Shown: positions 1 through 64,000 of the stretch, in pieces
Numbering within the stretch: the first letter of the stretch is position 1
How the letters are laid out: the number at the start of each line of letters is the position of its first letter
Translations under genes and position numbers: made by a program
Source of the DNA: Thermoplasmatales archaeon BRNA1
GTDB taxonomy: Archaea; Thermoplasmatota; Thermoplasmata; Methanomassiliicoccales; Methanomethylophilaceae
Direction: 5' to 3'
Assembly: GCA_000350305.1 (NCBI GenBank)
Contig: CP002916.1
Location: forward strand, 434,001-498,000
DNA: 64,000 bases
Notes under the pieces: generated by a model
The model's database searches: none
What the model was told of the DNA's origin: nothing
What the model saw: only the letters and a program-made list of their open reading frames with translations

Positions 1-885
1 ATCGAGGACGTGGGAGGCGTAGTCCTCCTGAAGAACCGTTCCTCCCAGATGCTCACAGTCACCATGTCAATCCCGGAGGAGGACCGTCCCATGGTGGAGG
101 CCTTCTGCAAGGAGATCGGCGGCCAGGTCAGGGACGTCCCCCTGGCAGGAACCGAGATCGCCGTCATCGGTCCCACCCTCGGGAGGCACCACATGCCCCA
201 CCCGATCTGCGATATAGCGGAGTACCTCAGGAGATGCGGTGCCGTCACCGTCGTCATGGGACTCGCCCGCGGAAGGGGGAAGCACACGTCCCAGATCTCC
301 CTCGAGGAGACCAAGATCATCGACGAGTACGACGCCTGCGTGTTCATGCTCGGCAACTTCAAGCCCTGCGTGGAGACCAAGGCCGAGCTCCTGCTGAGCA
401 ACATCAACATCCCCACCGTCCTTGTGTGCGGGCCCGTGCCCGAGGGCATCGAGGGAACCTGCGACGCCATCGTCACCGGCGTCGGCAGGAAAGCGTCCCG
501 CATGAGGGAGCCCGGAGACCGTGCCAAGCTCGAGGAGGTCGGAGACCGCGTCGAGGAGGTCCTGGACGACAAGAAGAAGGCCATCGAGGAGGACCCTCCC
601 TTCGTCCATCCGTCGGAGATCAAGGCCCTGCTGGAGAACTTCGAACCCATCGACATGTGCCTCAGGCCGGCCCCGCTGGTCATGCACCTGGACGGTCTCA
701 GGGCGAAGATCTCCTACGACGAGTACCACGAGCAGATCGAGAACATGGAGGTCTACGGCCGCCGTCTGGGAGACGTGTGCGTCATCACCCCCTCCAAGAT
801 CAACGACAGCTCCATGCTCATCCGCATCAAGAGCCGTTCCCAGGTGGCCTACGAGGACGCCGAGAAGGCCAAGAAGGCCGCATGA
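1..885 (+). CDS. Methanogenesis marker protein 7 (5' end cut by window)
   Basis: The reading frame is open from the first base, and the residues before the first possible GTG (position 10) continue the family pattern (..EDVGGVVLLKN), so the true start lies outside the window. The product resembles methanogenesis marker protein 7, a protein of unknown biochemical function found in methanogens and ANME archaea. Visible hallmarks are PLAGTEIAVIGPT near the N-terminus, a GRHHMPHP stretch and a central part with ACVFMLGNFKPC and TVLVCGPVP. About 295 residues are present, close to the usual length. It ends in TGA and overlaps the next gene by 4 nt (ATGA), so the two are probably cotranscribed. The family call is by recognition of conserved stretches; the cellular role is not known. 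Confidence 0.85.
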   Translation: MEDVGGVVLLKNRSSQMLTVTMSIPEEDRPMVEAFCKEIGGQVRDVPLAGTEIAVIGPTLGRHHMPHPICDIAEYLRRCGAVTVVMGLARGRGKHTSQISLEETKIIDEYDACVFMLGNFKPCVETKAELLLSNINIPTVLVCGPVPEGIEGTCDAIVTGVGRKASRMREPGDRAKLEEVGDRVEEVLDDKKKAIEEDPPFVHPSEIKALLENFEPIDMCLRPAPLVMHLDGLRAKISYDEYHEQIENMEVYGRRLGDVCVITPSKINDSSMLIRIKSRSQVAYEDAEKAKKAA

Positions 886-1298
886 GCGTGAGGAAGGGGA
901 CGTACGTCCTCGCGGTCGTTTTCGACCGCGACGTAAACATCACCGTGGGGGCCAAGGGCCCCCATCTTTTCCACGCTGGCACATATGTCTATGTGGGCAG
1001 TGCCATGGGCGGTCTGGATCAGCGTCTTTCAAGGCATCTGGCACATGTCAAGAAAATCAGATGGCACATCGATCATCTGACCACCGTCTGCGATTCCGCC
1101 AGGGCATGGGAATCCTATCCCGACTCGATTCCAGAATGCGGACTCGCCAGGATGGCCGAGGAGTGCGGAATGGTGCCAGAGATGGACGGATTCGGGTGTT
1201 CGGACTGCAGCTGCCGCACCCACCTTTTTAAAGCCGATGAGGAAACCATCGGAAAATTGGTAGCCAGAGGTTGTTTGCTGCCGTCTACTTCACGGTAA
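882..1298 (+). CDS. DUF123 (GIY-YIG-related) family protein
   Basis: A 138-residue protein of the DUF123 group, small GIY-YIG-like proteins sometimes fused to endonuclease III in archaea. Visible family features are GTYVLAV near the start, GTYVYVGSAMGGL (residues about 28-40) as the GIY-YIG-like core, RHLAHVKKIRWHIDHL after it, and a C-terminal Cys-rich GCSDCSC followed by a His. The ATG at 882 overlaps the TGA of the upstream marker 7 gene, which fixes the start; a much longer open frame upstream is only the shadow of that gene. Nuclease activity is inferred from the fold and untested. It ends in TAA, one of few genes here that do. Confidence 0.8.
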   Translation: MSVRKGTYVLAVVFDRDVNITVGAKGPHLFHAGTYVYVGSAMGGLDQRLSRHLAHVKKIRWHIDHLTTVCDSARAWESYPDSIPECGLARMAEECGMVPEMDGFGCSDCSCRTHLFKADEETIGKLVARGCLLPSTSR

Positions 1299-1338
1299 CC
1301 ATTATAAAATAAGAACCGCTACCCATGGCCATAGACTA

Positions 1339-1354
1339 CACTGTCTGTACAGTG
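1339..1354 (+). promoter_or_regulatory. Dyad (CACTGT-CTGT-ACAGTG) abutting the ribosome binding site of the GlcD-like gene
   Basis: A perfect 6-bp inverted repeat with a 4-nt spacer lies between a TATA box (TTATAAAATAAG, 1303-1314) and the start at 1369. Its last bases touch the GGAGG ribosome binding site (1354-1358). With a start site expected near 1330-1335 the dyad would lie at the head of the transcript. It could be an operator or a hairpin that occludes the Shine-Dalgarno sequence. This is seen in sequence only. Confidence 0.45.
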
Positions 1355-1368
1355 GAGGATTGAAAAAA

Positions 1369-2985
1369 ATGGATTCGGACAAACTATCCCGTGAAGTGAC
1401 TCCCGAGATCATCAGCAAACTCGAGTCTGCTATCGGAAAGGACAACGTCAACACCCACCCCGAGGAGAGGCTCCTTTACAGCCACGACCTCGCACCGCTG
1501 CCCGGAGTCGCCGGAATCGCGTTCAAGAACATCCCCGATGTCGTCGTCAGGCCCACCTGCACCGAGGACGTCGCCGCTGTCATGAGAATCGCGTACGAGA
1601 ACGGCGTCGCAGTCACCCCCCGCGGAAACTCCACCTGGGGACTCGGCGGATGCCAGCCCGTCTTCGCAGGGATCGTCGTCGACTTCTCCTCGAAGATGAA
1701 CAAGATCATCAAGCTCGACCCTGAGCACCTCTGCGTCAAGGTCCAGGCAGGAATCACTTTCAAAGAGGTCCTCGACGCCTGCATGGCGAAGGGCTTCATC
1801 ATCGGATCCTACCCCTCCTCATTCCCCGCAGCCACCATCGGCGGCTGGTACGGAACCAACGGAATGGGAATCGGAACCTACAAGTTCGGAAGCGTCAAGG
1901 ACAACGTCCTCAACATGGAGGTTGTCCTCCCCGACGGATCCGTCATCGAGACCGGATACGACAACATCGGTGCGTTCATGTCCGGCTACAACCTCAACCA
2001 GTTCTTCGCCGGAGCCGAGGGAACCCTCGGACTCGTCTGCACCTTCACCCTCAAGATGTACCCGATGGGAGTCATCAGGCCCACCATCTACAACTTCGAG
2101 AACCTCGCGGACGCAGACCCCGCCATCCAGGCAATCGCGAAGCACCCCAGCATCAAGCCCCTGCACGTCAGCTGGGCCGACTTCAACCACTTCGCCAACC
2201 AGGCCCGCGCAGCGAAGGAGGAGCCCTCCATCCACGTCCACTCCGAGTGCAAGAACACCGTCCTGGTCGTTCTGCAGGGTGACGAGCGTTTCGTCGACCT
2301 TGAGGACGAGGCCGTCGAGGAGATCATGGTCAAGGCCGGCGGGCAGAAACTGCCCAACGAGATCGCCGACCACGAGTGGGACGAGCGCTGCTATGAGTTC
2401 CGCGCCCGTGCCGTCGGAGTCGGAGAGATTCCCGCCGAGGTCATCGTTCCCTCCAACAGCTGGGGACAGTTCGTCGGCGAGTGCTACGAGGGCTTCAGCA
2501 AGATGAAGATGGAGACCGGAGGAATCATCGGACAGATGGTCGACCCCCAGACCGTCCTCTTCATGCCCTACTACTTCATGGACAACGAGGGAATGCTCGG
2601 AATGACCGCATTCTCCTTCAACTTCTACCTCGGCGACGTCGCCACCAGGTACGGCGGAAGGACCACCGGTCTCGGAGTCTTCTTCGCATGGAACCTCGAC
2701 AACATCCACGATGCCAACACCGTCGAGTACATGAGGGAGCTCAAGACCTACCTCGACCCCCGCGATGTCATGAATCCCGGACACGTCGTCTGCGGACTCA
2801 CCAGGTTCGGTATCTCCCTGTCCCACGGACTCATGGAGTTCGCCAGCAAGATGATGCAGACCGTCAAGAAGATGCTGCCCCCTGACTCCACCTTCGCCGA
2901 CAACATCGAGAGGTTCCACTACAACACTCTCGAAGAGGAGAAGGCCGCCGACAGGAAGCACGTCCTCGGCCGCGGCTACGAGTGA
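1369..2985 (+). CDS. GlcD-like FAD-binding oxidase (D-lactate/glycolate dehydrogenase family)
   Basis: A 538-residue flavoprotein of the GlcD / D-lactate dehydrogenase family. The PCMH-type FAD-binding domain occupies roughly residues 30-250, with VVRPTCTEDVAAVMRIAYENG, PRGNSTWGLGG and a segment with FFAGAEGTLGLV; the FAD-oxidase C-terminal domain follows and ends with the typical YLDPRDVMNPGHVV. It should oxidise a 2-hydroxy acid and pass electrons to a partner such as an HdrD-like iron-sulfur protein, but no partner is next to it, so the substrate is open. I prefer ATG 1369 to TTG 1360, because GGAGG (1354-1358) sits 10 nt before 1369 and only 1 nt before 1360. A TATA box at 1303-1314 gives it its own promoter. 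A terminator hairpin follows, so it appears to be a single-gene unit. Confidence 0.85.
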   Translation: MDSDKLSREVTPEIISKLESAIGKDNVNTHPEERLLYSHDLAPLPGVAGIAFKNIPDVVVRPTCTEDVAAVMRIAYENGVAVTPRGNSTWGLGGCQPVFAGIVVDFSSKMNKIIKLDPEHLCVKVQAGITFKEVLDACMAKGFIIGSYPSSFPAATIGGWYGTNGMGIGTYKFGSVKDNVLNMEVVLPDGSVIETGYDNIGAFMSGYNLNQFFAGAEGTLGLVCTFTLKMYPMGVIRPTIYNFENLADADPAIQAIAKHPSIKPLHVSWADFNHFANQARAAKEEPSIHVHSECKNTVLVVLQGDERFVDLEDEAVEEIMVKAGGQKLPNEIADHEWDERCYEFRARAVGVGEIPAEVIVPSNSWGQFVGECYEGFSKMKMETGGIIGQMVDPQTVLFMPYYFMDNEGMLGMTAFSFNFYLGDVATRYGGRTTGLGVFFAWNLDNIHDANTVEYMRELKTYLDPRDVMNPGHVVCGLTRFGISLSHGLMEFASKMMQTVKKMLPPDSTFADNIERFHYNTLEEEKAADRKHVLGRGYE

Positions 2986-3002
2986 TCAAACCCCAATCTC
3001 AA

Positions 3003-3051
3003 GGGGCCCGGTGCCTACACCGAATCCGGGCACCGGCCCCGATACCTTTTT
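3003..3051 (+). terminator. Hairpin terminator after the GlcD-like gene
   Basis: A GC-rich stem (GGGGCCCGGTGCC against GGGCACCGGCCCC with one bulge) is followed within a few bases by TTTTT. It lies 17 nt after the TGA of the upstream gene. Confidence 0.65.
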
Positions 3052-3155
3052 CATCAACAGTGCCAGCATCTGAGCGTTGCTGTATTTCTGGACCAAGGTG
3101 CGGTACCATGAAATGCCGGGGATTTGATAGGTGTCCGGCTGGGGGCTGTCGGCAC

Positions 3156-4439
3156 TCAGGGGCCCAAAGCGATGATGGGGACAACGTATACGCCGTCCTC
3201 CCTACGGTATGCAGAACCGCCCAATCCGGTGATGACACAGAGGAATCTTGGTGTTGCGGCTGACCCGTCCCTGATGATGAAGTCGCGGATCTTTTTCAGG
3301 TTCTCGGCACCCTCATCGATGGCATCCTGTCCGAGTTTTATCTCAAAGGCCCCCCATCCCTCGTTCTTGAGTTCCACCACGGCATCGATCTCCCTGTTGC
3401 TATGGTCGCGGTAGTGGAACACCTCTCCGCCGAAGGTATCTGCATATATCGTCAGATCCCTCTCACAGAGGGCTTCGAAGAGGAAACCGAGGGTTCTCGT
3501 GTCGTTCATGAGGGTTTTCCTGTCCAGTCCCAGAGCGGCAGCCGCTAGCGAAGGGTCTGCAAGATGTCTTTTCGGATTCTTTCCCACCCTGACCGGGGAT
3601 CTGTAATTGGGAGAATACGCCGGCTGGTCCCCGATTATGTGCAGTTTTCCGAATACATCGAGGTAGTCCGTGACGGTATCGTTGTCGAGGCCTTCGTCCT
3701 CATACTGAGTGATGTCAGTTGATAGTTTCTTCTTGGTCGCAATGGTGCTCTCGTTTCTGGCAAGGGAATGGAACAGGCGTTTGAGCTTGGCAACGTCCCT
3801 CCTTTTTCCGTCCGTCTTCTGAGCATCTTCCTCGCAGAGTTTGTTGATGTAGTCTGACAGAAGCAATCTGACGGACATCTCGTCAGATTCCAGCAATCCG
3901 GGCCATCCTCCCCTGATAACCAGCCAGGCAATCTTTTCCAGGCCCGGGGATTTGCCTTTAACCGTCTTGAAATCTCCTTCGAACAGTCCTTTCAAAGACA
4001 CTTTGCCGGTCGAATCGCCGGATTCGAAGAGGGACATGGTCCGCATCCTTACATCAAGTATCCTCGCCACTCCCGAATGGCTTCTTTCAGCCTTGTTCGA
4101 ACTCGACGAACCGCAGAGAACGAATCTCCCCTTCCTGCCGTCTTTATCAACAACATAGCGGACAGCATCCCAGATTTTGGGGACATCCTGCCATTCGTCT
4201 ATAAGATGCGGTTCATCTCCTTCCAGTGCGGCCAGGGGATCCTCCTTTGCGATACGGAGGTTTATGAAATTGTTCTCCGGGTCTACCAGGGAGTATTCGC
4301 TGTTGGCGATGGAGCGCGCGCACCAGGTTTTTCCGCAACCTTTCGGTCCTTCGATGCTTACCGCCCCGGCCGTTTCGAGGGATTTGACAATCCTGTCTTC
4401 CACCAGCCTTCTGCGATATCCATCCGGAGTGAGGGGCAT
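3156..4439 (-). CDS. DUF4143-type ATP-binding protein (AAA_14)
   Basis: A 427-residue ATPase of the AAA_14/DUF4143 type. The Walker A motif GPKGCGKT is at residues 31-38, a Walker B-like PHLIDEWQDVP near 75, and a sensor-like FVLCGSSSS near 105. The C-terminal DUF4143 part carries the nuclease-like pattern REIDAVVELK and FEIKLG. These proteins are abundant in gut archaea and their cellular role is unknown. I chose ATG 4439, not the ATG at 4478, because a TATA element (CTATATATC on this strand, 4461-4470) sits about 27 nt upstream of 4439, predicting a leaderless message, and because 4478 falls inside a tandem repeat. The gene stands alone and converges with the GlcD-like gene. Confidence 0.8.
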   Translation of the reverse strand: MPLTPDGYRRRLVEDRIVKSLETAGAVSIEGPKGCGKTWCARSIANSEYSLVDPENNFINLRIAKEDPLAALEGDEPHLIDEWQDVPKIWDAVRYVVDKDGRKGRFVLCGSSSSNKAERSHSGVARILDVRMRTMSLFESGDSTGKVSLKGLFEGDFKTVKGKSPGLEKIAWLVIRGGWPGLLESDEMSVRLLLSDYINKLCEEDAQKTDGKRRDVAKLKRLFHSLARNESTIATKKKLSTDITQYEDEGLDNDTVTDYLDVFGKLHIIGDQPAYSPNYRSPVRVGKNPKRHLADPSLAAAALGLDRKTLMNDTRTLGFLFEALCERDLTIYADTFGGEVFHYRDHSNREIDAVVELKNEGWGAFEIKLGQDAIDEGAENLKKIRDFIIRDGSAATPRFLCVITGLGGSAYRREDGVYVVPIIALGP

Positions 4440-4476
4440 AGTTTGATTAACGGGTGGGACAGATATATAGATTCCC

Positions 4477-4530
4477 ATGATTTCATGGGATTGAATCCTA
4501 TGATTTCATGGGATTGAATCCTATGATTTC
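4477..4530. repeat. Tandem repeat, 2.3 copies of a 23-bp unit
   Basis: Units at 4477-4499 and 4500-4522 are identical (ATGATTTCATGGGATTGAATCCT), followed by 8 bases of a third copy. Each unit contains the palindrome GGATTGAATCC. The array lies between two divergent genes, just upstream of the TATA box of the DUF4143 gene. No spacers separate the units. Confidence 0.9.
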
Positions 4531-4687
4531 ACAAATATGATCGGATTGGGATAAGCTTCCCGAATCTGTTGTCATAACCGAAAGATGTTCCGATCTGACG
4601 ATGAATCCTGACGACTCCGAGTTCTGAATTACTATCTCGGGTTTCATGTTCAGCGGTTATTTATGGCAGCAGTTCCATGTGGCCGCG

Positions 4688-5110
4688 ATGGCAGTCGAAT
4701 ACCGCGGCACGGTTATCGGGGATTACCTCGAGATTCTGGAGCTGTGGTCCGCCGACCGCCCCGTCTCCAGGGAGGATTCCGAGGAGGGCATCTCGTCGTT
4801 CCTCAGTAGGAACGGAAAATACTGTTTTACTGCCGTGTCCGACGGAAAGGTCGTCGGAGCGGTCCTGTGCGGAAGTGACGGACGCAGCGCGAGGATATAC
4901 CATCTCGTCGTGGACCCAGACTTCCGCAGGCAGGGTATCGCACACACCCTCATCAAGCACTCATAGAACGTGCTGAGGGAGGAGGGCACCTGCGCCGTGG
5001 ACGCCGTAGTGTTCAGGGAGGACCCCACCAGGGAGTTCTGGGAGAGCGAGGGATTCCGCTACCGCAGGGATATCGCCCACAGGGACCTGCCCGACGACGA
5101 GTTCTTCTGA
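4688..5110 (+). CDS. GNAT family N-acetyltransferase with one in-frame TAG (probable pyrrolysine, residue 93)
   Basis: A GNAT-fold acetyltransferase of about 140 residues. The acetyl-CoA binding region reads YHLVVDPDFRRQGIAHTLIKHS, followed by a TAG codon at 4964-4966. The same frame then continues with NVLREEGTCAVDAVVFRED..FWESEGFRYRR, the normal GNAT beta5-alpha4 end, and stops at TGA. Reading through the TAG gives a protein of family length with no other defect. ATG 4688 is preferred to 4646, because a TATA element (GTTATTTATGG, about 4655-4665) lies 27 nt upstream of 4688. The acceptor substrate is unknown. Either TAG is read as pyrrolysine, as expected in a PylB-encoding archaeon, or this is a very recent nonsense pseudogene; two other genes in the window show the same pattern. 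Confidence 0.75.
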
Positions 5111-5797
5111 TCAGAGCATCGGGATGAGGTCCGCGATGGTCCTGACGATCTCGACGCCCTTTCCGACCTTTGCTTCCCAGATGTCGCGCGTCCTGTTGTC
5201 GTGTCCGCTCATGACACCGATGAACCGCGCGCCGGAGTTGTATGCCGTGAGGTAATCAACCAGGCCGTCCCCGACATAGAGGATCTCGTCGCACTTCACG
5301 CCGAACTCCTTTGCGAGATGTTCCATGGCGAGAGGGCTGGGCTTCGCCTCGTTCTCAGGGTAGTCGTCCCTGGCGACCAGGGCATCGAACCTGTCGAGGA
5401 CCCCTGCGTTCCCAAGGACGTACTCGGCGTACCTGCGTCCGCCCCTGGTGAGGATTCCCGCCTTCAGGCCCTTCGCCTTCATGGCATCCAGGAGTTCGAC
5501 CGCACCGGGGAAGATCCTCGCCACGTTGGCGTTCTCCATCTCGATCTCGGTGGCATTCTCCTGGATCTCGTTGTCGATGGCGGGCTTGTGCTTCTGCAGC
5601 CCGTTCTCCTCGATCCATCTGTCGCAGTTCTCCATGGTGAGCTTGTATCCGTCGGCCTTGAGGACATCGGCCGGAACACCGTACTTAGAATAGGCGTCGG
5701 TCACGACGTTAGCGAGTTTGACGTAGTCGACACGGGTGTCCATGAAAGTACCGTCCATGTCGAATCCGATCGCCTTGATCTTCGCATCCAGCGCCAT
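5111..5797 (-). CDS. HAD-superfamily phosphatase (phosphoglycolate phosphatase-like)
   Basis: A 228-residue haloacid-dehalogenase-type hydrolase. Motif I is GFDMDGTFMDT near the N-terminus (nucleophile Asp plus second Asp), motif II is the GILTRGG region, and motif III/IV shows KPSPLAMEHLAKEFG with LYVGDGLVDYLTA. A helical cap lies between motifs I and II. It probably removes phosphate from a small metabolite; the substrate cannot be read from sequence. Candidate starts are TTG 5815, ATG 5803 and ATG 5797. A box-A element (CCTTTTATCC on this strand, about 5821-5830) favours 5797 or 5803 as a leaderless start. Its TGA is adjacent to the end of the convergent GNAT gene, with no spacer. Confidence 0.8.
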   Translation of the reverse strand: MALDAKIKAIGFDMDGTFMDTRVDYVKLANVVTDAYSKYGVPADVLKADGYKLTMENCDRWIEENGLQKHKPAIDNEIQENATEIEMENANVARIFPGAVELLDAMKAKGLKAGILTRGGRRYAEYVLGNAGVLDRFDALVARDDYPENEAKPSPLAMEHLAKEFGVKCDEILYVGDGLVDYLTAYNSGARFIGVMSGHDNRTRDIWEAKVGKGVEIVRTIADLIPML

Positions 5798-5875
5798 GTT
5801 CATGTTAAAGGGCAAATCGGATAAAAGGATTACACTCTGTCGGAATCAATGGAATAAACGGATGCTGGCACTGTT

Positions 5876-5905
5876 GTAAAAGGGCCCGCAGGGAACCCTG
5901 CGGGA
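5876..5905 (-). terminator. Terminator of RNase P RNA
   Basis: On the minus strand CCCGCAGGG-TTC-CCTGCGGG is followed by CCCTTTTAC. It begins just after the 3' end of the RNase P RNA. Confidence 0.7.
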
Positions 5906-5906
5906 G

Positions 5907-6211
5907 TGTCAATTCAGAGTAGTAGCCCCCCTTCTGTTTCAGACGGCATTCAACTAACGCACTCTACCCACCGGTCCCAGGCATGTCATTCCGGTTGTGT
6001 GAGCTTGCTCCGATGAGGTGTCGCCGTTGCACCAGATCTCCGGGAACGTCGCTGACAGACAGGTCATCCTGTTTACCGGAACTGTGTCGTTTCTGGGCCC
6101 TTGCCAGGGGTCTCCCCCTGCCGGATTTCCCGGCTCATCTTTGCCCGTGGAGGAGGGAACTTCCTCAGCCGCGCCGAAGCGCTACCGTCGGCCGTCCTCT
6201 CTCTATTGACA
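5907..6211 (-). ncRNA. rnpB: RNase P RNA (archaeal)
   Basis: The catalytic RNA of RNase P, which matures tRNA 5' ends. Read on the minus strand, the conserved 5' element GAGGAAGTTCCC (P4 strand) follows a hairpin-rich start. The middle carries CCAGAAACGACAC and CCGGTAAACAGG, and the 3' part carries GTTGAATGCCGTC and ACAGAAGGGGGGCTAC, the other P4 strand. The ends pair as P1 (TGTCAAT with ATTGACA, plus AGAG with CTCT), which sets the boundaries within a few nt. A TATA-like TTATAAA is about 25 nt upstream of the 5' end and a hairpin/T-run follows the 3' end. About 305 nt fits archaeal type A RNA. Confidence 0.9.
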
Positions 6212-6229
6212 TCATTCTCAATGGGCGGG

Positions 6230-6240
6230 TTGTTTATAAC
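6230..6240 (-). promoter_or_regulatory. TATA box of RNase P RNA
   Basis: GTTATAAACA on the minus strand lies about 25 nt upstream of the predicted 5' end of the RNase P RNA, the normal archaeal box A distance. Confidence 0.6.
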
Positions 6241-6301
6241 AGTATCCAGCGCATACGCGAACCAAAGTCTTAATAAGGACATTGGAATAGGGTGGCTTAC
6301 T

Positions 6302-6388
6302 GCAAGGGTAGTCAAGCATGGCCAACGACGCAAGGTTGAGGGCCTTGTCCATAGCGGTCCGCGTGTTCAAATCACGTCCCTTGCACCA
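6302..6388 (+). tRNA. tRNA-Leu (anticodon GAG), CCA encoded
   Basis: Acceptor stem GCAAGGG pairs with CCCTTGC (6378-6384), then discriminator A and an encoded CCA. The anticodon stem is CAAGG/CCTTG with loop TTGAGGG, giving anticodon GAG (reads CUC, CUU). A long variable arm (class II) precedes the T arm GCGTG-TTCAAAT-CACGT. A T-run follows at 6394-6398. Confidence 0.93.
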
Positions 6389-6400
6389 CTCTTCTTTTAA

Positions 6401-6532
6401 TCGAATTCTGTCCTGATATCAGCGGCGGTCGGCATCCCCGTGCTGCCTTCTGTAGTCGCATTCTGGGCAGTTCTCGTGGTTCTGTACAACCGCTACGTCA
6501 CCGTCGAGAGCGCCGCTGGGTCCGTCGTATGA
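6401..6532 (+). other. Gene-poor stretch with a short hydrophobic reading frame, possible LemA-like remnant
   Basis: Between tRNA-Leu and the next gene (6389-6619) no intact gene is seen. One frame between a TAA (6398) and a TGA (6530) encodes a hydrophobic segment, PVLPSVVAFWAVLVVLYNRY, followed by VTVESAAGSVV. This resembles the N-terminal membrane segment plus YN-type start of LemA proteins, but has no ATG start and ends early. It may be a decayed fragment. A GGCCC-GAAA-GGGCC hairpin lies at about 6553-6566. Confidence 0.25.
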
Positions 6533-6619
6533 AGGGATAAGAAACAATTTGGGCCCGAAAGGGCCGCTTCTCACGAGTCAATAACAGAACGGATCACGTC
6601 ATCCGATCGGACGGTCCTC

Positions 6620-7798
6620 TCATCCCTTCTTCGGTTCGTGGCCCAGCAGGAACTCCTTGAACGTGACGTGGTTCTTCCCGGAGGATCCGTCAATGCTTAT
6701 GCGGACGGTCTCGGTGAGTGCCTCCTTCACCTTTCCGAAGAAGCTCTTCTTGGGCGGTTCGGGCGCCGTCAGTTCCATGTCGGAGACGACGTACCTGACC
6801 TTCCCGTCCCCGTAGTCGGCGACGAACGAGACGTACCCGTCGTAGTCCTCGACCTTGACCTTGCATCCCCTCCTCTTGAGCTCGATGAAGACGGCGTTCT
6901 CGGTCTCGCTCTGAACGTTGCGGGTGACCCCCTTGATGCTGTTGCGGATGCCGAGATCCGCAGCATAATAGATCATCTGGCTCTTCTTGAGTTTGTTGAT
7001 GTAGGAGCGCCCCTCGTTCTCCATGACGAGGTAGGTTCCGACCAGGGAATCCAGGGCGCGGGAGGTGTATCCGAACTTCTTTCCGGACATGCTCATTACC
7101 TCGTCGGAGTCCATGGGTGTTCCGGAGGTGTCCATGATGCGCTCGGCCATGATGACGGCGGTATCGGGGTCGAGACGCGACGAATAGGTGAGTGCGTCCT
7201 GGAGGACGGAGGAGCACAGCGCGCCGTACAGGAGCATGTGCGCCTCCCTCTCGGACATGGAGGTCCTGACGCAGGGCAGTCCCCCGTATTCCATGTAGAG
7301 GTCGACGGCCTCGTCGGAGTTCTCGATCTCGTTGAGGTCCATGAACTCGTATATGGACAGCGGCATGACCCTGATCTCCCTGAGGCAGGGTTTCAGGTCC
7401 GTCTTGCGGGGGGCGGTGACGGAATCGTCGGACGACGTCAGGAAGTATTCCGCGAAGTTCTGCTGCATGAGCGCCCACAGTGCCTCGCTCCAGCCGGGGA
7501 TCTTCTGGACCTCGTCCATGATCACGAACGGGTCGGTCTTCCCCTCGACGGACTTGGTGACGAGTATCTTCAGGTCCTCGGCGTAGCGGATGTCGAAGAG
7601 GTCCACCGAATCGAAGTCGAAGCGGATGATGTCGTCCGGGTTCTTCCCGTTATCAATCATCCTCTGGATGAACTGATCCATGATGGTGCTCTTCCCCACA
7701 CCCCTCAGCCCCGTGAGGACCTTGACCGCGCGGCGGTCGCCGGTGAGGTCCTCGAGTCTGTCGAGGTACATGTTCCTGATCAGAAACCCGTCGTCCAT
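6620..7798 (-). CDS. DUF4143-type ATP-binding protein (second copy)
   Basis: A 392-residue AAA_14/DUF4143 ATPase. Walker A is GLRGVGKS (residues 30-37) and Walker B is FVIMDEVQKIP (about 91-101); a sensor segment YFLTSSDD and the PLSIYEFM element typical of this family follow. The C-terminal nuclease-like part has FIELKRRGCKVKV. It is only distantly similar to the copy at 3156-4439. The ATG at 7798 is supported by a TATA element (GCTTATATTG on this strand) 28 nt upstream. It stands alone and diverges from the small gene at 7888. The function is unknown; members are often multicopy in gut archaea. Confidence 0.8.
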   Translation of the reverse strand: MDDGFLIRNMYLDRLEDLTGDRRAVKVLTGLRGVGKSTIMDQFIQRMIDNGKNPDDIIRFDFDSVDLFDIRYAEDLKILVTKSVEGKTDPFVIMDEVQKIPGWSEALWALMQQNFAEYFLTSSDDSVTAPRKTDLKPCLREIRVMPLSIYEFMDLNEIENSDEAVDLYMEYGGLPCVRTSMSEREAHMLLYGALCSSVLQDALTYSSRLDPDTAVIMAERIMDTSGTPMDSDEVMSMSGKKFGYTSRALDSLVGTYLVMENEGRSYINKLKKSQMIYYAADLGIRNSIKGVTRNVQSETENAVFIELKRRGCKVKVEDYDGYVSFVADYGDGKVRYVVSDMELTAPEPPKKSFFGKVKEALTETVRISIDGSSGKNHVTFKEFLLGHEPKKG

Positions 7799-7887
7799 GC
7801 AACTGGTAAGGCGTCATGACAATATAAGCCCATTTTCCAGTCCCTCCGTCCATCCTTTTTATACCACCAATCCGATTCACGCATACC

Positions 7888-8199
7888 ATGATGCCCAGAA
7901 AGAAGCTGGAATACTACGGCGCCAAGTACGGAATCGAGAAGCCCACCGAGCTCAGGCTCACCCAGGAGGACTGCGTCCGCATCTGCGAGGCCGTACAGGT
8001 CAAACTGTACAACGCCAAGGACGTCGGGGGAAGCATCTCGACCCTCATCGACTGCGTCATGGACAACCCGGACTACGCGAAGAGGGTATCCGAGGAGATG
8101 AGGTCGGCACACCCCGACAAGGAGCTCCCGGAGGACTTCATCGCCATCCGCATCGCGGACCGTGCGGCGGAGGACGTCCTCAGAGCATACGCCAACTGA
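7888..8199 (+). CDS. Conserved small hypothetical protein (103 aa)
   Basis: I do not recognise this protein. It is 103 residues, soluble and mainly helical in character, with the stretches PTELRLTQEDCVRICEAVQ and a C-terminal IAIRIADRAAEDVLRAYAN. The real coding signals are a TATA element (TTTTATACC, about 7856-7864) 28 nt upstream of ATG 7888 and a strong terminator after the TGA. It is transcribed alone, upstream of pylB but separated from it by that terminator. Confidence 0.7.
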   Translation: MMPRKKLEYYGAKYGIEKPTELRLTQEDCVRICEAVQVKLYNAKDVGGSISTLIDCVMDNPDYAKRVSEEMRSAHPDKELPEDFIAIRIADRAAEDVLRAYAN

Positions 8200-8213
8200 G
8201 ACAAACACCATCT

Positions 8214-8238
8214 CGGGGACCCTCAGTCCCCGATTTTT
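8214..8238 (+). terminator. Hairpin terminator between the small protein gene and pylB
   Basis: CGGGGAC-CCTCA-GTCCCCG followed by ATTTTTAC. Confidence 0.75.
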
Positions 8239-8296
8239 ACACTTTTCCAATCCAATGGTTTATTTACGTTCTTAGGGATACGAATCCCGCACCGGA

Positions 8297-9373
8297 GTGA
8301 CAGCAGTGGACAGCGTGAGCGACATCCTCGGATTCATCCGCGCCGGAGGAACGGCGGACAGGTCCCAGATAGAGACCCTTCTGAACGCCGAGGGGAAGGA
8401 CAAGGAGCTCCTCTACGAGAACGCCCGCGAGGTCAGGGACAGGCAGTTCGGGGACAGGGTCTTCGCATACGGCTTCGTCTACTTCTCCACCTACTGCCAC
8501 AACAACTGCACTTTCTGCTACTATCGCCGCACCAACCAGATCGACCGCTACAGGAAGACCCCCGACGAGATCGTGGACCTGGCGATGGACCTGAAGGAGG
8601 AGGGCATCGACCTCGTCGACCTCACCATGGGCGAGGACGACCACATGTACGCCGACAACTACAGCGAGCTCATCGACATCGTGTCGAGGGTGAGCAGTCT
8701 CGGCATCAACGTCATGGTGTCCCCCGGAGCCGTGAAACAGGAGGCTTTCCCCAAGCTGAAGGAGGCCGGGGCGGACTTCTTCGCGGTCTACCAGGAGACG
8801 CACAACCGCGAGCTCTACGACAGGCTGAGGCTGCAGCAGGACTTCGACTTCAGGTACAACCAGAGAGAGTGGGCCCACGATGCGGGGATGCTCGCCGAGG
8901 ACGGTCTGCTCGTGGGTGTGGGGGAGACCATCTCAGACATTGCCGACTCCATCATCAAGATGGGGAAGCAGGGATGCGAGCAGGTCCGCGCCATGACCTT
9001 CGTGCCCCAGGCGGGAACCCCGCTGCAGGACCTGACCCCGGTCGGCTCCGACAGGGAGCTCAAGGCCATCGCCGTCATGAGGATGCTGTACCCCGAGAGG
9101 TTCATCCCCGCCACCCTCGACGTGGAGGGAATCAGCGGGATGAAGGACCGCCTCGATGCAGGTGCCAGCACCATCACCTCCATCGTCGTGCCCCGCAGGC
9201 ACCTCGCGGGAGTGGCCCAGCCCGAGAAGGACATCGAGTCCGGAGGACGCTCGGTGCAGCACGTCTTCGACCTCATCGACCAGATGGGAAAGAAGATCGC
9301 CACCCAGAACGAGTTCTCCCATATCATCGCCGATCTCGAGGCAAAGCTCGCCAGGAGCAGGCATCTCACCTGA
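8297..9373 (+). CDS. pylB: Methylornithine synthase PylB (radical SAM)
   Basis: PylB converts L-lysine to (3R)-3-methyl-D-ornithine, the first step of pyrrolysine synthesis, by a radical SAM lysine mutase reaction. The protein is 358 residues, the family length. The [4Fe-4S] motif C-x3-C-x2-C is at Cys67, Cys71 and Cys74, within FSTYCHNNCTFCYYRR. Other PylB stretches are VDLTMGEDD, FFAVYQETHNRELYDRLR, a segment with MTFVPQAGTPL, and a C-terminal part with IPATLDVEGISGM and a barrel-closing ITSIVVP. GTG 8297 is the only reasonable start; a box-A TTTATTTA lies about 35 nt upstream. pylC, pylD, pylS and tRNA-Pyl are not adjacent or elsewhere in the window, which is unusual. A divergent paralogue with another substrate cannot be excluded, but the in-frame TAG codons nearby support a working pathway. 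Confidence 0.88.
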   Translation: MTAVDSVSDILGFIRAGGTADRSQIETLLNAEGKDKELLYENAREVRDRQFGDRVFAYGFVYFSTYCHNNCTFCYYRRTNQIDRYRKTPDEIVDLAMDLKEEGIDLVDLTMGEDDHMYADNYSELIDIVSRVSSLGINVMVSPGAVKQEAFPKLKEAGADFFAVYQETHNRELYDRLRLQQDFDFRYNQREWAHDAGMLAEDGLLVGVGETISDIADSIIKMGKQGCEQVRAMTFVPQAGTPLQDLTPVGSDRELKAIAVMRMLYPERFIPATLDVEGISGMKDRLDAGASTITSIVVPRRHLAGVAQPEKDIESGGRSVQHVFDLIDQMGKKIATQNEFSHIIADLEAKLARSRHLT

Positions 9374-9422
9374 ACCTGTTCACAATCCTGTTTTTATCGG
9401 TGAACGGCATCGAGGTCTTACC

Positions 9423-9761
9423 ATGGACATGGGAATGGTTTGGATATTCATCGGGGGCATATTCGAGACCCTTTGGGTGACATGTCTCACCAAGTCCTCC
9501 ATGACCACGGGCTGGACGCGCAGGATATGGTTCGTCCTGTTCTTCATCTGCAGCGTCGGCAGCATCTTCTTCCTCGGACTGGGGATGGACGGCATGAACA
9601 TCGGCGTCGCGTACGCCATCTGGACCGCCGTAGGGGCCACGATAACACTAGTCGTGAGCAGGGTGCTGTTCAAGGAGCAGCTCAACAAGGGCAAGATCCT
9701 CGCGGTCTTCCTGATCCTGACGGGCATAATCGGTCTGGAACTGGCAGGAGGTCTCGCATGA
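9423..9761 (+). CDS. Small multidrug resistance (SMR) family transporter, subunit A
   Basis: A 112-residue membrane protein with four predicted helices. The conserved membrane Glu is in GGIFETLWV at the start of helix 1, and the helix 3 signature is GVAYAIWTAVGA. SMR proteins export cationic compounds or guanidinium in exchange for protons. ATG 9423 begins at the expected distance before helix 1; a longer open frame upstream is the shadow of pylB. It overlaps the following SMR gene by 4 nt (ATGA), so the two probably form a heterodimer. Confidence 0.85.
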   Translation: MDMGMVWIFIGGIFETLWVTCLTKSSMTTGWTRRIWFVLFFICSVGSIFFLGLGMDGMNIGVAYAIWTAVGATITLVVSRVLFKEQLNKGKILAVFLILTGIIGLELAGGLA

Positions 9762-10102
9762 GCCCTTGGATCTGGATCGCCCTCGGGGGAATATTCGAGG
9801 CCACCTGGGCGGTCACCCTCAGCATGTCGGGGCACTTCACCGTCCCGCTCTGGACCGCCACCACCATCACGGTCAACTTCGTCAGCATCTGGTTCCTGAA
9901 CAAGGGGCTGAAGCAGGGCACCAAGCCCGGCAGCAGTTATGCCGTGTGGACGGGGTGCGGAACGATATTCTCCACGATAGCGGGCATACTGATCTTCGAC
10001 GAGACCATGTCCCTCACGGAGGTCCTCTTCCTCGGGATCCTGCTCACGGGCGTCCTGATGATGCAGTTCGTGGACGACTCTTCCAAAAAGAGCCAGGAGT
10101 GA
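9758..10102 (+). CDS. SMR family transporter, subunit B
   Basis: A 114-residue SMR protein with four predicted helices. The essential Glu is in GGIFEATWAVTLS, and SSYAVWTGCG is the helix 3 motif. The EATWAVTL pattern is closer to the SugE/Gdx guanidinium exporters than to EmrE, but the substrate cannot be assigned. It overlaps the upstream SMR gene by ATGA. It ends in TGA five bases from the convergent methyltransferase gene. Confidence 0.85.
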   Translation: MSPWIWIALGGIFEATWAVTLSMSGHFTVPLWTATTITVNFVSIWFLNKGLKQGTKPGSSYAVWTGCGTIFSTIAGILIFDETMSLTEVLFLGILLTGVLMMQFVDDSSKKSQE

Positions 10103-10106
10103 GGAA

Positions 10107-11153
10107 TCAGTTCTTCTTCCAGAAGTTCCTTCCCGCATCTCCCATGGCGATGACGTTGGCATCGGGGGACGAGATCGGGGTCTCGCATCCGGGGGCGAGG
10201 ATGAGCCCGGAGTCCATTCCGCACTCGCGGATGACCCTGTACGACTGCTCGGTGACCTGCTCGGGGGTCCCCATCATGAGGTACTTCACGGGGTCGATGT
10301 TTCCCATGAGGGCGATCTTCCCGTCGGCCTGCGCCTTGGCGACCGCGGGATCCACCGCGTGGTCGAAGCTGAGGCAGTCCGCGCCGGTCTCGGCGACCAT
10401 GGGGATGACATCCTTGGTGTTTCCGCAGATGTGGAGGAACGCGGGGTTGGCGAACTCCTTCTTGTACATGGAGACGGCGGTCTTGACGCCGTCCGCGGCG
10501 AAGTGGAACATGTCGGGCGCTATGATGTCCTCGGAGGCGGTGGGGTCGGCCATCCACATGAGGGTCTGACCTGCCCTTCCCATGGCGACCTGCTGCTCCC
10601 CGACGAATCTGGCACTTTTATCGATGAGCTTGGGTGCGAGGTCTCCCTCCATCAGGAGGTCCATGATGAGGTTCTCCACCCCGAGGAGGTATCCCGCGGT
10701 GGTGATTGGTCCCCAGGCGAGTCCGCAGATGTGGAGGTCCTCGGGGATGATCCTGGCGGTCTCCCTCAGGGCCTGCATTATGCAGAGGTCGAAGTTGGGG
10801 CATTCCTTGGCGGCGTTGGGGTCGAAGAAGGCGAGGTCGTCGATCTCCTCGGCATCGTGCACGAGGACGGACCTGACCCTACCGTAGTCGTCGTCGGCGA
10901 AACTCACGTCCATGCCGAGGTCCGCGAACACCATCTGGGAGTCCAGGATGGGCTTCACGAAGTCGGACTTGGTCTTCATGGCATAGTCCACGGACACCCT
11001 GGCGGACATCTCCGGGTTGAAGCGGGTGTCCTTCACGAGGTACCCGGCGCTCCTGCTGGCGGTGACCAGGGCGAAGTTGTTGACCGGGGTCCTGTCCTGT
11101 TTCTCGAACTTAAGCGCTGCCTCTACTGCCGAGCGGTGTCCTGCGTCTTCCAT
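10107..11153 (-). CDS. MtbA/MtaA-like methylcobamide methyltransferase (uroporphyrinogen decarboxylase family)
   Basis: A 348-residue protein of the UroD/MtaA/CmuA family. Methanogen members such as MtaA and MtbA move methyl groups from corrinoid proteins to coenzyme M using a Zn-bound thiol. The zinc ligand pattern is visible: HIC in AFLHICGNTKDV and a Cys about 75 residues later in ILAPGCETPIS. Other family features are ALMGNIDPV and the N-terminal EAALKFEKQDRTPVNNF. No corrinoid protein or substrate methyltransferase gene is next to it. It lies 9 nt after an isocitrate-dehydrogenase-like gene on the same strand, so the pair is probably one operon, and its methyl donor is open. Confidence 0.78.
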   Translation of the reverse strand: MEDAGHRSAVEAALKFEKQDRTPVNNFALVTASRSAGYLVKDTRFNPEMSARVSVDYAMKTKSDFVKPILDSQMVFADLGMDVSFADDDYGRVRSVLVHDAEEIDDLAFFDPNAAKECPNFDLCIMQALRETARIIPEDLHICGLAWGPITTAGYLLGVENLIMDLLMEGDLAPKLIDKSARFVGEQQVAMGRAGQTLMWMADPTASEDIIAPDMFHFAADGVKTAVSMYKKEFANPAFLHICGNTKDVIPMVAETGADCLSFDHAVDPAVAKAQADGKIALMGNIDPVKYLMMGTPEQVTEQSYRVIRECGMDSGLILAPGCETPISSPDANVIAMGDAGRNFWKKN

Positions 11154-11162
11154 GATATCCCT

Positions 11163-12165
11163 TCAGTGTGAGTTGATGAATTCTATGACCCCGTCCGTGA
11201 AGTCCTTGGGAGTCTTCTTGCCGCCCACGTCGGGCGTGATCTTTCCGAGGCGGTACATCTCGCGGACCGCCCTTACTATCCGCCATTACTATGTTGTCGT
11301 GTGCCTGCTCGAACCCGAGGTTCAGGAGCAGGAGGGCCGATGCGAGGATCGCGGACGTGGGGTTCTCGATCCTGTTGTCAGTGCGCATCGGGCAGGTGTC
11401 GGGCATGTACATCGCCATGTCCTCGCCGATGAATGCCCTCGCCATGAGGCCGCGCCCGCCGTTCATTCCCGATGCTTCTCCCCTGAGGAAGGGTCCGGAG
11501 AACGGTCCGGCGATCAGTATCTCCACCTCGCCGGGATGCTCCGCGAGCAGGCAGGTCGCATCGGTGCTCTGCATCATGCTCGTCTGGAACTCCGTGGCCG
11601 CGAACACCTTCTGGAAGATGTTGCGGTACATCTCGATGGTCGTCGGGAGGAGCTCGCTGTCGGTGACGAGGGCGACCTTGCTCTTCTTCTTGGCCTCGCA
11701 GAGGGTCACCGATTTCTCGAAGAACTTCTCGGTGTCGTCCGAACTGGTGAAGTAGTCGGCGTCCACCCCTTCCAGGGACTCCATTTCGGATACCATCTGG
11801 TTCACGCGGGTGTTGGGGCCGATGATTGCGATGTCCATGTTCCTGTTGCCCACGCTCTTGCTGAGGGGGTAGAACTCGCTCATCTCGGCGTACATGTTGG
11901 TGTGCCTGAGGATGGAAAGGACGGGGTCCCTGACGTTCATCCCCGAGACGTCCACATGGCCGCACAGTATGGAATCGCAGTCCGCGATCATGTCCTCGGT
12001 CTCCACCGGGAGCACGTCCGCGGTATGCTCGTACGCGGAACGTCCGATCTCCCCGTGGATGAGGTCCACCATGGGCGCGGCGGCGTTGATGACGCGCTCG
12101 GCAGCCTGTATGACTGCCGGCCCGCAGCCGTCTCCGGGAAGGATGAGGACTTTCTTGTACGACAT
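11163..12165 (-). CDS. Divergent isocitrate/isopropylmalate dehydrogenase-like protein, frameshifted near its 3' end
   Basis: The first 295 residues form one frame with the family N-terminus (MSYKKVLILPGDGCGPAVI) and C-terminal helices (ENPTSAILASALLLLNLGF). At about 11280 (CTATCCGCC on the plus strand) the frame breaks. Removing one base there restores a sensible end: AIVRAVREMYRLGKITPDVGG and KKTPKDFTDGVIEFINSH, then TGA at 11163-11165. This is a real single-base frameshift or a sequencing error. The active site also looks altered: I cannot find the usual catalytic Lys or the GDxxSD motif, whose place is taken by GPFSGPFLRGEASG. The start is set by a TATA element (ACTATAAAG) about 28 nt upstream. 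It lies directly upstream of the MtbA-like gene in a probable operon. Confidence 0.7.
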
Positions 12166-12218
12166 CGAAGCTCACCATCGGGGTTCTTCTTTATAGTGAT
12201 ACGCACGCGGCGACAGGG

Positions 12219-12238
12219 GCCGGCCCGGCGGGGCCGGC
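12219..12238. terminator. GC-rich hairpin downstream of deoxyhypusine synthase
   Basis: GCCGGCCC-GGCG-GGGCCGGC, an 8-bp perfect stem just past the stop of the minus-strand gene at 12250. There is no clear T-run. Confidence 0.4.
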
Positions 12239-12249
12239 ATTGAATGGTT

Positions 12250-13260
12250 TCAGAACAGCCTGTTGACTACGCCGGCCCAGATGAGGGGGAGGGTGATGGT
12301 AGCATCTCCCTCGACGGTCATCTTCTTGGCGTTCTTCTTGACCTTACCCCAGGAGACGGCCTCCCTGATCCTGGCTCCGGACAGGGAACCGTCGTACTCC
12401 TCGGCGGTGGTCAGGTAGATGCAGTAGTCCAGTCCTCCGCGGAACTGGTTCCACCAGATGACGTGGTGCTTGGAGATTCCTCCTCCGATGATGATGGCGC
12501 CGGTGTGCTCGGCCTCGTTGGTGATCATCTCGTTGAGCATCTGCTCGTCGCCGAAGAGGTCGATCCTGAGGTTCCTGTGGAACTGGTAGTACTGCCATAG
12601 CTGGCATCCGAAGGATCCGTCGGTGATCCCGGGGACGACGACCTTCACGCCGTTCACATGCGCCCAGTAGAGCAGGCTGTCCTCGTGTCCGGGGACGTTG
12701 GCGATCTGCTCTCCGACCTTGTCGATGATCTCGGAGGTGCTGAGGGAGATGACCTTGTCGTACTTGCGGGCCTCCTCGCAGGCGAAGATCTCGTCGAACA
12801 TGGGGAGGAGGTTGTCCTCCAGGACGGCCCCGTAGCAGGAGTCGGGGACGAGGACGTTCCCGAGACGGGAGACCTCGTTTGCCCTGAGCATGGCGTCGTC
12901 CATCATGAAGTCGCCCTTGTAGTAGGCGGCGTAGAGACGGGAAAGGTCGTGGTCCAGGCATCCGCAGGTGGTGATGATGACGTCGACCATCTTGTTCTTC
13001 ACCATGTCGACGAGGACTCCGCGGGTTCCGGTCGCCATGATGCATGCGGGGAAGGAGAGGATCCTGAGGCACTTCTTGTCCTTGGCCATCTTCTCGACGA
13101 TGTCGGTGGCGTCGGAGAGCTTCTGGGCGGTAAATCCTCCCGCCCTGCCCATGGCCTTGAGCATCTCGTCGACGGTCATCCCCTTCTTGACCTTGATGTC
13201 CTTGACGGGGATTTTCTCCAGTTCCTGCTGCATTTTGGTTTTCTCGGATTTAGAGACCAT
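12250..13260 (-). CDS. dys: Deoxyhypusine synthase
   Basis: Transfers the aminobutyl group of spermidine (or a related polyamine) to a lysine of translation factor aIF5A. The protein is 336 residues. It shows the NAD-binding and active-site stretches IITTCGCLDHDLSR, a segment with VPGITDGSFGCQLWQ, and IIIGGGISKHHVIWWNQFRGG, whose Lys is the catalytic residue. The ATG at 13260 is preferred to the in-frame ATG at 13416, because the upstream 52 codons do not look like the family and an ATATATATC box lies at 13293-13301, giving a short leader. No polyamine or aIF5A gene is adjacent. Confidence 0.93.
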   Translation of the reverse strand: MVSKSEKTKMQQELEKIPVKDIKVKKGMTVDEMLKAMGRAGGFTAQKLSDATDIVEKMAKDKKCLRILSFPACIMATGTRGVLVDMVKNKMVDVIITTCGCLDHDLSRLYAAYYKGDFMMDDAMLRANEVSRLGNVLVPDSCYGAVLEDNLLPMFDEIFACEEARKYDKVISLSTSEIIDKVGEQIANVPGHEDSLLYWAHVNGVKVVVPGITDGSFGCQLWQYYQFHRNLRIDLFGDEQMLNEMITNEAEHTGAIIIGGGISKHHVIWWNQFRGGLDYCIYLTTAEEYDGSLSGARIREAVSWGKVKKNAKKMTVEGDATITLPLIWAGVVNRLF

Positions 13261-13326
13261 TTCTTTCACTGGTTCGGCGACTATAACCCGCCGATATATA
13301 TGTTCGCATGCGGGCGCGCGATGGCC

Positions 13327-13424
13327 GTTTTTGCATCTGGCACTTTCAATGAAGATTACTGTCCCTCGGTATCCCAGCAGGTCCTCAGACCCGTCGTAAA
13401 GACATGTGCCAGGCAATCAAAAAC
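13327..13424. repeat. Imperfect inverted repeat in the dys-rpoE intergenic region
   Basis: GTTTTTGCATCTGGCAC (13327-13343) is mirrored by GTGCCAGGCAATCAAAAAC (13406-13424); the arms share GTTTTTG and TGGCAC with a variable middle. The rest of the 290-nt gap (13261-13550) holds no reading frame I would call, apart from promoters at both ends. It could be a structured RNA or the remnant of a small mobile element. Confidence 0.5.
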
Positions 13425-13550
13425 GATGCGTGCCGGAAACATACGTCCGGACGGGAGGATGCATCTTCCCTCTTTTCATTATACTTATTGCGCGCACCGA
13501 TACTATTAATATAAGGTCGCTCTAATCCGCCCATATCAAGAGGTACCGCT

Positions 13551-14123
13551 ATGTACATGACAACTGAAGTCCAGAGGATCGTGCGCATCCCTCCTTCCAG
13601 GCTCGGAGAGAACATCGACGAGGTCGTCGGACCCATCGCCTGCGAGACCTTCGAGGGAAAGCTCGGAGAGGATAAGTCCATAGCCGTGCTCGTCAGCGAC
13701 GTCAGGACCGACGGGGCTCCCGGACGCATCGTCCACGGGGACGGAGCGGTCTACCAGCCCGTCACCTTCAAGCAGCTCGTCTTCAAACCCAAGGAGAACG
13801 AGCTGATCGAGGGCACCGTCGTGGAGATCCTGTCCTTCGGTGCATTCGTGAGGTTCGGCCCCCTCGACGCTCTGCTGCACGTCAGCCAGATCATGAACGA
13901 CCGCGTGGATGCCGACCTCGCCAACCAGAGACTCATAGGGAAGGATACCGGAAGGTACCTTGCCGTCGGCGACCGCGTCAGGGCCAGGATCACCAGCATC
14001 GAGCTCAACGAGAAGAACCCCGACGACTCCAAGATCGGACTGACCATGAGGCAGGCCGGACTCGGGAAACTGGAGTGGATCGAGGAGGACGAGCGCAAGG
14101 CCAAGAAGGGCGGTGACGAGTGA
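13551..14123 (+). CDS. rpoE1: DNA-directed RNA polymerase subunit E' (Rpo7)
   Basis: Rpo7 forms the stalk of archaeal RNA polymerase with Rpo4. The 190-residue product has the N-terminal RNP-like domain (IVRIPPSRLGENI) and the S1 domain with EGTVVEILSFGAFVRFGPLDALLHVSQI. A TATA element (ATTAATATAAGG, about 13506-13517) and a GAGGT ribosome binding site precede ATG 13551. It starts the typical archaeal operon rpoE1-spt4-dephospho-CoA kinase-rps24e-rps27ae, all with overlaps or gaps of a few bases. Confidence 0.95.
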   Translation: MYMTTEVQRIVRIPPSRLGENIDEVVGPIACETFEGKLGEDKSIAVLVSDVRTDGAPGRIVHGDGAVYQPVTFKQLVFKPKENELIEGTVVEILSFGAFVRFGPLDALLHVSQIMNDRVDADLANQRLIGKDTGRYLAVGDRVRARITSIELNEKNPDDSKIGLTMRQAGLGKLEWIEEDERKAKKGGDE

Positions 14124-14320
14124 TGGCCGCCGCAAGGATCGTATACAAGGCCTGCAAGGACTGCCAGTTCATCACCGAGGACGACGTCTGCCCCCGCTGC
14201 GGCGGAGCGACATCCAAGGACTGGCAGGGAATGGTCGCCATCGCGGACTTCGAGAAGTCCGAGATCGCGAAGAAGATGGGCATCACCGCCAACGGGACGT
14301 ATGCCCTGAAGGTCCGCTGA
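14123..14320 (+). CDS. spt4: Transcription elongation factor Spt4 (RpoE'')
   Basis: A 65-residue zinc protein, partner of Spt5 in transcript elongation. The four zinc ligands are in YKACKDCQF and DVCPRCGG, and the C-terminal half has DWQGMVAIADFEKSEIAKKMG. The ATG at 14123 overlaps the rpoE1 stop (TGATG). A GTG one codon earlier is possible but less likely. Confidence 0.93.
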   Translation: MAAARIVYKACKDCQFITEDDVCPRCGGATSKDWQGMVAIADFEKSEIAKKMGITANGTYALKVR

Positions 14321-14322
14321 AG

Positions 14323-14829
14323 ATGTCCGCCGGCAGGAGACTCCAGCCCTCTCTGAGGGAGGAGTTCCAGAAACCTGTCGGCCGCGATATCGGGATCAGC
14401 GAACTCAGAACGATTGACGCTAAACTGATAATCGCCGTCGGCGACGTGGTCTCGCTGACGATGAGGGAGAACGGGATCGTTCCTCTCCTGTCCGTCTACG
14501 ACGGATACACGGAGAGGAGGGAGCTCACCGGATTCGCCGACCTCGTGAGGAACACGGGGCTGGAGGAGACGGTCGTGTCCAATCCCGCCGGGACGGTAAC
14601 GTCCCAGCTGGAGGACGCGGTGGAAAACGCTTTGGCCGGGAGGTCCGCAGGGATCATCCGTGTCGAAGGGGAGGAGGACCTGGCATTGCTGCCGTGCGTC
14701 CTCCACGCCCCGGAAGGCGCGGTGGTCGTCTACGGATGGCCCGGGAGAGGGATGAAGGCCGTCGCCACGGACGGGTCTTCACGCAAATGGGCCGAGGAAA
14801 TGCTCGGCCGCATGGAGGAGCTATCATGA
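14323..14829 (+). CDS. GTP-dependent dephospho-CoA kinase (DUF359)
   Basis: Phosphorylates dephospho-CoA with GTP in the last step of archaeal coenzyme A synthesis. The 168-residue product matches the DUF359 family with AVGDVVSLTMRENGIVPLLSVYDG near residues 38-60, the typical NPAGTVTSQLEDAV segment and a region with IIRVEGEEDLALLP. It sits at the family's usual place between spt4 and rps24e. It starts 2 nt after the spt4 TGA and overlaps the S24e start by ATGA. Confidence 0.88.
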   Translation: MSAGRRLQPSLREEFQKPVGRDIGISELRTIDAKLIIAVGDVVSLTMRENGIVPLLSVYDGYTERRELTGFADLVRNTGLEETVVSNPAGTVTSQLEDAVENALAGRSAGIIRVEGEEDLALLPCVLHAPEGAVVVYGWPGRGMKAVATDGSSRKWAEEMLGRMEELS

Positions 14830-15137
14830 AAATGGAGATCCAGGAACAGAAAGAGAACGTCCTTCAGGGAAGGACCGAAGTCCACTTCCTCGTGGACCAC
14901 GACAAGGAGAGCACCCCCGGCAGGCACGCCGTCGCCGAGGAGCTCGCGAAGAAGTTCAACACCAAGAGGGAACTCGTCATCATCGACTCTCTCGACTCCA
15001 TGTACGGAGTCGGAAAGACCCTCGGCTACGCGAAGATCTACAAGGACGTCGCCACCGCCAAGAAGTTCGAGAACGACTACCTCCTGAAGAGGAACGGATA
15101 CCAGGACAAGCCCGCAGAAGAGGCACCCTCGGAGTGA
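14826..15137 (+). CDS. rps24e: Ribosomal protein S24e
   Basis: Small-subunit protein shared by archaea and eukaryotes, 103 residues. Family features are the N-terminal QKENVLQGRTEVHF, HDKESTPGRHAVAEELAKKF and SMYGVGKTLGYAKIYKD. The start overlaps the upstream TGA (ATGA). Translation coupling is likely. Confidence 0.95.
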   Translation: MKMEIQEQKENVLQGRTEVHFLVDHDKESTPGRHAVAEELAKKFNTKRELVIIDSLDSMYGVGKTLGYAKIYKDVATAKKFENDYLLKRNGYQDKPAEEAPSE

Positions 15138-15142
15138 TTTGA

Positions 15143-15316
15143 ATGGCAAAAGGTGAGAAGAAGGCAGCCGTGCAGAAGAGGGAACTCTACGGAGAGGACG
15201 GGAAGCCCAAGGATGGACGCAAGTTCTGCCCCAAGTGCGGACCCGGAGTCTTCCTCGCTGTCCACTCGGACAGGCTTTCCTGCGGAAAGTGCGGATACAC
15301 CGAGAAGAAAGAGTGA
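15143..15316 (+). CDS. rps27ae: Ribosomal protein S27ae
   Basis: A 57-residue small-subunit protein with one zinc ribbon ([11 protein letters not shown] then [13 protein letters not shown]). It begins 5 nt after the S24e stop and ends the operon. It is too short to be noticed by length alone, but the order S24e-S27ae is standard in archaea. Confidence 0.94.
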
Positions 15317-15432
15317 AATTACAATCAAGGAATCTCCAGGCTCCCTCCCTCTCAAGATCGGAGCCGGCCGGGGGTGGCTACCCCGGCCATTTTCCTCAAC
15401 ACTCTTCTTTTCATTTTCCTTCATTACTTCAG

Positions 15433-15506
15433 GGACCCATAGTATAGCTTGGATAGCACAGGGGCCTCCGGAGCCTCGGACTCGGGTTCGAATCCCGATG
15501 GGTCCG
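15433..15506 (+). tRNA. tRNA-Arg (anticodon CCG)
   Basis: Acceptor GGACCCA pairs with TGGGTCC, discriminator G at 15506, no encoded CCA. The anticodon stem is GGGGC/GCCTC with loop CTCCGGA, giving anticodon CCG (reads CGG). The T arm is CTCGG-GTTCGAA-TCCCGA-like with GGTTCGAATCC. No intron is seen. Confidence 0.92.
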
Positions 15507-15529
15507 CTTCATTCACTTGAAAACAGGCT

Positions 15530-15565
15530 TTGCACTGCAGCATACTCGAGTATGCGAGATTGCAA
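15530..15565. promoter_or_regulatory. Long nested palindrome downstream of tRNA-Arg
   Basis: A perfect 16-bp palindrome GCATACTCGAGTATGC (15540-15555) is framed symmetrically by TTGCA (15530) and TGCAA (ending 15565) with 5-nt spacers. The stretch 15507-15745 holds no gene I would call. The dyad could be an operator or a site for a recombinase. Confidence 0.5.
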
Positions 15566-15745
15566 TTATCGGCCATATACAGTACTGCGATGTCCAATGT
15601 CGATAAGGAGTATGACCAGTACGTCTATTGGATATCGGCCAACATCCTGTAATATCCCACTCTGTATCTCCACGATCCCCTGTACTGACCGGTCACTGCC
15701 GGTTTTCCTCAAACTATTTATCGCCAGCACGCCGATTCGGAAAGC

Positions 15746-15898
15746 ATGTGCGAGCACAGCCCGATCACCCGGGATTGCAAGTGTCCCAACGAGAAATGCC
15801 CCAGACACGGCAAGTGCTGCGAGTGCGTGGCATTCCACAGGGAGAAGAGGAACAAGCCCCCGTTCTGCCTAAGGAACATCGAGTGGACCGAGCAGTAA
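15746..15898 (+). CDS. Small cysteine-rich protein (50 aa)
   Basis: An unannotated-looking 50-residue protein with eight cysteines: CEHS at the start, then DCKCPNEKCPRHGKCCECVAFH, and CLRN near the end. The Cys spacing suggests a small zinc- or iron-sulfur-binding fold. Evidence for a real gene is an exact TATA element (ACTATTTATCG, about 15713-15723) 27 nt before ATG 15746, predicting a leaderless message, and a clean TAA stop. It is transcribed alone. I know no function for it. Confidence 0.7.
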   Translation: MCEHSPITRDCKCPNEKCPRHGKCCECVAFHREKRNKPPFCLRNIEWTEQ

Positions 15899-16055
15899 GG
15901 TCCCCTCAAACTCTTTCCTTTTCCGGGCACCGGAGGTGCCGTAATTCCGATCCAGGTCACCATGCGGATTTCTGCTGCCTGATGAGCAGCCGCTGGAATG
16001 GCGGGGTCTGATTACCCTACGCGCTATTATTAACTCAGACCCCATTCTGGCACTT

Positions 16056-17240
16056 ATGTACCTAACGAACGAGGAACAGGCCATTCTGGACGGCGAGAAA
16101 GGAGCCGGCGCCCAGAAGGCCATGGAGCTCGTGACCGCCCTGGCGAAAGTGTACGGGGCGGACTCCCTTGTCGACATCACCTCCGCACACCTCTCCGGAG
16201 CATCATACAAGACCATCGGGGAGGGCGGACTGAAGTACCTCTCTGACATGGTGGCCGGAGGTGCCAAGGTCTCCGTGCCGTCCACCCTCAACCCCGTGGG
16301 GATGGACCGCGAGCGCTGGGCGGAGATGCACATCACCGAGGACTTCGCCAAGAAACAGATCGAGATCATAGACCTCTACGGGAAGATGGGCATCCAGAAG
16401 ACCTGCTCCTGCACCCCCTACACCGGTGCCAACGTCCCGAAGTTCGGCGACCACATCGCATGGGCGGAGTCCTCCGCCCTTTCCGTTGCGAACTCCTTCT
16501 TCGGTGCGAGGACCAACAGGGAGGGCGGACCCGGGGCCCTTGCCGCCGCGATCCTGGGGAAGACCGCAAACTACGGCCTCCACCTCGACGGGAACAGGAA
16601 GCCCACAGTTGTCATCGACGTCCAGGACATGGGTTCCTCGGTGTTCGACTACTCCGTCCTCGGACAGGCCGTCGGGATGAAGATGGGGAAGGGAGTCCCC
16701 TACTTCCGCGGACTGCACGACATCACCCTCGAGGACGCCAAGACCCTCTCCGCCGCGATGGCCGCCGCGGGATCCGTCGCTCTCTGGCATGCCGAGGGAT
16801 GCACCCCCGAGGCCAAGAATGGCCTCGACGTCTCCGGACTGGAGACCATCACCATCGGCAGGAAGGAGAGGGAGGACGCCTGCCAGAAGCTCAACACCGT
16901 GGACGATGTCCAGCTCATCGCCCTCGGATGTCCCCACCTCACCGTCAAGGAGATGAAGGATATAGCGGCCCTCCTCAGGGGTAAGGAGAAGCGCAACAGG
17001 GACGTGGAGATTTGGTTCTGCACCTCCGAGGAGGTGCGTGCCAAGTGCCCCGACGAGGTGAAGGAGATGGAGAGGTTCGGCCCCGTCCTGGCGGACACCT
17101 GCATGGTGGTCGCCCCCATCGAGGGAACATTCCAGAGGACCGCCACCAACTCCGCGAAGGCGGGCAACTACCTTCCCACGCTGTGCTCGCAGAAGGTCAA
17201 GTTCGCCGAGATATCCGATCTGCTGAAGGTGATAGAATGA
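16056..17240 (+). CDS. Phosphomevalonate dehydratase large subunit (aconitase X)
   Basis: The aconitase X catalytic subunit (394 residues). In archaea it dehydrates (R)-5-phosphomevalonate to trans-anhydromevalonate 5-phosphate in the modified mevalonate pathway for membrane lipids. Family features are the N-terminal LTNEEQAILDGEKG, CSCTPYTGANVPKFGDHIAWAESSA with an iron-sulfur ligand Cys, ARTNREGGPGALAAA, and a Cys-containing ALGCPHLTVKEM. ATG 16056 is 27 nt downstream of a box-A TATTATTAAC. It overlaps the small-subunit gene by ATGA, so the two are cotranslated. Confidence 0.9.
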   Translation: MYLTNEEQAILDGEKGAGAQKAMELVTALAKVYGADSLVDITSAHLSGASYKTIGEGGLKYLSDMVAGGAKVSVPSTLNPVGMDRERWAEMHITEDFAKKQIEIIDLYGKMGIQKTCSCTPYTGANVPKFGDHIAWAESSALSVANSFFGARTNREGGPGALAAAILGKTANYGLHLDGNRKPTVVIDVQDMGSSVFDYSVLGQAVGMKMGKGVPYFRGLHDITLEDAKTLSAAMAAAGSVALWHAEGCTPEAKNGLDVSGLETITIGRKEREDACQKLNTVDDVQLIALGCPHLTVKEMKDIAALLRGKEKRNRDVEIWFCTSEEVRAKCPDEVKEMERFGPVLADTCMVVAPIEGTFQRTATNSAKAGNYLPTLCSQKVKFAEISDLLKVIE

Positions 17241-17998
17241 TCATTAAGGGAAGGGCGATCTCGCCCGGACGCGCGGAAGGCAAGGCAATAACCTATCCCG
17301 AGGCATTCAGTTTCCTCGGGGGAGTGGATGGAAGGACCGGCAACTTCAACGTCCGCGACGGCAACATCGGCGGGAAGGTTTTCATCTTCCCCAACGGGAA
17401 GGGGTCCACCGTCGGTTCCTACGTCGTCTACGACCTCAAGGTCCAGGGACATCCTCCCGCGGCGCTCATCAACCGCAGCGCCGAGACCATCGTCACCACA
17501 GGCGCGGTCATCTCGAGCGTCCCCATGGTGGACGGCATCGACGTCTCCGTCTTCCGTGACGGCGACGATGTCGTCGTGAACGGGAGCACCGGGGAGGTGG
17601 AGATAAAGAACGTCACGCTCAAGCCCGCAGTGTCGTCGGCGCTCGTGCACAACGGCAAGGTGCTCCTGCTCCGCAGACCCGACGATGCCCGCTCCTTCCC
17701 CGGGAAGTGGTCGCTCGTATCCGGTCACATCGAGGAGGGGGAGACCCCCGAGGAGGCCGCCAGGAGGGAGATCGAGGAGGAGACCGGCGTCAAGGTGTCC
17801 TCCCCCCGCAATGTCCAGGACGCGTTCTGCGTCAGAGAGGGGAACACGGTATGGGAGATCCACCCGTTCCTGTTCGCCGTAGACTCCGAGATGATCGACC
17901 TCAGTCCCGAGAACGTGGACTTCGCCTGGGTTGAGTGCGCCAAGGTCGGCTGCGACAAGCTCGTCGACGGCGTCGAGAAGATCGTCAGAGAGTTCTGA
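17237..17998 (+). CDS. Phosphomevalonate dehydratase small subunit (DUF126) fused to a Nudix hydrolase domain
   Basis: One open frame of 253 residues joins two domains. Residues 1 to about 128 are the DUF126 small subunit of phosphomevalonate dehydratase, with IKGRAISPGRAEGKAI at the start and FPNGKGSTVGSYVVYDL near 51-67. Residues 130-253 are a Nudix domain with a complete Nudix box, G163-x5-E169-x7-R177-E178-x-x-E181-E182-x-G184, preceded by LLLRRPDD. The small subunit is normally free-standing at about 130 residues, so the fusion is unusual. The Nudix part could act on an isoprenoid diphosphate or a nucleotide. The start overlaps the large subunit gene by 4 nt. Confidence 0.88.
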   Translation: MIIKGRAISPGRAEGKAITYPEAFSFLGGVDGRTGNFNVRDGNIGGKVFIFPNGKGSTVGSYVVYDLKVQGHPPAALINRSAETIVTTGAVISSVPMVDGIDVSVFRDGDDVVVNGSTGEVEIKNVTLKPAVSSALVHNGKVLLLRRPDDARSFPGKWSLVSGHIEEGETPEEAARREIEEETGVKVSSPRNVQDAFCVREGNTVWEIHPFLFAVDSEMIDLSPENVDFAWVECAKVGCDKLVDGVEKIVREF

Positions 17999-18004
17999 AA
18001 GGAC

Positions 18005-18709
18005 ATGTGCCAGATACTCACGGATTCGCACCTCCACATCGCTGACGAGGGGTTCCCCGGAACATACGGGGACTACCAATCCCTGCAGAGGGCGGTGTCC
18101 TGCACCGCATCGGTCTCCGACTGGGATGCCCAATCCGGGAAATCCGCGGATAACACGGTACAGTGCTACGGGGTCCATCCGTGGTTCTGCGGCGAGTGGA
18201 ACGGAGATGTCGCCGAGAGGCTGAGATCCATACTCGCGTCCGACGGAAGGTTCCATGTCGGAGAGATCGGCCTCGATGCGAAGAAGGGGGATATCTCCGA
18301 GCAGATGCCCGCATTCATCGCGCAGCTGGAGATTGCGAAGGAGACGGGAAGGGTGGCAACAATCCACATCACGGACTCTGAGAAGGAGGTCCTGGATGCC
18401 GTAAGGAGAGCGGGCTGCAAAGCCGTCCTGCACTCTTTCTCGGCAGAGAGCTACGCCAAGCCGTTCGCTGAGGCCGGATGCTTTTTCTCAATATCTCCGC
18501 GCATCCTCTCCCGTTCGGATGCACGTATAATCCGTCTCCTCGGATCGATACCGGACGACAGGCTGCTGCTGGAATCCGATGCGCCCCACCAGGGCAGGAA
18601 CTTCACCTCCATGGGGGAGTTCGCTTCCCGCATCGCGGGATTCAAAGGTGTCCCGCCCGAAGAACTTTTGAGAACGGTCGCGGATAATTTCACGAGGGTG
18701 TTCGGATGA
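18005..18709 (+). CDS. TatD family metal-dependent hydrolase
   Basis: A 234-residue TatD-type TIM-barrel hydrolase, usually a 3'-5' DNA/RNA exonuclease. Metal ligands are visible: TDSHLH at residues 6-11, GEIGLD near 87, a His in TIHITDS, HSFSAE near 140 and LLESDAPH near 190. It starts 6 nt after the Nudix fusion gene and overlaps the following tcdA by ATGA, so it is in the same transcript as the phosphomevalonate dehydratase genes. The name rests on motifs, not activity. Confidence 0.85.
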   Translation: MCQILTDSHLHIADEGFPGTYGDYQSLQRAVSCTASVSDWDAQSGKSADNTVQCYGVHPWFCGEWNGDVAERLRSILASDGRFHVGEIGLDAKKGDISEQMPAFIAQLEIAKETGRVATIHITDSEKEVLDAVRRAGCKAVLHSFSAESYAKPFAEAGCFFSISPRILSRSDARIIRLLGSIPDDRLLLESDAPHQGRNFTSMGEFASRIAGFKGVPPEELLRTVADNFTRVFG

Positions 18710-19410
18710 GCGGGATGAACGAACGTACTGCCATAATCGTCGGAGAGGACGGACTGGAGCGTCTCCGCAACGCACGCGCGGTCCTCTGCGGCTGCGGCGC
18801 CGTCGGGGGCTACGCCCTCGAGGGTCTGGTCAGGGCAGGGGTCGGCCACATCCGCGTGATCGACAAGGACGTGTTCTCCGAGAGCAACATCAACAGGCAG
18901 ATCCTCGCAACCACGGACACCGTGGGAAGGGTCAAGGTAGAGGTCGCATGCGAACGTGCCAGATCCATCAATCCAGATATCGATATAGAAGGTTTGGACA
19001 TCCTAGTCTCCGACGAGACTATCCCTTCGATCCTGGAGGGGGACTTCGACGTCCTCGTGGATGCCATAGACACCGTGGGCATGAAGACCAAGCTCCTGGA
19101 GAAGGCCTGCGAGATCGGGATCCCCACTTTCTCTTCGATGGGTGCAGCCCTCCACACGGATGCCGCCGCGGTGCGCATCGCCAACATCAGGGATACCTCG
19201 GTATGTCCCATCGCGGCCAAGGTCCGCAGGGCCCTGAGGGACCTGGATTCCTCGAAGATAACCTGCGTTTATTCCCTGGAGACACCCGTCACGGTGCCCA
19301 CGGAGAGGGACGAGTGCGGGAAGAGCATCCTCGGATCGCTTCCCACCATTCCCGCCATTTTCGGAATGTCGCTTGCCAACGAAGCGATCGCCTACATCCT
19401 CAAACGCTGA
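18706..19410 (+). CDS. tcdA: ThiF/E1-like tRNA threonylcarbamoyladenosine dehydratase
   Basis: A 234-residue E1-like protein of the TcdA (YgdL/CsdL) type, which cyclises t6A37 in tRNA to ct6A using ATP. The nucleotide-binding motif is LCGCGAVGGYALEGLVRAG, followed by IDKDVFSESNINRQ, the standard E1 adenylation signature, and DAIDTVGMK. The C-terminal half has TCVYSLETP, as in TcdA. It overlaps the TatD gene by 4 nt. Other E1-like roles are possible but the match to TcdA is good. Confidence 0.82.
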   Translation: MSGMNERTAIIVGEDGLERLRNARAVLCGCGAVGGYALEGLVRAGVGHIRVIDKDVFSESNINRQILATTDTVGRVKVEVACERARSINPDIDIEGLDILVSDETIPSILEGDFDVLVDAIDTVGMKTKLLEKACEIGIPTFSSMGAALHTDAAAVRIANIRDTSVCPIAAKVRRALRDLDSSKITCVYSLETPVTVPTERDECGKSILGSLPTIPAIFGMSLANEAIAYILKR

Positions 19411-19433
19411 TGTCTGGCACTTGTAAAAGTAGA

Positions 19434-19449
19434 GGGGCCCGGAGGCCCC
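19434..19449. terminator. Shared hairpin between convergent tcdA and ileS
   Basis: GGGGCC-CGGA-GGCCCC in the 48-nt gap between two convergent genes. Confidence 0.5.
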
Positions 19450-19458
19450 TAATGAGTT

Positions 19459-22410
19459 TCAGCTCTTGGACACGCCGATGACGATGTTCTTGCCGGTGAT
19501 GTCCCACTCCTTGACGGAGTCTCCCTCGGGGGCCTCGGAGAACTCGATCTTCTTGGAGCGGACCTCGGTGCATATGTGGTCCATCCACATCCTGAACAGC
19601 TCGACGAGGTGGTCCTCCGCCTTCACGTCGCAGACGATGAAGTCCTCGACGTTCAGCTTCATCTCCTTCCTCATCTGCTGGATCCTCCTGATGAGCTCGC
19701 GGGAGTATCCCTCGGCCTCGATCTCGGGGGTGACCTCGAAGTCGATGAAAAGCTCGCCCTCGTCGAAGGCGACGGGCTCGATGTCTCCGTTCCCGACGAC
19801 CTCTCCGCCTGCTGGGAGGTAGTCGACGAGCTTCAGGTTGCCCTGCTGTGCGAGGACGGCATCGAACACCTTCACCGCGGCGTTGACCTTCTCGTCGTTC
19901 CCGCGGACGTACACCGCCTTCAGGGGCCACCTAAGCTTGCTGCCCATCTTGGCCCTCTCGTTGGCGATGATCTCGATGATGTTCTGGATCAGGCGCATGC
20001 TGTGCTCCAGGTCCTCGTTGTACAGCCTCTCGTCCGCGACCTGCCAGTCCTCCATGTGCACGGAGAGGAGCTTTCCGCCCATGGCGCTGTAGATCTTCTC
20101 GGTGATGTGGGGGCAGAGCGGGGCGAGCGCGATGGTGGCGGACATGATCGCCCTGTGGAGCATGAAGTAGGACGCCATCTTGTCCTCGCTGCTCTCCTCG
20201 TCCCAGCTGCGGTCCCTGACCAGGTGGAGGTACCAGCGGGAGAGGTCCTCGAGGATGTAGTCGGAGAGGGCGCGGGCGACTTTCTGGAGCTCCTTGGTCT
20301 CCAGGCTGGCGGTCACGGCGGCCTTCATCTTCTCGGTGCGGGAGAGCATCCAGAGGTCCTCGTCGCGGAGGTGGGGGCGGATGGTCTCGAGGTCGTACTT
20401 CTCCGGGTCGTACTTGTCGATGGACATATACATGGCGGCGAAGTTGACGACGTTCCAGAAGGTGTTGAGGACCTTCCAAGCGTCCTTGGGTCCGTTCTTC
20501 TGGAAGCAGGTGTCCTCCCAGGGCGCGTTGTTCATGACCAGGTAGAACCTGAGTGCATCGGCACCGTATTGGGAGATGACCTCCAGGGGTTCGACCACGT
20601 TCCCGAGGGACTTGGACATCTTCCTTCCCTTGGAGTCGAGCATCCAGGCGTGCATCATAATCTCGTCGTAGGGTGCCCTGTCGAAGGAGACGACACCGGA
20701 CGCCAGGGTGGTGTAGAACCATCCGCGGGTCTGGTCGTGCGCCTCGACGATGAACTTCGGTGGCCACCACTTCTCGAACTCGTCCTTCTTGTGCGGGTAG
20801 CCGAGGTCGGCCCAGGGGGCGACCCCGGAGTCGAACCAGACGTCCATGACGTCGGGGATCCTGTGCATGGTCTTGCCGCACTTGGGGCAGGTGAAGGTGA
20901 CCTTGTCGATCCAGGGGCGGTGGGTGTCCATGCCCTCGGTGTATCCCTGGCCCTCCCTCATCTCGTCGTACTGTCCGACGACCTTCTTCTCCCCGCACTC
21001 GCACTCCCAGATCGGGAGGGGGATTCCCCAGTACCTCTGCCTGGAGACGCACCAGTCGCGGGCGTTCTCCACCCAGTTCTTCTCCCTGGAGGAGCCGGCC
21101 CAGTCGGGGGTCCACTTGACGCGGTCGACCTCGGAGAGCATCTTCTCCTTGACTTTGGGGACCTCGATGAACCACTGGCGGGTGTTGCGGAAGATGATGG
21201 GCGTCTTGCACCTCCAGCAGTGTCCGTACCTGTGCTTGATCTTGCTGGTGCTGAACAGGAGGTTCCTCTCCTTGAGGTAGGAGATGACGTCCTCGTTGAC
21301 GGTACGGACCTTCTTCCCGGCCATGAGCGGGAAGTCGTCGGTGAAGCGTCCCGCCTCGTCGACGGGGCAGAAGGGAACGAGGCCGTACCTCTTTCCGGTG
21401 TCGAAGTCGTCGGGTCCGAATCCCGGAGCGGTGTGGACCAGTCCGGTGTTGTCCTTCTCGACGTAGGGGGCGTCGACGACCTTGTAGGTGTAGTCGGTCC
21501 TCTGGAGGCCGTCGCCGATCTCGAAGGGCGGCATGTACGCGGTGCCGATAAGGTCCTTCCCGTTGTACTCCTGGAGGATCTCGAAGGAGGAGTATCCTCC
21601 AGCGTTCATGACGTACTCGATCTGGCTCTTCATTATGATGACGTTCTCGGATCCGGAGTCTCCGGAGAACTTCACCTTGGCGTAGGTCTCGTCGGGGTGG
21701 ACGGCCACGGCCATGTTGGACGGCAGGGTCCAGGGGGTGGTGGTCCAGATGAGGAGGGATGTGGAGGCGTCGTCCTTCAGGGGGAACCTGACCATGACGG
21801 AGGGATCGGTCTCGTCGGAGTAGTCGATCTCCGCCTCGGCGAGGGCGGTCTCGCAGCGGGGGCACCAGGTGACGACCCTGCTTGAGTCCTTCAGGAGGCC
21901 CTTCTTGAACGCCTGTTGGCAGGTCCACCAGGCGGATTCCATGTAATCGAGTCTGAGCGTCTGATAGGGGCGGTCCCAGTCGAGCCACGCTCCGAGCTGT
22001 TTGAACTGCTCGGTCATGCTTGCGTGAAGGCCGAGGGCGAACTCCTGGCAGGTCCTGACGAACTTGTCGATGCCGATCTCCTCCTCGATCTGCTTCTTGG
22101 AGTGGACACCGATGCTCTTCTCCACCTTGACCTCGATGGGCAGCCCGTGCATATCGAAACCGGGCTGGTCGCGGACGTTGTATCCGTTCATCCTCCAATA
22201 GCGGATGAGGATGTCCTTCACCGTCTTGTTGAGGGCGGTACCGAGGTGGATGGCTCCGGTGGTGTAGGGGGGGCCGTCCACGAAGTAGAACTTCTCTCCC
22301 TTCTCCCTGAGTTCCTTGGTCTTTTCGTAAGCATGCTCGGATTTCCAGAATTCCTGGATCTCCTTCTCCACGTTGGGCGCGGAATAACTGGCTTGGATTT
22401 GCTTTATCAT
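19459..22410 (-). CDS. ileS: Isoleucyl-tRNA synthetase
   Basis: Charges tRNA-Ile. The protein is 983 residues. The HIGH-type signature is in TTGAIHLGTALNKTVKD and the KMSKS loop is in DSKGRKMSKSLGNVVEP; the editing domain carries TTTPWTLPSNMAV and the WCPRCETALAEAE element is present. The C-terminal part has anticodon-binding features (ERAKMGSKLRWPL). It is transcribed alone; an AT-rich box (TTTATAATAAAATAG on the plus strand, about 22469-22483) suggests a leader of about 40 nt. Confidence 0.96.
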   Translation of the reverse strand: MIKQIQASYSAPNVEKEIQEFWKSEHAYEKTKELREKGEKFYFVDGPPYTTGAIHLGTALNKTVKDILIRYWRMNGYNVRDQPGFDMHGLPIEVKVEKSIGVHSKKQIEEEIGIDKFVRTCQEFALGLHASMTEQFKQLGAWLDWDRPYQTLRLDYMESAWWTCQQAFKKGLLKDSSRVVTWCPRCETALAEAEIDYSDETDPSVMVRFPLKDDASTSLLIWTTTPWTLPSNMAVAVHPDETYAKVKFSGDSGSENVIIMKSQIEYVMNAGGYSSFEILQEYNGKDLIGTAYMPPFEIGDGLQRTDYTYKVVDAPYVEKDNTGLVHTAPGFGPDDFDTGKRYGLVPFCPVDEAGRFTDDFPLMAGKKVRTVNEDVISYLKERNLLFSTSKIKHRYGHCWRCKTPIIFRNTRQWFIEVPKVKEKMLSEVDRVKWTPDWAGSSREKNWVENARDWCVSRQRYWGIPLPIWECECGEKKVVGQYDEMREGQGYTEGMDTHRPWIDKVTFTCPKCGKTMHRIPDVMDVWFDSGVAPWADLGYPHKKDEFEKWWPPKFIVEAHDQTRGWFYTTLASGVVSFDRAPYDEIMMHAWMLDSKGRKMSKSLGNVVEPLEVISQYGADALRFYLVMNNAPWEDTCFQKNGPKDAWKVLNTFWNVVNFAAMYMSIDKYDPEKYDLETIRPHLRDEDLWMLSRTEKMKAAVTASLETKELQKVARALSDYILEDLSRWYLHLVRDRSWDEESSEDKMASYFMLHRAIMSATIALAPLCPHITEKIYSAMGGKLLSVHMEDWQVADERLYNEDLEHSMRLIQNIIEIIANERAKMGSKLRWPLKAVYVRGNDEKVNAAVKVFDAVLAQQGNLKLVDYLPAGGEVVGNGDIEPVAFDEGELFIDFEVTPEIEAEGYSRELIRRIQQMRKEMKLNVEDFIVCDVKAEDHLVELFRMWMDHICTEVRSKKIEFSEAPEGDSVKEWDITGKNIVIGVSKS

Positions 22411-22568
22411 CGCTCGTCCTTCTGTAAGGGCGGGGTTTTCTTGCCTGCCCTGTTCCGCCGTGAGCTGATTTTATAATAAAATAGTATGGGTGCACGCGGG
22501 CCTGCGAACAATTATAATCCTTCCCCGACGATTCCTTACAGCACAGTCAAACCGGGGGAAACGGGGAA

Positions 22569-23771
22569 ATGGACCAGGTTAAGAGAGATATTACGATCCT
22601 AGCGATCGCTGTGATCATTTCGGGAGCAGCTATCGGTGCGGCGCTCGTCTACCATTACTCGGACGACGGCGGCAGCGACCTCCCCGGGTTCACCGTGAAC
22701 GGGGACACCGATCTCCCCGGGAATTTCTTCATCTCGTTCGTGTACTCCAAGAACATCATGATGCTTGACGGCCACGGCAACGTGGTATGGTCCAAACACG
22801 AGGACCAGAAGGACGACAACGTCCACGCAGGTTTTTGGGATTTCAAGAAGCACACGGTCGGTGGGAAGACCTACTACAGCTACCACGACCAGGACAGTTC
22901 CTGCGACAAGTTCGGGCTCGAGGGATTCGCCCCCGGGGACCGCGTGATCCTCGACGAGAACTTCAACGAGGTCAAGCGCATAAGGTTCGAACAGTCCTCC
23001 GTGGTGGAGAAGGGCCACCCCCTGGACGGCCACGACTTCTTCCTTTTCGACCTCGACCACTACATCATGTCCGGTTACATCAGGGACACGGTCACGAACG
23101 TCCCCGGCTATGCGCAGTCCACCGTGATCTACTCCTATCTCCAGGAGGTGGACCACGGAACCGTCGTATGGGAATGGAAGAGCATCGATTACCCCGAACT
23201 CTACGGGATGGTGTGCACCGAGGCCACCCCCAACGCCAACGACTTCGGCAACGTCACCACCGCCGCTCCGGATTACGTCCACTTCAACGCCATGCGCGTG
23301 AACGACGACGGCAACCTCGTGTGCTCGTTCCGCCACCTCGACACGATCCTCTTCCTGGACCGCTCCAAGTCCACCGACCAGATCATCTGGAGGCTCTCCG
23401 GACCCCACGACGAGTTCCATCTCGCGGACGACCAGAAGACCTCCGGCCAGCACTACGTCACCGTCAGCGGGAACCAGATCATGGTGTTCGACAACCATAA
23501 CATCGACAAGCACACCCACATCCACACCTTCGATCTGGACACCGGCGGGATGACGGCCGCGAGCACCCTCTACACCGTCGACGGCAAGTTCTCCTCCGCA
23601 TGCGGTTCCGTGACCAGGGTCTCCGGCGACCTGTTCTGTATCGGATGGGGACGCTCCGAGAACGATTCGGTCTGCATGTCCGTGTACGACTTCGCCCAGA
23701 ACAGGGAGCTTCTGTCGGTCACTCTGGAGGACAGGAACAACTTCACCTACAGGTGCGTCTATTACGAGTGA
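22569..23771 (+). CDS. Membrane-anchored arylsulfotransferase-like (ASST) protein
   Basis: A 400-residue protein with an N-terminal signal anchor (hydrophobic residues about 8-30, ILAIAVIISGAAIGAALVY) and an outside domain resembling the bacterial arylsulfotransferase (ASST) beta-propeller: repeated DGHGNVVWS, HFNAMRVNDDGNLVCSFRHL, a strand with TILFLDR and IWRLSGP, and IMVFDNHN. ASST proteins move sulfate between phenolic compounds. The family's key His residues may correspond to those in GHPLDGHDF and DFRHL-like strands, but I cannot confirm. A TATA element (ATTATAATCC, about 22510-22519) and a G-rich ribosome binding site precede the start. An alternative role as a cell-surface propeller is possible. 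Confidence 0.7.
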   Translation: MDQVKRDITILAIAVIISGAAIGAALVYHYSDDGGSDLPGFTVNGDTDLPGNFFISFVYSKNIMMLDGHGNVVWSKHEDQKDDNVHAGFWDFKKHTVGGKTYYSYHDQDSSCDKFGLEGFAPGDRVILDENFNEVKRIRFEQSSVVEKGHPLDGHDFFLFDLDHYIMSGYIRDTVTNVPGYAQSTVIYSYLQEVDHGTVVWEWKSIDYPELYGMVCTEATPNANDFGNVTTAAPDYVHFNAMRVNDDGNLVCSFRHLDTILFLDRSKSTDQIIWRLSGPHDEFHLADDQKTSGQHYVTVSGNQIMVFDNHNIDKHTHIHTFDLDTGGMTAASTLYTVDGKFSSACGSVTRVSGDLFCIGWGRSENDSVCMSVYDFAQNRELLSVTLEDRNNFTYRCVYYE

Positions 23772-23773
23772 TC

Positions 23774-24748
23774 TCACCAGTCCCCGAACTCGCCGTTCCT
23801 GAGCATCTTCTCCAGGCTGTTGCCCAGGCGGATCTCCTTGTCGGTGAGGTCGCACAGCGGGACGGCCCCCTTGGGGCCCATCATGAACACGCAGTCCGGG
23901 CGGAGGACATCGTTGGAGACGATGCCCGTGTTGAACGTGGTCCCGATAAGTTGGCACTTTACTTCGGATACTATCTTGGACATGGATGCGCGGGCGGCGT
24001 TGTAGCCCATGCCGTCGCACAGCCCGTCGACGAAGATCAGGGAAGCGTCCTCGTAGACAGCGGACAGGGCGAACAGTTCTTCCAATGCCTGCTCCCCCGC
24101 GGAGGCGACCTCGCTGAAGCGGAGCATGGTGCTGCCCTCCTCGATCCAGGAGTAGTCCCTTCCCGTGGACCTCTCCATGTACTCCCTGAACTCCCCAGTC
24201 ATCTGCCTGTCGGCGATGACCGAATCCGTGCGGAAGGGCGCCGAGGGATCAGTGAGGTCCACGAACACGACCTTGGATGCGAAATCGCGGACGGCATCCG
24301 CGGCGCGGTCGAGGTCTGGATACTGTCCCTTCCATCCGTTGTCCAGGAGGAACGAGAAGTCCGAGAGTCCGTTGCGGGACACCGTCTCACCGTCCGATAT
24401 GGAAAGGGACTCGCGGGAGAGGGTGCGCCTGCCGGTGCGGGCGTACTCGTACTCGATCCTGGAATCCCCGTCAGTGAACTCGTAATGGAACACGGATTCG
24501 TACTTCGACTGGTCGGGGCGAGACGGCTGCTCCCTCCTGCCGCGGACCATGTCGCGGATGTCCGTGACGGCGAGACCGAGGCTGGTCTTCCCGGAGCCGT
24601 TGGGTCCGAGGACCACTCCCTTCATGACAGTGCCAGATTCCACGCATTCCTGTGAGAACCTGTAGTCGCGTACGAGGGAGAGGTCCAATTCGAAACGTCC
24701 GCCGAAGCAGCGGTAGTTCTCCGTCCAGAATCTGGCCAGTCTGAGCAT
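23774..24748 (-). CDS. AAA family ATPase (COG1106-like)
   Basis: A 324-residue ATPase of the SMC/Rad50-like AAA_15/AAA_21 group. Walker A is LGPNGSGKT (residues 47-55) after the typical N-terminal FWTENYRCF. A signature-like SAGEQALEELF segment follows near residue 215. The Walker B region reads SLIFVDGLCDGMG, so the usual second acidic residue is absent. Such proteins often pair with a nuclease or toxin, but none is encoded here. It converges with the ASST gene with a 2-nt gap. The start, ATG 24748, directly follows a dyad that contains its ribosome binding site. Confidence 0.75.
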   Translation of the reverse strand: MLRLARFWTENYRCFGGRFELDLSLVRDYRFSQECVESGTVMKGVVLGPNGSGKTSLGLAVTDIRDMVRGRREQPSRPDQSKYESVFHYEFTDGDSRIEYEYARTGRRTLSRESLSISDGETVSRNGLSDFSFLLDNGWKGQYPDLDRAADAVRDFASKVVFVDLTDPSAPFRTDSVIADRQMTGEFREYMERSTGRDYSWIEEGSTMLRFSEVASAGEQALEELFALSAVYEDASLIFVDGLCDGMGYNAARASMSKIVSEVKCQLIGTTFNTGIVSNDVLRPDCVFMMGPKGAVPLCDLTDKEIRLGNSLEKMLRNGEFGDW

Positions 24749-24755
24749 CCCATCC

Positions 24756-24776
24756 CTCCGTAATTTACTTACGGAG
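24756..24776 (-). promoter_or_regulatory. Dyad over the ribosome binding site of the AAA ATPase gene
   Basis: CTCCGTAA-TTTAC-TTACGGAG, an 8-bp perfect inverted repeat. On the minus strand one arm includes the GGAG of the Shine-Dalgarno sequence 8 nt before ATG 24748, so it could be a repressor site or an RNA hairpin that hides the ribosome binding site. Confidence 0.45.
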
Positions 24777-24808
24777 AGGTATGCCGAAGAAAGAGATAAA
24801 ACAACCGC

Positions 24809-25837
24809 TCAGAACCAGGAGTCCAGAGACCTCTGCCTCCTGGCCTTCTCCTGTTCTTTCCTGGCATTTTCGATCCTGTCGAGGGCGGACTTCACGCGGT
24901 CCTCGCTGAAGTCGTATCCGGTGAGCATGTTCACCACGGCCTCCCTGTCGATGGGTTTGAACGCTGTGGAATAGTCGTCCGAGCCCTCGTCGGAGAGGAA
25001 GATTGCGCGGATCTCGTCCTTATCGGGGATATCCGTTCCTATCTTGGAGAGGGCGTTCTCCAGGGTGCCGTTGTCCCTGATGTATTTCAGGGCCTTCTTC
25101 GGGCCGATGCCCCTGATGCCCTCGTTGAAATCGGTGCCGATGAGCATGCACATGTCCACGAGCTGCTCCCTGGTGATCCCGAGGTTCCCGAGGAACTCCG
25201 CGGAGTCGATGACCTCGGTCTTGATCTCCTTGTAGAGCTGCTTGCCGGGGACCTTCCTCCTGCCGTTCATGGTCAGGTTCCTGATGAGGACGGGGGTTCC
25301 GAACAGGAGCGAATCGAAATCCTGGCTCGCCGCTCCGTACACATCTCCCCTGCGGCACATGTAGGATGCCTGCTGTTCCCCGTCGGAGGGGGCCTGCACC
25401 ATGGGGAATCCCATGTAGCCTATGAGCTCCTTCGCGGATTCGCGGACCTCCTTGGTCATGCGGGAGGTCTGCTGGGCCTTGGCGCGGGCGGTCTCGATGT
25501 CCCCTCTATCCATGGCCTCCTGCCACTCCTCCTTGGCCTTCTCCCTCCTCTCGTCCCTTTCCCTGAGTGTCCTCGACTTGAGGTCGTGGGGCTTCCCGTC
25601 GAATACGAAGGTGGGTTCGATGCCCGCCTCCACGAGGTTCGCGGTGCGGTACAGCAGTCCGGTCAGATGGGAGGTGATGCGGCCGTCGTGGTCGCACAGG
25701 GGCTGTCCGTCCGGCTGGCGGATGGCGCTCATGAACTGGTATGCGATGTTGTAGGTGTCGACGGCGACCTTCTTGCCCGAGAGCTCGGAGAGCTCCACGT
25801 TGCGGGGCTCGACGAGGTCGGAAAGGTTGACTCCCAT
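24809..25837 (-). CDS. fen: Flap endonuclease 1
   Basis: Removes 5' flaps during Okazaki fragment maturation and repair. The 342-residue protein has the N-terminal MGVNLSDLVEP with KVAVDTYNIAYQFMSAIR, an internal nuclease region (ASYMCRRGDVYGAASQDFDSLLFG) with catalytic acids, and the helix-hairpin-helix GIGPKKALKYI. The extreme C-terminus QRSLDSWF is a PCNA-interaction box. The ATG at 25837 is the family start; the open frame continuing to 26590 is a shadow of rpe. It begins 5 nt after the rpe stop and is in one operon with it. Confidence 0.95.
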   Translation of the reverse strand: MGVNLSDLVEPRNVELSELSGKKVAVDTYNIAYQFMSAIRQPDGQPLCDHDGRITSHLTGLLYRTANLVEAGIEPTFVFDGKPHDLKSRTLRERDERREKAKEEWQEAMDRGDIETARAKAQQTSRMTKEVRESAKELIGYMGFPMVQAPSDGEQQASYMCRRGDVYGAASQDFDSLLFGTPVLIRNLTMNGRRKVPGKQLYKEIKTEVIDSAEFLGNLGITREQLVDMCMLIGTDFNEGIRGIGPKKALKYIRDNGTLENALSKIGTDIPDKDEIRAIFLSDEGSDDYSTAFKPIDREAVVNMLTGYDFSEDRVKSALDRIENARKEQEKARRQRSLDSWF

Positions 25838-25842
25838 ACTCG

Positions 25843-26505
25843 TCACTCCGCGTCGGGGCCGTATTTCTTCCAGAGGGCGATCTCGTCGGTCATGTCGGGG
25901 AGCCTGAAGAGCGAGCTTCCCGCGACCAGGACGGTCGCTCCCGCGTCGACGCACTGCTTCCCGGTCTCCCTGTTGATGCCGCCGTCTACGGAGATCTCCA
26001 TGTGCGGGTTGTTCTCCTCCCTGTATCTGGAGACGAACTCGATCTTCGGGAGGCATTCGGGGTGGAACTTCTGTCCACCGAATCCGGCATTGACGGTCAT
26101 GATCAGGACGAGGTCCGCATCGGGGAGGTATCTCTCGATCTCGGATACCGGGGTGCCGGGGTTGATGGTGATACCGGTCTTGCATCCGCAGTCCCTGATC
26201 TTGGCGAAGGCGGCCGGTATGTCCCCTTCCGCCTCGGCGTGCACCGTGATGAGGTCTGCTCCTGCCCTGACGAAGTCGTCTATGTAGCGCAGGGGGTCCT
26301 CGATCATCAGGTGGACGTCGAAGGGCTTCTTCGTCCTGTCGCGGACGGTCTTGATGACGGGTGCGCCGAACGTGAGGTTGGGGACGAACATGCCGTCCAT
26401 AACATCCAGGTGGATCCAGTCCGCGCCGGAGCGGTCCACGCGTTCGACCTCCTCGCCCAATCTGGAGAAGTCGCATGAGAGCATAGAAGGGGCGATCCTG
26501 GTCAT
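25843..26505 (-). CDS. rpe: Ribulose-phosphate 3-epimerase
   Basis: Interconverts ribulose 5-phosphate and xylulose 5-phosphate. The 220-residue TIM barrel has IAPSMLSCDF at the start, WIHLDVMDGMFVPNLTFG with metal ligands, FDVHLMIEDP, VNAGFGGQKF and ISVDGGIN. I start at ATG 26505, not 26517: a TATA element (GGATAATATC on this strand, about 26530-26539) would place the transcript start at 26505-26508. It heads a two-gene operon with fen. Confidence 0.93.
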   Translation of the reverse strand: MTRIAPSMLSCDFSRLGEEVERVDRSGADWIHLDVMDGMFVPNLTFGAPVIKTVRDRTKKPFDVHLMIEDPLRYIDDFVRAGADLITVHAEAEGDIPAAFAKIRDCGCKTGITINPGTPVSEIERYLPDADLVLIMTVNAGFGGQKFHPECLPKIEFVSRYREENNPHMEISVDGGINRETGKQCVDAGATVLVAGSSLFRLPDMTDEIALWKKYGPDAE

Positions 26506-26632
26506 CGGTGCCCCCATGGTGCTTGAAAGATATTATCCTTGGCACGGCGTTTTCACCCCGTGTTTTCAGACATCTTCCAATCTGGCACATTTTCCATTAA
26601 AGTATAAATCGGGCGAGGGCCATGCAGGGTGC

Positions 26633-26851
26633 ATGTCAGGAACCGCAGGTCACGGAACCAAGACCGAAATCTGCGACGTCGACGGCTGCAACAACGAGGC
26701 CGAGAGGTCGCTCAACATGAAACAGGTCGCCAAGTGCTCCCTCAAACTCAAGGGCGGAGAGCACCGCAGCGTCCATCTGTGCAAAGAGCACTACAAACAG
26801 TACAAGAAGGATACCAAATCCAGCAGGGCCATCGACGCCATCTACGACTGA
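26633..26851 (+). CDS. Small zinc-finger-like protein (72 aa)
   Basis: A 72-residue basic protein with paired Cys/His: ICDVDGCNNEAERSL near residues 13-27 and a C-terminal HLCKEHYKQYKKDTK. The spacing suggests one zinc site of four ligands. I do not know a function; similar short proteins occur in related archaea in my recollection. The start at 26633 is supported by a TATA element (AAGTATAAATC) centred about 29 nt upstream. It ends 12 nt before the RNase Z gene and is probably cotranscribed with it. Confidence 0.75.
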   Translation: MSGTAGHGTKTEICDVDGCNNEAERSLNMKQVAKCSLKLKGGEHRSVHLCKEHYKQYKKDTKSSRAIDAIYD

Positions 26852-26863
26852 GACGGTGTTCGG

Positions 26864-27772
26864 ATGTTCGACATCCTGTTCCTCGGGACCGGCGCCTCGG
26901 TGCCCTCGAGGAGCTACGCCCTCCCCTGCGTGGCGGTCCGCCGCGGAGGGGACATCATCCTTTTCGACTGCGGGGAGGGGTCCCAGCGTCAGCTCATGGT
27001 CTCCCCGTTCTCTTTCATGAAGATCCGTGCGATCTTCGTCACGCATCTCCACGGGGACCACTTCTACGGCCTTCCCGGGCTGGTGCAGACCATGGGGATG
27101 ATGGGAAGGGAGGAGAAACTCATCCTCAGGGGACCCAAGGGGTTCTCCGACGCTCTGAGGATATCGCTCTCGCTCTGCGAGGGGGATATCGGATTCGAGA
27201 CGGACATCGCGGACATCGCCCCCGGCGAGGTCCAGGATGTCTGCGACCTCAGGGTATCCGTTTTCAGGACCGAGCACGGCATCGAGTCCCAGGGATACGT
27301 CGTGCGCGAGCCCGACATCCGCGGGAAGATCGACACCAAGAAGGCAAGGAAGATGGGGATCCAGGGATCGGATTACTCTGCTCTGGAGGCCGGGGAGACC
27401 GTCAACGGCGTGACCCTGGCGGACATCTGTTCCGAGCCGAGGAGAGGCTCCTCGGTGGCGTACACCGGCGACACCATGAGATGCCAGACCGTGGACGAGG
27501 CCCTGAAGGACGTGGAGGTCATCATCCACGAGAGCACCTATCTGGAGAAGGACAAGAGACTGGCCGCGGAACACTTCCACAGCACCGCCGCATCGGCTGC
27601 GGAGACCGCGAAGAACTGCAACGCGAGGGCGCTCTTCCTCATCCATGTGAGCAACCGCTACCGCGACAGGAGCGTAATCGCGGAAGAGGCCAGGGCTATT
27701 TTCTCAGAATCCTATGTGCCGGATGATCTGGCACATTTCAAGATCGAGAAGGGCGGCGTCAGATTAGCTTGA
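26864..27772 (+). CDS. rnz: Ribonuclease Z
   Basis: Cuts the 3' trailer of tRNA precursors. The 302-residue metallo-beta-lactamase fold protein has FLGTGASVP at the start, FDCGEGSQRQL, the zinc motif THLHGDH (residues 60-66), SVAYTGDT and HESTYLEKD, with the last His in FLIHVSNRY. It follows the small zinc-finger gene by 12 nt. Its 3' end overlaps the end of the convergent HTH-CBS gene by 14 bp. Confidence 0.95.
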   Translation: MFDILFLGTGASVPSRSYALPCVAVRRGGDIILFDCGEGSQRQLMVSPFSFMKIRAIFVTHLHGDHFYGLPGLVQTMGMMGREEKLILRGPKGFSDALRISLSLCEGDIGFETDIADIAPGEVQDVCDLRVSVFRTEHGIESQGYVVREPDIRGKIDTKKARKMGIQGSDYSALEAGETVNGVTLADICSEPRRGSSVAYTGDTMRCQTVDEALKDVEVIIHESTYLEKDKRLAAEHFHSTAASAAETAKNCNARALFLIHVSNRYRDRSVIAEEARAIFSESYVPDDLAHFKIEKGGVRLA

Positions 27773-28322
27773 GGATGTCCGCCTTCGTGATGACTCCGAC
27801 GAGCTTACCCTTTCTGGCCACGAGCACTGCGTTGTAATCGCTCATCATGGCCGTGACCGAGGACATGGGGGTGTTCTCCGCGACCATGGGGAACGAATCG
27901 TCCATTATGTCGGCGATGGTCAGTTCCTTGATGTCGTTCATGGTCTGACCCGACCTGATGCGCTCGAAGATCGCTCTCTCGGAGATGCTCCCGACGGGGG
28001 TGTCCCCTTTCAGGACGGGGAGCTGCGAGAACCCCGCGGTCTGCATGAGCTCGGCGGCGACGCGCACCTTGTCGGAGCTCTGCACGGTCACGAGGTCGTG
28101 CGATGCGACGTCGGCGGCGGTGACATCGTGCTTTCCTCCCTTCGCGAGCTGGTCGAGGGTCTCGAAAAGCTTCACGACCGTCGCGTAGCTCGCGGATATC
28201 CTGTCCCTCTCGATCTTCGCGATGGTGCTCTGGCTGATTCCGGAGGCGTTCGCCAGCTCGGCCTGGGTCACATCCATCGCCTTTCTCATCCTGCGGATAT
28301 CCGATGCGGGAGGGAATTTCAT
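27759..28322 (-). CDS. XRE-type HTH regulator with two CBS domains
   Basis: A 187-residue predicted transcription regulator. Residues about 6-60 form an XRE-type helix-turn-helix (MDVTQAELANASGISQSTIAKIERDR), and about 70-187 form a CBS pair (VTVQSSDKVRVAAELMQ..GDTPVGSISERAI and FPMVAENTPMSSVTAMM..LVGVITKADILKLI). CBS pairs bind adenosine ligands such as ATP, AMP or AdoMet. It is divergent from the AdoMet synthetase gene 104 nt away, so it could respond to AdoMet or adenylate levels; that is inference. The start is leaderless by a TATAAG element 25 nt upstream. Confidence 0.85.
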   Translation of the reverse strand: MKFPPASDIRRMRKAMDVTQAELANASGISQSTIAKIERDRISASYATVVKLFETLDQLAKGGKHDVTAADVASHDLVTVQSSDKVRVAAELMQTAGFSQLPVLKGDTPVGSISERAIFERIRSGQTMNDIKELTIADIMDDSFPMVAENTPMSSVTAMMSDYNAVLVARKGKLVGVITKADILKLI

Positions 28323-28425
28323 GCCAACATTATCAGAGTATTCTTATATGAATATTTTTATCAATGTCTTTTATAAATGATAATGACAGTCGGAACATTC
28401 AACCACCATAACCGAAGGTAGTTTT

Positions 28426-29664
28426 ATGGCAGACAAGAAGAACATTTACGTAAACGGAATCAACCAGGTCCCCGTCCCCATGAGGCAGATCGAGATCGTC
28501 GAGAGGAAAGGAATCGGACACCCCGACTCCGTTGCCGACAACATCGCCGAGACCGTCTCCGAGGCCCTCTGCAAGATGTACAAGGACGAGATCGGACACG
28601 TCCTCCACCACAACACCGACCAGACCGAGGTCGTCGCGGGACGTTCCAAATCCCAGTTCGGCGGCGGAAAGATCATCAAGCCCGTCTACGTCCTCATGGA
28701 CGGACGTGCCACCACCGTCATCAACAAGAAAGGCGAGGAGATCCTCCTGCCCGTCGAGTCCACCGCGCTCAAGGGGGTCACCGCCATGCTCAAGAGGGAC
28801 TACCCGCTCCTCGACCTTGAGTCCGACATCATCCTGGACACCAAGCTCGGAATGGGTTCCGACGACCTGACCGGTGTCTACAAGGCCTCCAACTACCTCT
28901 CCAACGACACCTCGTTCGGAGTCGGATACGCACCCTTCTCCATCACCGACACCCTCACCTTCCAGACCGAGCAGTTCATCAACGGCAAGGCCTACAAGAA
29001 GAAGCTCCCCGAGGCGGGACAGGACGTCAAGGTCATGTGCTCCCGTGTCGGAGACAAGATCACCATGACCATCGCCTGCGCAATGGTCGACAGGTTCATC
29101 GAGGACAAGACCGCCTACAAGTCCGCGGTCGAGCAGCTCACCAAGGACGTCACCGAGAACGCCCTCGACATCATCGACAAGGCCGGATCCAAGGTCAAGC
29201 TGAAGGTCGAGGTCAACACCGGAGACGACTACAAGAGGAACGTCCTCTACACCACCGTCACCGGGCTGTCCCAGGAGAACGGAGACGACGGATCCGTCGG
29301 CCGCGGAAACCGCTGCAACGGACTCATCACCCCTTACCGCCCCATGTCCATGGAGGCAACCTCCGGAAAGAACCCGATCACCCACGTCGGAAAAATCTAC
29401 AACGTCCTTTCCAACAAGATCGCACAGGATGTCGCCAAGAAGATCAAGGCCGACGCCGAGATCCACGTCAGGCTCCTGTCTCAGATTGGACACACCATCT
29501 CCGACCCTCTGAACGCCGCAATCGACATCATCGCCCCCGGCGCGGATGCCAACCCCAAGCTCCCCAAGTGGCAGCAGGAGGCATACTCCATCGCCGCCGA
29601 GTGGCTTGACAACATTGATAAGGTATCAGAGGATATCATCAACGGTAAGATTAGGACGTTCTGA
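28426..29664 (+). CDS. mat: S-adenosylmethionine synthetase (archaeal type)
   Basis: Makes AdoMet from ATP and methionine. The 412-residue protein belongs to the archaeal MAT family, distinct from bacterial MetK: RKGIGHPDSVADNIAE, LHHNTDQTEVVAG, KPVYVLMDGRAT, a central GSDDLTGVY and GRGNRCNGLITPYRPMSMEA. A TATA element (CTTTTATAAATG, about 28368-28379) and a GAAGGTAG ribosome binding site precede ATG 28426. Its divergent neighbour is the HTH-CBS regulator. Confidence 0.95.
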   Translation: MADKKNIYVNGINQVPVPMRQIEIVERKGIGHPDSVADNIAETVSEALCKMYKDEIGHVLHHNTDQTEVVAGRSKSQFGGGKIIKPVYVLMDGRATTVINKKGEEILLPVESTALKGVTAMLKRDYPLLDLESDIILDTKLGMGSDDLTGVYKASNYLSNDTSFGVGYAPFSITDTLTFQTEQFINGKAYKKKLPEAGQDVKVMCSRVGDKITMTIACAMVDRFIEDKTAYKSAVEQLTKDVTENALDIIDKAGSKVKLKVEVNTGDDYKRNVLYTTVTGLSQENGDDGSVGRGNRCNGLITPYRPMSMEATSGKNPITHVGKIYNVLSNKIAQDVAKKIKADAEIHVRLLSQIGHTISDPLNAAIDIIAPGADANPKLPKWQQEAYSIAAEWLDNIDKVSEDIINGKIRTF

Positions 29665-29678
29665 GCGGCGCCCAACCT

Positions 29679-29704
29679 CACACGGCCGCTCAGACGGCCG
29701 TGTG
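29679..29704. terminator. Hairpin after mat
   Basis: CACACGGCCG-CTCAGA-CGGCCGTGTG, a 10-bp perfect stem. There is no strong T-run, so termination may be partial and the next gene may be reached by read-through. Confidence 0.5.
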
Positions 29705-29715
29705 GGGAACAAACT

Positions 29716-30300
29716 ATGAAGATCATGGACATTCCGGCGTTCGGTCCCATGTTCCGTTTTACGGACGCGAACGTCTACTACGCACTCTATCTGCTCAGCG
29801 ACGGAAAACGCCTCGGACGCAAGAGACTGGCAGAACTCTCCGGAGTGGGAGAGGGAAGTATGCGCCGTATCCTCGAGAAGTTCCGCGAGTGGAACTTCGT
29901 CGACATCAAACAGACCGGGATCTCCATCTCCAAGCAGGGAATGACCTTCCTCGAGCAGATCCCCATCAGGCTCTTCGACATCAACCTCGGCGAGTCCGTC
30001 GTGGGCAGCCACCAGCAGGGAGTCGTCGTCTTCGGAGTCTCCTCCAAGATCGTTAATGGTATGCAGCAGCGCGACGCCGGGATCAAGGCGGGAGCCTCCG
30101 GCTGCACCACCATCGTCATCCGCAACGGCGCACTCATGATCCCCCCGGATTGGAACATGGACGAGCAGACCCCCGAACTCGCCGCCAAGATTCGCAAGGA
30201 GACTGGCATCGGCCCCGAGGATGTCATCATCGTCGGAAGCGCCGATTCCCAGATCAGCGCCGTCGAGGCATCCCTCAACGCGGCATTCGACCTCATATGA
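29716..30300 (+). CDS. HTH protein with DUF4443-like C-terminal domain
   Basis: A 194-residue protein. Residues about 15-75 resemble a winged helix: DANVYYALYLLSDG, GRKRLAELSGVGEGSMRRILEKF and WNFVDIKQTGISIS. The rest is a conserved archaeal domain of the DUF4443 type, with SHQQGVVVFGVSSK and AGASGCTTIVIRNG. It may be a transcription regulator that senses a metabolite. It overlaps the next TIM-barrel gene by 4 nt. The family name is my best recollection. Confidence 0.65.
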   Translation: MKIMDIPAFGPMFRFTDANVYYALYLLSDGKRLGRKRLAELSGVGEGSMRRILEKFREWNFVDIKQTGISISKQGMTFLEQIPIRLFDINLGESVVGSHQQGVVVFGVSSKIVNGMQQRDAGIKAGASGCTTIVIRNGALMIPPDWNMDEQTPELAAKIRKETGIGPEDVIIVGSADSQISAVEASLNAAFDLI

Positions 30301-31253
30301 AGCATCTCCACGAGTGGTCGGTATTCGAGGACTGGAACAGTCTGCCCGGACAGGGCGATCTGTCCCAGCGCACCGCATCGCTGGGAATCGACGGGTACGA
30401 GCTTTTCACCATCAAGGCCCCCGTGCAGGACTGCTACGTCATGCCGGAGGTCGTTTCAGTCCACCTTCCATACGCCATCGACTGGAGGAGTGCATGGGAG
30501 GGACGCAGTTACGAAGGTATGCCGGAGGACGTCACCTACTTCAGCTTCGGGCACGACCGCGAGGAGATGGTCGGGAATCTCCGCGACTGCATCAACTATG
30601 CCGCCAAGGTCAGACCCGCATACGGTGTCCTGCACGCCGGGAACACCGACATCCGGCAGGTCCTCCACAGGAGGCACGAGAGCGACGATCTGAAGGTGCT
30701 GGGTCTTTTCGCGGATTTCATCAACCAGACCGTCTCCGGCATGCCTGGAGGGGAACCTCCTTTCAAACTCGCGCTGGAGAACCTCTGGTGGGAGGGCCTC
30801 AAGCTCCGCTCCCCCGAGGAGTGGAGGCTGCTGGAGAGGAAGCTGGAATTCGACAACTGGGGATTCACCCTGGACACCGGCCACCTCATGAACACCTGCG
30901 ACGGCGCATACGACGAGGATTCCGCAATCGACGAGGTCATGGCGGTCATCGACAGGTACCCACGGGACATGAGGGACAGGATCGGCACCATCCACCTCCA
31001 GCTCAGCTGCTCCGCTGCCTTCCGCGAATCCATCGAGTCCGAGGACCGCGGGGAGGACGAACCCTGGGAGTCGTTTTACAGGAGGGCCGCCAAGCGCGCC
31101 ACCGATATAGACAACCATCTGTCCTTCACCTCCGGGAGGGTGAGGGAGATCACCGACGCCATCGATCCGGAGTACGTCAACCACGAGCTCATGGGCCACA
31201 GGACCGGCGACAGGTACGAGGACCTGAGACAGCAGAGAAGGTTGTTCGGCTGA
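30297..31253 (+). CDS. Sugar phosphate isomerase/AP endonuclease-type TIM barrel protein
   Basis: A 318-residue TIM-barrel protein of the xylose isomerase-like/AP endonuclease 2 superfamily. Signs are the N-terminal [23 protein letters not shown], the metal-ligand stretches [18 protein letters not shown], and [11 protein letters not shown] followed by IGTIHLQLS. The substrate is unknown. ATG 30297 overlaps the upstream stop (ATGA), and a longer open frame upstream is a shadow. Confidence 0.75.
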
Positions 31254-31323
31254 GGAAAACGCCGTATTCAAACGGTGGTCTTTTATAGGTCTTGTATATA
31301 GGCAACGACCAGAGGAATTAAGA

Positions 31324-31473
31324 ATGGCACGCTTCAAAGAGGCTGAGCGCAGGCTCCTTGACAAGTCCGTCTGCATGAGTTGCTATGCGACGAACCCCCC
31401 CAAGGCAACCAAGTGCCGCAAGTGCGGCGACAGTCACCTCAGGCCCAAGGCGAAAGAGAGCAGGAAGCAGTGA
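31324..31473 (+). CDS. rpl40e: Ribosomal protein L40e
   Basis: A 49-residue large-subunit protein with one zinc site ([10 protein letters not shown] then [18 protein letters not shown]). A TATA element (GTATATAGG, about 31294-31302) lies 26 nt upstream and a strong terminator follows, so it is a single-gene unit. It starts ATGGCACGCTTCAAAGAGG, the usual [11 protein letters not shown]-terminus. Confidence 0.93.
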
Positions 31474-31505
31474 TTTTGCTTCCTGTCCGGCTTTGCCGGG
31501 CTTGG

Positions 31506-31543
31506 CGGCGGGAATGCGGAGAACCGCACCCCGCCGGTTTTTC
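31506..31543 (+). terminator. Terminator after L40e
   Basis: CGGCGGG..CCCGCCG with an inner TGCGG/CCGCA hairpin, followed by GTTTTTCC. Confidence 0.75.
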
Positions 31544-31649
31544 CAACACGTTCCAGTTTTGAGTAGGATGTATTGCCCCCGCTCCGTTTTTCCCCGTACT
31601 ATCTAATAAATATATACTTCAAAGCGATAGTCTGAACCGCGTGGTGTAA

Positions 31650-32555
31650 GTGAGAGCGCTCATCATCGAGGACAGGGACTCCATGACGGGAGTGATCTGC
31701 AGCATCCTTGAGAAAGGAGGCATCGAGACCAACGTCGTCAGGAACATAAGGGCAGGTCTCGAGGAATACAACACCAACCGTTACGACATCGTGATCCTCG
31801 ATACGGAGGTCGATGATTTCAGGGGGATGCAGTTCATCCTGGAGATCACCCCGGAGTATGCCCCCCGCCAGGGACGCAGGGACCGTGTCGAAAACGCGAA
31901 GCGCGGTCCGGGGGTAATCGTCATCCGTACCGTCAGCGAGAGGGTCCCCTCCGACTGTCCCCGCGTCAAGGCCGAGCTTGTAAGGCCGTTCACATCCAAA
32001 GAGCTGGAGGAGGCAGTCGCCAAGGCGATCCCCAGGGAGGCGGACAGGTTCCTGGAGAAGTTCGACAGGGGAGAGGTCTCCATCGACCCCGCGGTAGAGC
32101 TCAGGAGGCTCGGCATCAGCTACGGGGAGTCCTACGTGTTCTTCAGCAGGAAGAACGATTTCATCCAGGAGATCATGGGTACGTTCGCCAAGGCGGGATA
32201 CGACATGTTCCTCATCACCGCCTCGCGCCCCAAGGTGGCCAGGGACCGCTTCGGCCTGGACAGGGACGCGGAGGTCTTCACGCTCTCGGGCAACGAGTAC
32301 AAACTGGGTTCGATGATCGAATCCGTCAAGCTTTTCATAGCACGCACCGAGCACCCGGTGGTGGCCATGGACGACCTGGATAACGTTATCGAGCACAGCA
32401 GCATGGACCGCACGGTCACCGCGCTGTCGGAGATCCTCTCCACCAAGAAGAAGACGGGATTCACGTTCCTGACCTCGGTGGACGGGGAGCTGCTGACTCA
32501 GAACATCAAGAACATTTTGAGAGACCTCATGGTCGAGTACAAGAAGGAGGAATGA
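31650..32555 (+). CDS. Receiver-like domain plus DUF835 protein
   Basis: A 301-residue protein. The N-terminal 120 residues resemble a response regulator receiver: ALIIEDRDSM, then NRYDIVILDTEVDDF as the region of the phospho-acceptor Asp, and VRPFTSKELEEAV near the end. The C-terminal half looks like a DUF835 domain (SYVFFSRKNDFIQEIMGTF..MDDLDNVIEH), found in archaeal signalling proteins. No histidine kinase is adjacent. GTG 31650 is the start, with a box AATAAATATATAC about 38 nt upstream. Its stop overlaps the first in-frame ATG of the enolase frame, so the two are coupled. Confidence 0.7.
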   Translation: MRALIIEDRDSMTGVICSILEKGGIETNVVRNIRAGLEEYNTNRYDIVILDTEVDDFRGMQFILEITPEYAPRQGRRDRVENAKRGPGVIVIRTVSERVPSDCPRVKAELVRPFTSKELEEAVAKAIPREADRFLEKFDRGEVSIDPAVELRRLGISYGESYVFFSRKNDFIQEIMGTFAKAGYDMFLITASRPKVARDRFGLDRDAEVFTLSGNEYKLGSMIESVKLFIARTEHPVVAMDDLDNVIEHSSMDRTVTALSEILSTKKKTGFTFLTSVDGELLTQNIKNILRDLMVEYKKEE

Positions 32556-32560
32556 GAGCA

Positions 32561-33835
32561 ATGGCAACTATCGAGAAAGTATGGGCAAGGGAAGTTCTGG
32601 ATTCCAGGGGGAACCCCACCGTCGAGGCGGTCGTCACCGTCAACGGACGCGAGATCTCCGCGATCGCACCCTCCGGGGCATCCACCGGGATGTGGGAGGC
32701 CAACGAGCTCCGCGACGGGGACGGAAGGTTCCACGGGAAGGGTGTCCAGAAGGCGGTCGAGAACGTCCGCACCGCCATCGCCAAGGCGATCGTCGGGATG
32801 GACCCCACCGATCAGAAGGGAATCGACGAGGCCATGCTCAGGGCCGACGGCACCGATAACAAGAAGGTCCTCGGCGGAAACGCCACCACCGCGGTCTCCT
32901 TCGCGGTCGCCCATGCCGGAGCGTTCGTCAGCAACCAGGAGCTCTACGAGTACGTCGGGAAGGACCACGTCACCCTCCCCGTCCCCATGTACAACATCAT
33001 CAACGGCGGAAAGCACGCCGGAGGCGACCTGAAGGTCCAGGAGTGCATGATCATCCCCGCAGGAGCCAAGAGCTTCTCCGAGTGCCTCAGGATGGCCGCC
33101 GAGACCTACCAGTCCCTCAAGTCCCTGCTGAAGAAGAAGTACGGCGTCTCCGCCATCAACGTCGGGGACGAGGGAGGATTCGCTCCCCCGGTCAACACCG
33201 TCTCGGAGGCCCTCTCCACCATCGTCGACGCCATCTCCGATGCGGGATATGCCCCCGGGAAGGACGTGTACCTCGGAATCGACTGCGCCTCCTCCGAGTT
33301 CTTCGACGAGGCCTCCCAGAAGTACGACGTCGACGGAATGAAGCTCAGCCCCGGCGAGCTCCTCGACCACTATGTGGACATCACCAAGGAGTTCCCCCTC
33401 ATCTCCATCGAGGACCCGTTCCAGGAGAACGACTTCGAGACCACCACCGCCTTCACCAAGAAGGTCGGCGAGCACGTGCAGATCGTCGGAGACGACCTGT
33501 TCGTGACCAACTCCAAGAGGCTCAAGACCGGGATCGACTGCGGGGCCGCAAACGCCCTCCTGCTGAAGGTCAACCAGATCGGGACCCTCACAGAGGCCCA
33601 GGATGCCCAGGAGATGTCCGCCGCCAACGGATACCGCGTCGTCGTGTCCCACCGCTCCGGCGAGTCCGAGGACACCACCATCTCCGACCTCTCCGTCGGA
33701 TGGGGAACCGGACAGATCAAGACCGGCGCACCCTGCCGCGGAGAGAGGACCGCCAAGTACAACAGGCTCCTCAGGATCGAGGACCGCCTCGGCTCCAAGG
33801 CCGTCTTCCCGGGGAAGAAGGCACTGAGGTTCTGA
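32561..33835 (+). CDS. eno: Enolase
   Basis: Interconverts 2-phosphoglycerate and phosphoenolpyruvate. The 424-residue protein has IEKVWAREVLDSRGNPTVE, SGASTGMWEA, the catalytic VGDEGGFAPP, SIEDPFQENDF, VGDDLFVTN, LLKVNQIGTL and the signature SHRSGESEDT. ATG 32561 is preferred over ATG 32552, because GGAGG (32545-32549) is too close to 32552 and the family begins MATIEKV-like. It is in the same transcript as the receiver/DUF835 gene and pncB. Confidence 0.95.
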   Translation: MATIEKVWAREVLDSRGNPTVEAVVTVNGREISAIAPSGASTGMWEANELRDGDGRFHGKGVQKAVENVRTAIAKAIVGMDPTDQKGIDEAMLRADGTDNKKVLGGNATTAVSFAVAHAGAFVSNQELYEYVGKDHVTLPVPMYNIINGGKHAGGDLKVQECMIIPAGAKSFSECLRMAAETYQSLKSLLKKKYGVSAINVGDEGGFAPPVNTVSEALSTIVDAISDAGYAPGKDVYLGIDCASSEFFDEASQKYDVDGMKLSPGELLDHYVDITKEFPLISIEDPFQENDFETTTAFTKKVGEHVQIVGDDLFVTNSKRLKTGIDCGAANALLLKVNQIGTLTEAQDAQEMSAANGYRVVVSHRSGESEDTTISDLSVGWGTGQIKTGAPCRGERTAKYNRLLRIEDRLGSKAVFPGKKALRF

Positions 33836-33838
33836 GAC

Positions 33839-35032
33839 ATGGCAGAGAAGCTGTTCATCGCAGACGAGGCGGAGGTCCGCAAAGGGACCACCATGGACGT
33901 CTACTTCCAGAGGACCAAGCAGATCCTGGAGGCCAAGGGCTTCAAGGACACCAAGGTCGTCGCGGAGTTCACCTGCGGCGGTCTCCCCAACAAATGGCCC
34001 TGGGCCGTGTTCTGCGGCCTGGAGGAGGTCGTCAGGCTCATGGAAGGCCAGAAGGTCGACCTGTGGGCCGTCCCCGAGGGAACGGTCTTCCGTGCGAGGG
34101 ACAGCGCGTCCGTGCGCGTCCCGCTCATGAATGTCGCCGGTGCCTATGCCGACTTCGGGATTTATGAGACCGCGATGCTCGGTATGGTCTGCCAGCCCTC
34201 CGGCATCGCCACGGCCTCCGCGCGCGTGAAGATAGCGTCCAAGGGCAAGACCGTCCTCGCCTTCGGGAACAGGAGGATGCATCCCGGCATCGCAGGCGTC
34301 ATAGACCGCTCCTGCTACATCGGCGGGTGCGACGGGGTCGCATCGCCGTTCGGAGCCGACCTCTGCGGCACCGAGGCGGTCGGTACCGTCCCCCACGCCC
34401 TCATGCTCGTCATGGGTAGCAACGAGGCCGCGTTCAAGGCGTTCGACGAGGTCATCGACCCAAAGGTCGGACGCGTCATGCTCATCGACACCTTCGAGGA
34501 CGAGCGCAAGGCCGCCGTGGCAGCGGCCGGCCTCATCAAGGACCTGAAGGGCGTCCGTCTCGACACACCATCCTCCCGCAGGGGGAACTTCAAGGAGCTC
34601 ATCAACGAGGTCAGGTGGGAGCTCGACGTCAACGGATACAGGGACGTAGACATCATCGCCTCGGGAGGCCTCGACGAGAACACAATCTCAGCCATCGTGG
34701 ATTCCGCCGTGGCAGGTTTCGGAGTGGGAACGAGCATCGCCAACGCCCCCACCCTTGACATGGGTATGGACATCATCGAGAAGGAAGGCAAGCCCATCTC
34801 GAAGAGGGGCAAGTTCTCCGGCAGGAAGTTCGCCTACAGGTGCCCCTGCTGCTTCGCCATGGGTGTCTCCCTGCGCCCAGACGACACCATCAGGTGTCCG
34901 GACTGCGGCAAGGCCATGGAGATGATCGAGGTCCCCGTCCTGAAGGACGGGAAGAGGGTCTCCAAACCCCGCACCGCGGGAGAGATACGCGACTCGGTCC
35001 TGAAGCAGATCGAGGTCCTGAAATCGCTTTGA
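33839..35032 (+). CDS. pncB: Nicotinate phosphoribosyltransferase with C-terminal zinc ribbon
   Basis: Makes nicotinate mononucleotide from nicotinate and PRPP for NAD salvage. The 397-residue protein has the catalytic-type stretches EGTVFRARDSASVRVPL, FGNRRMHPGIAGVIDRSCYIGGCDG, MLIDTFEDER and IIASGGLDE. A C-terminal zinc ribbon, CPCCFAMGV then CPDCGKAME, is typical of the archaeal branch. It starts 3 nt after the enolase stop. A strong hairpin follows, ending this operon. Confidence 0.9.
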   Translation: MAEKLFIADEAEVRKGTTMDVYFQRTKQILEAKGFKDTKVVAEFTCGGLPNKWPWAVFCGLEEVVRLMEGQKVDLWAVPEGTVFRARDSASVRVPLMNVAGAYADFGIYETAMLGMVCQPSGIATASARVKIASKGKTVLAFGNRRMHPGIAGVIDRSCYIGGCDGVASPFGADLCGTEAVGTVPHALMLVMGSNEAAFKAFDEVIDPKVGRVMLIDTFEDERKAAVAAAGLIKDLKGVRLDTPSSRRGNFKELINEVRWELDVNGYRDVDIIASGGLDENTISAIVDSAVAGFGVGTSIANAPTLDMGMDIIEKEGKPISKRGKFSGRKFAYRCPCCFAMGVSLRPDDTIRCPDCGKAMEMIEVPVLKDGKRVSKPRTAGEIRDSVLKQIEVLKSL

Positions 35033-35036
35033 TCCG

Positions 35037-35070
35037 GCGGAATTCCCGGCGCTCCGGCGCCGAATTCCGC
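35037..35070 (+). terminator. Terminator after pncB
   Basis: GCGGAATTC..GAATTCCGC with an inner GGCGC/GGCGCC stem, followed by TTATTAC. Confidence 0.65.
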
Positions 35071-35212
35071 TTATTACATATATTTAAAGATTTCTCATCC
35101 AATACGTCATTTTTCACTATCGTAAAATGGTCTTTTCAGAGGCTTATAAACGGTTCTTGATAACCATTATATTCTACGTATTGAATGGGAGGGTCTGTAT
35201 CCGGGAGACGGG

Positions 35213-35521
35213 ATGGGACCTATGGTTCTCTCCGGAACACAGCTCAGGAGGTTGCCCGTGTCCGACTATGTTTCGCCCGATCCGTTCATTCCGTTAGATC
35301 GCGTCAGAAACAGCACCCTTTTCGGAACTGGCTTGGATTCATTTACCAAGATTTACTGCTCCTGCGGCCGTATCGTGGATATCGACACGAAGGCTTACCG
35401 CCGTAAGCTCGCCCTCCACAAACCCATCGAGTGCGCCTTCTGCAGGAACGAGCGCATATCCGATGAGATCGACCATCTCGATGCGCACTACAACTTCATC
35501 GAGGAGCCTGAAGAGCTCTGA
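35213..35521 (+). CDS. Small zinc-binding hypothetical protein (102 aa)
   Basis: A 102-residue protein with a central Cys4-like pattern, YCSCGRIVDIDTKAY..ECAFCRNERI, preceded by SDYVSPDPFIPLDRVRN. It is likely a zinc ribbon protein of unknown role. A TATA-like TTATATTCTAC is at about 35167-35177, which leaves a short leader before ATG 35213; ATG 35222 is an alternative start. It lies alone between pncB and cobT. The gap 35071-35212 is AT-rich promoter sequence with no gene. Confidence 0.7.
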   Translation: MGPMVLSGTQLRRLPVSDYVSPDPFIPLDRVRNSTLFGTGLDSFTKIYCSCGRIVDIDTKAYRRKLALHKPIECAFCRNERISDEIDHLDAHYNFIEEPEEL

Positions 35522-35667
35522 CGGTTGTTTTCACTCGACCCCCTTTGTTTCCACTCGAACTATATAATGTAAAGATTATTACCATTCATAAAATGGGTGT
35601 TACTGTTTTTATAGGCACCACATGACCCAGGTGCATGGCACGGAAAAGGCGGGAGAGGGAAGGGGTT

Positions 35668-36783
35668 TCAGTCAACGTTGATGATGGCCTTGTAGATCGA
35701 GTGGACCTCGTCGAGGAGTGCCCCGCAGTCGATCTTCCCCGCGCTTGAGATGACCGCCGCCACCGCGGATGCGCCGCAGCCGACACCCTCCTTGATGTAA
35801 CCCCACTCATAGGCCTGCAGGCCCTCGTAGGGACTCTCGGAGTAATCCATGTTGATGTTGACGATGGGTATCTCCGGGGAGATGCTGCCGACGAGTTTCA
35901 CGAGGTCGGAGTTGGGGTCGGCGAGGAGCCACCTGGTGGTCCCCTCCATGAAGTTGCCGAGGATGGAGGGATCGAGCTTCACCGCAGCAGCCATGATGGG
36001 CGCCATCTGGGTGCCGCCCCCGAGGATGACCGGGACCTTCCTGGCGGCCCCTATGAGCATCCCTATGTTGACGGGCTGCATCGGGTCCCCGACGCACTAT
36101 ACGGCCCTGAGGGGGTCGTCCGCAAGGTCCCCGATCCCGATGCCTGCGGCATCGAGGGAGCTCATGACGGTGTCCCACTTGAATTGCTTGGGGTTCTTGG
36201 GGGAGCTCGAGCTGACGAGGTTCTCCCTGACCGTGCCCATGGCAAGGAGGACGGCGAGTGCGGTGGTGGTGCCTCCCGCACAGCTCTCGCTCAGGACCAC
36301 GAAGTCATAGGTGGAAGCTAGCTGCTCCCCGAGGATCTTCCCGTATTCGAAAGACTTCTTCACCTGCTCAGCGGACATGGCGTGTCCGGTGGTGATCTTC
36401 TCCCCCGCCTTCCCGCCGACTTCGATGCAGGGGATGTTGGGGATGACCTTGGAACCGCCGTTGATCATGAGGAACGGCATCCCTGAGAGGTTCAGGGCGG
36501 CCTTCGTCAGAGTAGCGGGGGTGGGGATGTTTCCGGGGTTGATCGGGATGCCCTTCATACAGGTGACCTTGCCCATGACGAGGAATTCCGCGTCGGCGGG
36601 CCCGGTGAAAAGCGTGAGTTCCGGGGTGTCTCCGGCCTCCGAGATCCCGGGGATGGTGGAGGTGAGCGTGTTGCCGATGGTGCATGTGAAAACCCCTCTC
36701 TTGCCCCAGATGCGGGTGAGGATGTCCTCGGCTCTCTTGGTGTCCCCGTTTACGCCCAGGGACGGCGGGATCTCGAAAGTCAT
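35668..36783 (-). CDS. cobT: CobT-type nicotinate-nucleotide phosphoribosyltransferase with one in-frame TAG (probable pyrrolysine, residue 229)
   Basis: The archaeal CobT family (formerly UPF0284) activates the lower base of cobamides by phosphoribosyl transfer from nicotinate mononucleotide. The frame starts MTFEIPPSLGV at 36783 and runs to LRAV, then a TAG codon at 36097-36099, then CVGDPMQPVNIGMLIGAA, the conserved VGDPMQP motif of the family. It ends in TGA at 35668. Motifs in the first part include IPGISEAGDTPELT, HAMSAEQVKKSFEYG and LSESCAGGTTTALA. Read through, the protein is 371 residues, a normal length, with nothing else missing. The TAG therefore is either a pyrrolysine codon or a lone nonsense change. 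It overlaps the upstream ApgM-like gene by ATGA. Confidence 0.85.
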
Positions 36784-37784
36784 TCTTTAGCCTCCAATAC
36801 GGTGGGCACTATGTCCTTCATGGTTATGTGCTCTCCGTCCTTGAAACAGTTTAGGTTCGTGCGGAACGGGACATCCATGAGGATGTGCGTCCCGGTGACG
36901 CAGGACGTGCCGTGGTCTACGAAGAACACCACGCGCCTGACGTCGGAGAAGTATTTCTCCATCATGGAGTCGATGTGCTCTAGGATCCTGATCTTCTTGT
37001 TGTGGTCCTTCTCGTGGCTGTATTCGTCGACCTCGTCCATGTGCAGGAAGACGTTCCCCTCCTTCAGCGCTTCCGCGGCCGCGGGGAACCTGTCGTCGAG
37101 TTCGGGTATGAGCATAATGTCGTGTCCCAGGGACGCCGCTATCCCGAGGGCGGTGGGGCTGTCCGAGATGGCGGTCATCTTCCCGATCTGCGGGTACGGG
37201 GGATACACCTTCCCCACACCTCCGATACCCCAGGGGTAGATCGTCAGGCCACCGTTCTCCGATGCGACCTTCTCCATGAGCTCCTGCAGGGCGCCTCCGA
37301 GGGGCACGTAGGGGCCGTCCACGGGGGCCTGGGGGCCGTCGGGGATCTCCCCCTCGTAATCTATGGTGATAACACTCCTCCCGTGGACGAAGAACCTTAC
37401 GTCGGGGTCCATGTCCCTTAGGATGCTGAGGTTGTCCCTCACGGACTTCTCCAGGGCATCGGCCTTATCGTCCACACCGTACGCCCAGCGTACCATGCCG
37501 TCCTCGATATAGGCGGGGCTCATGCGGAAGGCGGTCCTGCCGTTCCCCATCCTCATACCGAGGCCCTGGGCCTCGAGTGCCCCGCGGGCGGTCTCCGGGG
37601 GATGTCCGGTCCAGAACTCGTTGAGGAAGAGCTGCGTGTAACCCCTTCCCGTGGTCCAGCAGAGATGTGGTGCCCTGGACCTGATGAAAGGCATCCTGGC
37701 GACCTCATAGGGCTTCCTGCCGCCGAGGGCCGGGTTCGGGTCGTCCTCCATTCCGTCGAGGAGCACGAAAAGGGTGTTCGTCAT
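36780..37784 (-). CDS. Cofactor-independent phosphoglycerate mutase-like metalloenzyme (ApgM/alkaline phosphatase superfamily)
   Basis: A 334-residue alkaline phosphatase superfamily protein related to archaeal ApgM. Visible features are LFVLLDGMEDDPNPALGG at the start (metal-ligand Asp), the ApgM-type ARGALEAQGLGM and FRMSPAYIEDG, AISDSPTALGIA, LHMDEVDEYSHEKD and VVFFVDHGTSC with the ligand Asp-His pair. It is shorter than typical ApgM of about 400 residues. ATG 37784 is the family-like start; the in-frame ATG 37838 has no similarity and lies upstream of the likely transcript start (TATA GGTTTATC, about 37848-37855). The overlap with cobT suggests a shared pathway: either a glycolytic mutase or an alpha-ribazole phosphatase. 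Confidence 0.75.
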   Translation of the reverse strand: MTNTLFVLLDGMEDDPNPALGGRKPYEVARMPFIRSRAPHLCWTTGRGYTQLFLNEFWTGHPPETARGALEAQGLGMRMGNGRTAFRMSPAYIEDGMVRWAYGVDDKADALEKSVRDNLSILRDMDPDVRFFVHGRSVITIDYEGEIPDGPQAPVDGPYVPLGGALQELMEKVASENGGLTIYPWGIGGVGKVYPPYPQIGKMTAISDSPTALGIAASLGHDIMLIPELDDRFPAAAEALKEGNVFLHMDEVDEYSHEKDHNKKIRILEHIDSMMEKYFSDVRRVVFFVDHGTSCVTGTHILMDVPFRTNLNCFKDGEHITMKDIVPTVLEAKE

Positions 37785-37880
37785 CGCATCACTTCGGGGG
37801 CTGGCGGATGCCTGCCCTTTGATGGATGGAGGAAACATCCGTCATAGATAAACCATGGCTGAGGAGGATTATCCATCCAA

Positions 37881-40052
37881 TCAAAGATGCCTCAGGGCGA
37901 TGGCGATCTGGCCGGTGGAGATGCCCGCATCGCCGTTGGGGACGCAGGTGTGCACGAGGAGTTCCTTGCCGTGTTTGGATGCGATCCCACGGGCCATGTT
38001 CACGATGGGGACGTTGTAGGAGACCCCGCCGGTTATCCCGATGTATCCCTCGCCGTCCGAATCTGCCTTCGAACAGGCGGAGGCGACCATCTCGGACAGG
38101 ATCCCGTATACCATGGAATAGGCGGCGTCCGCCTTGCTGGTACATTCATCGAGCCGTTCGAAGAGGTGCGCCGTACGGATCTCCCCGTTCTCGGTGCAGG
38201 TGGAGAAACCGTCTACCAGCTTCCCCCGCGCGAGGAGGGGTTCGAGCTTCATGGCGGGTTCCCCGTCATAGGTCCTCCGGGAGCAGACACCCAGGGAATA
38301 CGAGATGCAGTCCAGGACCCTTCCGAACGAGGACGTCCTGGGAGCGGTGTTCATCATCTTGGTCAGGACGGAGGTCTCCATGTCGTTGAACCCGGTCTCA
38401 CTCTCGATACCGTTCATCGTATCCACTGCGAACCTCAGCCTGCGGATGTCGTAGAGTGCCTTCTGACCGCCCAGAAGCGGTATGTATTCAAGGTGTGCCA
38501 GACGTTCGTAATCGGAATAGTCGCAGCTCATGACCTCGCCGCCCCATGCGGCGCGGTCGTCCCCGTGTCCGGTTCCGTCCACGGAGAGCGCGGTCATGTG
38601 TTCCAGGTTCCCGCGGTCCACCATCAGCGACGCAACATGGGCATGGTGGTGCTGGACGTCGATGATCTCCGCCCCGCATTCCTCCGCCAGGGCATGGGCG
38701 AACCTGCGGTTCAGATAGGCGGGGTGCATGTCCTCCGCCACGATGCCCGGTCTGCAGCCGAGGAGGGACATCTGGAAGCGTACCGCCTCCTCGAGGTACT
38801 CGGGTACACCGATGTGCTCGCCGTTCCCGATGTGCTGCGTGGGATAGATGCGTCCTCCGGAGGCGACGGCTCCGGTGATGTTCTCCTGGGGGCCCACCGC
38901 GACGGCATCGCCCCTCCAGGGGACGGAGTAGTACGACGGGATGCTCCCTCTGGACTTGCGTATGAAGAATGTGTCGGAGCCGCAGACCCTGAGGACGCTG
39001 TCGTCCGCACGGTTGACAATCTCCTGGTTGTGGAGGAGGTAAACGTCGGCTCCGAGGTCGAGGATCCTGCCGTCATCGAGCACCATGGGTTCCCCGGGGA
39101 CGTTGGCGGACGTCATGATCAGCGCATCCGCGTTCAGGGCGTCGAACAGGAGGATCTGCATCCCGGTGTACGGCAGGAATATCCCGATGTTGTCCAGACC
39201 CGGGGAGACCGCATCCGTGAGGTCCGAGGGGACCTTCTTCACCAGGACTATGGGGCGGTGGGGGGACAGCAGCCTCTCCTCCTCTTCGGGGGTGGGCTCG
39301 GCGTACCTGCGCACGGCATCCATGTCCCTTACCATGATGGCGAAGGGTTTCTCTCCGCGTCTGTACCATTCCCTCAGCCTGCCGGTCTGTTCCAGGGTGC
39401 AGCAGATGTGCATCCCTCCCCAGCTCTTGGCGATACCCAGTTTCCCCTCCTCCAGGAACCTGGCGAAGGTCGTGATGGGGTCACCCGCGACCGGGTTTCC
39501 CCCGGAATCCACGAGACGGTACTGCGGACCGCAGTCCGGGCAGCAGACGGTCTGGTGATGGAATCTCCTGTCGGAGGGTTCGGAGTACTCCTTTCCGCAC
39601 ACGGGGCATCTGGGGAACTCCGACATGGCGGTCCTCTCCCTGTCGTAGGGCAGGGACCTCAGAAGCGTGAACCTCGGACCGCAGTCCGTGCAGGTGGTGA
39701 AGAGATACCCGGTCCTCCTGCCGGAACGCATATCATCGATACACCTGGCACATATCGCGGTGTCGGTGGGGATGGAAAGGCCCTCCCTGTTCCCGGAGGC
39801 GGATCCGACGATGGAGAATCCCTTCACGTCCGCGGGGATATCGTAATCCTCCTTCTCGACGGAATCGACCCTGGCGAGGGGCGGGAGGTTCTTCATGAAC
39901 GAATCGAGGAAGGCATCGCCGTCGTCCACGTCGACGGTTACATGGGAGCCGTGGTTGCAAACGGTGCCCCTGAGGCCGAGCGATGCCGCCGTGCGGTACA
40001 CCGCCGGACGGAACCCGACTCCCTGAACGACTCCCCTGATGACGATCCTCAT
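37881..40052 (-). CDS. hypF: Carbamoyltransferase HypF
   Basis: Makes the CN ligand precursor for [NiFe] hydrogenases from carbamoyl phosphate. The 723-residue protein has the N-terminal acylphosphatase domain (VIRGVVQGVGFRPAVYR), two zinc fingers (CARCIDDM..FTTCTDCGPRFT and CPVCGKEY..VCCPDCGPQY), a YrdC-like domain (RGEKPFAIMVRDMD) and a Kae1-like domain with HHHAHVASLM, SVDGTGHGDDRAAWGG and ITGGVSYNVPI. ATG 40052 gives the usual MRIVIRG start; ATG 40055 is one codon earlier. It fits a methanogen with Mvh-type hydrogenase. No other hyp gene is in the window. Confidence 0.94.
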   Translation of the reverse strand: MRIVIRGVVQGVGFRPAVYRTAASLGLRGTVCNHGSHVTVDVDDGDAFLDSFMKNLPPLARVDSVEKEDYDIPADVKGFSIVGSASGNREGLSIPTDTAICARCIDDMRSGRRTGYLFTTCTDCGPRFTLLRSLPYDRERTAMSEFPRCPVCGKEYSEPSDRRFHHQTVCCPDCGPQYRLVDSGGNPVAGDPITTFARFLEEGKLGIAKSWGGMHICCTLEQTGRLREWYRRGEKPFAIMVRDMDAVRRYAEPTPEEEERLLSPHRPIVLVKKVPSDLTDAVSPGLDNIGIFLPYTGMQILLFDALNADALIMTSANVPGEPMVLDDGRILDLGADVYLLHNQEIVNRADDSVLRVCGSDTFFIRKSRGSIPSYYSVPWRGDAVAVGPQENITGAVASGGRIYPTQHIGNGEHIGVPEYLEEAVRFQMSLLGCRPGIVAEDMHPAYLNRRFAHALAEECGAEIIDVQHHHAHVASLMVDRGNLEHMTALSVDGTGHGDDRAAWGGEVMSCDYSDYERLAHLEYIPLLGGQKALYDIRRLRFAVDTMNGIESETGFNDMETSVLTKMMNTAPRTSSFGRVLDCISYSLGVCSRRTYDGEPAMKLEPLLARGKLVDGFSTCTENGEIRTAHLFERLDECTSKADAAYSMVYGILSEMVASACSKADSDGEGYIGITGGVSYNVPIVNMARGIASKHGKELLVHTCVPNGDAGISTGQIAIALRHL

Positions 40053-40080
40053 CATGTGAGTGAACGTCGAATGAATAAAT

Positions 40081-40109
40081 AAAAAGGGGGGCGGGAGACC
40101 CGTCCCCTT
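40081..40109 (-). terminator. Terminator between the MTA phosphorylase gene and hypF
   Basis: On the minus strand GGGGACGGG-TCT-CCCGCCCCC is followed by CTTTTTATTTATT. The T-rich tail also serves as the probable box A for hypF. Confidence 0.7.
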
Positions 40110-40115
40110 GTGGTT

Positions 40116-40910
40116 TCAATACTTGCCGATGGCGTCAAGCGCTCCGCAGCCCTTGGCGGATTCCGCGCAGGCGCAGTCGCTCTTGCCGATCCTGGGAAGT
40201 CCCTTCTCGAGGAGCCTGAGGACCTTGTCGAGGCACTCGGCCATGGTCTTCATGACCATCTCGATGGTGACATCCTCGTCCTTCCAGCAGTCGTAGTCGG
40301 TGACGGTGGCGAGACTGCAGTAGCACATCCCGAGCTCGCGGGCGAGCTGGCACTCGGGGACGATGGTCATTCCGATGATGTCCCCGAACTGGCGGAACAT
40401 GTTGCTTTCCGCCCTGGTGGAGAACCTGGGACCCTCGATGCAGACGTAGGTGCCTCCGATGTGGTAGGGGATCTTCATGTCCTCGGCGACCTCTCCGAAG
40501 ATGCCGTTGAGGTAGGGGCAGCAGGGGTCGGGCATGGAGATGTGGACGGTCTGGTCCATGAAGAAGGAGTAGTCCCTCTTCTTGGTGAAGTCGATGAACT
40601 GGTCGGTGATGACCAGGTCTCCCGGCCTGAACTCCTCCCTGAGGGACCCTACGGCGCAGGCGGAGATGACGTACTCGCATCCGAGTTTCTTCAGCGCATA
40701 CATGTTCGCCCTGTAGGGGACGGAGGACGGGGGGTGCTGGTGCTGCTTCCCGTGCCTGAAGAGGAATGCGACCTCGACACCGTTGATCTTGCCGATCATG
40801 ATGGGGTCGGATGGTTTTCCGAAGGGGGTGTCCGGGAACACCTCCTCGATGAGTTCGAAGCTGTCCGGGTTGTAGATTCCGGAACCGCCGATGATTGCGA
40901 TCTTGGGCAT
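40116..40910 (-). CDS. mtnP: S-methyl-5'-thioadenosine/thioinosine phosphorylase
   Basis: Splits methylthioadenosine or methylthioinosine with phosphate, recycling by-products of AdoMet-dependent reactions. The 264-residue protein has the phosphorylase signature IAIIGGSGIYNPD, FLFRHGKQHQHPPSSVPYRAN, AVGSLREEF, CIEGPRFSTRAES and MTIVPECQLARELG. The C-terminus SDCACAESAKGCGA is Cys-rich, as in thermostable archaeal forms. Methanogen enzymes of this type often prefer methylthioinosine. A TATA element (TTTTTATAACG) lies 25 nt upstream, giving a leaderless start. Confidence 0.88.
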   Translation of the reverse strand: MPKIAIIGGSGIYNPDSFELIEEVFPDTPFGKPSDPIMIGKINGVEVAFLFRHGKQHQHPPSSVPYRANMYALKKLGCEYVISACAVGSLREEFRPGDLVITDQFIDFTKKRDYSFFMDQTVHISMPDPCCPYLNGIFGEVAEDMKIPYHIGGTYVCIEGPRFSTRAESNMFRQFGDIIGMTIVPECQLARELGMCYCSLATVTDYDCWKDEDVTIEMVMKTMAECLDKVLRLLEKGLPRIGKSDCACAESAKGCGALDAIGKY

Positions 40911-41045
40911 GACGGGAGCAACCGAGTGTCGTTATAAAAAAGGGGGCCCCGCGGCAGGATTCGGACGGTCAAATGAGAAGGGCCGGGATCGTGCGGAACC
41001 GGGACGCGTTCCGACAGAAAGGAAGGAGTTTGGGAAGGGTTTTTT

Positions 41046-41068
41046 GGCCGTCGGGTCTTCCGACGGCC
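41046..41068. terminator. Hairpin downstream of the feo operon
   Basis: GGCCGTCGG-GTCTT-CCGACGGCC, a perfect 9-bp stem 7 nt past the last stop of the minus-strand feo operon. There is no T-run in that direction. The rest of the gap 40911-41074 has no convincing gene. Confidence 0.45.
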
Positions 41069-41074
41069 GCTAGG

Positions 41075-41245
41075 TCACTTGTCTCGATCCTCGATCTCGA
41101 CCGTTCTCTTGCAGTTCTTGCAGCTGCAGCAATCGCCGCATCCGCAGGAGCTCTTTCCCGAACGGTGGTTGTATATCAGGGAACCGACCGCGCAGGCGAT
41201 GGCGACGGCCACCACCGCCAATACGATGATGCTTCCGACGGTCAT
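41075..41245 (-). CDS. FeoB-associated cysteine-rich membrane protein (56 aa)
   Basis: A 56-residue protein with one membrane helix (VGSIIVLAVVAVAIACAVGSLIY) and a Cys-rich tail, KSSCGCGDCCSCKNCKR. Small proteins of this kind commonly follow feoB and may bind iron at the membrane face. ATG 41245 overlaps the feoB stop (ATGA), so it is the last gene of the feoA-feoA-feoB operon. The reading frame is open upstream, but that part is a shadow of feoB. Confidence 0.8.
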   Translation of the reverse strand: MTVGSIIVLAVVAVAIACAVGSLIYNHRSGKSSCGCGDCCSCKNCKRTVEIEDRDK

Positions 41246-43410
41246 TGAGCCACCGCCTCCGGGTCCAGATGCTTGTCGATGACGAAGAACGGGTTCTTGG
41301 AAACAAGCAGATACGCCAGCACGACGACCGAAACGGCGGCTATCGCGATGCCGGTGACCTCGGGCGAGTCGCCCCAGGCGAAGCTCCCGATCACGTAGAC
41401 GATGGATGCCACCATGTAGGCGATGCAGCACTGGTATGCGACCGCAAGACCGGTGGACCTCCAGGACCCGAGCTCCCTGTGTATGGCACCGATGGCCGCG
41501 AAACAGGGGGCGCAGAGGAGGTTGAAGACGAGGAACGACAGTCCCGCCGCAGGCGTGAGGTATGCGGCCAATATGTCCCAGTACTCCTCTCCGGATTCTC
41601 CGACCTCATCGAGGGAGAACAGAGTTCCGAGGGTCCCCACGAGGTTCTCCTTGGCGATGAGTCCCGTGACGGACCCGACCGTGAGCTCCCAGTGGTCCTC
41701 CCATCCGAGGGGCTGGAATATGCCGCAGACGGCCTCTCCGACGGTCTGGAGGATGGAATCGCTTGTAGCGTCCGCTCCGAGGTAGGAGAAGGAGGTGTCG
41801 AAGCTGGCGAGGAACCATATGAACACGGAAGCCAGGAGGATGATGGTACCGGCCTTCTTCACGAACGCCCATCCCCTGTCAAGGGTCCCTTTGACCACGT
41901 TGAGGACGGTAGGCAGGTGGTACGGGGGAAGCTCCATGATGAAGGGGGCGGGTTTTCCGGCAAGGCTCTTCCACTTCTTCAGGATGATTCCGGACATCAG
42001 GATGACGACGATGCCGAGCACGTAGGAGAACAGTGCGACGAATCCGTTGTTGCCGAACAGGGCTCCGGCGATCAGTGCGATGATGGGGAGTTTGGCTCCG
42101 CAGGGCATGAAGGTCACGGTCATGGCGGTGATCCTTCTGTCCCTGTCGTTCTCGATGGTCCTGGTGGCCATGATTCCGGGGACTCCGCATCCGGTTCCGA
42201 CAATGACCGGGATGAATGATTTTCCGGAGAGACCGAAGAACCTGAACACACGGTCCATGACGAAGGCCGCCCTCGCCATGTATCCGATGTCCTCGAGTAT
42301 GCAGAGCACAAGGAACAGCACGAGCATCTGCGGAAGGAATCCGATGACGGCTCCGACTCCTCCTATGAACGCACTCATCAGCAGACCGGTGAGGGTATCG
42401 CTGACGTCGTTGTCGGCGCACCAATCTTCCACCGAGGTGCCGATCGGGTCTTCGATGTATGCGTTGAGCCAATCCGTAAGATAGGTCCCGATTCCGGTGA
42501 AGTCGCCGAATCCGATGACTCCGAGGAATACAGCACCCAGGACCCCGATGAATATCGGGATTCCCGCGATCCTGTGGGTGACGACCCTGTCGATTCTGTC
42601 CGATAGGGTTCCGGTGCTCTTGTCCACCTCCGCCTTCGTGACGGCGCCTGACACGAGCCTGCCGATGATTTCGTAGCGGGCGTCGGAAATGATGGAATCC
42701 ATCTCGTCGCCGTACTCCTCCTCGACGGGAGCGCATCTCTCCTTCATTTCCTCGGCAATCTCCGGGAACTTCTCGGATAGGCCCTGGTCCTTCTCGATCA
42801 GTTTGACGGAGTACCATCTCTTCCTCTCCTCGGGAACTGCATCGGCTAGTTTCTCTCCGGCCTCGGAGATCAGCGATTCGATGCTGTCCGCGAACCTGAT
42901 CCCCTCGGATGCGGTGCCGCTCTCCGCTACGGAGACGGTGCGCTCCACAAGTTCCCTGATTCCGTCTGATTTCAGTGCGGATATGGGAACCACGGGGCAC
43001 CCCAGCCTCTCGGCCAGTTTCTCCGCGTCCAAAGAACCGCCCTCCTTCTCCACGGCATCCATCATGTTGAGTGCAACGACGGTCGGGATGCCTGTGTCGA
43101 GGATCTGCAGGGTCAGGAACAGGTTCCTCTCGATGTTGGTGGCATCCACGATGTTGATGACCGCATCGTGGTTGCCCTCCATGAGGAAGTTCCTGGTCAC
43201 GACCTCTTCGGGGGAATACGGGGAAAGGGAGTAGATCCCGGGGGTGTCCACGAGCTCTACGCCGTTCGTCCCCCTGATCTTACCCGTCTTCCTGTCGATA
43301 GTGACACCCGGCCAGTTCCCCACGCGCTGCGAAGCGCCGGTGAGCTTGTTGAAAAGGGTGGTCTTTCCGCTGTTGGGGTTTCCCGCGAGTGCGATGGTGA
43401 GCGACATCAC
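41242..43410 (-). CDS. feoB: Ferrous iron transport protein B
   Basis: GTP-dependent Fe2+ uptake protein of the cytoplasmic membrane. The 722-residue protein has the G domain (G1 LAGNPNSGKT, G3 DTPGIYSLSPYSPEE, G4 LNMMD), then two gate regions and about eight membrane helices with VPGIMATRTIE and FMPCGAKLPI. It overlaps feoA upstream by ATGA and the small Cys-rich gene downstream. The start could be Met1 or Met2 (43410 or 43407). Confidence 0.95.
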   Translation of the reverse strand: MMSLTIALAGNPNSGKTTLFNKLTGASQRVGNWPGVTIDRKTGKIRGTNGVELVDTPGIYSLSPYSPEEVVTRNFLMEGNHDAVINIVDATNIERNLFLTLQILDTGIPTVVALNMMDAVEKEGGSLDAEKLAERLGCPVVPISALKSDGIRELVERTVSVAESGTASEGIRFADSIESLISEAGEKLADAVPEERKRWYSVKLIEKDQGLSEKFPEIAEEMKERCAPVEEEYGDEMDSIISDARYEIIGRLVSGAVTKAEVDKSTGTLSDRIDRVVTHRIAGIPIFIGVLGAVFLGVIGFGDFTGIGTYLTDWLNAYIEDPIGTSVEDWCADNDVSDTLTGLLMSAFIGGVGAVIGFLPQMLVLFLVLCILEDIGYMARAAFVMDRVFRFFGLSGKSFIPVIVGTGCGVPGIMATRTIENDRDRRITAMTVTFMPCGAKLPIIALIAGALFGNNGFVALFSYVLGIVVILMSGIILKKWKSLAGKPAPFIMELPPYHLPTVLNVVKGTLDRGWAFVKKAGTIILLASVFIWFLASFDTSFSYLGADATSDSILQTVGEAVCGIFQPLGWEDHWELTVGSVTGLIAKENLVGTLGTLFSLDEVGESGEEYWDILAAYLTPAAGLSFLVFNLLCAPCFAAIGAIHRELGSWRSTGLAVAYQCCIAYMVASIVYVIGSFAWGDSPEVTGIAIAAVSVVVLAYLLVSKNPFFVIDKHLDPEAVAQ

Positions 43411-43628
43411 TCCACCTCCACGATTTCCGCTTCGGACCTGCGGAGCGTGAGTTCGTATCCTCTGACGGTTATCTCGACGGGGTCCCCGAGAGGGGCCACC
43501 TTGCGGACATAGATCTCACATCCTTTTGTGATGCCCATATCCAGAAGATGGCGCCTAACAGGACCCTCGCCGCATATTTTCGAGACTTTGACGGTCTCTC
43601 CTACGTTCGTGTCTTTCAGTGTTTTCAT
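43407..43628 (-). CDS. feoA: FeoA-domain protein
   Basis: A 73-residue SH3-like FeoA protein, which supports FeoB. It shows GETVKVSKICGEGPVRRHLLDMGITKG and VEITVRGYELTLRRSEAEIVEV. ATG 43628 is preceded by the stop of another FeoA gene 4 nt away. It overlaps the feoB start. Confidence 0.9.
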   Translation of the reverse strand: MKTLKDTNVGETVKVSKICGEGPVRRHLLDMGITKGCEIYVRKVAPLGDPVEITVRGYELTLRRSEAEIVEVE

Positions 43629-43632
43629 GTAA

Positions 43633-43887
43633 TCACTCCGGCCTGAAGTAAATCTTCGAGGCCATTCTGCTGTCCACCGCAATCCTCGAACCTCTGACGG
43701 CGAGGATTTTGCTTCCTTTGACATCTGTGACGGCCTGGACCTGGGCGCCGACGGTGAATCCGAGATCTGTCAGGAACTTCCTAGTCCCCGCGTCCCCGGT
43801 GATTCTGACGACGGTTCCGCATTCCCCGGCTTTTGCCAGCGATATCGGGATACCGCGGTCCGCAGATGCTGCAGTAGTAGATTGCAC
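43633..43887 (-). CDS. FeoA-domain protein, first gene of the feo operon
   Basis: An 84-residue FeoA-like protein (GECGTVVRITGDAGTRKFLTDLGFTVG..ILAVRGSRIAVDSRMASKIYF). The start is GTG 43887: a TATA-like TTAAATATT on this strand lies 25 nt upstream, so the message is probably leaderless. A DtxR-like dyad lies between that TATA box and the start. Two feoA genes in front of feoB is a common archaeal layout. Confidence 0.85.
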   Translation of the reverse strand: MQSTTAASADRGIPISLAKAGECGTVVRITGDAGTRKFLTDLGFTVGAQVQAVTDVKGSKILAVRGSRIAVDSRMASKIYFRPE

Positions 43888-43891
43888 ATAA

Positions 43892-43905
43892 TTAGGTAAT
43901 CCTAA
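43892..43905 (-). promoter_or_regulatory. DtxR/IdeR-like iron operator of the feo operon
   Basis: TTAGGTAATCCTAA, a 5-bp inverted repeat resembling half of the DtxR/IdeR consensus (TTAGGTTAGSCTAACCTAA). It lies between the TATA box (about 43908-43916) and the GTG start, where a bound repressor would block transcription. A second related element, TTTAGATATACCTTAA, lies at about 43919-43934. No dtxR gene is in the window. Confidence 0.6.
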
Positions 43906-44112
43906 ATAATATTTAATAGTTTAGATATACCTTAATTTATAAAGATAAATGACAGTGGACCCCGATGAAGAGGTCCGCCCGGTGGCAGAAATCCACTCAT
44001 TCGCTAGCACAGTCTGCGAAGGTTTCAGGACCGATCAGTGACCCTGGCCTGTATTCCGTACGGACGGGATGTCCGAAGAACCATTATATCGCATAATCAG
44101 ATTCCCAGGGAG

Positions 44113-44283
44113 GTGGTAGATCTGCCCGGACCCGAGAAGAAGGAAATCGTCGCTTATACGGAGGAGGAGCTCTACGGCATGCTCCTCATCGAGGACGAGA
44201 CGTTCAAGGACGAGGGGAGAGAAATCTACTTCGAAGAGATAGTACGCAAGATGCGCGAGCATCTCGGCGATGACTCCGACTGA
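44113..44283 (+). CDS. Small acidic hypothetical protein (56 aa)
   Basis: A 56-residue protein: VDLPGPEKKEIVAYTEEELYGMLL followed by a charged helix. I do not recognise it. GTG 44113 is chosen because a TATA element (CATTATATC, 44082-44090) is 27 nt upstream; the in-frame GTG at 44038 would lie before the promoter. It ends in TGA 10 nt before the alcohol dehydrogenase gene and is probably cotranscribed with it. The stretch 43935-44080 has no gene I can support. Confidence 0.6.
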   Translation: MVDLPGPEKKEIVAYTEEELYGMLLIEDETFKDEGREIYFEEIVRKMREHLGDDSD

Positions 44284-44293
44284 TGGTGTCTCT

Positions 44294-45427
44294 ATGGATT
44301 TCGTCTACAACGTCCCTACAAATCTCGTCTTCGGCCGCGGGAAATCCAAGGCCGTCGGGGAATCGGTCGCGAGATTCGGTAAGAGGGCCCTGATAGTGAC
44401 CGGCAAGAGCACGGCATCGACCGGCCTTCTGGAGAGTGCGAAGGGACAGCTCGAGGACGCCCATGTCGAGTTTGCGGTGTACGACGGCGTCTCTCGCAAC
44501 CCAACCACCGATGTCGTTATGAAGGGCGTGGAGGAGGCAAAATACCATGGCGCGGACTGCATCCTAGCCCTCGGAGGAGGGAGTTCCATAGATGCCGCCA
44601 AGGCCATTGCCGCTATGGTCGCCACCGGGGGCAACATCCTCGATTACATGCGCGGCAATCCCGGCGGCGTGGACGTGAAGGCTCTGCCCACGGTCGCAGT
44701 ACCTACGACATGCGGCACCGGATCCGAGGTGAACGGAGTGTCCGTCCTCACCGATCCCGCCACCTGCGACAAGATCGCTATGCGTTACGTTTCGATGGTC
44801 CCGAAGGCATCCATTGTCGACCCCGAGCTCATGGAGACCATGCCCAAGGAGGTCCTTTCCGCCGTGACCTACGATGCCATGTGTCATATCGTCGAGTCGT
44901 ACGTCCATCTGAAGGCAACGCCGCTTTCCGATGCGCTGTGCGAGAAGGCCCTCGACTGCCTATCGAAGAACATCGTCGCGGTCAACGACGACATACACGA
45001 TGCGGAGGCGCTCGACCAGGTGTGTTTCGCATCGACCATCGCAGGGCTCACCATATTCTCCAACGGCACGATATCGCCGCATGCTCTGGAACACCCTCTC
45101 AGCGGTATGAAGAACATCGTCCACGGAAGGGGACTCGCAGCAGTCGCCCCCGCATGTTTCATGAAATGTGCCAGAGGCAGTCCTTTCAAGTTCGCGAGGG
45201 TCTCCCATGCCCTCGGTGGGAAGGATGAGCACGACGTCGATGACATGATGAGGGAGCTAGCCGTGAACATCGGCACCTTCACCACCCTCTCCATCGAGGG
45301 ATTCAGCAAGTCCGACATCCCGGAACTCACCGCCAATGTCATGAGGACGGGCGGGAGCAAGCTGACCTACAACCCCGTGAAGCTCACCGAGAAGGACATC
45401 ACGGAGATCTACGAAGAATGCATATGA
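44294..45427 (+). CDS. Iron-containing alcohol dehydrogenase
   Basis: A 377-residue group III Fe-dependent alcohol dehydrogenase. Features: PTNLVFGRGK at the start, ALIVTGKSTAS, ILALGGGSSIDAAKAIA (NAD(P)-binding), VPTTCGTGSEV, and the metal-ligand region AVTYDAMCHIVESYV plus a C-terminal HALEHPLSG with His ligands. The substrate is unknown. ATG 44294 fits the family start better than 44270. It follows a small acidic protein gene. Confidence 0.85.
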   Translation: MDFVYNVPTNLVFGRGKSKAVGESVARFGKRALIVTGKSTASTGLLESAKGQLEDAHVEFAVYDGVSRNPTTDVVMKGVEEAKYHGADCILALGGGSSIDAAKAIAAMVATGGNILDYMRGNPGGVDVKALPTVAVPTTCGTGSEVNGVSVLTDPATCDKIAMRYVSMVPKASIVDPELMETMPKEVLSAVTYDAMCHIVESYVHLKATPLSDALCEKALDCLSKNIVAVNDDIHDAEALDQVCFASTIAGLTIFSNGTISPHALEHPLSGMKNIVHGRGLAAVAPACFMKCARGSPFKFARVSHALGGKDEHDVDDMMRELAVNIGTFTTLSIEGFSKSDIPELTANVMRTGGSKLTYNPVKLTEKDITEIYEECI

Positions 45428-45445
45428 GGCCGGATCGCTCCGGCC
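45428..45445. terminator. Hairpin between convergent alcohol dehydrogenase and PHP genes
   Basis: GGCCGGA-TCGC-TCCGGCC, starting immediately after the TGA of the dehydrogenase. Confidence 0.5.
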
Positions 45446-45451
45446 CCGCAA

Positions 45452-46099
45452 TCAGAGGTTTTTGGTAAGTTCGAAGGGGGTTACCTGAATAGCCCTGTTG
45501 GCCTCCTCCTTGGTGAGGCCGGCCCCGAGCGCCACGGTATATGCCGCCTTCTCGTCCATGAGGTTCTCGGGGGCGTGGGTATCAGAGTCCACCACCATCA
45601 TGGCACCAACCTGGCGTGCCATGTTGCAGACGTGTCCGTTGGTGATGTTGTGTCCCGCCCTCCCGGTGATCTCCAGGGCGACGCCGTTGTCCTTTGCCAG
45701 CTGGGCCTCCTCCAAGGTGATGAACCCGGGGTGTGCCAGGATGTCGATGTCGGGGTTCTCGACGGATGCCCTGTTGGTCCCCTTCATGACGGGTTCGGTG
45801 ACGGTCTCGCCGTGGACGACGACCCACTTGGCCCCGTACTGCCTTGCCTGTTTGGCGACCTGCGCGATGAGTCTCGGGGGGACGTGTGTGATCTCCACGC
45901 CGGGGATCACGCGGATGTAGTCCTCTCTCAGCTCGCAGGCCTTCACCACGTTCCTGACGACGAATTCGACGTTGGTCATGTCCACGTGGTCGGTGATCGC
46001 GATGAGGTCGTGGCCGCAGTCCATGGCCCTCCTTACGAGTTCGGCGGGGATGAGCTCCCCGTCGCTAAATATCGAGTGTGTGTGAAGATCTGCCCTCAT
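45452..46099 (-). CDS. PHP-family phosphoesterase, candidate histidinol-phosphatase
   Basis: A 215-residue PHP-domain protein. Metal ligands are visible: [12 protein letters not shown] (residues 4-15), AITDHVD near 36, PGVEIT near 67, VVVHGE near 93, AHPGF near 124 and DSDTHAP near 175. The ATG overlaps the hisIE stop by ATGA, so it is the last gene of the hisB-hisF-hisIE block. PHP proteins act as histidinol-phosphatase in many bacteria, and no other such enzyme is seen in this his region. That role is inference from family and position. Confidence 0.75.
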
Positions 46100-46707
46100 T
46101 GGTGTCTCTCCCAGAGTTCGGCGTAGACCTTCTCGAGGTCCAGCCCTTCCTTGACAATCAAGACGAGGGTGTGGTAGAGCAGGTCCGCGACCTCTCCCGC
46201 CAGCTCCTCGTTGTCGTGGTCCTTGCATGCGAGTATGACCTCGGCAGCCTCCTCGACGACCTTCTTGCACATCTTGGTCTCGTTGCCGAGGAGCTTGCAG
46301 GTGTAGCTCTCGTCGCAGGGGTTCTCCTTCCTGTCCTTGATGGTGCGGACCAGGTCGGGGACGATGGCGGCGGTCTCGGTGAGGTCGCCGTAGACCAGTT
46401 TGCTGAAGCACGAGGGGGTGCCGGTGTGGCAGGCGACCCCGGTCTGCTCCACCCTCACCAGGAGGGTGTCGTCGTCGCAGTCGGCCTGTATGGACTTGAT
46501 CTTCTGCACGTGGCCGGACTCCTCCCCTTTCTTCCACAGCTTCTGCCTGCTGCGGCTCCAGAAGCAGGTGTATCCGGTCTCGTACATCCGGCGGACGGCC
46601 TCCTCGTTGGAGTATGCCATCATAAGCACCTCGTTGGTGCGGCAGTCCTGGACGATCACGGGGATGAGCCCCTTGTCGTCGTATTTGAGCGCTGGAATGT
46701 CTGTCAT
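46096..46707 (-). CDS. hisIE: Bifunctional phosphoribosyl-AMP cyclohydrolase/phosphoribosyl-ATP pyrophosphatase
   Basis: Steps 2 and 3 of histidine synthesis in one 203-residue protein. The HisI part (about 1-110) has [37 protein letters not shown] and [21 protein letters not shown] with the metal-binding Cys/His. The HisE part (about 115-203) has [18 protein letters not shown] and [13 protein letters not shown]. It overlaps hisF and the PHP gene by 4 nt each. Confidence 0.94.
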
Positions 46708-47462
46708 CTTGTCTCGATCCCCTTGTCGCGGAGATATTCGTGCACCTGGTCGGGGGTGCACTCGTTGTAGTGGAATATGCTCGCTGCCAGTGCTGCGGAG
46801 CAGTCGGTCTGGGCGAAGACCTCGTAGATGTCCTCCATCTTTCCGCATCCGCCGGATGCGATGACGGGGATGTTGGTCTGCTCGACGACCGCCCTGGTGA
46901 GCGGGATGTCGTATCCGTTCTTGGTCCCGTCTGCGTCGATGGAGGTCAGCAGGATCTCGCCGGCCCCCCTGTCTTCGGCCTCGCCGGCCCACTCGAGGGC
47001 GTCGATGCCGGTGGGTTCGGAGCCTCCCTTCACGTAGACCTCCCATTTGTCGTCGCCGACCCTCTTGGCGTCGATGGCGACGACCACGCACTGCCTGCCG
47101 AACCTCTCTGAGGACTCGGAGATCACCTCGGGGTGTGCGACGGCGGCGGAGTTGATGGAGACTTTGTCGGCCCCGGCGAGGAGGGCCTGGTGGACGTCCT
47201 CGGCGGTGCGGATGCCTCCTCCCACGGTCAGGGGGACGAAGACCTTCTCGGCGGTCTCCCTGACGAGGTCGAGGGTGGTTCCCCTGGATTCCTTGGAGGC
47301 TGCGATGTCGAGGAAGGTGATCTCGTCGGCCCCCTGGTCGGAGTATCTCTTGGCGAGGTCCGGTGGATACCCCACGTCCCTCAGGTTCACGAACTCGGTG
47401 CCCTTGACGACCTTCCCGTTCTTGACGTCGAGGCAGGGGATGACCCTCTTGGTGAGGCTCAT
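46704..47462 (-). CDS. hisF: Imidazole glycerol phosphate synthase subunit HisF
   Basis: The cyclase subunit, making imidazole glycerol phosphate and AICAR with ammonia from HisH. The 252-residue barrel starts [16 protein letters not shown] with the catalytic Asp and has [29 protein letters not shown], a [14 protein letters not shown] segment with the second catalytic Asp, and VIASGGCG. It overlaps hisB and hisIE. The glutaminase partner HisH is in the other his block (52116). Confidence 0.95.
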
Positions 47463-48007
47463 GCTTCCTTCACCGCATCCTTGGTGCTCAGCAGGGACTT
47501 CCTGGGGCGGGTGGCCTGCAGGAGGCACTTGCCGAGGGCCTTGAAGCTGGCCTCGATGATGTGGTGGTCGTCGAAACCGCGGATCTCGGCAACGTGGAGG
47601 GTGATCCCGGCGGACATCGCGAAGCTGCGGAAGAAGTGCTCGTACAGCGGGTCGGGGCAGTCCGCGTCGCAGTAGGGCCTGTCGACGAGGTCGACCGCCA
47701 CCATTACGAGGGCGTCGTCCATGGGGAGGACGCAGGAAGCGGTGCGCTCCACAGGTCCTTCCCCGACGGCCTTCTTGAAAGCGTCCCCGAGGGTGATGGC
47801 GACATCCTCGATGATGTGGTGGTCGTTGTCACCGCACGCCTTCATCTTGAGGTCGAACCCCGCATAGCGTGCGAGGCTCTCGACCATGTGCTTCAGGAAC
47901 TGGATGTCGCACTCCACGTCGAACCTGCCGGAACCGTCGATGTCGAGATCGACGGAGACCTTGGTCTCGCGGGTGCTGCGCTCGAGTTTTGCTTTTCTCG
48001 CTGTCAT
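47459..48007 (-). CDS. hisB: Imidazoleglycerol-phosphate dehydratase
   Basis: Step 7 of the histidine pathway. The 182-residue Mn enzyme has [35 protein letters not shown] with its HHxxED motif and a second [19 protein letters not shown] 48007 is preferred over ATG 48034, because an ATATAATA element on this strand is centred near 48040, so a transcript would start close to 48013. It heads the block hisB-hisF-hisIE-PHP. Confidence 0.93.
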
Positions 48008-48097
48008 GTTACTGTGCACCCGTACGCGTTCCATTATTATATGGTTTCACACGCGCGGACGCGGAAAAGCGGAGTCGCGGAAAAAACGAGGTCTGGC

Positions 48098-48595
48098 TCA
48101 TCTTATGATGACGCTGGCCACGCCGGGGCTTCCGCGGATCTCGGTCATGACGTACCCGGGGATGTCACCGTCGACGGTGATGATGAGGTGGGAGACCTCG
48201 TTCTCCTCGCCGGTGACGACCGCCTGGCGGATGTTGATCCCGGCTCTGGACAGGACGTTCATGATGCCTGCCATCACGCCGGGCCTGCGGGCATCGTCTG
48301 GCACAACCTCTATGGCGGAGCATCCGAGGAGGGATGCGGCATCTGCGAGTACGACCATGGAGTCGAGTTTCGAAAAAAGCGCGGAGAGCACCGGATCGGT
48401 GGAGATATCCTCTATGGTGGAGCGGACCACCCTCCTGTCCACGTTAGCGGCGCGGGCGATGGAGGAATCGGACTGTTTGACGTCCCCGATGTAGGCATCG
48501 TCGTTCTTGACGGATATGCCGTGTTTCAGCATGAGCTCCGCGACGGCGAGTCTCGAGGGATAGTGTTCGAAGTGTTTGCTTACCGCATCCATCAT
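48098..48595 (-). CDS. ACT-domain regulator of amino acid metabolism (COG2150-like)
   Basis: A 165-residue protein. The first 75 residues look like a winged-helix DNA-binding part (YPSRLAVAELMLKHGISVKND..SIARAANVDRRVVRSTIEDI). The C-terminal ACT domain has RPGVMAGIMNVLSRAGINIRQAVVTGE. COG2150 proteins are predicted regulators of amino acid genes. It sits between the two his blocks and is divergent from chorismate mutase, so it may sense histidine or an aromatic amino acid. The ATG 48592/48595 pair lies about 25 nt from a TTTTTATGG box. Confidence 0.8.
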   Translation of the reverse strand: MMDAVSKHFEHYPSRLAVAELMLKHGISVKNDDAYIGDVKQSDSSIARAANVDRRVVRSTIEDISTDPVLSALFSKLDSMVVLADAASLLGCSAIEVVPDDARRPGVMAGIMNVLSRAGINIRQAVVTGEENEVSHLIITVDGDIPGYVMTEIRGSPGVASVIIR

Positions 48596-48697
48596 GACAA
48601 AAATCGGAAATACCATAAAAATAGGTTTCGCTGAATGTACGCAAATATGCATTCGGCCCGCGATATTATTTTTTATAAGCAGGGCATGAACGGGGGC

Positions 48698-48988
48698 ATG
48701 CAACAGCCTGTTTCCACGGCGGAACTTAGGGACGAGATCGCGGACATCGACAGTCAGATTATCGACCTCATCGCTACCCGCGTCGACATCACGGATGAGC
48801 TCGCGAAGGCCAAGAGACGTTCTGGACAGGACTATTGGGACTCTGCCACCGAGGCACACATCATCGAGAGATACTGCGAACTGTGCCAGGAGGTCAGTCT
48901 TTCCAAGGACGACGCCGAGAAGATCGCAAAGCTCATCCTTGCGATCTCCAGGGAGAGGCAGAAGAAGATCTACGACAGCACCGACTGA
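48698..48988 (+). CDS. Chorismate mutase (AroQ type)
   Basis: Converts chorismate to prephenate. The 96-residue helical protein has ELRDEIADIDSQIIDLIATRVD, which contains the conserved Arg and is typical of monofunctional AroQ, then AKAKRRSG and ISRERQKKIY. The TATA element (TTTTTTATAAGC, 48669-48680) lies 23-27 nt before ATG 48698, so 48698 is the likely leaderless start; ATG 48686 and earlier ones are too near the box. It is followed 28 nt later by asd. Confidence 0.85.
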   Translation: MQQPVSTAELRDEIADIDSQIIDLIATRVDITDELAKAKRRSGQDYWDSATEAHIIERYCELCQEVSLSKDDAEKIAKLILAISRERQKKIYDSTD

Positions 48989-49016
48989 TGAGCTGCCTGA
49001 TTCGGGAGAAATTACA

Positions 49017-50081
49017 ATGAGCGGAAAGGTCAAGGTCGCCGTTCTCGGCGCCACCGGTATGATTGGTCAGAGATTTGTCCAGATGCTTGAGGACCACCCC
49101 TACTTCGAGGTCGAGGGACTCTACGCATCCGAGAGGTCCGACGGGAAGAGGTTCGGGGACACCCTCAAGGTCCGCGACTACAACTACAAGCAGGAGACCC
49201 TGGACACCAAGATCTCCAAGATGGATCTGGACCACATCGCCAAGAACTGCCGCATCGCATTCTCCGGGATCCCCAGCGATCTCGCGGGAGAGACCGAGAC
49301 CGAGCTCGCGAAGAAGGGTGTCGCGGTGTTCACCAACGCCGGCGCCCACAGGATGGACAGGCACGTCCCGATCATCGTCCCCGAGGTCAACGTCGACCAG
49401 TTCGAGTCCGTCAAGGACCAGGAGACCTACAAGGACGGCGGATTCATCGTCACCAACGCCAACTGTTCATCCACCGGAATCGTCGTGCCCCTCAAGGCGC
49501 TCGACGATGCGTACGGGCTCGAGGAAGTCTTCGTCTCCACCTACCAGGCGATCTCCGGAGCCGGATACCCCGGAGTCCCGTCCCTCGACATCGTCGGCAA
49601 CGTCATCCCCTTCATCAGCCACGAGGAGGAGAAGATGGAGACCGAGCTCGCCAAGATGATCGGCACCTATGCGGACGGGGAGTTCAGGTTCGCCGACTTC
49701 AAGGTCATGGCCAACTGTGCCAGGGTCCCCGTCATCGACGGTCACACCGAGTCCCTCGTCATCCGCCTGAAGAAGAACCCCTCCGTCGAGGAGATTGCCA
49801 AGACCCTCGCCGATTTCAGGGGAGAGGCCCAGAAGCTCGGGCTGCCGTCCGCGCCCGAGGCACCCATCATCGTCCGCCCGGAGCCCAACCGCCCCCAGCC
49901 GATCTTCGACGTCTTCGCGGGATCCCCCGAGAGGGCACGCGGAATGGCATCCACCGTCGGAAGGATCAGGCAGGGCAACGGCTACTACAAGATGTGGGTC
50001 GTCTCCCACAACACCCTGAGGGGAGGCGCGGGAGGATCCATCCTCAACGCCGAGTACGCCTACAGGAAGAACCTTCTGTGA
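49017..50081 (+). CDS. asd: Aspartate-semialdehyde dehydrogenase
   Basis: Reduces aspartyl phosphate to aspartate semialdehyde. The 354-residue protein of the archaeal/fungal type has VAVLGATGMIGQRFVQML, VTNANCSSTGIVVPLKAL with the catalytic Cys, ISGAGYPGVPS, and NCARVPVIDGHTESLVI with the catalytic His. Aspartate semialdehyde is also the substrate of ADH synthase at the end of this window, linking it to aromatic synthesis. It follows chorismate mutase with a 28-nt gap containing GGGAG. A strong terminator follows. Confidence 0.94.
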   Translation: MSGKVKVAVLGATGMIGQRFVQMLEDHPYFEVEGLYASERSDGKRFGDTLKVRDYNYKQETLDTKISKMDLDHIAKNCRIAFSGIPSDLAGETETELAKKGVAVFTNAGAHRMDRHVPIIVPEVNVDQFESVKDQETYKDGGFIVTNANCSSTGIVVPLKALDDAYGLEEVFVSTYQAISGAGYPGVPSLDIVGNVIPFISHEEEKMETELAKMIGTYADGEFRFADFKVMANCARVPVIDGHTESLVIRLKKNPSVEEIAKTLADFRGEAQKLGLPSAPEAPIIVRPEPNRPQPIFDVFAGSPERARGMASTVGRIRQGNGYYKMWVVSHNTLRGGAGGSILNAEYAYRKNLL

Positions 50082-50090
50082 AACTTCACA

Positions 50091-50122
50091 GAGGGAGGTT
50101 AACACCTCCCTCTCCGCTTTTT
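50091..50122 (+). terminator. Terminator after asd
   Basis: GAGGGAGGT-TAAC-ACCTCCCTC followed by TTTTT. Confidence 0.8.
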
Positions 50123-50179
50123 CCCGCGATATTTATTAATCAGACGCGTACGTACGGTCGTCCAGAAAGAGGCTATCAG

Positions 50180-51049
50180 ATGACCGTCAAAATGGCTGTA
50201 CCCAACAAAGGCAGGCTCAACGAGAGGGCCATCGAGCTGATCACCAAGGCGGGGATCCAGCTCGGTGACGACTGGGGGAGGAAGCTCAACATCCATGTCC
50301 CCGACCTCGACCTCGAGGTGTTCTTCATCAGGGCACAGGACATCCCCGTGTTCATCGACTCCGGCGCAGTGGATTTCGGAATCACCGGCCAGGACGTCGA
50401 GGCGGAGGCGGGCAAGAAGCTCACCGACATCCTCGACCTGAACTTCGGACAGTGCAGGCTAGCCATCGCCGCCCCCGACGACTCCGAGATCGCGAAGACC
50501 GGGAAGATGAAGGACGGCATCCGCGTCGCCACCTCCTTCCCCAAGCTCACGAAGAAGTTCTTCGACGCCAAGGGGATCAAGGCCGACATCGTGTTCGTCC
50601 AGGGAGCCGCCGAGATCATGCCTCTCCTCGGGGTCTCCGACTGCATCGCGGACCTGGTGGCCACCGGAGGCACCCTCCGCATGAACCACCTCGTCGAGGT
50701 GGTGACCATCATCGAGTCGCAGGCATCCGTGTTCACCTCCAAGGCGGCCATGAAGGACGCCGAGAAGAAGAGGAGGATCACCGAGATCGTCGACGCCATC
50801 CGTTCAGTCCTGGACGCCGAGGGCAAGAAGTACCTCATGGCCGACGTTCCCAAGAAGAGGCTCAAGGAGGTCGAGAGGATCGTCCCCGGAATCGGAGGGC
50901 CCACCGTCATCGACCTCGCGGGCAACGACGACTGCGTTGCCATCCAGGTGGTCATCGCCGCGGAGGACTCCTACCGTATCGTCGCCGAGCTGAAGAAGAT
51001 CGGCGCCAAGGGCATCCTCACCATCCCCATCGAGAGACTTGTGGAGTGA
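50180..51049 (+). CDS. hisG: ATP phosphoribosyltransferase (long form)
   Basis: Step 1 of histidine synthesis and feedback control point. The 289-residue protein is the long HisG form: AVPNKGRLNERAIELI, IPVFIDSGAVDFGITGQDV, RVATSFPKLTKKFF, VQGAAEIMPLLGVSD, and a C-terminal regulatory domain that binds histidine (after about residue 220). A TATA element (ATATTTATTAATC, about 50128-50140) and an AGAGG ribosome binding site precede the ATG. It heads hisG-hisC-hisH-hisA. Confidence 0.95.
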   Translation: MTVKMAVPNKGRLNERAIELITKAGIQLGDDWGRKLNIHVPDLDLEVFFIRAQDIPVFIDSGAVDFGITGQDVEAEAGKKLTDILDLNFGQCRLAIAAPDDSEIAKTGKMKDGIRVATSFPKLTKKFFDAKGIKADIVFVQGAAEIMPLLGVSDCIADLVATGGTLRMNHLVEVVTIIESQASVFTSKAAMKDAEKKRRITEIVDAIRSVLDAEGKKYLMADVPKKRLKEVERIVPGIGGPTVIDLAGNDDCVAIQVVIAAEDSYRIVAELKKIGAKGILTIPIERLVE

Positions 51050-51054
51050 GCGGG

Positions 51055-52119
51055 ATGGACAGAAGCTGGATGAAGGCTAGCGTGCGCGATTTCACCACCT
51101 ACTACAATCCCGACGTCGGCGACGCCATCCGCATGGACACCAACGTGAACGTCCTGGGATCCAATCCCGCCGCCGTGGAGTACCTGAGGCATCTGGACAT
51201 CGACACCAACAGCTACCCCAACACATACTCCGACGGACTCAGGGACGTCCTTGCGGAGTTCTACGGGATCTCCAGGGACAACCTGGTCGCCGGCAACGGC
51301 AGCGACGAGATGCTCAACACCGTCTACACGACCTTCGTAACCCCCGGTAAGACCGTGTGCACCCAGCCGTGCCCCTCCTATTCCCTCTACTCCTACTTCG
51401 CCGACCTCTCCTCCGGGGCGGTTAGGGAGGTGGATCTCACCGATGACTTCCAGCTGGATGTTGACGCGATGATAGGCAAGGGCGAGGAGAACAGGGGCAT
51501 TATCATCATGCCCTCCCCCAACAACCCCACCGGGAACTGCTTCAGGAAGAAGGACCTGGAGGAGATACTCGCCAAGCACGAGGGGATCGTCATCCTCGAC
51601 GAGGCATATTCTGAGTACGCCAGGTTCACCATGATCGACAAGGTCGACGAGTTCGAGAACCTCATAGTCTGCAAGACCTTCTCCAAGGCATACGCCATGG
51701 CCGCCTTCAGGATCGGATACATGGCCTCCAACCTCAAGGTCGCGGACATGCTCAACTCAGTCAAGGTCCCGTACTCTCTCAACAAGATCAGCGAGGGCGC
51801 CGCCATCGCAGCGGTGAAGGACCAGGACTTCGTCGAGAGGAGCGTCAGGCTCGTGGAGGAGCAGAGGCCCAAGCTCGCCGCAAAGCTCAGGCAGCTCGGT
51901 TTCGAACCGTATCCCTCGGATTCCAACTTCATCCTCGCCAAGTCCCCCATCGACCACGCCAAGCTGGTCCAGGGGCTGAAGGACAGGGGAATCCTCATCC
52001 GCGACTTCGGAAGCAAGAGGAGGACGGAGAACTGCGTCCGCCCCACTGTCGGGACGGAGGAGCTCAACAAACGCATGACCGACGCCATCGAAGAGGTCCT
52101 CGCGGAGGAAAAACAATGA
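51055..52119 (+). CDS. hisC: Histidinol-phosphate aminotransferase
   Basis: Transfers an amino group from glutamate to imidazole acetol phosphate. The 354-residue PLP enzyme has NSYPNTYSDGLRDVLAEFYG, NLVAGNGSDEML, MPSPNNPTGNCF, VILDEAYSEY and CKTFSKAYAMAAFRIGY with the PLP Lys. It starts 5 nt after hisG and overlaps hisH by ATGA. Confidence 0.94.
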   Translation: MDRSWMKASVRDFTTYYNPDVGDAIRMDTNVNVLGSNPAAVEYLRHLDIDTNSYPNTYSDGLRDVLAEFYGISRDNLVAGNGSDEMLNTVYTTFVTPGKTVCTQPCPSYSLYSYFADLSSGAVREVDLTDDFQLDVDAMIGKGEENRGIIIMPSPNNPTGNCFRKKDLEEILAKHEGIVILDEAYSEYARFTMIDKVDEFENLIVCKTFSKAYAMAAFRIGYMASNLKVADMLNSVKVPYSLNKISEGAAIAAVKDQDFVERSVRLVEEQRPKLAAKLRQLGFEPYPSDSNFILAKSPIDHAKLVQGLKDRGILIRDFGSKRRTENCVRPTVGTEELNKRMTDAIEEVLAEEKQ

Positions 52120-52712
52120 AGATCACTCTCGCAGATTACGGAGTTGGCAACATCCACTCGATCACCAAGGCCCTGGAGATGGCCGGGTTCCAGGTGGATA
52201 CCGTCACCGACATGTCCAAACTCCTGGACGCCAAGTGTATAATGTTCCCAGGCGTGGGGGCGTTCGACTCCACCATGGAGAGACTTCTCCCGGTCCGCGA
52301 ACAGGTCAGGGAGAGGCTCGAGGCAGGGGTGCCGACGCTCAGTATCTGCATCGGCGCGCAGATCATGTTCTCCGCATCCGACGAGGGCAAGGGCCCCGGC
52401 ATCGGGGTGTATGAGGGACGCGTCCGCAAGCTCGGTTCCAAGACCGTACCCCACATGGGATGGAACACCCTGAACACCGAGGACCCCATCCTCGAGGACA
52501 TCGGGAGCCGCCACTTCTACTTCGCCCACTCGTACTACTGCGATGCAGTGCCAGATATCGTAAAAGGCACCACCGAGTACGAGGGATTCATCTTCCCCAC
52601 CCTCATGAGGAAGTACAACATCGTCTCCACACAGTTCCACCCTGAGAAGAGCTCCGTATCCGGTCAGAAGTTCCTGAAGAACTTCTACGCCTATGCGGAG
52701 GAGAACGCATGA
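52116..52712 (+). CDS. hisH: Imidazole glycerol phosphate synthase subunit HisH
   Basis: The glutaminase partner of HisF. The 198-residue class I amidotransferase has DYGVGNIHSITKALE, FPGVGAFDS, a PTLSICIGAQIMF with the nucleophile Cys, and a C-terminal TQFHPEKS with His and Glu of the triad. The usual CxGxQ motif is present as CIGAQ. It overlaps hisC and hisA. Confidence 0.95.
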   Translation: MKITLADYGVGNIHSITKALEMAGFQVDTVTDMSKLLDAKCIMFPGVGAFDSTMERLLPVREQVRERLEAGVPTLSICIGAQIMFSASDEGKGPGIGVYEGRVRKLGSKTVPHMGWNTLNTEDPILEDIGSRHFYFAHSYYCDAVPDIVKGTTEYEGFIFPTLMRKYNIVSTQFHPEKSSVSGQKFLKNFYAYAEENA

Positions 52713-53422
52713 TCATCATTCCCGCAGTCGACGTCCTCGACCACAAGGTCGTGCAGCTCGTCGGAGGCGTCCCCGGATCCCAGCAGGTGGTCCTGCCGGA
52801 CGTCATGGAGACTGCCAGGGACTGGGTTTCCAAGGGTGCGAAGTACCTTCACCTCGTGGATCTGGATGCGGCTTTCGGCAAGGAGGACAACTCCGACATA
52901 TTCTGCAGGGTCATCCGTGAGTGCGGAGTCCCCTGCGAGGTCGGGGGAGGGGTCCGCAGCGAGGCCCAGATAAAGAAATACGTCGAGGCCGGAGTGGACA
53001 GAATCATCGTCGGGACCAAGGCCGTCAAGGAGCCGGAGTGGCTCGAGGAGATGGCCGAGAAATACCCCGGAAAGCTCGTTCTGGGTCTTGACATGAAAGG
53101 CGGCAGGATCTCCATCAAGGGATGGCAGGAGGAGGTCGACACCTCCCTCGAATCTGTCTTCGACCGCATCCGCAGCCTCCCCCTCGCAGGCGTCCTGAAC
53201 ACAAACATCGATGTCGAAGGTCAGGGCAAGGGGGTGGACGTGGAATTCAACACCAGGTTCATCAAGGGATGCCCCCACAGGGTCATCGTCTCCGGAGGGG
53301 TCACCACCTTCGAGGATTCCGTCACAATGTCCGATGCCGGCGCTTATGCCGCGGTCGTCGGAATGGCCGTCTACAAAGGGATGATGAAGCCCTGGGAATG
53401 GCCGGATCCCTGGACGGCGTGA
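52709..53422 (+). CDS. hisA: ProFAR isomerase
   Basis: Isomerises ProFAR to PRFAR, step 4 of histidine synthesis. The 237-residue barrel begins IIIPAVDVLDHKVVQLVGG with the catalytic Asp and has YLHLVDLDAAFG, CEVGGGVRS, VLNTNIDVEGQGKG with the second catalytic Asp region, and HRVIVSGGVTT. It overlaps hisH by 4 nt. The gap 53423-53600 has no gene; a CATGCC-GAA-GGCATG hairpin lies near 53482-53496. Confidence 0.94.
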   Translation: MIIIPAVDVLDHKVVQLVGGVPGSQQVVLPDVMETARDWVSKGAKYLHLVDLDAAFGKEDNSDIFCRVIRECGVPCEVGGGVRSEAQIKKYVEAGVDRIIVGTKAVKEPEWLEEMAEKYPGKLVLGLDMKGGRISIKGWQEEVDTSLESVFDRIRSLPLAGVLNTNIDVEGQGKGVDVEFNTRFIKGCPHRVIVSGGVTTFEDSVTMSDAGAYAAVVGMAVYKGMMKPWEWPDPWTA

Positions 53423-53600
53423 TCCTCCTGAAGTGAGAGAGGCGGATCCCGGCAGGAGGTGAATTGTGCTTTTTGGTTCTCATGCCGAAGGCATGGGAAG
53501 AAGGTAGCGCCTCTCCCGTCGTCATCAAGATGGTACTGAGTATTTCAAAGGATGAGTGCGGAATCAATACTCCCGAGAAAAAATTTCCACTGGAGATTAT

Positions 53601-53622
53601 CGGGGCGGGTCTCCCCGCCCCG
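53601..53622 (-). terminator. Hairpin downstream of carB
   Basis: CGGGGCGGG-TCTC-CCCGCCCCG, 13 nt past the carB stop on the minus strand. Confidence 0.55.
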
Positions 53623-53635
53623 TTGAGGTTTAGTC

Positions 53636-56600
53636 TCAGACGAGCCCGTGGTAGTCCTGCATGGACTTGACGCCGATCTCGCCCTTCTTCTTCACCGCGA
53701 TGGCCCCGACGGAGATCTCGGCCCCGTTGAGGGTGGTGATGAAGGGGATCTCGAGCTCGACGGCGAGCCTCCTCATGCGGTGTCCGTCCCTGACGGCTCC
53801 GGAGTGGAGCGAGGGGGTGTTGATGATCAGGTTGATCGCACCGTCCCTCATCAGGCTGATCGCGTTGGGCTTCATGTTCTCGCTGTTCTTGAACACCGCT
53901 GTGTTCTCCACGCCGTGCTCGCGCAGGTAGGTGGAGGTTCCCTTGGTGGCGTAGATCTTGAATCCCATCTGGACGAGCTGTTTGGCGACCTCGGTCGCGG
54001 CGGGCTTGTCGTGGTCGTTGACGGTGATGTAGACTCCGCCCTCGGTGGGGAGGACGCATCCGGCCGCGGTGAGCGCCTTGAGGCAGGCGGTGTGGAGGTC
54101 GGGGTCGATTCCCATGACCTCTCCGGTGGACTTCATCTCGGGGGTGAGGATGGAGTCGACTCCCGGCAGCTTGAGGAACGGGAAGACGGATGCCTTGACC
54201 GCGTAGTGGTCGATGGCGCGGTATCCGCTGAGTCCGAAGTCCTTCAACTTCTTGCCGAGCATGACCTTGACTCCGATCTTGGCCAGCGGGATCCCGGTGG
54301 CCTTGGAGATGAAGGGCACGGTCCTGGAAGCGCGGGGGTTGGCCTCGATCATCCATATCTCTCCGTCCTTGTAGGCGAGCTGGAGGTTCATCAGTCCGAG
54401 AATCTTCAGGTTCAGTGCGACCTGCCTGTTGATCTCGACGATCTGGTCGATGATGTCCTTCGGCAGGGTGTAGGGAGGCATGACCATGGTCGCGTCTCCG
54501 GAGTGGCATCCCGCATACTCGACGTGCTCGAGGATCCCTCCGACGTAGACGTCCTCACCGTCGGAGACGGAGTCGACGTCGATCTCGATGGCCTCGGTGA
54601 GGTACTTGTCGATGAGGACCGGGTGGTTCCTGGAGACCTTCACTGCGGTCTCCATGTAGGTCTTCAGCTCGTCGGCGGAGTAGACGATCTCCATTCCGCG
54701 TCCTCCGAGGACGTAGGAGGGCCTGACCAGCACGGGGTACTCGATCTCCTCGGCAATCTTGACGGCCTCCTCGAAGGAGTATGCGGTTCCGGACGGGGGC
54801 TGCTTGATGTTGAGCTTCCTCATGAGGTCGGTGAACCTCTTCCTGTCCTCGGCGACATCCATCTGGTCGGGGGTGGTTCCCAGGACCTTGGTCTTGGTCC
54901 CCTTCAGTCCCTTCTCGACGTCGATGGCGAGGTTGACCGAGGTCTGACCTCCGTACTGGCAGATGACGCCGTCGGCATCCTCGGCCCTGATGACGTTCAG
55001 GACGTCCTCCAGCTCCAGGGGCTCGAAGTAGAGCCTGTCGGAGATGTCGTAGTCGGTGGAGACGGTCTCGGGGTTGTTGTTGATCATGACGGCCTCGATG
55101 CCCTCCTCCTGGAGAGCCATAACGCCGTGGACGCAGCAGTAGTCGAACTCGATTCCCTGTCCGATCCTGATGGGTCCTCCTCCGATGATGACGACCTTCT
55201 TCTTGGAGTCGTTCTTGACCTCGGAGCTGACGCCCTTGTAGGTGGAGTAGAAGTAGGGGGTCTCCGCGGAGAACTCCGCGGCGCAGGTGTCGACCATCTT
55301 GTAGTAGGGGAACACGCCGAGCTTCTCCCTCTGTGCGCGGACGTCCCACTCGGTCTTGCCCTTGAGGAGGGTGGCGATGGTCTCGTCGGAGAATCCCATG
55401 TACTTGGCCTCCTTCAGGAGGTCGTCGGTGAGATCCTCGGACTTGATGCGGTTCTCCATGTCGACGATGTTCTTCAGCTTCTGCACGAAGAAGATGTCCC
55501 AGGCGCACTCTTTCGCGACCTGTTCGACGGTCCATCCGCGCCTTAGGGCCTCGCCCATGGCGAAGATCCTGCGGTCGGTGGCATCCTTGAACTCGGCGTG
55601 GAGCTCGTCGTCGGTCATGTCGACGGGGTCGAGTCCCTTGACGCCGATCTCGAGGGAGCGGAGTCCCTTCAGGAGGGCCTCCTCAAAGGTCCTTCCGATG
55701 GACATGACCTCTCCGGTGGACTTCATCTGGGTTCCCAGGTGGCGGTCGACGGTGCGGAACTTGTCGAAGGGCCAGCGGGGGATCTTGATGACCACGTAGT
55801 CGATGGCGGGCTCGAATGCCGCATAGGTCTTCCCGGTGATGTGGTTGGGGATCTCGTCGAGGGTGTATCCGACGGCGATCTTGGTGGCGACCCTCGCGAT
55901 GGGGTATCCGGTCGCCTTGGAGGCGAGGGCGGATGACCTGGAGACACGGGGGTTGACCTCGATGACGCGGTAGTCGTGGGTCACGGGGTCGAAGGCGAAC
56001 TGAACGTTGCATCCTCCCTCGATCTGGAGGGCGTGTATGATCTTGATGGACGCGGTCCTGAAGGTCTGGAGGTCGCGGTCGCTGAGGGTCAGGCAGGGGG
56101 CGCAGACGATGGACTCCCCGGTGTGGATTCCCATGGCGTCGAGGTTCTCCATGTTGCAGATGATGACGCAGTTGTCGTTGGCGTCCCTCATGACCTCGTA
56201 CTCGATCTCCTTCCATCCGAGAACGGATTCCTCGATGAGGACCTGGTGGATACGGCTGTATGCGAGTCCGCGGGCGCAGATGTCCCTGAGCTCCTCCTCG
56301 TTGTAGGCGATACCTCCCCCGGTACCCCCGAGGGTGAACGCGGGCCTGATGAGGACGGGGTAGCGTCCGATGACGTTGTTGACGGCGTCCAGGGCCTCCT
56401 CGATGGAGTTGGCCGGCCTGGACAGCGGGACGGGCTCCCCGATGGTCTCCATGGTCTCCTTGAAGAGCTCCCTGTCCTCGGATTTCTCGATGGCGTCGGG
56501 CTGGGTACCGACGAGTTTCGCGCCGTACCTGTCGAGGATCCCCTTCTCCGCGAGCTCCGCGGAGATGTTGAGTCCGGTCTGTCCTCCCATTCCGGAGAGG

Positions 56601-56851
56601 ACTCCGTCGACACCTTCTTTCTCGATGATCTTGGCGATGGACTCCGCGGTCATGGGCTCGATGTAGACCCTGTCCGCGGTGTCGGGGTCGGTCTGGATGG
56701 TGGCGGGGTTGGAGTTGACCAGGACGGTCTTGTATCCCTCCTCGCGCAGGGACCTGCAGGCCTGGGATCCGGAGAAGTCGAACTCCGCGGCCTGTCCGAT
56801 GACGATCGGTCCGGAACCGATGACCATGAGCTTCTTGTAATCCTTCCTCAC
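53636..56851 (-). CDS. carB: Carbamoyl-phosphate synthase large subunit
   Basis: Makes carbamoyl phosphate for arginine and pyrimidines. The 1071-residue protein has the two ATP-grasp halves (MVIGSGPIVIGQAAEFDFSG at the start, VIIGGGPIRIGQGIEFDYCC at about 560) and a C-terminal MGS-like domain. Signatures include RPAFTLGGTGGGI and RPSYVLGGRGMEI. GTG 56851 overlaps the carA stop (GTGA) and gives the family N-terminus, so the open frame upstream to 57109 is a shadow of carA. It ends in TGA. Confidence 0.96.
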   Translation of the reverse strand: MRKDYKKLMVIGSGPIVIGQAAEFDFSGSQACRSLREEGYKTVLVNSNPATIQTDPDTADRVYIEPMTAESIAKIIEKEGVDGVLSGMGGQTGLNISAELAEKGILDRYGAKLVGTQPDAIEKSEDRELFKETMETIGEPVPLSRPANSIEEALDAVNNVIGRYPVLIRPAFTLGGTGGGIAYNEEELRDICARGLAYSRIHQVLIEESVLGWKEIEYEVMRDANDNCVIICNMENLDAMGIHTGESIVCAPCLTLSDRDLQTFRTASIKIIHALQIEGGCNVQFAFDPVTHDYRVIEVNPRVSRSSALASKATGYPIARVATKIAVGYTLDEIPNHITGKTYAAFEPAIDYVVIKIPRWPFDKFRTVDRHLGTQMKSTGEVMSIGRTFEEALLKGLRSLEIGVKGLDPVDMTDDELHAEFKDATDRRIFAMGEALRRGWTVEQVAKECAWDIFFVQKLKNIVDMENRIKSEDLTDDLLKEAKYMGFSDETIATLLKGKTEWDVRAQREKLGVFPYYKMVDTCAAEFSAETPYFYSTYKGVSSEVKNDSKKKVVIIGGGPIRIGQGIEFDYCCVHGVMALQEEGIEAVMINNNPETVSTDYDISDRLYFEPLELEDVLNVIRAEDADGVICQYGGQTSVNLAIDVEKGLKGTKTKVLGTTPDQMDVAEDRKRFTDLMRKLNIKQPPSGTAYSFEEAVKIAEEIEYPVLVRPSYVLGGRGMEIVYSADELKTYMETAVKVSRNHPVLIDKYLTEAIEIDVDSVSDGEDVYVGGILEHVEYAGCHSGDATMVMPPYTLPKDIIDQIVEINRQVALNLKILGLMNLQLAYKDGEIWMIEANPRASRTVPFISKATGIPLAKIGVKVMLGKKLKDFGLSGYRAIDHYAVKASVFPFLKLPGVDSILTPEMKSTGEVMGIDPDLHTACLKALTAAGCVLPTEGGVYITVNDHDKPAATEVAKQLVQMGFKIYATKGTSTYLREHGVENTAVFKNSENMKPNAISLMRDGAINLIINTPSLHSGAVRDGHRMRRLAVELEIPFITTLNGAEISVGAIAVKKKGEIGVKSMQDYHGLV

Positions 56852-57933
56852 TGTTTCGCCTCCTTCACGATCTTGGCGAACCTTTCGAACAGGAACGATG
56901 TGTCCATGGGTCCGGGGTTGGCCTCGGGGTGGTACTGGGAAGTGAAGACCGGGAGGTCCTTGTACTTCATCCCCTCGACGGTCTTGTCGTTGATGTTGAA
57001 CTGGTCGGCGATGAGCCCGGTTCCCTTCAGGGAGTCCTCGTCCACGGAGAACCCGTGGTTCTGGGAGGTGATGTAGACCTTGCCGTTGTACATGACGGGC
57101 TGGTTGCATCCGCGGTGTCCGAACTTCATCTTGTAGGTCTTCCCGCCGAGTCCGATGGCGGTGACCTGGTTCCCGAAGCAGATTCCGAAGAGGGGCACCT
57201 GCTCGGCGAGTATCCCGACGGTCTTCGCGGGGCCTGCTACGATGGCCTTGTGCATGGGGTCGCCGGGTCCGTTGGACACCAGGATGCCGTCGATCCTGTC
57301 CTCGGTGATGACGTCGGCGGGGGTGTCGTAGGGGTACATGATGACATTGAAGTGCTGGGAGAGGTCGTGGAGGATGCGGAGCTTCTCTCCGCAGTCAAGG
57401 AGGCCCACGGTGTACTGCTTCCCGTTGTCGAACTTCTGGATCTTCTTGCAGGATACCTCGGCCACGAGGTTTGCCTCGGAGGGCGCGGGCATCTTCTTGA
57501 GCTTCTAGATGAGCTCGGGGATCCCGTCCTTGTCCTCGGTGACGGCTCCCTTGAGCGTTCCGTGCTCCCTGATCTTGATGACGAGGTCCCTGGTGTCGAT
57601 GCCTGCGATACCGGGGATCTTGTAGTCTTTGAGGAACTCGTCGATGGTCTTCCCGTGGTAGGAGTCCGTGGGGTTCTTGGTGTACTCGCGCACGACGACG
57701 GCGCGGCAGTGGATTCCCTCGGACTGGAAGAAATCGGCAGTGGTTCCGTAGTTCCCGATGAGCGGGAAGGTCATGACGATGATCTGACCTTTGTAGGAGG
57801 GGTCGGTGAAACTCTCCTGATATCCGCTCATTCCCGTAGCAAAAACGACCTCACCGGAGGCCTCGGCAGGGTAACCGAAGGATTCCCCTTCGTATACGGT
57901 GCCGTCCTCGAGGACAAGATAACTCCTTGACAT
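56848..57933 (-). CDS. carA: Carbamoyl-phosphate synthase small subunit with one in-frame TAG (probable pyrrolysine, residue 143)
   Basis: The glutaminase subunit of carbamoyl-phosphate synthase. The first part (SYLVLEDGTVYEGESFG, FATGMSGYQESFTDPSY, GIAGIDTRDLVIKIREHG) runs to DGIPELI, then TAG at 57505-57507. The same frame continues KLKKMPAPSEANLVAEVSC, normal for this region of CarA, then the GATase part with VSNGPGDP, LFGICFGNQ (nucleophile Cys) and SQYHPEANPGP (His, Glu), ending TGA. Read through, it is 361 residues, the family length. As carA is a core gene with no second copy seen here, TAG is very likely translated. A TATA element (GGTTAAATAGG) lies about 29 nt upstream of the start. 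Confidence 0.9.
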
Positions 57934-58002
57934 CGAGGATACATCAGAGCCTCAGAACCTATTTAACCCCATACGTCCGGGAATTACATCCTGTTACAGG
58001 CC

Positions 58003-58020
58003 TTGTCTAATAATAGACAA
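58003..58020. promoter_or_regulatory. Dyad between divergent carA and pelota
   Basis: TTGTCTA-ATAA-TAGACAA, a perfect 7-bp inverted repeat about 40 nt upstream of the carA TATA box, with another TAGTCTATTG nearby (58024-58033). A further pair, TGTCTCA (58104) and TGAGACA (58130), lies closer to pelota. These may be regulator sites. The rest of the 252-nt gap has no gene. Confidence 0.45.
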
Positions 58021-58185
58021 ACGCTAGTCTATTGAACGCCAGTGTGAGGCCCGCGTATCCCCTCTGCGGCGGTGTTTCCGCCGAAAGATAACCGCGGATG
58101 TGTTGTCTCAGAGACTCGGATTACGCATTTGAGACATCGGCCGTGTATCGGAAAGACAATAAACAACACCGCCCATGGAAGAGGC

Positions 58186-59226
58186 ATGCGGATATTGGGA
58201 CGCAGTCCGGGAACCGGCGAGATCAAGGTCATGCCGGAGACGGACGACGACATTTGGCATCTCTTCAACGTCATCCAGGTTGGGGACATCGTCACCGCGT
58301 CCACCACCCGCCGCGACGAGAAGGCCGACGACAAGCTCAGGGCGGAGAGGGCGGAGAAGATCCGCATGACCCTCGGAGTCAGGATCGAGAAGATCGAATA
58401 CGACGACGATGCCCTCCGCATGCGTCTCCTCGGAGTTATCGAGACCGGTCCGCAGGACATCGGGCAGCATCACACCCTGATGATCGAACCGGGTTCCCCG
58501 CTGACCGTCGGGAAGTATAAATGGAAGAAGACCCAGATCGACAGATTGGAGTCAGCTTCCAAGGACACCGTGAAGCCCAGGATAGTGTTCGTCTCCCTCG
58601 ATCAGGACGACGCCACCGTCGCCATAATGAGGCAGTCCGGGCTGAAGGAGGTCGTCACCGTCCGCTCCATGCGTTCCGGGAAACAGTACGACGAGAAGGG
58701 CAAGCCCTTCGACTACCACGGAGAGATCATCTCCAAGCTCTCCGCCGTCGCGACCCCCGACATGCCGCTGGTCATACTCGGACCCGGGTTCGAGAAGGAG
58801 ACTCTCGCCGAGGACGTCAAGAAGCTTCCCAAAGGGACCTTCGGGAACGTGTACGTCGAGCACACCGGACAGTCCGGGATGGTCGGGGTGAACGAGCTCA
58901 TCAAGAGCGGCCTCGGTTCGCAGATCCTCAAGGAGTCCGCGGTGGGCACCGAGATGGAGGCCGTGGAGCAGCTCATGGAGCGGATTTCGAAGGACGGTCT
59001 CGCAACCTACGGTCCGCAGCAGGTCTTCGATGCGGCAAACGCCGGCGCGGTGGAGACTCTGCTTGTCCTCGATTCCGTCATCCGCGAGAGGGATCTCGAC
59101 GACATTATCCGTGCGGTCGAGACTCAGAGGGGAAAGGTCGTGGTCGTATCCGGCGATCATGATGGCGGGAGGCAGCTTGCGGCTCTCGGGGGGATGGGCG
59201 CACTGTTGCGTTACAAGACTTCATGA
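58186..59226 (+). CDS. pelA: mRNA surveillance protein pelota
   Basis: Archaeal Dom34/pelota rescues stalled ribosomes. The 346-residue protein has the Lsm-like N-terminal domain (EIKVMPETDDDIWHLFNVIQVGDIV..TTRRDEK), a central domain (RIVFVSLDQDDATVAIM) and a C-terminal eL30-like domain (ALATYGPQQVFDAANAGAVETLLVLD-type). ATG 58186 is 27 nt downstream of a weak ACAATAAAC box and gives the expected MRILGRS start. Confidence 0.92.
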   Translation: MRILGRSPGTGEIKVMPETDDDIWHLFNVIQVGDIVTASTTRRDEKADDKLRAERAEKIRMTLGVRIEKIEYDDDALRMRLLGVIETGPQDIGQHHTLMIEPGSPLTVGKYKWKKTQIDRLESASKDTVKPRIVFVSLDQDDATVAIMRQSGLKEVVTVRSMRSGKQYDEKGKPFDYHGEIISKLSAVATPDMPLVILGPGFEKETLAEDVKKLPKGTFGNVYVEHTGQSGMVGVNELIKSGLGSQILKESAVGTEMEAVEQLMERISKDGLATYGPQQVFDAANAGAVETLLVLDSVIRERDLDDIIRAVETQRGKVVVVSGDHDGGRQLAALGGMGALLRYKTS

Positions 59227-59277
59227 CATGTTTTTTATGTCGATTAAACGGTTTTAAATACGGGACATCAACCGAAT

Positions 59278-59339
59278 ATAGCCTGATAAGACCCGCAAGG
59301 TTGGTCACCATGGGTCGGCCCTTAGTACCTGCGGGCTAT
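59278..59339 (+). ncRNA. Candidate structured RNA between pelota and homocitrate synthase
   Basis: A TATA element (TTTTAAATAC, about 59251-59260) predicts a transcript start near 59282 without a following reading frame. ATAGCC (59278) can pair with GGCTAT (59334-59339), and CCCGCAAGG (59292-59300) with CCTGCGGG (59328-59335); the two pairings overlap by two bases. I recognise no known RNA family. The rest of 59340-59500 has no gene. Confidence 0.3.
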
Positions 59340-59558
59340 GCATTTGTTCTGCTTACAGTTAGTTCCCACAGGGCGATGGACAAACTTCGTATTATTTCAC
59401 CGCATGTGTGTCGAATTTTTACATAATGTGTCCATGGTTACACACGTGGCACGCGTGCGTGCGATACCCTTAAAAATAATAGATAGAATAAACTGCCGTT
59501 ACACCCTGGCGAGATGGGACGCCCGGTCAATGACAACAATGCACATGGAGTTGTTGCT

Positions 59559-60734
59559 ATGAAATCCTACAATGAAGTCAAGAAGCTCCTTTCCAGGGAC
59601 GACGTGGTCGTTTGCGATACCACCCTGAGGGACGGGGAGCAGACCGCGGGGGTCGTCTTCTCCAACATCGAGAAGTACAGGATCGCGAAGTATCTCAGCG
59701 ACGCCGGCGTCCAGCAGATCGAGGCCGGAATTCCTACCATGGGTGCCGACGAGAAGACCGCCGTCAAGCACATCGCCCACATGGGCCTCGACGCATCCAT
59801 CCTCGGATGGAACCGCGCCGACATCCACGATATCGAGACCAGCATCGACTGCGATGTAGATTCCGTCGCCATTTCCATGTCATCCTCGGACATCCACATC
59901 CAGAACAAGCTCCGCAAGGACAGGCAGTGGGTCCTCGACAAGATCACCGAGTCCATCGAGTTCGCGAAAGCCCACGGACTCTACGTCTCCTGCAACGGGG
60001 AGGACGCCTCCCGTGCGGACATGGACTTCCTCCTGGAGTTCGTCAAGACCGCCAAGGCCGCGGGGGCGGACAGGTTCCGTTACTGCGACACCATCGGTCG
60101 CGAGTACCCCTCCAACTGTTATAAGAGGGTCAAGAGGATCATCGACGAGACCGGCATGGAGGTCGAGATGCACATGCACAACGACTTCGGCATGGCTACC
60201 GCCAACGCCCTCGCCGGTGTAGAGGCCGGGGCAAGGTTCCTGAGCTGTACCATCACCGGACTCGGAGAGAGGGCCGGGAACGAGCCTCTGGAAGAGGTCG
60301 TCATGGGATGCGATGAGCTCCTGGGAAAGAAGACCGGAATCAATCCCCTGATGTTCAAGGGCATGGCCCAGTTCGTCGCCAGGGCATCCGGGCGCCGCAT
60401 CCCCGTGTCCAAGCCGTTCCTCGGAACCAACTGCTTCGCCCACGAGGCCGGAATCCACGCCGACGGAATCATCAAGGACGCACACAACTACGAGCCCTAC
60501 GATCCCGCCATCGTCGGACTCGAGAGGCAGATCGTCATCGGGAAGCACTCCGGTACCCACACCCTGATCAACGACCTCGAGAAGAGGGGCATCTCCCTGT
60601 CCAAGGAGGAGGCCGCAGACCTTCTCGTCATGGTCAGGAAGGCCGCCGTCGGAATCCACAGGAGTCTCAGCTCGGACGAGCTCTATTCCCTGTATGTGGA
60701 CCTCAAGGCCGGCAACAACATCTTCGACGATTGA
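59559..60734 (+). CDS. Homocitrate synthase (NifV/AksA-like)
   Basis: A 391-residue acyl-CoA lyase/synthase family protein. The sequence CDTTLRDGEQTAGVVF is typical of NifV-type homocitrate synthases, and MHMHNDFGMATANALAG (metal-binding His), GLGERAGNEPLEEVV and HEAGIHADGI support this. In methanogens homocitrate is the first intermediate of coenzyme B synthesis, so AksA is the likely role; citramalate or isopropylmalate synthase is less likely. ATG 59559 is chosen because GGAG (59547-59550) is 8 nt upstream; ATG 59514 in frame is possible, with a box TTAAAAATAATAG near 59470-59482. A terminator follows. Confidence 0.82.
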   Translation: MKSYNEVKKLLSRDDVVVCDTTLRDGEQTAGVVFSNIEKYRIAKYLSDAGVQQIEAGIPTMGADEKTAVKHIAHMGLDASILGWNRADIHDIETSIDCDVDSVAISMSSSDIHIQNKLRKDRQWVLDKITESIEFAKAHGLYVSCNGEDASRADMDFLLEFVKTAKAAGADRFRYCDTIGREYPSNCYKRVKRIIDETGMEVEMHMHNDFGMATANALAGVEAGARFLSCTITGLGERAGNEPLEEVVMGCDELLGKKTGINPLMFKGMAQFVARASGRRIPVSKPFLGTNCFAHEAGIHADGIIKDAHNYEPYDPAIVGLERQIVIGKHSGTHTLINDLEKRGISLSKEEAADLLVMVRKAAVGIHRSLSSDELYSLYVDLKAGNNIFDD

Positions 60735-60743
60735 AACAATTCA

Positions 60744-60770
60744 CGGGGCTCCGGCCCCGATTATTTTCTT
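60744..60770 (+). terminator. Terminator after homocitrate synthase
   Basis: CGGGGC-TCCG-GCCCCG followed by ATTATTTTCTT. Confidence 0.75.
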
Positions 60771-60811
60771 ATCTGGCACTTGTGTACATAAGGTGCTTTG
60801 ATGGTAGAACC

Positions 60812-62545
60812 TCAGCTCCTTCTGAGGTATCTGATCCCGGTGACTATCGAAAGGATGACCACGCCGATCACGAACACGTACACGTGGCCGATGAAGTCCA
60901 CGGAGTTGGGTGCGATCAGCAGGATGGAGAAGTCCACGAGCACCACGAGAATCCAGATGTTGAGCTGGACGATCGCCCTGGCGAACTTGGACATGAAGCG
61001 GCCGGAGGTCTCCTGTCCTTCCATCCTGGCCTTCCTCTCCGAATCCAGAAGAACCCTGTCGATGAACTTGAGGTTGTAGACCAAGCGGAACAGGATGGGC
61101 AGCAGGAGCAGGAAGTTGACCGTCATTACGATGATGGTGGTCATGTAGTAGCTGACGGACTCCGGGGTGTTCTCGTTGATGAAGTCGGACAGGAACGGGC
61201 TTCCCAGCCAGAACAGGATCTCCACCAGCCCCATCAGGATCAACAGGAAGTAAACGTAGGTAAGCCTGGTACGGAAGTTCTGCATGGTGGCCTTCGAAGC
61301 GAAGGAGATCTTAGCGTAGAAGTTGGACCTGACCCTCTCGAGTTTCAGGAAGCCGTTGACGATGGGCTGGGGGGTCTTATTCTGGAATATGTCCGCGATC
61401 TTGTCCACCTTGCTGTCCAGCAGGGGCAGGACGATGATCGAGATGAGTGCCGCCCCGATGATGCTGGTGTACAGGGCCTCGTCGATGGCTCCGCTGTCGA
61501 ACGCCACCTTGGAGATGATGAATGCGAATTCTCCCATGGCCAGCAGGGAGACGGCGGAGAAGAACGATTTGCGCAGAGGCTTGTTGCCGATGAAGAACGA
61601 TATCATTGTGGCGACGAACATCAGGATGGCGAACAGGCCGTAGATGATCAGGATCGGGATGATGTTGTCAGCCAGAGCTTTCGGCGATATCACCAGCCCG
61701 ATCGAAATGAAGAACATCATCATGAAGATGTTTTTCATGGGGATAACGTCGTGAGTGATGGCTTTGGAGGCTTTCGCCTGCGAGACCACGACTCCCATGA
61801 TGAACGCTCCGATAGCCTCAGACAGTCCGACGACGGTGGACAGCCACGAGAGCATAAAACAAAGACCCAGAGCGACGATCAGAAGGATCTCGTCCGGCAT
61901 CCGTTTACCGATCCAGTCGAGCAGCCTCGGGACGAGCATCATCCCGACGACCGCGGATGCCACTATGAAGACGGCGATGGTGATGAGCATGAAGATCATC
62001 GAGCCGATCTCCATTCCCTCTCCGTTCAGCATGGGCGATATCGCGGACAGGATGATGACCTGTGCCACGTCCTCGACGACCATGATGAGGATGATGGTCT
62101 CGCAGTCCCCGTGGTCAAGACGGTTCTGGTCGGTCAAGATGACCGTGACGACGGCGGTCGAGGACGCGGAGATGATCGCACCGAGGGTGATTGCCTGGAT
62201 GCTGGTGAGGCCCAGGAGCATCGTTCCTCCCAGAACTCCGCCTATCATGATGATAGGCACATTGATCATGACGACCATCGAGGCGAAGGAACCGGCCTTC
62301 TTCATCTTGTTCAGGTTCAGTTCCGTTCCGATGGTGAACATCATCAGGACCAGTCCCATGCTGGACAGGAGTTCGATGATGGCATCGGTCTCCAGGCTTC
62401 TTCCGTCCCAGTAATTTCCGATGACGATACCGCAAACGAGGTATCCGATGATGGCGGGCAGTTTGAGCTTCTTGAATATGACTGAGCAAAGCCCCCCCAG
62501 AAGCAGTAGGAGCATCATGTTCAAAAGCAGCACTTGCTCATCCAC
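60812..62545 (-). CDS. Kef/CPA2-type cation:proton antiporter with extra C-terminal membrane domain
   Basis: A 577-residue membrane protein of the monovalent cation:proton antiporter-2 family. About 12 N-terminal helices form the exchanger, with LPAIIGYLVCGIVIG, GAIISASSTAVV, VVEDVAQVIIL (core acidic residues) and GLSEAIGAFIMGVVVSQ. The last 200 residues hold four more hydrophobic segments and no RCK/TrkA-N domain. GTG 62545 is chosen since a TATA element (TTTATAAG on this strand, about 62579-62587) predicts a start just upstream; the ATG at 62605 lies before that box. The ion (Na+ or K+) cannot be told. Confidence 0.8.
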   Translation of the reverse strand: MDEQVLLLNMMLLLLLGGLCSVIFKKLKLPAIIGYLVCGIVIGNYWDGRSLETDAIIELLSSMGLVLMMFTIGTELNLNKMKKAGSFASMVVMINVPIIMIGGVLGGTMLLGLTSIQAITLGAIISASSTAVVTVILTDQNRLDHGDCETIILIMVVEDVAQVIILSAISPMLNGEGMEIGSMIFMLITIAVFIVASAVVGMMLVPRLLDWIGKRMPDEILLIVALGLCFMLSWLSTVVGLSEAIGAFIMGVVVSQAKASKAITHDVIPMKNIFMMMFFISIGLVISPKALADNIIPILIIYGLFAILMFVATMISFFIGNKPLRKSFFSAVSLLAMGEFAFIISKVAFDSGAIDEALYTSIIGAALISIIVLPLLDSKVDKIADIFQNKTPQPIVNGFLKLERVRSNFYAKISFASKATMQNFRTRLTYVYFLLILMGLVEILFWLGSPFLSDFINENTPESVSYYMTTIIVMTVNFLLLLPILFRLVYNLKFIDRVLLDSERKARMEGQETSGRFMSKFARAIVQLNIWILVVLVDFSILLIAPNSVDFIGHVYVFVIGVVILSIVTGIRYLRRS

Positions 62546-62623
62546 TGTTGCGCATCCCCGCTGGGGGCTTACGCGTTTCTTATAAATAACCTCTCGCACG
62601 CACATGCGCTGGCACGCGACGTT

Positions 62624-63040
62624 TCATGCGTGCGCGGCCGCGCGTCTTATCCCGTTCCTTGCCGCGCGAGAGAGCCAGAGATCCGCCTTGGACGGGGAGA
62701 TCTCCACACCGATACCCTCACGGTACATCTGGCCGATGTAGTATTGGGCCAGGGGATCGTCCTTCTGCGCTGCCTTGCGGAAGAGGTATGCCGCCTTGGA
62801 GGCGTCCTCCTCGGCACAGTCTCCGTTGAGGTACATCGCTCCGAGGATGCGGAGGATCTCGGGGTCGCCGGTGAGCTCGGCGGTGTAGTACAGAGAATGT
62901 GCCAGACGTACGGACTTCTGCACATTGGTCCCTTCGAAGTACAGCCTTCCGAGGGTGATGCAGGCCATGCCGTCGCCGTTCTCCGCGGCATCGATCAGAG
63001 GTACGAGATCCAGTCCGTTGTTCGCCATAACATTGTTCAT
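62624..63040 (-). CDS. Sel1-repeat (TPR-like) protein
   Basis: A 138-residue protein with three to four Sel1-type repeats: ACITLGRLYFEGTNV, RILGAMYLNGDCAEEDASKAAYLFRKAA, AQYYIGQMYREGIGVE and KADLWLSRAARNG. These form helical scaffolds for protein contacts. ATG 63040 fits a leaderless start 26 nt from a box GGATTAAATACT; ATG 63028 is also possible. No partner is apparent. The gap 63041-63264 is AT-rich with several TATA-like boxes and no gene. Confidence 0.8.
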   Translation of the reverse strand: MNNVMANNGLDLVPLIDAAENGDGMACITLGRLYFEGTNVQKSVRLAHSLYYTAELTGDPEILRILGAMYLNGDCAEEDASKAAYLFRKAAQKDDPLAQYYIGQMYREGIGVEISPSKADLWLSRAARNGIRRAAAHA

Positions 63041-63264
63041 GTTATGTTAATCCCATTCCTAGTATTTAATCCGTACAATGTTATAAAAGTTATAAGTTTA
63101 GATGAATAATTATGTCTATTAATGTATGTTTCTGATGAAAGTCTTTATATAGTATGTGTATGTCTCATGTTAACAAGTAGCATGGTTTCCGTATAATTTC
63201 TTTATAGGAGGAGAAAATAGGGGACTGCAGAGACCGTGCATAACGGTAAGAAAAGGTGTCTAAA

Positions 63265-64000
63265 ATGGACGGAAAGGGAATTCGTCTCGAGAGGATCATG
63301 GACAGGAAGACCGGGCGCGCGGTCATCATCCCCATGGATCACGGGATCTCCAACGGTCCTCTCGAGGGACTCATCGATATGAAAGCGACCGTGGACGCGG
63401 TCACCAACGGCGGCGCCACCGCAGTCATCATGCACAAGGGACTCATCAGGTACTCCTACCGCGGTGCCGGAAAGGATGTCGGACTCATCCTCCACCTGTC
63501 GGCCTCCACCGACGTCGGGGTGTCCGCCAACCACAAGGTCCTCGTCGCCAACGTTGAGGAAGCCATCAAGATCGGGGCCGATGCGGTCTCCATCCACATA
63601 AACTACGGTGACGAGTACGAGCCCGAGATGCTCGAGGCGGCCGGAGAGGTCTCCCGCATCTGCAACGAGTGGGGAATGCCCCTCCTCGTCATGGCCTACC
63701 CCCGCGGACACGATGTCAACTCCTACGACCCCAAGCTCATCGGCCACGTCGCAAGGGCATCCGCCGAGCTCGGTGCAGACCTCGTCAAGGTGAACTACAC
63801 CGGCGACATCGACTCTTTCAGGGAGGTCACCCGCGGTGCCCTCGCGCCCATCCTCATCGCCGGAGGGCCCAAGATGAACACCGACCTCGACGTGCTCAAC
63901 ATGGTTCACGATTCCCTCGAGGCGGGAGGATGCGGGGTATCCATCGGACGCAACGTCTTCCAGAACAAGAATGTCGAGGGGATCACCAAGGCCATCTCTA
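63265..64000 (+). CDS. 2-amino-3,7-dideoxy-D-threo-hept-6-ulosonate synthase (3' end cut by window)
   Basis: Condenses aspartate semialdehyde with 6-deoxy-5-ketofructose 1-phosphate in the archaeal route to 3-dehydroquinate. The 245 visible residues closely match MJ0400-type enzymes of the DhnA/aldolase fold: RLERIMDRKTGRAVIIPMDHGISNGP-like start, MHKGLIRY, GKDVGLILHLSASTDVG, ADAVSIHINYGDEYEPEML, LVKVNYTGDIDSF with the Schiff-base Lys, and APILIAGGPKMNTD. A class I fructose-bisphosphate aldolase is the alternative within this fold. A TATA box (TTTATAG, about 63201-63207) suggests a leader of about 35 nt with AAGGTG before ATG 63265. Confidence 0.88.
   Translation, partial: MDGKGIRLERIMDRKTGRAVIIPMDHGISNGPLEGLIDMKATVDAVTNGGATAVIMHKGLIRYSYRGAGKDVGLILHLSASTDVGVSANHKVLVANVEEAIKIGADAVSIHINYGDEYEPEMLEAAGEVSRICNEWGMPLLVMAYPRGHDVNSYDPKLIGHVARASAELGADLVKVNYTGDIDSFREVTRGALAPILIAGGPKMNTDLDVLNMVHDSLEAGGCGVSIGRNVFQNKNVEGITKAIS

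Follow-up and report, generated by a model that had tools for sequence, protein, structure and literature searches.

The window, a stretch of 64,000 nucleotides, covers positions 434001-498000 of the single 1,461,105-bp contig of Thermoplasmatales archaeon BRNA1, a member of a gut-type methanogen family; the contig is 99.7% complete. The organism comes from the bovine rumen and has a complete genome of 1.46 Mb with 58% G+C (PMC5011839). An open reading frame of 358 amino acids in the window encodes a genuine PylB, the first enzyme in the synthesis of pyrrolysine, the 22nd amino acid. It is flanked by a small gene upstream and by two small multidrug resistance (SMR) genes downstream (Table 1). 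In the profile search it scores 426.9 bits with the PylB family TIGR03910, for which the curated cut-off is 348.2. The top match among solved structures is PylB 3T7V (E=1.9e-85, aligned over residues 19-344), and the radical SAM CxxxCxxC motif, here CHNNCTFC, is aligned with that of 3T7V. The translation possibly starts at the GTG at 8306, which is preceded by GGAG and matches the aligned starts of relatives.

The same frame is also matched by the HydE and BioB models, and it could in principle encode another radical SAM enzyme of the HydE/BioB type with no methylornithine synthase role. We consider this extremely improbable. The second-best family, HydE, reaches 110.7 bits and stays far below its own cut-off, as do the other families, while TIGR03910 is far exceeded. 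Furthermore, this copy is the sole pylB found in a genome that is otherwise complete for pylTSCD. A blastn search found no plasmid relative of the gene. Thus, the radical SAM motif and the family signatures, described as clear in the preliminary description of this DNA, are those of PylB, and the small hypothetical gene and the SMR pair named there as its neighbours are also in place.

The MtaA-like gene that follows the SMR pair is conserved in the relatives examined and belongs to a conserved block. Between the upstream gene and pylB there are a terminator-like hairpin with a T-run and a TATA-box-like element; therefore, we suggest that pylB probably starts its own transcript. The window holds no tRNA-Pyl: tRNA-Leu and tRNA-Arg are the sole tRNAs seen in it, and it has no CTCTAAAAC site. 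No match to pylS, pylC or pylD exceeds the cut-off in the window either, all such matches being located elsewhere in the genome. The absence of these genes from the window, part of the preliminary description, is thus confirmed.

Table 1. Features of the pylB locus, of the distant pyl cluster and of genes with in-frame TAG. Positions refer to the window, except for pylT, pylS, pylC and pylD (contig) and gatD (L026).
Feature	Position	Strand	Basis or remark
GNAT acetyltransferase, in-frame TAG codon 107	4646..5110	+	PF00583 match spans TAG
103-aa protein, function unknown; conserved left neighbour of pylB	7888..8199	+	no Pfam or NCBIfam match; kept also where pylB is absent
Terminator-like hairpin and T-run (TCGGGGAC..GTCCCCGATTTTT) 3' of upstream gene	8213..8238	+	read from sequence
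TATA-box-like TTTATTTA, ~27 bases 5' of the transcription start that is expected shortly before pylB	8259..8266	+	inferred from sequence
pylB, methylornithine synthase (radical SAM)	8297..9373	+	TIGR03910, 3T7V
SMR protein 1, right neighbour of pylB	9423..9761	+	PF00893, 55 bits
SMR protein 2	9758..10102	+	PF00893, 63.5 bits
MtaA/CmuA-type methylcobamide methyltransferase relative	10107..11153	-	TIGR01463, 147 bits, below cut-off 235
CobT-like phosphoribosyltransferase, in-frame TAG codon 229	35668..36783	-	PF02277 match spans TAG
carA, in-frame TAG codon 143, ends in TGA	56848..57933	-	TAG in studied genome only; relatives have A or E
gatD, in-frame TAG codon 329	L026:5762-7135	-	relatives without stop
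pylD	988657-989493	-	one match over cut-off
pylC	989494-990639	-	one match over cut-off
pylS	990726-991547	-	one match over cut-off
pylT (tRNA-Pyl, CUA anticodon)	991573-991643	-	71 nt, CTCTAAA anticodon loop

The search of the whole genome recovers the missing genes. The genes pylT, pylS, pylC and pylD are contiguous and form a single cluster at 988.7-991.6 kb of the same contig, with about 545 kb between pylB and pylD. The tRNA-Pyl is intact. It is missed by ARAGORN and was identified by direct reading of the sequence upstream of pylS, where it lies 25 bases from that gene; an identical or near-identical gene is found 5' of pylS in relatives. The minimum-free-energy fold of the tRNA-Pyl taken alone has a z of -0.47. 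At the place where pylB would lie in the canonical pylTSBCD order, pylS and pylC are separated by a gap of 86 bp. Methyltransferase genes with in-frame TAG are located upstream of the cluster, first two mtmB copies (codon 202), then mttB (codon 340) and mtbB (codon 357). In the mtmB copy closer to the cluster, a PYLIS_1 match begins at the in-frame TAG; it scores 35 bits and does not reach the gathering score of 70. The mtmB and mttB genes are separated by several short genes, including a gene model of 128 amino acids with TAG read through (L009:17792-18178, minus strand).

The use of TAG was followed with a codon-usage gene caller in 414 kb (the window and 18 further stretches), which is 28% of the genome. 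The 366 genes without internal TAG in this sample end in TGA (343), TAA (20) or TAG (3). Two of the three models ending in TAG were discarded, being antisense frames over ValRS-like and Cdc48-like AAA genes (both named from sequence reading). True TAG stops thus amount to one in 364 complete gene models (~0.3%). Within the window itself all 58 gene models end in TGA and none in TAG, in line with the earlier observation that complete genes here stop at TGA or TAA. TAG is thus almost unused as a terminator. The sole convincing case in the 414 kb, at L015:778-1617 (plus strand), encodes 279 amino acids and has no Pfam match. A few genes may still use TAG as their stop, or read-through may add 20 residues there.

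Apart from the four methyltransferase genes, an internal TAG flanked by coding signal is seen in six of the sampled genes: carA, the CobT-like gene, the GNAT gene, an ABC ATPase, a carbon-nitrogen hydrolase and gatD. The first three contain the three in-frame TAG codons that the preliminary description mentions. The ABC ATPase, with 39 codons after the TAG, is the weakest of the six. In-frame TAGs near the starts of open reading frames were excluded when the sequence before them did not look coding, the start being taken as misplaced. For carA and gatD none of the matched relatives of the same genus has an internal stop; the TAG column is variable in both (A/E in carA, mostly Q/T in gatD) and is followed by strongly conserved sequence. 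The GatD relatives are 76-82% identical, and 128 well-conserved residues follow the TAG. GatD is required for the synthesis of Gln-tRNA in archaea, and therefore reading through its TAG is the sensible conclusion. A subunit of a tRNA-charging pathway is in this way predicted to depend on TAG read-through itself. The six genes keep an intact coding sequence through the TAG, and we therefore suggest that this genome uses TAG as a sense codon, in effect for pyrrolysine, which is the residue predicted at each TAG.

Could the in-frame TAGs instead be sequencing errors or pseudogenes, and TAG merely an uncommon terminator, the genome being rich in GC? The single apparent TAG stop would agree with this, but several observations make it a very improbable account. 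Off-frame and in intergenic DNA, 19-20% of the stop triplets are TAG, and Methanomassiliicoccus luminyensis, which also has ~60% G+C (PMC5011839), ends 11.3% of its genes in TAG (PMC4153887). In carA and gatD the TAG has conserved sequence on both sides. Stop triplets with 40 coding-like codons on each side are TAG in eight cases, TAA in none and TGA, by far the commonest stop, in five. Recoding of TAG thus appears to reach housekeeping genes, gatD and carA among them, and the supply of pyrrolysine would matter beyond growth on methylamines.

Comparison within the family places the separation of pylB among its relatives. At the thresholds used, 74 of 102 family genomes have pylB and 75 have pylS. 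Counted from positions in the 72 genomes with both, the two genes are adjacent in 59, interrupted by contig ends in 4 and clearly apart in 9. The nine comprise five genomes of the studied genus, the studied one included (G000, G011, G012, G014, G020), and four of genus g9 (G051, G072, G073, G076). In G011, G012 and G020 the block is the same as here, that is, the small gene, pylB, the two SMR genes and the MtaA-like gene, followed by deoxyhypusine synthase-like and RNA polymerase subunit-like genes (both named from sequence reading). In G014 the SMR pair is absent beside the solitary pylB; in that genome an SMR pair lies ~4 kb from pylS (L074:10651-11288). In five more genomes of this genus (G013, G016, G021, G022, G023) the block is kept but pylB is not part of it, lying instead between pylS and pylC; these genomes present the empty site. 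The split genomes of the studied genus form one clade, with support of 100/99 in the PylB tree and 100/100 in the PylS+PylC tree. The simplest reading is a clean insertion of pylB that happened a single time, in the ancestor of these split genomes, and was kept in place since. The direction of the move was likely from operonic to split, because most of the family and the published outgroups (PMC3941956) have pylB in the operon.

The solitary pylB of genus g9 occupies a different neighbourhood from that of the studied genus. Four loci (L064, L065, L066, L067) hold a divergent clade of solitary PylB with a neighbourhood of its own, and three of them have a protein of 559-570 amino acids downstream. 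The solitary pylB of G051 (L063) branches within the operonic PylB clade of g9 and may have moved separately and more recently. One might ask whether the solitary pylB of the studied genus is a xenolog, inserted from another lineage with the same function, after which the operonic copy was lost. We regard this as rather unlikely for the studied genus, though it has some appeal: the PylB tree does not firmly join the split clade to its PylS/PylC relatives, the hosts of the divergent g9 type are interspersed with operonic ones in the PylS+PylC tree, and one g9 genome (G074) carries an operonic pylB together with a divergent solitary one. However, the draft of G074 is fragmented and shows 3% contamination, and the insertion sites differ between the two genera. 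The AU test rejects neither the grouping of the solitary PylB of both genera (p-AU 0.49) nor that of the split clade with PylB of its own and the sister genus (p-AU 0.35); the former result is compatible with the xenolog and the latter with relocation, and one origin of solitary pylB fits the tests as well as two. It is also conceivable, with the odds slightly against it, that pylB left the cluster more than once in the family, to unrelated sites, and that the divergent solitary type displaced the operonic gene in some lineages. The initial step in making pyrrolysine would then behave as an exchangeable module.

We favour, with high confidence, the relocation of a genuine pylB out of an ancestral pylTSBCD cluster, with pylTSCD left at a distance and TAG effectively a pyrrolysine codon. 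We suggest that pylB exited the cluster in the ancestor of a Methanomethylophilus-type clade, landed between the gene of the 103-aa protein and the SMR pair, and has remained there. The relocated PylB is predicted to make 3-methylornithine from lysine, its function and chemistry most likely unchanged. PylC and PylD, whose genes lie about 545 kb from pylB, would then complete pyrrolysine, and PylS would charge the tRNA-Pyl(CUA), which would read TAG. TAG is nearly gone as a terminator and occurs within the methylamine methyltransferases and some housekeeping genes, and a steady supply of pyrrolysine would suit a genome that uses TAG as a sense codon. We note that a split pyl locus in a low-TAG genome that uses pyrrolysine was proposed from the raw sequence: the lone pylB and the missing TAG stops correctly foretold the distant pylTSCD and the recoded genome. 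Of the two outcomes named there as refuting the proposal, a genome lacking pylS or tRNA-Pyl and frequent TAG stops, the first did not occur in the genome and the second did not occur in the 414 kb sampled.

A recent paper has reportedly described archaea in which every TAG codon is read as pyrrolysine. The canonical pylTSBCD order of Methanosarcina and Methanomassiliicoccus, seen also in G013 of the same genus, involves the same five genes close to mtmB, mtbB and mttB. However, it has pylB between pylS and pylC, unlike the studied genome with its 86-bp gap and pylB elsewhere. The closest parallel is Ca. Methanomethylophilus alvus Mx1201, in which pylTSCD lie together and pylB is alone ~0.7 Mb away (Borrel et al. 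2014, PMC3941956), compared with ~545 kb here. Both have single-copy pyl genes, a short PylS without the N-terminal domain, a distant solitary pylB and low use of TAG. TAG stops are 1.6% in M. alvus, with 16 extra candidate pyrrolysine proteins (PMC4153887), versus ~0.3% here in the sample, which covers 28% of the genome. Near-absence of TAG stops and in-frame TAG outside the methyltransferases are shared with low-TAG Methanomassiliicoccales such as M. alvus and ISO4-H5, the latter with 46 such genes (PMC5011839). The genes quoted from PMC4153887 and PMC5011839 do not include carA, gatD or the other recoded genes of the present sample. In PMC5011839 the organisation of the pyl operon is termed conserved across Methanomassiliicoccales, a statement that fits neither M. 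alvus nor the studied genome. The split pylB and low TAG use were already published for Ca. M. alvus in 2014 (PMC3941956, PMC4153887), and the studied genome is a further case. The empty site in relatives is a new, modest addition, from which it follows that pylB can exit the pyl cluster and persist at a new location.
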